Source: Candidatus Aerophobota bacterium (lineage in GTDB: Bacteria; Aerophobota; Aerophobia; Aerophobales; B3-G15). From it: a DNA stretch of 18,134 nucleotides. Below, in pieces: positions 1 through 18,134 of the stretch. Each line of letters starts with the position of its first letter. Positions within the stretch are counted from its first letter, which is position 1. A program made the position numbers and the translations under genes. The notes beneath the pieces were generated by a model. It was given only the letters and a program-made list of their open reading frames with translations, did no database searches and was not told the DNA's origin. Where the stretch lies: contig JACUUP010000020.1 in the NCBI GenBank assembly GCA_014859225.1, forward strand, positions 1 through 18,134, written 5' to 3'.

Positions 1-51
1 AAATATGCTTCTAAAAAGGAAAGGGAAGAAGTATCCAAGATTCTTGCCTAA
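1..51 (+). CDS. C-terminal end of an unidentified gene (cut by the window edge)
   Basis: The first 16 codons are open in frame 1 and end at TAA (49-51), giving a lysine- and glutamate-rich tail ending EEVSKILA. This may be the end of a gene that starts outside the window. Too little is visible to assign a family, and it could also be chance open frame. The following stretch, 52-222, holds no supported gene. A 37-codon open frame at 85-198 ending MQLPKE lacks a usable start and may be decayed coding sequence. Confidence 0.3.
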   Translation, partial: KYASKKEREEVSKILA

Positions 52-222
52 ATTTTGTCCATTGAATACAAAATATCAGATTGACTGACCGAATTTTACA
101 CCTACATTCAAGTTCATCAACTAAAGCATTTAAGAACACGTAAGGCAGCTATTCTTTCAGAAATGCACAAGCGAGGAATGCAATTACCAAAAGAATGAAA
201 TAAACGACATAATAGAAAAAGG

Positions 223-426
223 GTGACTGATTTGGCGGGAGAAACATATCCGTATAGAGAGGCATATTGCACTAATTGTAAGAAGTGTAGGAGTATTGAC
301 CTTCCTCAAGGAAAGCCGCTAGATGAATATTTTAGGAAACCCCAAAAGTGTCCAAGTTGTAATAATGACACTTTAATAAAGGAGAGGCCTCCTGAACAGA
401 ATGGGCAAAAAGCTATAGGGTTTTAG
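223..426 (+). CDS. small zinc-ribbon-like hypothetical protein
   Basis: A 67-residue protein with a GTG start. It has two CxxC pairs (Cys16/Cys19 and Cys43/Cys46, plus Cys22) spaced as in a small treble-clef or zinc-ribbon fold, so zinc binding is likely. No enzyme motif is visible. The middle is charged, the tail polar, and there is no signal peptide or membrane segment. The frame is closed by TGA at 196-198 just upstream, so GTG 223 is the only reasonable start. The ribosome site (AAAAAGG directly before it) is poor. It precedes the orphan hicB gene on the same strand by 114 nt, which contains a separate promoter, so the two need not be co-transcribed. The function is unknown. A decayed larger gene is possible. 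Confidence 0.45.
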   Translation: MTDLAGETYPYREAYCTNCKKCRSIDLPQGKPLDEYFRKPQKCPSCNNDTLIKERPPEQNGQKAIGF

Positions 427-484
427 TATGAATCCGAAAAGAGATTCTTGAGATGCCGATGACTAAAGGGATAGACAAGATAAC

Positions 485-512
485 TTGACAAGAGGGGGTG
501 GAGGAGTAAAAT
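485..512 (+). promoter_or_regulatory. sigma70-like promoter for the orphan hicB gene
   Basis: TTGACA (485-490) is separated by 16 nt from TAAAAT (507-512). The -35 box is a perfect match and the -10 box has one mismatch. It lies 29 nt before the TTG start of the HicB-like gene, which has its own GGAGG ribosome site at 531-535. Position and quality support a dedicated promoter. HicB proteins usually repress their own promoter, but I see no clear operator palindrome. Confidence 0.55.
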
Positions 513-540
513 TACACCAGAAAGAAAAAAGGAGGGAAAA

Positions 541-828
541 TTGGTTGCTAATAATGGTCGTTCTATCAGGTTTAGACTGCAAATCATTGTTGAGCCAGAC
601 GTTGATGAATTCCATGCTTATTGTCCTGCCCTAAAGGGTCTCCATGTACCTGGTAAAACAGTGGAAGAAGCTATCAAGAATGCCAAAGAAGCTGCCCTTC
701 TTCACCTGCAATCTCTCGTTGAAGATGGCAAGCCTATCCCTATCGGTATAGAAACAGGGAAGCCAAGACTTTCATCTTTCCACCACAAGAGAAAATCCAG
801 TATTGAAGAATTAGCATTAGCTGTATGA
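541..828 (+). CDS. hicB: HicB-family antitoxin, orphaned
   Basis: A 95-residue protein of the HicB/UPF0150 family. In intact systems it neutralises the HicA mRNA nuclease and often represses its own promoter. The typical partial RNase H-like core is visible: an N-terminal strand with RLQIIVEPDVDEFHAYCPALKG, then TVEEAIKNAKEAALLHL and a VEDGKPIP turn. The C-terminal 30 residues are basic and could bind DNA. The start is TTG 541, set by GGAGG at 531-535 (5-nt spacing), as no ATG fits. The stop overlaps the ATG of a following hicA remnant (ATGA at 825-828), so this was a hicB-hicA operon. The toxin half is broken, leaving the antitoxin alone. It differs clearly from the second HicB in this window (1796-2029), so it is not a recent copy of it. 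Confidence 0.8.
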   Translation: MVANNGRSIRFRLQIIVEPDVDEFHAYCPALKGLHVPGKTVEEAIKNAKEAALLHLQSLVEDGKPIPIGIETGKPRLSSFHHKRKSSIEELALAV

Positions 829-934
829 TCAAATTCCCACCGCACATCTGGAATCAATTAAAGAGCATTACTTGCGATGAGTTAATATCAGCGTTACAGA
901 AAAAGATATGCGAAGATTGAAATCGATAAAGTGA
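825..934 (+). pseudogene. hicA: hicA toxin remnant with out-of-frame internal deletion
   Basis: The ATG at 825-827 overlaps the hicB stop. The frame reads MIKFPPHIWNQLKSITCDELISAL, which matches the N-terminal end I recall for one HicA subfamily (xxWNQLKxxTxDELIxALEKDGW). It then runs out at TGA 918-920 after 31 codons. In the next frame, 899-934 encodes EKDMRRLKSIK and a stop, which resembles the C-terminal end of the same subfamily (EEDMRRLKLIK). The middle of the gene, with the catalytic His strand and dsRNA-binding-like core, is missing. The simplest reading is an out-of-frame deletion of roughly 120-150 nt joining head and tail near 893-900. The peptide cannot be an active nuclease. The family match is from memory of the motifs, not a search. 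Confidence 0.65.
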
Positions 935-945
935 CTTCGCACTTT
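928..945. terminator. weak hairpin between convergent genes
   Basis: AAAGTG (928-933) and CACTTT (940-945) form a 6-bp stem with a 6-nt ACTTCG loop. It lies between the end of the plus-strand hicBA remnant and the end of the minus-strand ydcF gene. The position suits a bidirectional terminator, but the stem is AT-rich and the T tract is only three bases, so it may be weak or non-functional. Confidence 0.25.
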
Positions 946-955
946 CCTCCCGTTA

Positions 956-1582
956 TCAAATCCAGCCACGATACCCATACCAGACAAAGGCTAAAATCTC
1001 ACGCACAAGTAGCCTTAAATTTCTAAAACTCTGGTAGGCTCCATAGGTGTAGATTTCGCTATTTTTCACGGGTGCAGGCAAAACTTCAATTCCCTTTTGC
1101 TTAAAACAAAGAAGGGCTCTTCTCATATGGTAAGGAGAGGTTACTAAAATTATCTCCCCCTCAATGCGGTAATGCGAAAGAATCTCTTCAACATATAAAG
1201 CATTTTCGTAAGTATTTAAAGAGTAAGGCTCTTTCAATATTGTCCAAGAAGCAATACCTTTACTTAAAACCATCTCATACATCTGGTCAGCTTCCATTTT
1301 ATCATCTTCCCTATCTCCTCCACTCAAGATTAGATATTCTGCAAAACCTAATTTAAAAAGATGAACTGCATAATTTAGCCTCTCCTGTGTGCTTTTCCCC
1401 AGGCTCCCATCAGGGCTTAATCCACCTCCAAGCACAACAATCGCTCGGGCAGGATAAATATCCTCCTCTACAGTTAAGATTTTAGTGAGCTGATACTGGG
1501 TGAAGGGAAGGTATAAAGTAGCAAAAACTATTAGAAATACTATCCCTGAAGTAAATAAAGCTTTCCTTAAGTTTCTGCTCAT
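956..1582 (-). CDS. YdcF/SanA-like DUF218 membrane-anchored protein
   Basis: A 208-residue protein of the DUF218 family (YdcF, SanA, ElyC). Members sit in the inner membrane facing out and affect envelope integrity or polysaccharide handling; the reaction is generally unproven. One N-terminal membrane segment spans about residues 8-27. The DUF218 core follows: AIVVLGGG (47-54), a GKSTQERL motif (62-69), LILSGGDRED (84-93), NTYENA (123-128) and the conserved VTSPYHMRRA (147-156). Length fits a compact full member. The ATG overlaps the hicA stop (ATGA at 1579-1582), so it is translationally coupled to hicBA, an unusual pairing. The first 33 codons recur, about 89% identical, in relics at 3405-3522 and 6819-6941. 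This copy is intact. Confidence 0.8.
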   Translation of the reverse strand: MSRNLRKALFTSGIVFLIVFATLYLPFTQYQLTKILTVEEDIYPARAIVVLGGGLSPDGSLGKSTQERLNYAVHLFKLGFAEYLILSGGDREDDKMEADQMYEMVLSKGIASWTILKEPYSLNTYENALYVEEILSHYRIEGEIILVTSPYHMRRALLCFKQKGIEVLPAPVKNSEIYTYGAYQSFRNLRLLVREILAFVWYGYRGWI

Positions 1583-1803
1583 AGTAGCTCTTCTAACTCT
1601 TTCCTGTTTATACCTGCCTGCTTTAAAATTTCAAATAACGTCCCCTTGGGTAAATCTTTCTTATGAAGAGGAACTATAACTCTTCTTTTAGTCTCCGGGT
1701 GATAGTAAATGTGATGACTTCCTTTGGTCCTATCTAATAAAAATCCTTTTACTTTAATTATGCTGATAATTTTTTGTGGAGTGAGAGAAGGAACCTTAGA
1801 CAT
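1579..1803 (-). CDS. hicA: HicA-family mRNA interferase toxin
   Basis: A 74-residue protein, the usual HicA length. HicA folds like a double-stranded RNA-binding domain and cleaves mRNA when free of HicB. The hallmark is GSHHIYYHPETKRRVIVPLH (about 28-47), with the catalytic-type histidine at position 30. KGTLFEILKQAGI and a KELEELL tail follow. It starts inside the 3' end of hicB (8-nt overlap) and its TGA overlaps the ydcF ATG, giving a three-gene operon hicB-hicA-ydcF. All family signatures are present, so it is probably active. The last seven codons recur in the relic downstream of alaS at about 6939-6960. Confidence 0.88.
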   Translation of the reverse strand: MSKVPSLTPQKIISIIKVKGFLLDRTKGSHHIYYHPETKRRVIVPLHKKDLPKGTLFEILKQAGINRKELEELL

Positions 1804-2029
1804 AAGTCTCTACCATTAGAGTATACTCCAGAGTCTCTTCGTCTGTTGGTATTTCTTCACCGTGTTCCTTTAAACTCTCTACATATAACTCAATAGCTAC
1901 CTTTGCCATTCTTATGGCTTCTTCCACTGTATCCCCGTATGTAACACATCCGGGAAGAGAGGGAACTATCACTGTATAGCCACCCTCAGGTTCTTTTTTT
2001 AGCATAATTCTGTAACTTAATGTTTTCAT
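1796..2029 (-). CDS. hicB: HicB-family antitoxin
   Basis: A 77-residue HicB/UPF0150 protein: MKTLSYRIMLKKEPEGGYTVIVPSLPGCVTYGDTVEEAI is the standard partial RNase H-like opening. MAKVAIELYVESLKEHGEEIP follows, then a short tail with no obvious DNA-binding domain. It is the cognate antitoxin of the overlapping hicA. The order antitoxin-first with an 8-nt overlap is the less common hicBA layout. The ATG has a GAGGTGA ribosome site just upstream. The 5' side is a 70-bp copy of the alaS 3' end whose stop (2059-2061) is only 29 nt from this ATG. This gene may therefore once have been read as the next gene after alaS. Confidence 0.85.
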   Translation of the reverse strand: MKTLSYRIMLKKEPEGGYTVIVPSLPGCVTYGDTVEEAIRMAKVAIELYVESLKEHGEEIPTDEETLEYTLMVETYV

Positions 2030-2058
2030 AAACTCACCTCACTTTAATTGAACCAAAG

Positions 2059-2135
2059 TTACTCTCCAATCATCTTCCTGACAATTTCTGCCAGGCTTTT
2101 AAATGCCTCATTGAGTTTCTCAGGATGAGAGGTTC
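2059..2135 (-). pseudogene. detached alaS 3' end (70-bp exact duplicate)
   Basis: Positions 2066-2135 are identical to 6993-7062, the last codons of alaS. Read on the minus strand they encode SHPEKLNEAFKSLAEIVRKMIG and end with GAG TAA, a natural-looking stop that differs from the MIGKS end of the full gene. Homology stops abruptly at 2135/7062, and an attC-like hairpin begins about 10 nt beyond. The fragment is thus a true gene end separated from its body. It sits directly upstream of hicBA-ydcF, whose relic also follows the full alaS. Confidence 0.85.
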
Positions 2136-2145
2136 TCTAATAATT

Positions 2146-2246
2146 TATTAACGTTTTCGGCATAAAAGAAGTTGCCGAGGCCTGCTCCTGACAGGATCAG
2201 GAGACAATTTGGGCGTAGCACCGTAGCCTTTTATCCGCTGTTATCT
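2146..2246 (+). repeat. attC-like imperfect hairpin, copy 1
   Basis: The outer ends are TTAAC (2148-2152) and GTTATCT (2240-2246). Inside, CGGcATAAAAG (2158-2168) pairs with CTTTTATCCG (2228-2237) and leaves one unpaired C. The centre holds a perfect 7-bp stem, CTCCTGA/TCAGGAG. The plan TAACGTTTTCGG-stem-variable centre-stem-GTTA is shared with 4464-4540, while the stem bases differ but stay complementary. Integron attC sites have such ends, compensating stems and extrahelical bases. Against this, the spacers are unequal (about 9 versus 5 nt) and no integrase is visible. A REP-like element is the main alternative. Confidence 0.4.
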
Positions 2247-2283
2247 GCCGTTGCGGGCATAAATAAAATCGCTCCATGCTGTT

Positions 2284-2673
2284 CTATAGATTCTTTTTTA
2301 TTTCTTTGAGAAATTCCTCTGCAAGTTTAACAGACTCAGAAGCATCTTCAAAAGATAATTTTACTAATTCTTTATAGTCGCCTTCCTGCCTTATCCCAAA
2401 TATCTTGTGCAATATTTTGGAGTAATGCTTATCAATCCTTCCCGTATGCACAAACTCTTTGTCGAATACAGAAATGACACTTATATGTTTAGAGGTCTTT
2501 AGAGTTATATCAGTTTTTACGAAAAGAGATAAAACCGCATAAAACATAGAATAGTATGCTCTGTTTATTATAGACCTTGGGCTAATATTCTCCTCCAACA
2601 TCTTCTTAGCATCAGAAAGGGTTTCTTCTGCCTGATTTAGCCTGTATGTAAAAAGAGCCTCTTTATCTGTCAT
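2284..2673 (-). CDS. HEPN-domain protein (UPF0332-like), partner of the MNT gene
   Basis: A 129-residue all-helical protein. The signature is SPRSIINRAYYSMFYAVLSLF (about 31-51) and, near the C-terminus, IRQEGDYKELV, as in the UPF0332 branch of HEPN proteins. In known MNT-HEPN pairs the HEPN protein is an RNase toxin and the nucleotidyltransferase silences it by adding AMP. The usual Rx4-6H catalytic motif is not obvious, so activity is uncertain. The ATG overlaps the MNT stop (ATGA at 2670-2673), so the two are coupled. The antitoxin-type gene comes first in the operon. An attC-like hairpin lies 38 nt downstream. Confidence 0.8.
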   Translation of the reverse strand: MTDKEALFTYRLNQAEETLSDAKKMLEENISPRSIINRAYYSMFYAVLSLFVKTDITLKTSKHISVISVFDKEFVHTGRIDKHYSKILHKIFGIRQEGDYKELVKLSFEDASESVKLAEEFLKEIKKNL

Positions 2674-2987
2674 ATCCTCACCCCCTCTGTTACAATATTT
2701 TTTACTATTGGAGATACTTTCAATGGTGATTTTTCGATTTCATCCTTCGTAAAAATCAGGGGGGAGATAAAGATAAAATGTTCAAAACCAACTTCCCATA
2801 CTGTATTTAAAATTTTTTCCTTTAACTCTTTATTAAGCGATTTAACCTCAAGGAAAATATCCATATCCGAGTATTCATCGCCATCGCCACGTGCTCTTGA
2901 ACCAAAAATCCGAAAGTCTATCAACTGAACAACTTTAGAAAGCCTATCTTTCAGTTCTTTAGCTATTTCATAATCTCTTTGTTCCAT
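2670..2987 (-). CDS. minimal nucleotidyltransferase (MNT/MntA-like antitoxin)
   Basis: A 105-residue protein with the polymerase-beta-type nucleotidyltransferase motif FGSRARGDGDEYSDMDIFLEV: GSRARG at 29-34 and metal-binding Asp at about 41 and 43. A third carboxylate (EHFIF region) is not clear, as is usual in short MNTs. Members AMPylate the partner HEPN toxin. The start is ATG 2987 behind an AGAGG ribosome site, and the stop overlaps the HEPN start. It is probably expressed with the small gene 3087-3296 from the promoter in the repeat at 3381-3408. Confidence 0.85.
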   Translation of the reverse strand: MEQRDYEIAKELKDRLSKVVQLIDFRIFGSRARGDGDEYSDMDIFLEVKSLNKELKEKILNTVWEVGFEHFIFISPLIFTKDEIEKSPLKVSPIVKNIVTEGVRI

Positions 2988-2990
2988 TCT

Positions 2991-3086
2991 TTACCTCTTT
3001 CTCTGATAGAGCCTTTCGGGCCAGCAATCTTGATATTCCTCACTACAATCGGGATACTGATAGGCAATCTCATGAGGAGTTCTCAC
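2991..3086 (-). CDS. possible 31-residue peptide between two accessory genes
   Basis: The GTG at 3084-3086 directly follows, in the same frame, the TGA of the upstream small gene. The frame stays open for 31 codons (VRTPHEIAYQYPDCSEE..., with two Cys and several aromatic residues) to TAA at 2991-2993, which ends 3 nt before the MNT ATG. It could be translated by termination-reinitiation, or be the original C-terminal part of the upstream protein after a sense-to-stop change. No family is recognised. It may be chance. Confidence 0.3.
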   Translation of the reverse strand: MRTPHEIAYQYPDCSEEYQDCWPERLYQRKR

Positions 3087-3296
3087 TCAAAACATTACTG
3101 CATAGCCTTCAGGAACTGGGGGACCGGCAAAGGTGATATAGACATCATTAAGCCCACGCTTAACTAATTCTTTATCAAAGATTCGTCGATCTTTGTGGTG
3201 AAGGATTGTTTTTCCTTCTGGATTATCACTTTCGTCAAAGGCACGAAAGGCAATCCACTCGCCCTGGTATTTAGTTTTTGCTTCTTCCAGTCTCAT
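3087..3296 (-). CDS. small DUF5678-like hypothetical protein
   Basis: A 69-residue cytoplasmic protein starting MRLEEAKTKYQGEWIAFRAFDE and ending VYITFAGPPVPEGYAVMF. The WIAF segment followed by a small beta-rich domain is reminiscent of DUF5678-type proteins that accompany toxin-antitoxin-like modules, but I cannot confirm the family. I chose ATG 3296 over an in-frame ATG 18 nt upstream because AAGGAGG lies 8 nt before 3296 and the upstream ATG has no ribosome site. It leads the operon with the MNT-HEPN pair, about 78 nt behind the promoter in the 143-bp repeat. Its stop is followed at once by an in-frame GTG frame. Confidence 0.6.
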   Translation of the reverse strand: MRLEEAKTKYQGEWIAFRAFDESDNPEGKTILHHKDRRIFDKELVKRGLNDVYITFAGPPVPEGYAVMF

Positions 3297-3371
3297 TATT
3301 ACTGCCTCCTTCATAATAACATTGGTTCTGCAAAGACCAACAATTTCATTAAAATAACTTATACTTCCTGC

Positions 3372-3514
3372 CTTTGTAATATTATATTCTACCGCAATAA
3401 TAGGTCAAATTTTTGAGGATTTTCCTTCGGTGAGCTGATACCAGGTGAAAGGAAGATACAACGTGGCAAAAACTATGAGAAATGCTATCCCTGAAGTAAA
3501 TAAAGCTTTCCTTA
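3372..3514 (-). repeat. 143-bp direct repeat, copy B (truncated ydcF head plus promoter)
   Basis: Identical to 6786-6928 over 143 bp, same orientation, 3414 bp apart. Minus-strand content: codons for the YdcF N-terminal segment (about 89% identical in DNA to intact ydcF), then a premature stop (3405-3407) and about 30 further nt. The start codon is lost here because similarity ends at 3522, where IS-like sequence begins. Confidence 0.9.
3381..3408 (-). promoter_or_regulatory. sigma70-like promoter in repeat copy B
   Basis: On the minus strand TTGACC (3403-3408) and TATAAT (3381-3386) are spaced by 16 nt: a near-perfect -35 and a perfect -10. It points at the DUF5678-like/MNT/HEPN genes, with a leader of about 78 nt. 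The same promoter is in copy C, upstream of the SIR2 gene. Confidence 0.6.
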
Positions 3515-3520
3515 ATTTTC

Positions 3521-3745
3521 TGTTACGTAAAAGCGATTGTGTCCGCTTTACCCTTTAAGAGCTATAATGGCAAAAAAATCTTAAAGGAGAAATTATGAAG
3601 CGGACAAAACAGGAAAATAGGTTTATCTACTCTGAGGAAATTATTCACCGAGGTAAAATTTTGGACCTACTTATCAAACAGATGATAACTCAATCTCAGA
3701 CAGCTAAGGTAGCTTTGCATTTCAGACAACTTAAATTATATGAAG
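3521..3745 (+). mobile_element. left end of an insertion sequence with transposase fragment
   Basis: Similarity to repeat copies A and C stops at 3522, and TGTTACGTAAAAGCG follows like an IS end. TATAAT (3563-3568) and AAAGGAG (3583-3589) precede ATG 3595. About 45-50 codons then read like the N-terminal helix-turn-helix of ISNCY/IS481-type transposases (GKILDLLIKQMITQSQTAK...RQLKLYE). After about 3745 the frame only continues as the antisense of the PIN-partner gene, so the rest of the transposase and the right end are missing. The IS appears to have inserted into a ydcF head relic and then been cut off by the PIN module. The transposase assignment is by motif memory only. Confidence 0.45.
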
Positions 3746-3753
3746 TGGCGGTT

Positions 3754-3969
3754 TCATCCTATCGTGGACGCTTTCATCTCCTTTTTGAGCTCATCCGCCC
3801 CCCTCTTTATATCCTCTACAATCTCGGAAGGTGTCATCGTGTGCCATTCTATCTCTTTCACATAGCGATAGTAGTGAATGTCCTGTAAGACTTTGCTTCC
3901 CGGAAATTCCCGTTTTACCCTCTTACGTATTTCTTCTTTTTCCTTCTTACCAACCTCTTTCCTTGGCAT
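3754..3969 (-). CDS. partner (probable antitoxin) of the PIN-domain gene
   Basis: A 71-residue highly charged, mostly helical protein. It has a basic N-terminus (PRKEVGKKEKEEIRKRVKREFPG), a central IHYYRYVKEIEWHTMTPSEIVEDI and a lysine-rich tail. It begins 2 nt after the PIN stop, and its AGGAGG ribosome site lies inside the end of the PIN gene, so the two are coupled. Small genes adjoining PIN toxins are usually their antitoxins, although here the toxin comes first. No classical DNA-binding fold is obvious. The last codons run into the junction with the IS remnant, so the natural end may be altered. Confidence 0.6.
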   Translation of the reverse strand: MPRKEVGKKEKEEIRKRVKREFPGSKVLQDIHYYRYVKEIEWHTMTPSEIVEDIKRGADELKKEMKASTIG

Positions 3970-3971
3970 TT

Positions 3972-4439
3972 TTACACCTCCTCCCCGAAGAAATCTTCGG
4001 GTGTTACAATTGTAGGAATAGGAATCCTTAACCTTGCATTAACCTCACGTATCATTTCTTGTGTTCCACGCTTATAAAGATGTCTGAGGTTCCATGTAAC
4101 CAAAAAATCCATCTCTCCAATGCTCGCCGAAGCAAGATGAAGAGCATCACCACGAGGTAAGCGCCTGTGAGATAAATACATATCTGCCAATTTAATAACT
4201 TCTTCCGTCACCTCCAGAACCTCAAAATCTTTCATCAGGTTCTCCAATGCTTTTCGTAGATTCACTTCCACTGTTACTCTGATTTCATCAAGAATCACTT
4301 CTGAGACGTAAACATCAAAATGAGGTAAAATATCTCTCCAAAATTGCCGGGTCAAATCCCTTAAATAAGGAGCCTCTTTCTGAAAATACATGTTTATAAC
4401 TGAACACTCCAAATAAAGCTTCGGTTTCTTTTGCATCAT
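3972..4439 (-). CDS. PIN-domain ribonuclease, VapC-like toxin
   Basis: A 155-residue PIN domain. The first strand carries YLECSVINMYF (9-19), where Glu replaces the usual Asp; I recall a PIN subfamily with YLET/YLEC at this place, so this is probably not a defect. Other landmarks are VSEVILDEI (acidic pair), PRGDALHLASA with the third acidic residue, and FLVTWNLRHL with the conserved Asn. The C-terminal IVTPEDFF is also typical. Such proteins are metal-dependent RNases acting as toxins. It starts at ATG 4439 or the next ATG (4436) and is followed 2 nt later by its partner. The attC-like hairpin copy 2 begins 25 nt upstream. Confidence 0.8.
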   Translation of the reverse strand: MMQKKPKLYLECSVINMYFQKEAPYLRDLTRQFWRDILPHFDVYVSEVILDEIRVTVEVNLRKALENLMKDFEVLEVTEEVIKLADMYLSHRRLPRGDALHLASASIGEMDFLVTWNLRHLYKRGTQEMIREVNARLRIPIPTIVTPEDFFGEEV

Positions 4440-4463
4440 TTATCCTTTTACCCCCATTTCATA

Positions 4464-4540
4464 TAACGTTTTCGGTGTTTGTGAAGTCCGCCGAAGACGG
4501 ATTTGGGGAAGCGTAGCTTCCCACAAACATCGTGTTAGAT
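4464..4540 (+). repeat. attC-like hairpin, copy 2
   Basis: TAAC (4464-4467) and GTTAGAT (4534-4540) bound a long imperfect palindrome. CGGTGTTTGTG (4473-4483) pairs with CACAAACATCG (4522-4532). Inside are TCCG/CGGA and a perfect GGGAAGC-GTA-GCTTCCC stem. GTTAGAT fits the integron R' consensus GTTRRRY, and its complement ATCTAAC fits RYYYAAC. The opposite end (ATATAAC) fits less well. It shares TAACGTTTTCGG and a GAAGT..GCCGA...ATTTGGG centre with copy 1. Confidence 0.45.
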
Positions 4541-4553
4541 GAAGTTGCCAACT
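4534..4553 (+). repeat. left arm of a 20-bp inverted repeat around the SIR2 unit
   Basis: GTTAGATGAAGTTGCCAACT recurs inverted at 6655-6674 with one mismatch (19 of 20). The 2141-bp interval holds only the start-less gene fragment and the SIR2 gene. The arm overlaps the right end of hairpin copy 2. Confidence 0.7.
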
Positions 4554-4567
4554 CCCCATATATCTTG

Positions 4568-5038
4568 TTAAGACTCTTCACGAGCCTTTTGATTAAACAG
4601 CTTAAATTCGGCCTTAAGGATTTCGCAATCTTTTTTGTTTCCTCTACTTACTAAAATAGGGGTAAAAATAGGTGATTTATATTTACGATGAAAGTAAATA
4701 CCGCTTCCTTCCTCATCTATAGTCATATGAACGCTATGTTCATCCCATGGTAAGTATTTTACAACTAAGGAATTGGCTGAGAAAAATTTCTTGAGTTCTT
4801 TATGTTTTTCTTTTTGGACCTTACTATGACTATCATCTTCAGGTCCCACTTCAGCAAGAATCATATTGATTTTAATTCCCTTTTTCTTAATGTCTTCAAA
4901 AACTTGTTTGAATTCATCGCGTAAAATCCATTCGCCTGTTTCTGTGATAACGTTAATTTCCGAAACTTGCTCAAGTTTGTTGCAAAATATAGCCCAAATA
5001 TAGATTAAAATGATTTTATTTTCTGCGTTCTCGCTCTC
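4568..5038 (-). pseudogene. start-less gene fragment, possibly a PLD-like domain protein
   Basis: The frame is open for 156 codons from just after a TAA at 5039-5041 to the stop at 4568. No ATG, GTG or TTG occurs until codon 59 (ATG 4864), and that ATG sits inside coherent protein sequence (GIKINMILAEVGPED). I therefore read it as the C-terminal part of a larger protein whose front was lost or is in another frame; a 20-codon open piece in the neighbouring frame (LDSLYRVNLLSLL...) lies just upstream. A strand-rich IILIYIWAIF, EFKQVFEDIKKKGIKINMIL and HSVHMTIDEEGSGIYF recall phospholipase-D-like folds, with the HxK motif degraded to HxT. This is weak. It follows the SIR2 gene on the same strand, so loss of a partner gene is possible. 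Confidence 0.5.
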
Positions 5039-5154
5039 TTAAAAGAGATAGCAGATTTACTCTATATAAGGAATCAAGCTATTTTGTTCTAAAAGCCTAT
5101 ATGAATCACAGAGCAGGTATTTATGTAGAACTTGAACTAAAACACAAATGTTTA

Positions 5155-6636
5155 TCACAAACCTTCATAGATAAAAGAGCACAAGAAAAAAGTTGCAACA
5201 AACTTGAGCAAGATCCTAATTTCCTCCTGGGCAGATAAAATGGTACGTCGGGTATCTTGATATAATTCGTGGAAGTCTTTGATAATCTTTGATTCATAAA
5301 ATTTAAGGTACAAATAATTATCTATTCTGCCAAAGTCAAAATCAAAATCCCGCATCAGCTCTTCGGTGAGTCCTAATAATAATTGTTCCTTTTCATCATT
5401 TCCATTTAAAATCGAGAACATGCGAAGGACTTCACTAGCAATTGTTCTACAAGAATTGAAAATCGGAATATAGTATGCTTCGGCAGATGTTATGTTTTCA
5501 TTTTTCTTTAAGATGCCTGTATTTACAATTTCTTCAAAAATGTTCTTTATAGTAAATTGAGGCATTTTTTTGCAATAGTTATCTATCCTTTTACACATAA
5601 GAAGTCCCTCTAAGCTAAACATGCCCCTTGTTTTGATAGCATATATTATTGTCTCAAGTTTTAACAAATTCTCGATTGAATCCAAGGCACCCCATTGGCC
5701 AAAATGGTTCCTGAACTTATGTCGCGTGATTGTAGGATAACGTTCCTTATGCTTCTTATGGAGATAATCCGCGAGTTTAACTAAAAAGTTATCAGCGTTA
5801 GCACTAACAAATATACAATTATTTTTTAGAATGCTTTTAGCAAATTTGAACATGTCATTATTGCTTGGGAAATCTTTATTAGTATCCACCCAAAATATTT
5901 TCCTGCCTTCAGTTAATACCAACTTTTTTAGTACCTTTTGAAAGTCAGGATCAGGACAGCTAAAACCTATGATTAGTAAAGCAGCAGAGTCGTTAAAGAT
6001 TTTCTCTAAAAGATCTTGTTTTTCTTTTTCAAATTGCTGGACAGTTTCAAATGTAGGTCTGATAGTAGCAGGATAACTTATTGTTCCATGGGGTTTGATC
6101 AGCAATGGCTTTCGAGGTAATGCACCTTTTCTAAATTCAATTTCTTCAGCTACTTTCTGGAAAATGCTCTTGCTTCTTACCCATTCATAGCTATCTTCGC
6201 CTATTTCATCATCGAGAGAAACTTCCAAACACTCATCAAAGTTGAAAGAAATCACATTGTCAACTAATCTATGGCTAATAAAGTGTGAAATGATTTCATA
6301 GCCCAAAGGGGGGATTACACTAATTTCCGATTTCGGTCTAATTCCTTGCTGTATTAAAAAAAGGTCGATAGGTTTGTTATAAATTTTACTATAAATTGAT
6401 AGTAGTTCTTCTAAACTGCATTCGGAAGGTTCCTTGTTTATATGAGAAAGTGTGTTGACTCGGAGTTGCTTTTGTCCTCCCTGCTCTAATTTTAGGTTCT
6501 CGAGCAATTTTTGTTTTAGTACCGGCACTCCAAATCTATTATAATCGGAGGCTCCGGAACCAACAACAATACTCACCTTGCCTGCTACAAATTGGTCAAC
6601 TAAACTATTCAAGATATTAATATCAATGTCCACCAT
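5155..6636 (-). CDS. SIR2-domain protein, probable NAD-consuming defence effector
   Basis: A 493-residue protein with an N-terminal SIR2-like domain. VSIVVGSGAS (21-30) is the Rossmann NAD loop, SFNFDE (130-135) matches the conserved (T/S)xNxD motif, KPHG (181-184) has the catalytic histidine, and IIGFSCPDPDF (222-232) the second glycine-serine loop. SIR2 domains of this divergent type, lacking the sirtuin zinc module, act in anti-phage systems by degrading NAD. Residues about 300-493 are helical and unassigned, probably a sensor or oligomerisation region. The gene starts at ATG 6636 behind GGAGAGG. The repeat-borne promoter at 6795-6822 reads into it with a leader of about 150 nt. All key residues are present. 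The trigger and partner are unknown; the next gene is broken. Confidence 0.75.
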   Translation of the reverse strand: MVDIDINILNSLVDQFVAGKVSIVVGSGASDYNRFGVPVLKQKLLENLKLEQGGQKQLRVNTLSHINKEPSECSLEELLSIYSKIYNKPIDLFLIQQGIRPKSEISVIPPLGYEIISHFISHRLVDNVISFNFDECLEVSLDDEIGEDSYEWVRSKSIFQKVAEEIEFRKGALPRKPLLIKPHGTISYPATIRPTFETVQQFEKEKQDLLEKIFNDSAALLIIGFSCPDPDFQKVLKKLVLTEGRKIFWVDTNKDFPSNNDMFKFAKSILKNNCIFVSANADNFLVKLADYLHKKHKERYPTITRHKFRNHFGQWGALDSIENLLKLETIIYAIKTRGMFSLEGLLMCKRIDNYCKKMPQFTIKNIFEEIVNTGILKKNENITSAEAYYIPIFNSCRTIASEVLRMFSILNGNDEKEQLLLGLTEELMRDFDFDFGRIDNYLYLKFYESKIIKDFHELYQDTRRTILSAQEEIRILLKFVATFFLCSFIYEGL

Positions 6637-6654
6637 TATCTTACCTCTCCATTA

Positions 6655-6674
6655 AGTTGGCAATTTCATCTAAC
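6655..6674 (-). repeat. right arm of the 20-bp inverted repeat
   Basis: The inverse of 4534-4553 with one mismatch. It lies 18 nt upstream of the SIR2 start codon, so it forms part of that gene's 5' leader. I found no direct target-site duplication outside the two arms. Positions 6675-6785 hold nothing else I can name apart from a short AGGTTTCACCT palindrome. Confidence 0.7.
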
Positions 6675-6785
6675 TTAAAATAACCGAAGTACTTTGTTTA
6701 TGCACCATTTAGGTGAAACCTCAAATTGCAACTTTTTGTTGTCATTTTCCCCCAAAATCTAAAGGACTTTTAATTCGTTCCATAT

Positions 6786-6928
6786 CTTTGTAATATTATA
6801 TTCTACCGCAATAATAGGTCAAATTTTTGAGGATTTTCCTTCGGTGAGCTGATACCAGGTGAAAGGAAGATACAACGTGGCAAAAACTATGAGAAATGCT
6901 ATCCCTGAAGTAAATAAAGCTTTCCTTA
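6786..6928 (-). repeat. 143-bp direct repeat, copy C
   Basis: Identical to 3372-3514. Here the similarity to the intact ydcF/hicA junction continues to about 6960, so this copy is the more complete parent type. It carries the same promoter. Confidence 0.9.
6795..6822 (-). promoter_or_regulatory. sigma70-like promoter in repeat copy C, reading toward SIR2
   Basis: TTGACC (6817-6822), 16 nt, TATAAT (6795-6800) on the minus strand. It is downstream of alaS and upstream of the SIR2 gene, and no other promoter-like pair as good lies between it and ATG 6636. Confidence 0.6.
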
Positions 6929-6960
6929 CCTTTCTGCTCATAGCAGCTCTTCTAACTTAT
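6819..6960 (-). pseudogene. hicA-tail/ydcF-head relic downstream of alaS
   Basis: Minus strand: GTTAGAAGAGCTGCTATGA keeps the last hicA codons (LEELL) and the same ATGA overlap with a ydcF start as at 1579-1600. The ydcF frame then runs 40 codons (MSRKVRKALFTSGIAFLIVF...TEGKSSKI) and stops at 6819-6821. It matches intact YdcF for about the first 33 residues. The rest of ydcF, most of hicA and all of hicB are gone. A 40-residue membrane peptide could still be made, but nothing suggests it is functional. Confidence 0.8.
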
Positions 6961-6982
6961 TTGACCCAGAGTGTTTACAATC

Positions 6983-9601
6983 TTAGCTCTTCCCAATCAT
7001 CTTCCTGACAATTTCTGCCAGGCTTTTAAATGCCTCATTGAGTTTCTCAGGATGAGAGGTTCCTCCCTGAGCAAAATCCCATCTTCCCCCTCCGCTTCCT
7101 CCCGTTAAAGAAGAGAGTTCTTTTATCAATTTATCTGCTGGCAGGTCTTTTCGCTTAGAAGCAACAACTATGAAGGCTTTTTTCTCATCTGAGGAGGCAA
7201 GCGCAACCACAGCTTCCCCTAACTTATCTTTTAGCCTCTCGGCAGCCTGGCGCAAAGCTTTAGATGAGATATCCTGAACGATTCCCGCACACACTTTAAT
7301 CCCTTCAATATTTTGTGCCTGGGATGCTATTTCCTGAATCCTATTTTCTAAAAAACCCTCCTGTATCTTATCCAGTTTATTCTTTAAATCAGCAATATGT
7401 TTATCTTTTTCTTTGAGCTTATCAATAATTTCATCCTCTGAAACAGAGATGACCTCTGTTATATTTTCCAATTTATCGCTTTTCTCCTGCAACCACAAAA
7501 AAGCTTTCTCTCCACAGAAGGCTTCAATCCTGCGAATTCCCGCGGCAACCCCACTCTCGGATACAATCTGGAATAGCCCTATCTGACCACTTCTAAGAAG
7601 ATGGGTTCCTCCACACACCTCCATACTAAAATCATCCACCTTTACCACCCTAACCTTCTCTTTGTACTTTTCCTCAAAAAGTGCAATTGCCCCCAGGGTA
7701 TGTGCTTCCTCAAGACTCATCTCGTAAATTTCAACAGTTAAATCTTCTCTTATCTTTCTATTAACCAAAAGGCAAATGTCTTTTAAAGCTTTTTTTTCCA
7801 CGGGCGAAGGGTAAGTAAAATCAAAGCGCAACCTCTCCTCATCTACTAAAGAACCGCTCTGTTTCACATCTTCTCTTAGAATACTACGCAGGGCTGCATG
7901 CAGAAGATGGGTAGAGGTGTGGGAACGGGCAATAGATAGTCTTTTTTCCTCATCAACCTGCATTTTTACCTCATCTTTTCTCTTAAATTCACCTTGAAGA
8001 ACCTTTATATGATGCAAGATAACATCTCCCCTCCTCTGGACATAAAGCACCCTACCTTTTGCTTTAGCACCCACTATTTCTCCTGTATCTGATATTTGAC
8101 CACCACCTTCAGGGTAAAAGGGTGTCCTGGAAACTACCAGTTCTCCTTCTTCGCCTTCTTCTATCTGCTCGTGTATTTTTTTATTTTTAATTATAGCAAG
8201 GATAATCCCTTTCAGGCTAACTTTTTCATAACCTGCAAATATAGCTCCCTTTCCCCCGCATGAGCTTTTCTCTATTTCCCTGATTAAGGAAGGGTCATAT
8301 TCCTCGTATATTCCTTTAACAAAACTTAGCCGCGCTTTTCTTCTTTGCTCTTCCATGCAGCGTGTAAAACCTTCCTCATCTAACTTTAATCCGGCTTCAA
8401 AAGCTATCTCCTGCGTAAGCTCCAGAGGAAACCCGTAAGTATCATACATCCGGAAAGCAGTATCTCCAGATAAAATTTTCTTGCCAGAACTTTTTAAGTC
8501 TCTAATCTCATCCTCCAGGATAGATAATCCCCTGGAAAGAGTAATTTGAAAGCTCTCCTCTTCTCTTTTTATTATCTCCTGGCACTTATTTTGTTTTTTT
8601 TCAATTTCAGGATAAGACTTTCCCATCATTTGATTAACTATCAACACCCCTTGATAAAGAAACGGCTCATTTAATCCCAGTCTTCTTCCGTAGCGAGAAG
8701 CTCTACGCAAAACTCTTCTGACAACATATCCCCTACCCGCATTTGAAGGTAAAATTCCTTCCCCTAATAAAAAGACAAGCCCGCGCAGGTGATCACTTAT
8801 CACCCTTAAAGCCTTTTTATCGCAGACAGATGCAGGAGAAATTTCTTCCACCCAACTGTAAAGAGGAAGAAAAAGGTCAGTGTGATAATCATCAACTACC
8901 CCCTGAAGAACTGTAGCCATCCTTTCAAGTCCCATTCCTGTATCTACATTTTTATCAGGTAAGGGGGAAAGTTTGCCTGATAAGTCCCGGTTATACTGGA
9001 TGAATACAAGATTCCATATCTCCACCCATCTTGAACACTTATTACACCCGGGCTCACATCCATTAAGACAACCCATTTTCTCTCCCCGGTCAAAAAAAAT
9101 CTCTGTATCAGGACCACAGGGACCAACTTCTGCTGCTGACCAAAAATTATCTTCCTCACCTTTTCTCACTATCTTTGATGCAGGAAAACCTAACTTTTTC
9201 CATATAGAAGCTGTTTGTTCATCTTCTTTAAATATAGTTACCCATAACCTATTCTGTGCTATATCAAACTCTCCTGCAACAAGCTCCAGAGCCCACTTGC
9301 AAGCCTCATCCTTAAAATAATCTCCGAAGGAGAAGTTACCCAGCATTTCAAAGAAGGTGTGATGGTAAGAGGTTTCTCCCACTTTTTCCAGATCATTGGT
9401 GCGAAAACACAGCTGACAGGAAGTGATACGAGATGCGGGTGGGTTTTTTTCTCCCAGGAAAAATGCCTTAAAGGGAACCATACCTGCTATGGTAAAAAGA
9501 AGTCCTTCCTCCTCTGTTGCAAGAGGGGCAGATGGTTGCACAAGATGCCCTTTGTTCTTAAAAAATTTTAAGAATTTAGCTCTTATCTCATCACCCTGCA
9601 T
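6983..9601 (-). CDS. alaS: alanyl-tRNA synthetase
   Basis: An 872-residue protein, full length for AlaRS, which charges tRNA-Ala and removes mischarged serine and glycine. The class II catalytic core opens with EIRAKFLKFFKNKGH and includes SYHHTFFEMLGNFSFGDYFK (78-97) and VDTGMGLERMATVLQG. The editing domain has HTSTH (561-565) and CGGTH (663-667), the zinc-binding quartet. The C-terminal DHHA1-type domain carries GGSGGGRWDFAQGG (about 833-846). The start ATG 9601 has a GGGAGG ribosome site, 24 nt after priA. It ends the operon. The last 70 coding bases are duplicated at 2066-2135. Confidence 0.97.
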   Translation of the reverse strand: MQGDEIRAKFLKFFKNKGHLVQPSAPLATEEEGLLFTIAGMVPFKAFFLGEKNPPASRITSCQLCFRTNDLEKVGETSYHHTFFEMLGNFSFGDYFKDEACKWALELVAGEFDIAQNRLWVTIFKEDEQTASIWKKLGFPASKIVRKGEEDNFWSAAEVGPCGPDTEIFFDRGEKMGCLNGCEPGCNKCSRWVEIWNLVFIQYNRDLSGKLSPLPDKNVDTGMGLERMATVLQGVVDDYHTDLFLPLYSWVEEISPASVCDKKALRVISDHLRGLVFLLGEGILPSNAGRGYVVRRVLRRASRYGRRLGLNEPFLYQGVLIVNQMMGKSYPEIEKKQNKCQEIIKREEESFQITLSRGLSILEDEIRDLKSSGKKILSGDTAFRMYDTYGFPLELTQEIAFEAGLKLDEEGFTRCMEEQRRKARLSFVKGIYEEYDPSLIREIEKSSCGGKGAIFAGYEKVSLKGIILAIIKNKKIHEQIEEGEEGELVVSRTPFYPEGGGQISDTGEIVGAKAKGRVLYVQRRGDVILHHIKVLQGEFKRKDEVKMQVDEEKRLSIARSHTSTHLLHAALRSILREDVKQSGSLVDEERLRFDFTYPSPVEKKALKDICLLVNRKIREDLTVEIYEMSLEEAHTLGAIALFEEKYKEKVRVVKVDDFSMEVCGGTHLLRSGQIGLFQIVSESGVAAGIRRIEAFCGEKAFLWLQEKSDKLENITEVISVSEDEIIDKLKEKDKHIADLKNKLDKIQEGFLENRIQEIASQAQNIEGIKVCAGIVQDISSKALRQAAERLKDKLGEAVVALASSDEKKAFIVVASKRKDLPADKLIKELSSLTGGSGGGRWDFAQGGTSHPEKLNEAFKSLAEIVRKMIGKS

Positions 9602-9625
9602 TTAAATCCTCCCGATTAAAATTAT

Positions 9626-11518
9626 CTACGTTATAATTAAAGGGTCAACATCAATCCCCAACTTAACCGAACCTCTCATTGTCCGGGGTATTGCTTTTTT
9701 TATACTCTCTTCTAAAAACTTTGTCTTTGTGCCATCATCTCTCAGTATGATATGGTAACGGTACTGCCCCTTTATTTGGAGAAAAGGACAGGGAGAAGGA
9801 CCTAAAAAATCCAGATTTTTTTTCTCAAGTTCTTCCGCTATTTTTTCACATTTATCTTTAACTTTGTTTTTTGTCCTGCCCTCAAAAAGTATGCGTATCC
9901 ATCTTTGAAAAGGGGGATATCCAAGAGTTTCTCTGATTTTGAGCTCTTCTGAATAAAATTCTTCACCCTCTTTATTTAAAACATAGTAAGTTGGATTGTA
10001 AGTTTGAACTATGAGAAAACTTCCCTTCTTCTGACTGTGGCGGATTTTATTTAGAAGATGAAAGGTGCGCTCAGTTGCTCTAAAATCAGGCACATTTAAA
10101 AGGACATCCAGAAGTATAACTCCCACAACATTAACCATTGAAATTATCTCCTCTTTTATTAAAAGTTGTGTTCCCACCAGAATATCAACTTCTTTGTTCT
10201 TTATCCTTTGAGAAATAAGATGGGGGGACAACTTAAACACGTCAAGGTCAAATCTTTCCACTCTCGCTGCGGGAAATATTTTTTTTGCCTCAAGTTCCAC
10301 CCGCTGGGTTCCCCAGCCTATTTTTCTTACACTTATCCCCTCACAAAAAGGACAAGTCAAGGGAGCCTCTTTTTGAAAGCCACACCAGTGACAGAGCATC
10401 TCTTTCTTAAGATGAAAGCTAAGGCTTATGTTGCAGTTGGGACATCGTATAACTTCTCCACAATCGCTGCATAAAAGAAAATTTGCATAGCCTCTGCGTG
10501 GAACAAAAACTAATACGGGAAATCCTCTTTCAAGAGCCTCTTTTATTTTTTCCTGAAGAAGGGAGGAGAAAATTCTATTTTTCTTTTTTTCCTTTTTAAC
10601 ATCAACTATAAAAAAGGATGAGGGGCGATGCATATCTGTTGTTAGATGAGAGGAGGTTTTTTCCTTTTCTGGTATGTTAAATAACCTGTATACCCCCTTT
10701 TGTGCCTTATACCAGGAGTCAAGAGAGGGAGAGCCGCTCACCAGGTATACGGGAAAATTTTCAATTTCTCCTCTCTTTGTAGCTACCTCACGAACACCGT
10801 ACTTAGGAGTTTCTTTTTGCTTATAATCTATACTCTGTTCCTCATCAATCAAAGTTAAACCAATATTGGGAAGAGGGGAAAAAACCACCGATCTTGTCCC
10901 AACAACCACATCTACCTCGCCTTTTTTCATAGCCAGCCAGCGACGATACCTTTCCCTGGGGGGGAGTTTACTGTGAAAAATAACACTTTTTACCCCCCAT
11001 TTTTCTATTTTCTCTTCAAATGCGCAAGTTAAACTTATCTCTGGCACCAGAATTAAAACCTGCTTGTTAATTTTTTTATTTTCCCTTATCCAGGATAGAA
11101 AAAGTTCTATTTTTTGCTCTCCCGGATTAATAAGATAGACCTCTTTTTTGAGGGTGGAGTTTTCCTGTGGGTGAGAAAGACTAAAATCAATCTTTTCCTC
11201 ATAGGGGAAAGGGTGGGGAAAAACTGAGTGTAGCGCCTGGCCCAGGGAACAACCGTAATAATCAGTTATCCAGCTGGCAAGCTGAAAAAGAGAGCTACTA
11301 AAAGGAGAAAATCTGTCAAAAAAACCAATCATCTCTTTCAACTTTCCCTCAGGTTTTTTGGAAGATACGTTTACCACAAAACCTACCTTTTCTTTTTTTC
11401 CCAGAGGAACGACTACTCTTTGACCTATCTCAGGCTTTTCCTTAAAATCAGAAGATAATCTGTACCAGAAAAATTTTTCTGTAGGCAGATTAAAAGCAAC
11501 TTGTATATAGCTTTTCAT
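9626..11518 (-). CDS. priA: PriA-type primosomal protein with degenerate helicase motifs
   Basis: A 630-residue protein, short of the usual about 730. PriA reloads the replicative helicase at stalled forks. Present: the 3'-DNA-binding domain (QVAFNLPTEKFFWYRL...GQRVVVPLG), ILVPEISLT (155-163), RERYRRW, VVGTRSVVFSPL, eight zinc cysteines (350, 353, 359, 362, 376, 379, 389, 392), ILVGTQLL and PDFRATERTFHLL. Missing: the GxTGSGKT Walker A is INPGEQKIELF (about 130-140), DEEH is DEEQ (225-228), and AGRAGR is replaced by RHSQKKG (493-499). ATP-driven unwinding is therefore doubtful, while DNA and partner binding may persist. I start at ATG 11518 because the family homology begins there. The TTG 48 nt upstream lies in a -35-like box. 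Confidence 0.9.
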   Translation of the reverse strand: MKSYIQVAFNLPTEKFFWYRLSSDFKEKPEIGQRVVVPLGKKEKVGFVVNVSSKKPEGKLKEMIGFFDRFSPFSSSLFQLASWITDYYGCSLGQALHSVFPHPFPYEEKIDFSLSHPQENSTLKKEVYLINPGEQKIELFLSWIRENKKINKQVLILVPEISLTCAFEEKIEKWGVKSVIFHSKLPPRERYRRWLAMKKGEVDVVVGTRSVVFSPLPNIGLTLIDEEQSIDYKQKETPKYGVREVATKRGEIENFPVYLVSGSPSLDSWYKAQKGVYRLFNIPEKEKTSSHLTTDMHRPSSFFIVDVKKEKKKNRIFSSLLQEKIKEALERGFPVLVFVPRRGYANFLLCSDCGEVIRCPNCNISLSFHLKKEMLCHWCGFQKEAPLTCPFCEGISVRKIGWGTQRVELEAKKIFPAARVERFDLDVFKLSPHLISQRIKNKEVDILVGTQLLIKEEIISMVNVVGVILLDVLLNVPDFRATERTFHLLNKIRHSQKKGSFLIVQTYNPTYYVLNKEGEEFYSEELKIRETLGYPPFQRWIRILFEGRTKNKVKDKCEKIAEELEKKNLDFLGPSPCPFLQIKGQYRYHIILRDDGTKTKFLEESIKKAIPRTMRGSVKLGIDVDPLIIT

Positions 11519-11537
11519 AGTTTTTTGTTTTCTTAAT

Positions 11538-11566
11538 GTATAATAATGAATAAAGGTGAATGTCAA
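11538..11566 (-). promoter_or_regulatory. possible internal promoter for priA-alaS
   Basis: On the minus strand TTGACA (11561-11566) is followed 17-18 nt later by TTATAC/TATACA, in the 72-nt gap between aspS and priA. The -35 is perfect and the -10 moderate. This is the longest gap in the operon and has no terminator hairpin, so it may give priA and alaS extra, independent transcription. Confidence 0.35.
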
Positions 11567-11590
11567 AGGGGAGGCACAAGGCAGGGAAAA

Positions 11591-13348
11591 TTAATCTTCC
11601 CTGATTTCAATATGAAGCTCTCTTAGCTGCTCCTCCTCAACCGGTGAAGGAGCCTGTGTCATAAGACATACAGCTTTTTGGGTCTTAGGAAAGGGAATTA
11701 CTTCCCGGATAGACTTTTCTCCAGCTAATATCATCACCAGACGATCAAGACCCATGGCGATTCCACCATGAGGAGGGGCCCCCAGAGAAAGAGCATCTAA
11801 CAAAAAGCCAAATTTTTCCCGAGCCCTCACCTCATCCATACCAAGCAGCTTAAATATTTTTTCCTGCAGCTCTTTTTTATGTATTCTTATACTCCCTCCC
11901 CCAATCTCCTGTCCATTAAGAACAATATCGTAGGCTCTTGATGTTACCTCATCTGGATTAGTTTCCAGAATTGGAATATTCTCCTCGCAGGGACTTGTGA
12001 AGGGGTGGTGAACAGAGATAAGTCTACCTGTCTCATTCCTCTCAAATAAAGGAAAATCTACTATCCAGACAAAATTGAATTTCTCCTCAGGGATAAAATT
12101 AAATTTTCTGGCAAGAAAGATGCGAAGCTGTCCCAGAGCCTTGCAAACAGTATCTTTGCTGCCGGCAACCATAAAAAGAACATCTCCTTTCTTAGCCCCT
12201 GAGGCCTGTGCCATTTTATCCAGCGTAGATGAGTCATAAAATTTAGCTAAGGGTGATTTTACCTTCTCTGCGAAAATAACCCAGGCTAAATCTGGGGCCC
12301 CACGATTGGTAGCCCAGAGTTTTAATTCATCCAGCTCCCTGCGAGAAAGATTAACCGGTCCCGGCAAAGTTATTCCCTTTACACATCCCCCATTTTTAAC
12401 AATCTCTTGAAAGGAGCTGAAGCTACCTTCTTTCCCTAAGAAGGAAAGTTCTTTAAGTTCCATATCAAAACGTGTATCCGGCTTATCAGACCCATATCGC
12501 TCCATTGCCTCCTCGTAGCTTAAACTAAAAAAAGGAGTGGGAATAGTAATGCCTTTTGTCTTTTCAAAGACATGCTTTAACATTCCCTCTATTAGTTTAA
12601 ATATATCCTGCTCATCTATAAAGGAAAGCTCAATATCAATTTGAGTGTGTTCTGGTTGACGGTCAGCACGAAGGTCCTCATCCCGGAAACATTTAACAAT
12701 TTGAAAGTATCTCTCAAATCCAGCTATCATAATTATCTGTTTAAAAAGTTGAGGTGATTGAGGAAGAGCATAAAACTCACCTGGATTCAAACGAGAGGGG
12801 ACAAGATAGTCCCGAGCCCCTTCGGGGGTGCTTTTTGTCAAAAAAGGAGTTTCTATTTCTATAAACCCCTGCCTGTCCAGAAACTCACGAACAGCTTTGG
12901 TCACCTCATAACGAAGTTGCATATTTCTCTGCATCACGGGGCGTCTAAGGTCAATGTAGCGATATTTAAGCCTTACCTCCTCATTTAGCTCAACCTCATC
13001 ATCTGTGCTAAAGGGAAGAGGTAGGGAACTGTTCAATACATCAACTTTTTCCACCTGAATTTCAATCTCCCCTGTTGATATTTTAGGATTTACCGAGTCA
13101 GCAGGACGAAGTAAAACTTTTCCCCCTGCCATAATCACCCATCCTTCTCTTAAGCTGTGAGCTATAGAATGGGTATCTTTTGCCACCCGGGGATCAAAGG
13201 CGAGCTGTACAACTCCCGATCTATCTCCAAGATCTACAAATATAAGATTTCCGTGGTCTCTTCTTTTTTTAATCCAGCCGGCAACAATAACTTTAGAGCC
13301 TGCATCCTTTCTGTTCAGTCTTCCACAAAAGCAGTTTCTTTTCGTCAT
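11591..13348 (-). CDS. aspS: aspartyl-tRNA synthetase
   Basis: A 585-residue bacterial-type AspRS. The N-terminal OB-fold anticodon domain (VIVAGWIKKRRDHGNLIFVDLGDRSG, 20-45) is followed by the class II core. The flipping-loop region is KSTPEGARDYLVP (172-184), motif 2 is FRDEDLRADRQPEHTQIDIE (221-240), and motif 3 is GGIAMGLDRLVMIL. The GAD insertion domain lies between. The length is standard. Motif 2 has His in RQPEHTQ where many bacteria have Phe. Whether it also charges tRNA-Asn cannot be read from the sequence; no gatCAB genes are in view. The ATG overlaps the hisS stop (ATGA at 13345-13348), as in many bacteria with a hisS-aspS pair. Confidence 0.97.
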   Translation of the reverse strand: MTKRNCFCGRLNRKDAGSKVIVAGWIKKRRDHGNLIFVDLGDRSGVVQLAFDPRVAKDTHSIAHSLREGWVIMAGGKVLLRPADSVNPKISTGEIEIQVEKVDVLNSSLPLPFSTDDEVELNEEVRLKYRYIDLRRPVMQRNMQLRYEVTKAVREFLDRQGFIEIETPFLTKSTPEGARDYLVPSRLNPGEFYALPQSPQLFKQIIMIAGFERYFQIVKCFRDEDLRADRQPEHTQIDIELSFIDEQDIFKLIEGMLKHVFEKTKGITIPTPFFSLSYEEAMERYGSDKPDTRFDMELKELSFLGKEGSFSSFQEIVKNGGCVKGITLPGPVNLSRRELDELKLWATNRGAPDLAWVIFAEKVKSPLAKFYDSSTLDKMAQASGAKKGDVLFMVAGSKDTVCKALGQLRIFLARKFNFIPEEKFNFVWIVDFPLFERNETGRLISVHHPFTSPCEENIPILETNPDEVTSRAYDIVLNGQEIGGGSIRIHKKELQEKIFKLLGMDEVRAREKFGFLLDALSLGAPPHGGIAMGLDRLVMILAGEKSIREVIPFPKTQKAVCLMTQAPSPVEEEQLRELHIEIRED

Positions 13349-14619
13349 GAGCTTGCATCACCTTTCAAAAAATTGCTAAATACCTCAAATTCTTCAGTTT
13401 CTATTTCCTGCTGCATCCCTGAGTGCATATTTTTAAGGATGAATTTTCCTTTTCTTATTTCCCCTTCTCCAATTATCAATACCCAGGAAAAATTTTCCCT
13501 GTTAGCCTGTTTTAGCTGAGATGAAAGACCCTTATTGGTAAGATTGATTTTTACCGCAATACCCTGGGAGCGGATGATGCTGGCAACCTGTATTGCTTCC
13601 TCTACACTTTTCTCCCCAATTGTAGCCATAAAAACACCTTGAGGCGCAGGCTTTGATAAATCTACTCCAGCTTTTTCCAGGCTAAAAAGTAGGCGTTCCA
13701 CACCAATGGCAAAACCAGTAGCAGGAGTGGGGGGACCTCCTAATTGTTCTACTAAATTATCGTATCTTCCCCCGGCACATACAGCGTCCTGGGAGCCAAG
13801 ATAAGAAGATATAATCTCAAAAATAGTGCGGGTGTAATAATCAAGACCCCTCACAAGGTAAGGATTTATTGTATGAGCAATCTTTAACCTGCAAAGGCCC
13901 CCTGTTACCTTATCAAAATGTTCCTGGCAGGATGAACAGGTGAAATCTTGTATCCTGGGGGCTTTCTCTAAAACAGCCCTGCAGGTAGCACTCTTGCAAT
14001 CTAAAATGCGCAGTGGATTGTAGCGAAAACGCCTCCTGCAAGTTGAACAAAGCACATCTAAATATTTTCCCAGATAGACCTTCAACTCCTCTATATATTT
14101 ATACCTGCATTTTTTGCAGCCGATACTGTTAACTTGAACCTGTATATTGTCAAGACCCATCCCTTTCAAGAAATCGTGTGCCATCTCAATAATTTCTACA
14201 TCAAGCCAGGGGCTCTCCTCACCAAAACATTCAACACCAATCTGATAAAACTCCCGCAAGCGACCTGCTTGAGGTCTTTCGTATCTAAACATGGGACCTG
14301 CATAATAAACCTTCCAATTTTTTTCTTTAGCATAAATTTTGTGTTCCACGTAAGCTCTAACAATCCCGGCAGTGCCTTCAGGTCTTAAAGAAATGCTTCT
14401 TCCCCCTTTATCTTTGAACGTGTACATCTGTTTCCCCACATCAGTCTCCTGACCCACGCTGCGCAGAAAAAGCTCTGTTTTCTCAAAAGTAGGCACCATT
14501 ATCTTTTTATATCCATACAAGGAAAAAAAATTGCCCGCCTTTTTCTCAATTTCCTCATAATAAGAGGCTCTGGGGAAAAGTATATCCTCCACCCCTTTTG
14601 GTGCGTTTATCATAGCCAT
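13345..14619 (-). CDS. hisS: histidyl-tRNA synthetase
   Basis: A 424-residue class II HisRS. Motif 2 is GPMFRYERPQAGRLREFYQIG (108-128). The histidine-specific motifs are LVRGLDYYTRT (255-265) and GGRYDNL (283-289). Motif 3 is ATGFAIGVERL (300-310). The C-terminal anticodon domain includes GVFMATIG and GLSSQLKQANRENF. The insertion domain has four cysteine pairs (168/171, 191/194, 208/213, 228/231), so it probably binds zinc; I recall Cys-rich insertions in some bacterial HisRS. Two starts compete: ATG 14619, close behind mltG, and ATG 14613, which has AAGGA at a better 6-nt spacing. MltG ends 6 nt upstream. Confidence 0.97.
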   Translation of the reverse strand: MAMINAPKGVEDILFPRASYYEEIEKKAGNFFSLYGYKKIMVPTFEKTELFLRSVGQETDVGKQMYTFKDKGGRSISLRPEGTAGIVRAYVEHKIYAKEKNWKVYYAGPMFRYERPQAGRLREFYQIGVECFGEESPWLDVEIIEMAHDFLKGMGLDNIQVQVNSIGCKKCRYKYIEELKVYLGKYLDVLCSTCRRRFRYNPLRILDCKSATCRAVLEKAPRIQDFTCSSCQEHFDKVTGGLCRLKIAHTINPYLVRGLDYYTRTIFEIISSYLGSQDAVCAGGRYDNLVEQLGGPPTPATGFAIGVERLLFSLEKAGVDLSKPAPQGVFMATIGEKSVEEAIQVASIIRSQGIAVKINLTNKGLSSQLKQANRENFSWVLIIGEGEIRKGKFILKNMHSGMQQEIETEEFEVFSNFLKGDASS

Positions 14620-14625
14620 TCCTTT

Positions 14626-15627
14626 TTATCCCCCCTGATATCCCAGTTGATATTTTTCAATTGCTTGTAAATGTTCCTGGTATGTTGTGCTGAACTCGTG
14701 TGTCCCATCCTTCCTGGACACAAAATAAAGATAATTAACCTGCGCCGGCTCTAAAGCTGCCTTAATGCTATCTACCCCCGGACTACATATAGGGCCAGGA
14801 GGAAGACCTGAATAAATATAGGTATTATAAGGAGAAGGATAAATAAGCATCTGTGTATCTAACCTCACATTAAAACTACCCAGAGCATATTTAACAGTAG
14901 GGTCAGCTCTGAGCCTCATTCCTCTATTTAGCCTGTTATAAAAAACTCCTGCTATCATTGGTCTCTCAAAACTCACCACAGCCTCTTTTTCAATAATGGA
15001 TGCGAGAATGATGAGCTCATGCAAAGATAGTGCATTATCTCTACTCATTTTGTGATATAAGGGAAGAATAGTCTGTTCAAATTTTGTTAAAAACTTACCC
15101 ACTACTCCAACGGGATTCTCTTCCAAAACAAAATCATAAGTGTCGGGAAATAGATATCCTTCCAGGCTATCTTTTGCATCAAGCCAGGGAAATCTCTGGT
15201 AAAAATATTCCGCATTATCTACGAGCTGGAGAAAATTTTGCCTATCCACTATCTGCTTCTCAGCAAGAAGATTAGCCACTTCCCATTTGGGAAGTCCTTC
15301 AGGGAAAGTTACTCTGTAAGTTTTAACCTTCCCTTTAAGCAGTTTATCTACCACGGAAAAAAAGGTGGGACTGGTAAATTCATAAACCCCAGCCTTGAGA
15401 CTGGTATCGTATTTTAAGATTTTTACCATCAGGGAGAAAAAATAAGGATTGGTTATGATTTTGTTTTCCTTTAGTATGTATGAGATCTGGGTTGATGTAA
15501 CACCCGGAGGTATCCTAATCAATACTTTTTTTCTGCTAAAGGAAGGTATAAAAAAATAGGAAACTATTAGAATTATTAAAAAAAACAAGGCCAGCTTCCC
15601 TGTTTTTTTAAGAAAACCGTCCTTCAT
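14626..15627 (-). CDS. mltG: endolytic murein transglycosylase MltG
   Basis: A 333-residue YceG/MltG protein. It cleaves nascent glycan strands at the outer face of the inner membrane and so limits chain length. One membrane segment spans about 11-29. A LysM-like part (VLIRIPPGVTSTQISYILKENKII, 35-58) follows, then the catalytic domain with SLEGYLFPDTYDF (154-166) and ASIIEKEA (209-216), which holds the catalytic glutamate. RLRADPTVKYALG and YNTYIYSGLPPGPICSPG are the other hallmark stretches. Length and motifs are complete. It lies 8 nt downstream of ruvX, a very common bacterial neighbour pair. Confidence 0.95.
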   Translation of the reverse strand: MKDGFLKKTGKLALFFLIILIVSYFFIPSFSRKKVLIRIPPGVTSTQISYILKENKIITNPYFFSLMVKILKYDTSLKAGVYEFTSPTFFSVVDKLLKGKVKTYRVTFPEGLPKWEVANLLAEKQIVDRQNFLQLVDNAEYFYQRFPWLDAKDSLEGYLFPDTYDFVLEENPVGVVGKFLTKFEQTILPLYHKMSRDNALSLHELIILASIIEKEAVVSFERPMIAGVFYNRLNRGMRLRADPTVKYALGSFNVRLDTQMLIYPSPYNTYIYSGLPPGPICSPGVDSIKAALEPAQVNYLYFVSRKDGTHEFSTTYQEHLQAIEKYQLGYQGG

Positions 15628-15635
15628 TATACCAC

Positions 15636-16091
15636 CTATTCTTTTTTAACTTTATCTTTTTTTAATAAATCAAGATAGTTTTGAAGCAGTATAGTGGCTG
15701 CCACTTTATCTTTTAATTTTTTCCTCTTCTGGATACTCAAGCCTCCCTCTTTTAAAAATCTTTCTGCCGCTAAACTGGTAAACCTCTCATCGGCAAAGAT
15801 AACGGGAATATTTACGCTCTTTTCAAGCAGCTTTGCAAACTCTCTCACCTTTTCTGCCTGTCTTCCCTCTCTTCCCTTAAGGTCAAGTGGCATCCCGACA
15901 ACTATAATCCCTGCCTCCTTGGATAAAACCAATTCTTTTATGCGATTAACTTTTTCCTGGATTGAGGAGGAGAGGAATTTAATAGAACAGATTCCCTGCG
16001 CTATGGTTCGGGAGGAATCAGAAACAGCCACTCCAATGCTTCTATCACCTACATCCAAACACAATACTCTCTTCAAGGAGCTAATTTCCAC
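15636..16091 (-). CDS. ruvX: RuvX/YqgF Holliday junction resolvase-like nuclease
   Basis: A 151-residue RNase H-fold protein. VLCLDVGDRSIGVAVSD (9-25) carries the first catalytic Asp. GMPLDLKGREGRQAEKV, FADERFTSLAAERFL (acidic residue) and KDKVAATILLQNYLD (final Asp) complete the family pattern. The family is linked to 16S rRNA 5'-end maturation, and a resolvase role was proposed first. The start at 16091 overlaps the zinc-ribbon gene by 11 nt, implying coupling. Standard length, no anomalies. Confidence 0.93.
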   Translation of the reverse strand: MEISSLKRVLCLDVGDRSIGVAVSDSSRTIAQGICSIKFLSSSIQEKVNRIKELVLSKEAGIIVVGMPLDLKGREGRQAEKVREFAKLLEKSVNIPVIFADERFTSLAAERFLKEGGLSIQKRKKLKDKVAATILLQNYLDLLKKDKVKKE

Positions 16092-16797
16092 CTTTTTTGC
16101 CTAAATATGTGATTCTACTGCAACTTTCACAGTAAACAATCTGACCCCGTCTCATCTGACCAACTAAAGATGGAGAGACTGTCACATTACATCCACCACA
16201 CACTCCATTTTCAACCATGGCTACAGCAAGACCACTTTTAACCCTGCGAAGCTGCTCATACTGGCTATAATAAACCTTACTAATGCGGGAGGATAAACTC
16301 TCTCTTTCTTTTGTCAGGCTCTGTTCATCTTTCTCCAGATTAACTAACCTTTTTTCTAATTTTTCTTTTTCTTTTGTTAATCTCTCTCTATCTATCTGAA
16401 ATTGCTTTTCTAAGGAAGGTATTAATCTAAAAAGTTCGTCCTCTCTTTCCATTAACTGAAGAAGGATATCCTCTTCCCTATCTTTGCTTTTCTTGAGAGT
16501 AGCTATTTCCCTCTCTAAGGCTTCAAATTCATCCCTGGACTTAACTTTGTATTTCTCATCTTCATGTCTTTGCAATTTCTCATCAACATCCTCAACTTCA
16601 AGTTCTTTTCCCATTTTATTTTTACGAGTATTTTTCAGCTCTTCTTTTTTTTTCAGAATATCATCCTGCAGCGTTTTCAATTTTTCCTCTGTCTGCTTAA
16701 GCTCAGAAGTCAAAACCTCTTTTTGTTTTATACCCTCTTCAATTCTTACATCTACATCCTGCAATTTAACTAACAGTTTTATCTGCTCCTCATCCAT
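16081..16797 (-). CDS. coiled-coil C4 zinc-ribbon protein (DUF164/zf-RING_7 type)
   Basis: A 238-residue protein. Residues about 10-180 form a long charged coiled coil (repeated K/E heptads such as LEKRLVNLEKDEQSLTKERESL). The C-terminal zinc ribbon is VCGGCNVTVSPSLVGQMRRGQIVYCESC, with two CxxC pairs. This is the widespread bacterial family with pfam02591; some members are proposed to bind nucleic acid or ribosomes, but no general function is settled. It is the first protein gene after the tRNA cluster, 40 nt from the tRNA-Val CCA end, with no terminator between. The ribosome site is weak. Confidence 0.85.
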   Translation of the reverse strand: MDEEQIKLLVKLQDVDVRIEEGIKQKEVLTSELKQTEEKLKTLQDDILKKKEELKNTRKNKMGKELEVEDVDEKLQRHEDEKYKVKSRDEFEALEREIATLKKSKDREEDILLQLMEREDELFRLIPSLEKQFQIDRERLTKEKEKLEKRLVNLEKDEQSLTKERESLSSRISKVYYSQYEQLRRVKSGLAVAMVENGVCGGCNVTVSPSLVGQMRRGQIVYCESCSRITYLGKKGGN

Positions 16798-16837
16798 CTC
16801 TGTTTTAACTCTTTATTTTTTAGACTTAATTTACAAC

Positions 16838-16912
16838 TGGTGCGGGGTGATGGGCTCGAACCAACGACCTCTTGCTTGTAAGGCAAGCGCTCTTCCACTG
16901 AGCTAACCCCGC
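16838..16912 (-). tRNA. tRNA-Val (anticodon TAC)
   Basis: The cloverleaf folds by eye: acceptor GCGGGGT/ACCCCGC, D arm GCTCAGTGGAAGAGC, anticodon arm CTTGC-CTTACAA-GCAAG with TAC, and TTCGAGC T loop. The encoded CCA is at 16838-16840. The second T-stem pair is T-T (GTTGG opposite CCATC), an internal mismatch not seen in the two neighbours. It is the third of three co-directional tRNAs. Confidence 0.93.
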
Positions 16913-16917
16913 AATAA

Positions 16918-16992
16918 TGGTGCCCCCAGGGGGAATCGAACCCCCATCGCCGGGATGAAAACCCGGTGTCCTATCCGTTAGACTATGGGGAC
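16918..16992 (-). tRNA. tRNA-Glu (anticodon TTC)
   Basis: Acceptor GTCCCCA/TGGGGGC (one G-T pair), anticodon arm CCGGG-TTTTCAT-CCCGG with TTC, T arm GGGGG-TTCGATT-CCCCC, encoded CCA at 16918-16920. It is separated by 3 nt from tRNA-Lys and 5 nt from tRNA-Val. Confidence 0.95.
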
Positions 16993-16995
16993 ATG

Positions 16996-17071
16996 TGGTG
17001 AGCCGTGCAGGGATTGAACCTGCGACCCTCGGCTTAAAAGGCCGATGCTCTACCGACTGAGCTAACGGCTC
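16996..17071 (-). tRNA. tRNA-Lys (anticodon TTT)
   Basis: Acceptor GAGCCGT/ACGGCTC, D arm GCTCAGTCGGTAGAGC, anticodon arm TCGGC-CTTTTAA-GCCGA with TTT, T arm GCAGG-TTCAATC-CCTGC, encoded CCA at 16996-16998. It is the first gene after the operon promoter. Confidence 0.95.
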
Positions 17072-17084
17072 TTCATACTGCCTA

Positions 17085-17114
17085 ATAATATATAAATTTT
17101 AGCAGTAATGTCAA
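17085..17114 (-). promoter_or_regulatory. promoter of the tRNA-led operon
   Basis: On the minus strand TTGACA (17109-17114) is followed after 16 nt by TATATT (17087-17092), or after 18 nt by TATTAT (17085-17090). Transcription would begin about 10 nt before tRNA-Lys. No other promoter as good is seen until the aspS-priA gap. Confidence 0.65.
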
Positions 17115-17161
17115 ACACCTCCGCTCCTTGCCGTTGTCAAAGGTGGGAGCTATTACGATGC

Positions 17162-17189
17162 TGGACATAACAGTGAAGTTTACTATAAT
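17162..17189 (+). promoter_or_regulatory. sigma70-like promoter for the aldo/keto reductase remnant
   Basis: TGGACA (17162-17167), 16 nt, TATAAT (17184-17189). It faces away from the tRNA promoter and precedes a GAGGGG ribosome site and ATG 17223. The expression signals outlived the gene. Confidence 0.5.
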
Positions 17190-17222
17190 AGCGAAACCTT
17201 AAAATAGAAAACGAGGGGAAAG

Positions 17223-17369
17223 ATGAAGAAGAAAATTTTAGGAAAGACAAACCTGCAGGGAACGGAAGTTGGAATGGGGGGCATCCCCATCATGCGCCTT
17301 AGCGCAAAAGAGAGCCCTGCCTACTACAGAAAACTGGAAAAAGAGTACGCCACATCACCGCATGAATAA
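17223..17369 (+). pseudogene. aldo/keto reductase remnant, internally deleted
   Basis: The 48-codon frame opens with MKKKILGKTNLQGTEVGMGG and then IPIMRLS, the classic N-terminal strand of aldo/keto reductases (RxLGKTGxxVSxxGxGG). A charged tail without family motifs follows (PAYYRKLEKEYATSPHE). A full enzyme has about 270-380 residues, so the NADPH-binding barrel and the catalytic Asp-Tyr-Lys-His are absent. The tail may be the original C-terminus joined by an in-frame deletion near codon 27. The promoter and ribosome site are intact, so a short peptide could still be made. It ends 36 nt before the stop of the convergent DUF4143 gene. Confidence 0.65.
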
Positions 17370-17404
17370 AATTTTTTCCTCAGCTTTATCTTTAAAATAG
17401 CTTT

Positions 17405-18134
17405 TTATAAAGAGAGTAAGAATATCTCGGCCGGGATGAAGTATAATAAGCTTTTGCCAATTCTTTCTTGACCATAAAGATTTTTGGTAATAAGAAATGC
17501 CTTATCTTTTCTAAATTTTCTCATGAAATTCTTCAAATTGTCCTTATCTTTTTCCAGTATCCGCTTTTTGTATTTTGCCTCCACCGGGATAATTTCTTTA
17601 TCGGAGATAACAAAATCAACCTCATCGTTTGGTTTCCAATAGTTGAGATTAGCATAGTTTTTCTTACAAAATAAAAAGAGAGCAATCCCAATAACATTTT
17701 CAAATATGAAGCCCAGATTATCCTCTTTTACCTCATAGTCTTTAAGAATAGCGTTTCTCAAACCCTGGTCTATAACCAGAAATTTCTTTTTTGCTTTTAT
17801 CTGTTCTTTAATACCCGCAAACTTTAGGATCTCAGCTATAAGATAGGAAGACTTAAGAAACTCTATGTAATTAATAAGGGTTGAGCGGTCAAGTTTCACA
17901 ACGTCATTTATCGTCTCGTAGGAGAGCAATTTACTCTGGTGGGCAGCGATAAAAGCAAATACTTGCTCAAGGATTTTTACATTTCTTATCCCGAAAAGAC
18001 TTGCTATGTCCTCATAGATTGCCTTCTTGGGAATATCTTCAATTAACATTGTAAACCAACGCAGCCTTGTGTCAAACTGTTTTTTTATTTCAAACCATTC
18101 AGGAAATCCTCCTACGCTTAAATATTCTTTAAAA
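17405..18134 (-). CDS. DUF4143-type ATPase, C-terminal part (cut by the window edge)
   Basis: The frame stays open from the stop at 17405 to the window end, so the 5' part is outside. An in-frame ATG at 18049 is internal, because the preceding codons (FKEYLSVGGFPEWFEIKK) match the end of the AAA+ domain in this family. Next come a winged-helix part (YETINDVVKLDRSTLINYIEFLKSSYLI) and a C-terminal DUF4143 nuclease-like fold with FENVIGIALF, NYWKPNDEVDFVI and IPVEAKYKKR. The last two resemble the D-ExK core of PD-(D/E)xK nucleases. The role of these ATPases is unknown, though they are often variable accessory genes. The visible part has no disruption. Confidence 0.8.
   Translation of the reverse strand, partial: FKEYLSVGGFPEWFEIKKQFDTRLRWFTMLIEDIPKKAIYEDIASLFGIRNVKILEQVFAFIAAHQSKLLSYETINDVVKLDRSTLINYIEFLKSSYLIAEILKFAGIKEQIKAKKKFLVIDQGLRNAILKDYEVKEDNLGFIFENVIGIALFLFCKKNYANLNYWKPNDEVDFVISDKEIIPVEAKYKKRILEKDKDNLKNFMRKFRKDKAFLITKNLYGQERIGKSLLYFIPAEIFLLSL

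Follow-up and report, generated by a model that had tools for sequence, protein, structure and literature searches.

A broken integron between two copies of the alaS 3' end in a metagenome-assembled Aerophobota genome

Integrons are gene-capturing platforms in which the attI site stays fixed while differing cassettes are inserted at G/TT. Related loci depart from this arrangement in several ways: CALINs, which are clusters of attC sites without an integron integrase, are defined by at least 2 attC sites less than 4 kb apart (PMC9668308), and in the integrons of Treponema and archaea intI is transcribed towards attI (PMC3607928, PMC9668308). Quite separately, orphan 3' stubs and an additive structure at Vibrio T6SS loci have been attributed to homology-facilitated illegitimate recombination (PMC5361080). 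Here we show that the DNA between two alaS ends in an Aerophobota genome is a broken integron, with a truncated integrase, an attI-like site and same-strand cassettes with attC sites. Its overall class, a degenerate integron or CALIN with traces of a head, is already known; the array was probably joined to alaS by the addition of foreign DNA, which brought a second alaS end with it.

The DNA studied (18,134 nucleotides, hereafter the window) is the complete contig C47 of metagenome-assembled genome G000 (1.8 Mb, 273 contigs, 91% complete). An earlier note on this sequence had reported an exact 70-bp repeat at its alaS ends, and the two segments (2066-2135 and 6993-7062) are indeed identical and are the only two copies in the whole 1.8 Mb assembly; chance is ruled out for an exact match of this length within 18 kb. 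The downstream copy encodes AlaS residues 847-871 and, as the note also recorded, runs on to a natural end of its own, MIGE, with its stop 29 nt ahead of hicB, the full-length gene ending in MIGKS. Its other edge, at 2135/2136, is abrupt, lying 16 nt past the attC2 crossover point, and beyond the 70 bp the two copies share no sequence. Both alaS ends are natural-looking gene ends, each followed by a different allele of one neighbourhood (Table 1). A scan of named genomes for AlaS returned distant relatives only, the best at 42%.

Table 1. Features of the alaS locus in window coordinates
Feature	Position	Strand	Details
hicB-hicA-ydcF, intact	956-2029	-	hicB 1796-2029; hicA 1579-1803; ydcF/DUF218 956-1582
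alaS 3'-end copy	2059-2135	-	70-bp repeat 2066-2135 plus own stop, MIGE-stop
attC2	2146-2246	-	R''=AGATAAC; L''/L'=GATAAAAG/CTTTTATG; R'=GTTAATA
MntA-like nucleotidyltransferase and HEPN	2284-2987	-	toxin-antitoxin pair; MntA-like 2670-2987; HEPN 2284-2673
Relic 2	3373-3522	-	second ydcF' fragment, 99% identical to relic 1
Transposase remnant	3523-3715	+	N-terminal part only; ORF from 3595
Cassette 2	3736-4466	-	PIN-domain gene 3972-4439; small ORF 3754-3969
attC1	4461-4540	-	R''=ATCTAAC; R'=GTTATAT; 8-bp L''/L' stem TGTTTGTG/CACAAACA
Cassette 1	4467-6673	-	SIR2-like gene (ORF 5155-6636); 247-bp element; ORF 4568-4864; ends in attC1
247-bp element	4966-5212		20-bp terminal inverted repeats; interrupts SIR2-like gene
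attI-like site	6655-6741	-	from alignments; insertion point G/TT at 6674/6673
Tyrosine recombinase C-terminal remnant	6742-6786	-	14 codons, DMERIKSPLDFGGK-stop; cut at relic 1 junction
Relic 1	6787-6957	-	last hicA' codons and first 32 ydcF' codons, then ~55 nt
alaS, intact	6983-9601	-	872 aa, MIGKS-stop; holds 3' repeat copy 6993-7062

The claim that hicA/ydcF sequence follows both alaS ends on the same strand, intact at one and as a relic at the other, was borne out, except that the relic is present twice (6786-6936 and 3372-3522, aligned at 99%). Past the second relic comes a stretch resembling a further attI fragment (GTTATTTTAATGAAATTG), which suggests that duplication extended to the head of the integron. 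Each relic carries the same promoter-like TTGACC-N16-TATAAT (6822-6795 in relic 1, 3408-3381 in relic 2), a consensus match only, from which the cassettes may be expressed. The intact hicB-hicA-ydcF set was considered as a possible last cassette and rejected, as neither an attC nor an inverted partner of its presumed start turned up downstream.

The earlier note saw no integrase in the interval, which proved wrong, since a 14-codon C-terminus of a tyrosine recombinase survives next to relic 1. This remnant appears to be of the integron integrase type, at a length too short to prove IntI. When the island DNA was searched against the phylum, the stretch 6656-6787 recurred in five other genomes, and the remnant plus attI region matched the integrase tail and attI of relatives at 87% (G007:C71) and 79% (G010:C15) DNA identity. 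In both relatives a recombinase C-terminus (..LLGHKSSKTTEIYTHVSQ.DIG.IKSPLDFG) is followed by a site with two direct repeats, GCATAAACGAAGTAnTTCG and ..TTTTAAGTTA; the window has lost one of these repeats. Relatives have integrase C-termini immediately upstream of the attI-like site. Approximately 10 loci in five further genomes have kept the site, and a comparison of seven loci from relatives gives a pairwise identity of 84% up to GTT vs 53% over the next 12 nt. This pattern, conserved upstream and variable past GTT, is that of cassette insertion at G/TTRRRY (GTTAGAT in the window), and with this drop in identity at G/TT 6655-6741 has the look of an attI.

A complete integron has an intact intI with the IntI-specific patch, of which 14 codons remain here. 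Neither G000 nor its 16 relatives gave a hit above the curated TIGR02249 cut-off, and a search of the phylum for an intact integron integrase returned only XerC/D-like and phage-type proteins and truncated C-termini, all pieces of the remnant's kind being C-terminal fragments. One of these (G010:C131) combines the C-terminus with an N-terminal piece bearing a WHPDKKYW motif; in G003 this N-terminal piece recurs beside alaS, there as a fusion with a methyltransferase. Of the complete proteins inspected, the closest is encoded on a Chryseobacterium plasmid and named 'site-specific tyrosine recombinase/integron integrase'; it has a WHPDKKYW-type N-terminal domain and, on visual inspection, no IntI patch of the kind seen in Kovacikia IntI. 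Viral contigs contain many tyrosine recombinases, none linked to this attI.

Of the two attC sites, attC1 was detected by a rule-based finder (R''/R' and an exact L stem) and is 90% identical to a site in a relative (G007:C19). BLAST of single attC sites within their own genome gave no matches, hence the need for a structural model. Six sites that align with the same spacing served as seeds for a covariance model; compensatory changes occur at 6 of the 8 pairs of their L''/L' helix and are lost when the partner is slid by 1-3 columns, and R''/R' and L''/L' pairing holds in 81% of cells, vs 69% in shuffles and 30-47% in slid alignments. The model scores attC1 at E = 2e-21 (a seed sequence) and attC2 at E = 3e-12 (its shortened core used as seed), and with a limit of E <= 0.01 it picks out 43 attC sites across the phylum, spread over 13 of 17 genomes and all 12 genera, most of them non-seed (best E = 1e-17). 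One of the relatives' sites (G005:C101) lies just past a Schlafen/AlbA ORF that itself follows a truncated integrase. Within G000 only the two window sites match, a count based on scoring 150 of the 220 first-look candidates, such that a weak third attC could be missed. The pair, at 4461-4540 and 2146-2246 on the same strand, falls within CALIN spacing.

The interval had been described as holding only defence and toxin-antitoxin genes and repeats; these are present, but so are a transposase remnant, a 247-bp element and sites of the attI and attC types. Cassette 1 (SIR2_2 match, E = 4e-11) starts with GTTAGATGAAATTGCCAACT and ends with AGTTGGCAACTTCATCTAAC ahead of its attC, forming a 20-nt inverted repeat (4534-4553 / 6655-6674), and cassette 2 (PIN match, E = 3e-5) starts with GTTATATGAAATGGGGGT and ends with ACCGCCACTTCATATAA where its attC stops, the latter being cut after the start of R'' (CACTTCATATAAT), with a 17-nt inverted repeat (3736-3752 / 4450-4466). 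Such cassette-specific inverted ends are expected because the start of a cassette and its R'' derive from one attC in the circular form. At the DNA level the transposase remnant is 76% identical to the N-terminal portion of a relative's transposase (G008:C107). Further along, a small ORF (3087-3314) lies upstream of the MntA-like/HEPN pair, and this set of three precedes attC2. Among the cassette-type ORFs beside the attI and attC sites of relatives are some for UG21-like reverse transcriptase, bSEFIR, SIR2, restriction-modification, LmuB and MazF-like proteins, and in one relative a SIR2-TPR protein is flanked by two attC sites.

The comparison set comprised 17 genomes of the phylum, all from one order (G000 and 16 relatives), with G000 the sole member of its species. 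Next to the alaS end, relatives carry tRNA-Thr (TGT) and then cysS-ispF-ispD and onwards, all on the opposite strand. The gap between alaS and the tRNA is just 33-62 bp in three of them (G001, G013, G008), 4.6 kb with restriction-modification genes in G003 and 6.2 kb with transporter genes in G004; the presence of either nothing or unrelated accessory genes at this position marks alaS / tRNA-Thr as an insertion hot spot, the place where the island sits. In G000, cysS lies at the end of another contig, which breaks in an 18-bp tandem repeat 82 bp past the gene, suggesting that alaS is probably followed by an interval of 7 kb or more. The empty site that had been proposed as a check, with alaS joined directly to hicB-hicA-ydcF, is absent from every relative examined, where alaS faces tRNA-Thr and cysS instead, and no relative with a readable flank has hicB-hicA-ydcF beside alaS. 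The alaS repeat is likewise absent from the accessory insertions of relatives, being found in G000 alone, and none of the 16 provides a donor genome for the island.

We propose that the donor would have been a related strain or species with the order alaS-hicA'-ydcF' and an integron seated in ydcF', into which the cassettes would have moved earlier, probably by attC x attI recombination. Homology would have let a fragment of this donor pair with the resident alaS, while the fragment's far end, just beyond attC2, was joined illegitimately ~75 bp ahead of the resident alaS stop codon (2135/2136). The whole of alaS would thereby be kept, now with the donor end MIGKS, and the resident tail (70 bp, MIGE) with hicB-hicA-ydcF would be displaced downstream as a stub. 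Our best guess for the joining step is homology-facilitated illegitimate recombination. Direct joining of attC2 to alaS by an integrase was rejected, because the crossover point and the copy are separated by 16 nt that match nothing. With the integrase lost the array would be fixed, barring an integrase in trans, and recombination between the 70-bp repeats could delete it, restoring alaS-hicB. Against this reading, lineages 11% apart in ydcF would be expected to differ within 70 bp of alaS, unless the crossover fell within those 70 bp or alaS is much more conserved.

The main rival, which we consider unlikely, is that the array already stood between alaS and hicB when the 70-bp alaS end was copied in by template switching or ectopic repair, its in-frame stop arising by chance. 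A late copy would account for the abrupt start 16 nt past the attC2 crossover and for a repeat that has remained identical while other repeats diverged, and the island does contain another recent copy, relic 2; but chance would have to supply a stop two codons on, the right strand and operon-like spacing to hicB, and such a copy offers no explanation for the hicA'/ydcF' allele next to the intact alaS. Tandem duplication of alaS-3'/hicB/hicA/ydcF within one lineage, followed by erosion of the near copy and then integron invasion, was one of two origins suggested by the earlier note and would explain why same-strand hicA/ydcF sequence follows both alaS ends. It fits poorly with the divergence between them, and we regard it as improbable. 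Relic 1 matches the intact hicA-ydcF (956-1803) at 102 of 114 nt (89%, over 6844-6957), and the difference counts, 0/70 for the alaS copy vs 12/114 for ydcF (Fisher p = 0.004), imply that the alaS copy either arose later or has been better conserved. The differences between ydcF' and ydcF fall mainly at third codon positions (2/2/7 at positions 1/2/3), which indicates that the two alleles diverged as working genes in separate lineages, and this divergence under coding constraint speaks for foreign DNA added to the end of alaS and against a tandem duplication that later decayed.

The other origin suggested earlier, insertion at the alaS 3' end with an imported tail, survives in that accessory DNA did enter and alaS is whole with a new tail; the content is integron-derived, however, and nothing shows site-specific integration. 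We consider it very improbable that a site-specific integrative element used the alaS 3' end as attB and restored the gene, even though the flanking 70-bp direct repeats, with the gene end left intact, resemble integration into gene 3' ends. The sole trace of a recombinase is an integron-type C-terminus by its own attI, 200 bp inside; the interval lacks an integrase, excisionase or relaxase gene, with no intact integrase ORF in 2136-6992; the alaS tail is absent from viral contigs; and the insertions of relatives, between alaS and tRNA-Thr, carry no alaS repeat, nor was an occupied and empty site pair found. Plain attachment-site duplication at alaS was likewise rejected for want of an integrase and of the repeat in relatives. 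Only a slight chance attaches to an assembly artefact in which strain variants of the alaS end were joined via the 70-bp overlap. The source is a metagenome assembly in 273 contigs, and in G009 the alaS end also lies at a contig break, with a 119-bp shared end, but 70 bp is below usual final k-mers and the flanks make a consistent array.

A seemingly integrase-free defence island can therefore be an integron remnant, revealed only by phylum-wide comparison, and the locus is a sharp example of foreign DNA added at the end of an essential gene without harm. The useful part is the phylum-wide set of attI-like and attC sites, of which we found no description in the open-access papers searched. It is conceivable, if doubtful, that the phylum has its own defence-stocked integron lineage whose recombinase belongs to a Xer-like family that has an additional N-terminal domain but no IntI patch; the breakage of every head seen would then look like repeated selection for integrase loss. 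On that reading a canonical IntI would not be required for attI/attC cassette exchange, and should the recombinase indeed lack the patch, the definition of an integron integrase would need a second look.

Set beside known systems, the island resembles a CALIN in its two attC sites 2.2 kb apart, its cassette genes on one strand and its lack of an intact intI, but unlike a CALIN it retains the last 14 integrase codons and an attI-like site. As in Treponema-type and archaeal integrons, the integrase remnant immediately precedes the attI-like site and runs in the same direction as the cassettes, although here and in every phylum head seen the integrase is truncated and the region of the IntI-specific patch is missing. 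The SIR2 and PIN cassettes, and the defence genes beside the sites of relatives, recall sedentary chromosomal integrons with anti-phage and toxin-antitoxin cassettes, whereas the arrays of this phylum are short, broken and scattered over contigs rather than forming one long array. The Vibrio T6SS stubs differ in that here the anchor, alaS, is a housekeeping gene and the added DNA an integron remnant, but the layout agrees: an entire gene leads into new DNA, after which come a leftover 3' fragment and the old downstream genes.

Two further stretches resembling the end of attI lie on the minus strand of the island, suggesting from sequence likeness that it holds more than one broken integron head. 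The SIR2 ORF of cassette 1 carries in its 3' part an element with perfect terminal inverted repeats, of which no further copy occurs in the G000 assembly (the window's own genome); the reading frame is still open past this element (SEINVITETGEWILRDEF...), and SIR2 may therefore formerly have been longer than the present ORF. No hicA was recognised in the window next to the second HicB-like gene.

Features of the window and of related contigs
Feature	Location	Strand	Details
attI-end look-alike	window 3335-3371	-	GTTATTTTAA-TGAAATTG
attI-end look-alike	window 3715-3750	-	ATTTAAGTTGTCTGAAAT
Second HicB-like gene	window 541-828	+	
Element with terminal inverted repeats	window 4966-5212		247 bp; repeats 20 bp
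Tandem repeat, end of cysS contig	L149:7927-8008 (G000:C175)		18 bp, CCTGTCCCTTTTGTCATG
DNA methyltransferase, alaS hot spot	L128:7625-9214 (G003)		begins with N-terminal domain of integron-type integrase

In the relative G009, exactly 119 bp of the alaS 3' end are common to the ends of two contigs (L130, L131): one terminates at the alaS stop codon, and the other continues into a glycosyltransferase whose start is inside the 119 bp. There too, as in the window, the alaS end may be duplicated, or variable between strains. In the relative G003, the hot-spot methyltransferase may be a gene fusion, its start matching the integrase domain at 62% over 29 aa.

The 18-bp tandem repeat probably caused the assembly break at the end of the G000 cysS contig. 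In many attC-bearing contigs of the phylum's genomes, no more than a few hundred bp separate the attC site from the contig end, so that integrons are probably under-assembled here and complete ones may be missing from these assemblies.

In IMG/VR contigs (L297-L370), the attC model, built from the phylum's sites, matched weakly at 22 places close to tyrosine recombinases of phages (E 2e-6 to 0.05), all of them upstream of the recombinase and on the opposite strand to it. This strand bias is striking; phage-borne integrons have already been reported (PMC9892861).

Follow-up and report, generated by a model that had tools for sequence, protein, structure and literature searches.

The PriA homolog encoded on the reverse strand of the window (the whole 18,134-nucleotide stretch of DNA analyzed here) is very probably a pseudohelicase that would mark replication forks and recruit DnaB and DciA without unwinding DNA, as judged from its sequence and by analogy with a characterized PriA. 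Across the phylum to which the window belongs, the whole PriA chain is under purifying selection without its motor. The data are best read as in the original prediction, which saw a loader or adaptor in place of a helicase; this view has an experimental precedent in the PriA of Deinococcus radiodurans (PMC4504706).

The window protein matches the TIGR00595 equivalog model of NCBIfam at 428 bits (cut-off 230) and falls below the threshold of the narrower PRK05580 models. The Pfam domains PriA_3primeBD, Zn_ribbon_PriA (PF18319) and PriA_C all score above their cut-offs (80.8 bits for PF17764, whose cut-off is 22.7), and phmmer relates residues 133-626 to solved PriA chains with an E-value of about 1e-68. 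The Pfam DEAD match begins at profile position 39, beyond the P-loop. A single-sequence AlphaFold model of the protein has a mean pLDDT of 32.5, too low for structural conclusions. The features of the gene and its operon are collected in Table 1.

Table 1. The priA gene of the window, its domains and motor motifs, and the neighboring operon genes
Feature	Position in window	Strand	Remarks
priA gene, very probable pseudohelicase	9626..11518	-	630 aa; ATG start at 11518, stop at 9626; frame intact
3' DNA-binding domain (3'BD), kept	11216..11503	-	residues 6-101; PF17764, 80.8-84.5 bits
Motif I / Walker A site, P-loop absent	11099..11134	-	residues 129-140; upstream winged-helix segment missing
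Motif II, DEEQ for DEEH	10835..10846	-	residues 225-228
Motif III, VSGSPS-type for GSATPS	10724..10741	-	residues 260-265
Zinc-binding cysteine-rich region	10343..10471	-	residues 350-392; eight Cys kept, 14/14 order members
Motif V, GTQLLIKEEIIS for GTQMxxKGHDFP	10139..10174	-	residues 449-460
Motif VI, arginine finger AGRAGR gone	10019..10063	-	residues 486-500; local 3-residue deletion
PriA C-terminal domain, kept	9641..9913	-	residues 536-626; PF18074, 63.8 bits
alaS, next gene of conserved operon	6983..9601	-	
aspS, gene preceding priA in conserved operon	11591..13348	-	homology across order
hisS, mltG, ruvX and CT398-like zinc-ribbon coiled-coil gene, upstream part of operon	13345..16797	-	

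The gene order zinc-ribbon - ruvX - mltG - hisS - aspS - priA - alaS is kept across the order wherever the contigs allow a view, with small insertions in a few genomes. The earlier description of an intact frame in a housekeeping operon therefore holds, both for the open frame of 630 residues and for the conserved ruvX-mltG-hisS-aspS-priA-alaS arrangement. Downstream, an exact copy of the final 70 bp or so of alaS lies about 4.9 kb from the gene end (window 2066-2135 and 6993-7062), and a 151-bp repeat (99%) lies close by (window 3372-3522 and 6786-6936). The stretch between the repeats encodes an MNT/HEPN pair (2284-2987), a PIN protein (3972-4439) and a SIR2-like protein (5155-6636), and resembles an island of defense or toxin-antitoxin genes that has inserted at the alaS 3' end; no integrase was seen. 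Close to the contig end, a frame of 214 aa (positions 17405-18049) matches DUF4143, which forms the C-terminal portion of an ATPase family.

The motor motifs were compared with those of 51 motor-intact PriAs from lineages outside the window's phylum. The Walker A sequence of the intact proteins, HGVTGSGKTEVY, aligns with N--PGEQKIELF in the window protein, so that GVTGSGKTE has become PGEQKIE, and a direct reading of the whole sequence finds no GxxxxGK[ST] elsewhere in the chain. The predicted loss of Walker A is thus confirmed, as is that of AGRAGR, since KIRHSQKK stands in place of QVAGRAGRG in motif VI. Three further losses had escaped the original prediction: motif V, where KGHDFPNV is aligned with KEEIISMV (KGHDF to KEEII); the Gly, Ala and Thr of motif III; and the segment carrying the winged-helix domain. 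Between the 3'BD and motif I, the site of the winged helix, the window protein has 27 residues against a median of 177 in intact PriAs, although 7 of the 51 intact PriAs also have no more than 58 residues there. The change in motif II was read correctly as an alteration of DEEH, but its inactivating value was overestimated: DEEQ also occurs in four PriAs (G017, G026, G063 and G069), each with an intact Walker A and GR[AS]GR, and is therefore weak evidence of loss; on its own, this change would not abolish activity. In the remaining members of the order motif II is changed further, mostly to EEEE.

The losses cluster in the motifs for ATP use and coupling. Among 109 columns conserved in at least 85% of the 51 motor-intact PriAs, 70 are kept in the window's order, 26 are partly kept and 13 are lost; mean retention is 38% in motifs I, II, III, V and VI versus 87% elsewhere (Mann-Whitney, p = 2e-8), which argues against chance. 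The 70 columns kept, together with the PF18319 and PF17764 matches, bear out the claim that the zinc site, the DNA-binding domain and most of the helicase framework persist. Conservation in 13 or 14 of the order's 14 readable PriAs extends to the eight zinc cysteines, to aromatic and basic residues that follow motif II (Y232, K233, Y240, R243) and to several aromatic positions of the 3'BD (W83, Y87, Y88). In addition, several residues are common to the order and rare in other PriAs (E228, E456, E457, I458 and W540), so that the former active site has become fixed in a different, conserved form and does not drift freely.

The sample of the window's phylum comprises 17 genomes, all from one order, and the helicase region of PriA is readable in 14 of them. 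Two others, G005 (72% complete) and G016 (69% complete), yielded no priA, and in G013 the gene is cut by a contig end. None of the 14 readable PriAs retains the P-loop, the glycine of motif V or the arginine pattern of motif VI. The closest relatives (62.9% and 59.6% identity) show the same motif loss and not normal motifs, and the chain has no Walker A elsewhere, so that neither of the two refuting conditions named with the original prediction holds. No second PriA was found in any of the 17 genomes. Values of dN/dS between pairs within the order range from 0.15 to 0.27 (NG86; the distant pairs are rough, as they rest on large dS), and both former helicase lobes are constrained no less than the DNA-binding parts. 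Purifying selection on a motor-less protein thus agrees with the view that this is not decay, while the further claim that the loss itself was selected is too strong.

The closest functional parallel is found in Deinococcus-Thermus, where motifs I and II of PriA are degraded and helicase function is absent. The D. radiodurans protein has no measurable ATPase or helicase activity, yet binds DnaB, single-stranded DNA and forks, the last with an apparent Kd of 108.5 nM (PMC4504706). Primosome assembly also persists in E. coli when the ATPase of PriA is dead (PMC4504706). As befits a pseudohelicase of the D. radiodurans type, the window PriA lacks Walker motifs, has an intact frame and is the sole PriA found in its genome; fork and DnaB binding, kept in D. 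radiodurans, are presumed by analogy. The two differ in extent of erosion: Walker A is still recognizable in Deinococcus, with Lys replaced by Arg, whereas the window PriA retains neither the P-loop nor motifs V and VI, nor the winged-helix segment. The lineages are different, and the motor losses look separate.

To our knowledge, actinobacterial PriA has no usable helicase motifs. This type (NCBIfam NF011451-NF011455, PRK14873) is divergent, as is the window PriA, and has been described as 'smaller and very divergent' (PMC1193525). However, the window protein scores 494 bits with NF004066, an ordinary PriA model, versus 144 bits with the best actinobacterial-type model, and so does not look actinobacterial by descent. 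It is homologous to the ordinary PriA helicases of E. coli and K. pneumoniae (6dcr, 4nl4, 8fak) over the 3'BD and residues 133-626, and differs from them in lacking Walker A, motif V, the arginine fingers and the winged helix. Around K. pneumoniae R697, a published SSB-contact residue (PMC6618814), the local alignment of the window protein is too poor to support any claim of conservation.

A pseudohelicase of this kind would use the 3'BD, the zinc region and the C-terminal domain to bind branched DNA where forks have stalled or undergone repair, possibly more weakly or differently than other PriAs because the winged-helix segment is missing. It would then act as a docking platform and recruit the replicative helicase DnaB, probably together with DciA, a loader that is not an ATPase. 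DnaB occurs in 15 and DciA in 16 of the 17 phylum genomes, and in Caulobacter PriA and DciA have been proposed to act together (PMC9825169). No DnaC/DnaI-like loader evidently common to the phylum emerges from the IstB-family matches in the 17 genomes, which consist of likely insertion-sequence IstB, fragments, and weak matches sized like DnaA or other AAA+ proteins. PriA itself would hydrolyze no ATP and would leave the lagging-strand arm closed; where fork unwinding is needed, it would be carried out by another enzyme, or be avoided.

It is possible, if rather unlikely, that unwinding has been split off in this way, with RecG or a UvrD/PcrA/Rep-type helicase opening the fork and PriA coupling it to reloading, an arrangement compatible with the main explanation. 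UvrD_C proteins are present in 15 of the 17 genomes and full-length RecG in several other families of the order. However, the window's family (genomes G000, the window's own, G001 and G002) yielded no RecG, Mfd-type matches alone being seen there, and no tie to any helicase, whether physical or genetic, was observed. The absence of RecG from this family is likely and not certain, since the three genomes are incomplete.

A more radical alternative, which we consider improbable, is that PriA has left replication restart for a new role, perhaps structural or regulatory and tied to the tRNA-synthetase operon. The loss of motor and winged helix, the predominance of translation genes in the operon and the order-wide E456, E457, I458 and W540 would fit such a change, but the zinc region, the 3'BD, the C-terminal domain and the residues following motif II show the conservation of functional PriAs, the search revealed no other PriA that could perform restart, and operon membership by itself says little. 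Still less credible is a cryptic ATPase, in which a rebuilt site binds and hydrolyzes nucleotide, for example by way of the partly conserved Lys in PGEQK/EEEK: a Lys does occupy the Walker A Lys column in 57% of order members, and motif II almost always retains its EE, but nothing is left of the glycine-rich loop, the Thr or the arginine fingers, no conserved set has taken their place, and the Lys-to-Arg change by itself abolishes the E. coli ATPase (PMC4504706). There is practically no chance that the gene reflects an error of sequencing or assembly, a frameshift artefact or a pseudogene in decay, since, although the window's genome is a draft (1.8 Mb in 273 contigs, 91% complete, one PriA detectable), 13 other genomes from several families share the motif loss with intact frames and purifying selection extends along the entire chain, which refutes this reading.

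The pseudohelicase interpretation can be placed in a wider setting by 56 PriAs from beyond the window's phylum, 51 of which keep their motor motifs. In three genomes (G061, G029 and G035; loci L123, L124 and L125), the sole detected PriA lacks Walker A and other motor motifs. These proteins occupy other places in the tree and sit on long branches, so independent motor loss in their lineages is likely and not proven. The two sampled genomes of another phylum, G053 and G079, have a PriA that keeps GPPR[TS]GKT, and in which ATP binding may therefore survive, but that lacks the motif V KG and AGRxGR. In this protein GEE replaces KGHD in motif V, motif II reads DGEE or ESEE, and a short linker lies where the winged helix normally sits. 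In a PriA tree built without the motif columns these two genomes join the window's order with support of 94/88, which, for PriA, makes their phylum the probable sister lineage; the alaS tree speaks neither for nor against this. Their PriA likely represents an intermediate state. It suggests stepwise decay of the motor and, if the two phyla are indeed sisters, loss of the coupling motifs before the P-loop. In both genomes recG lies a short distance upstream of priA on the same strand (G053 contig C117, L049; G079 contig C81, L135).

Two candidate correlates of motor loss were rejected. DciA is present in all five motif-poor outside genomes, but 42 of the 51 genomes with an intact PriA also carry it, and no association can be claimed. 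RecG is likewise found in all five and in 38 of the 51 others; the loss of RecG in the window's family is therefore separate from motor loss. With three more lineages devoid of the motifs and one phylum devoid of part of them among 56 outside PriAs, motor loss looks recurrent and not peculiar to Deinococcus.

PriA pseudohelicases were already known, and the window's phylum is a further case, with heavier erosion and a plausible intermediate. We found no report of one beyond Deinococcus-Thermus in the literature searched, most subscription journals lying outside its coverage. As a tentative proposal, it is quite possible that the whole phylum restarts replication without a PriA motor, and the window's family also without RecG. 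In that case PriA, stripped down to a scaffold for zinc and fork binding, would pass DnaB on to DciA, and neither of the two restart proteins would hydrolyze ATP; the sister lineage would then trace the route, motifs V and VI going first and the P-loop later. ATPase-dead E. coli mutants still assemble primosomes, and yet most bacteria retain the motifs. The window's phylum has been without a PriA motor for a long time, and the half-degraded PriAs of G053 and G079 make the order of motif loss testable.
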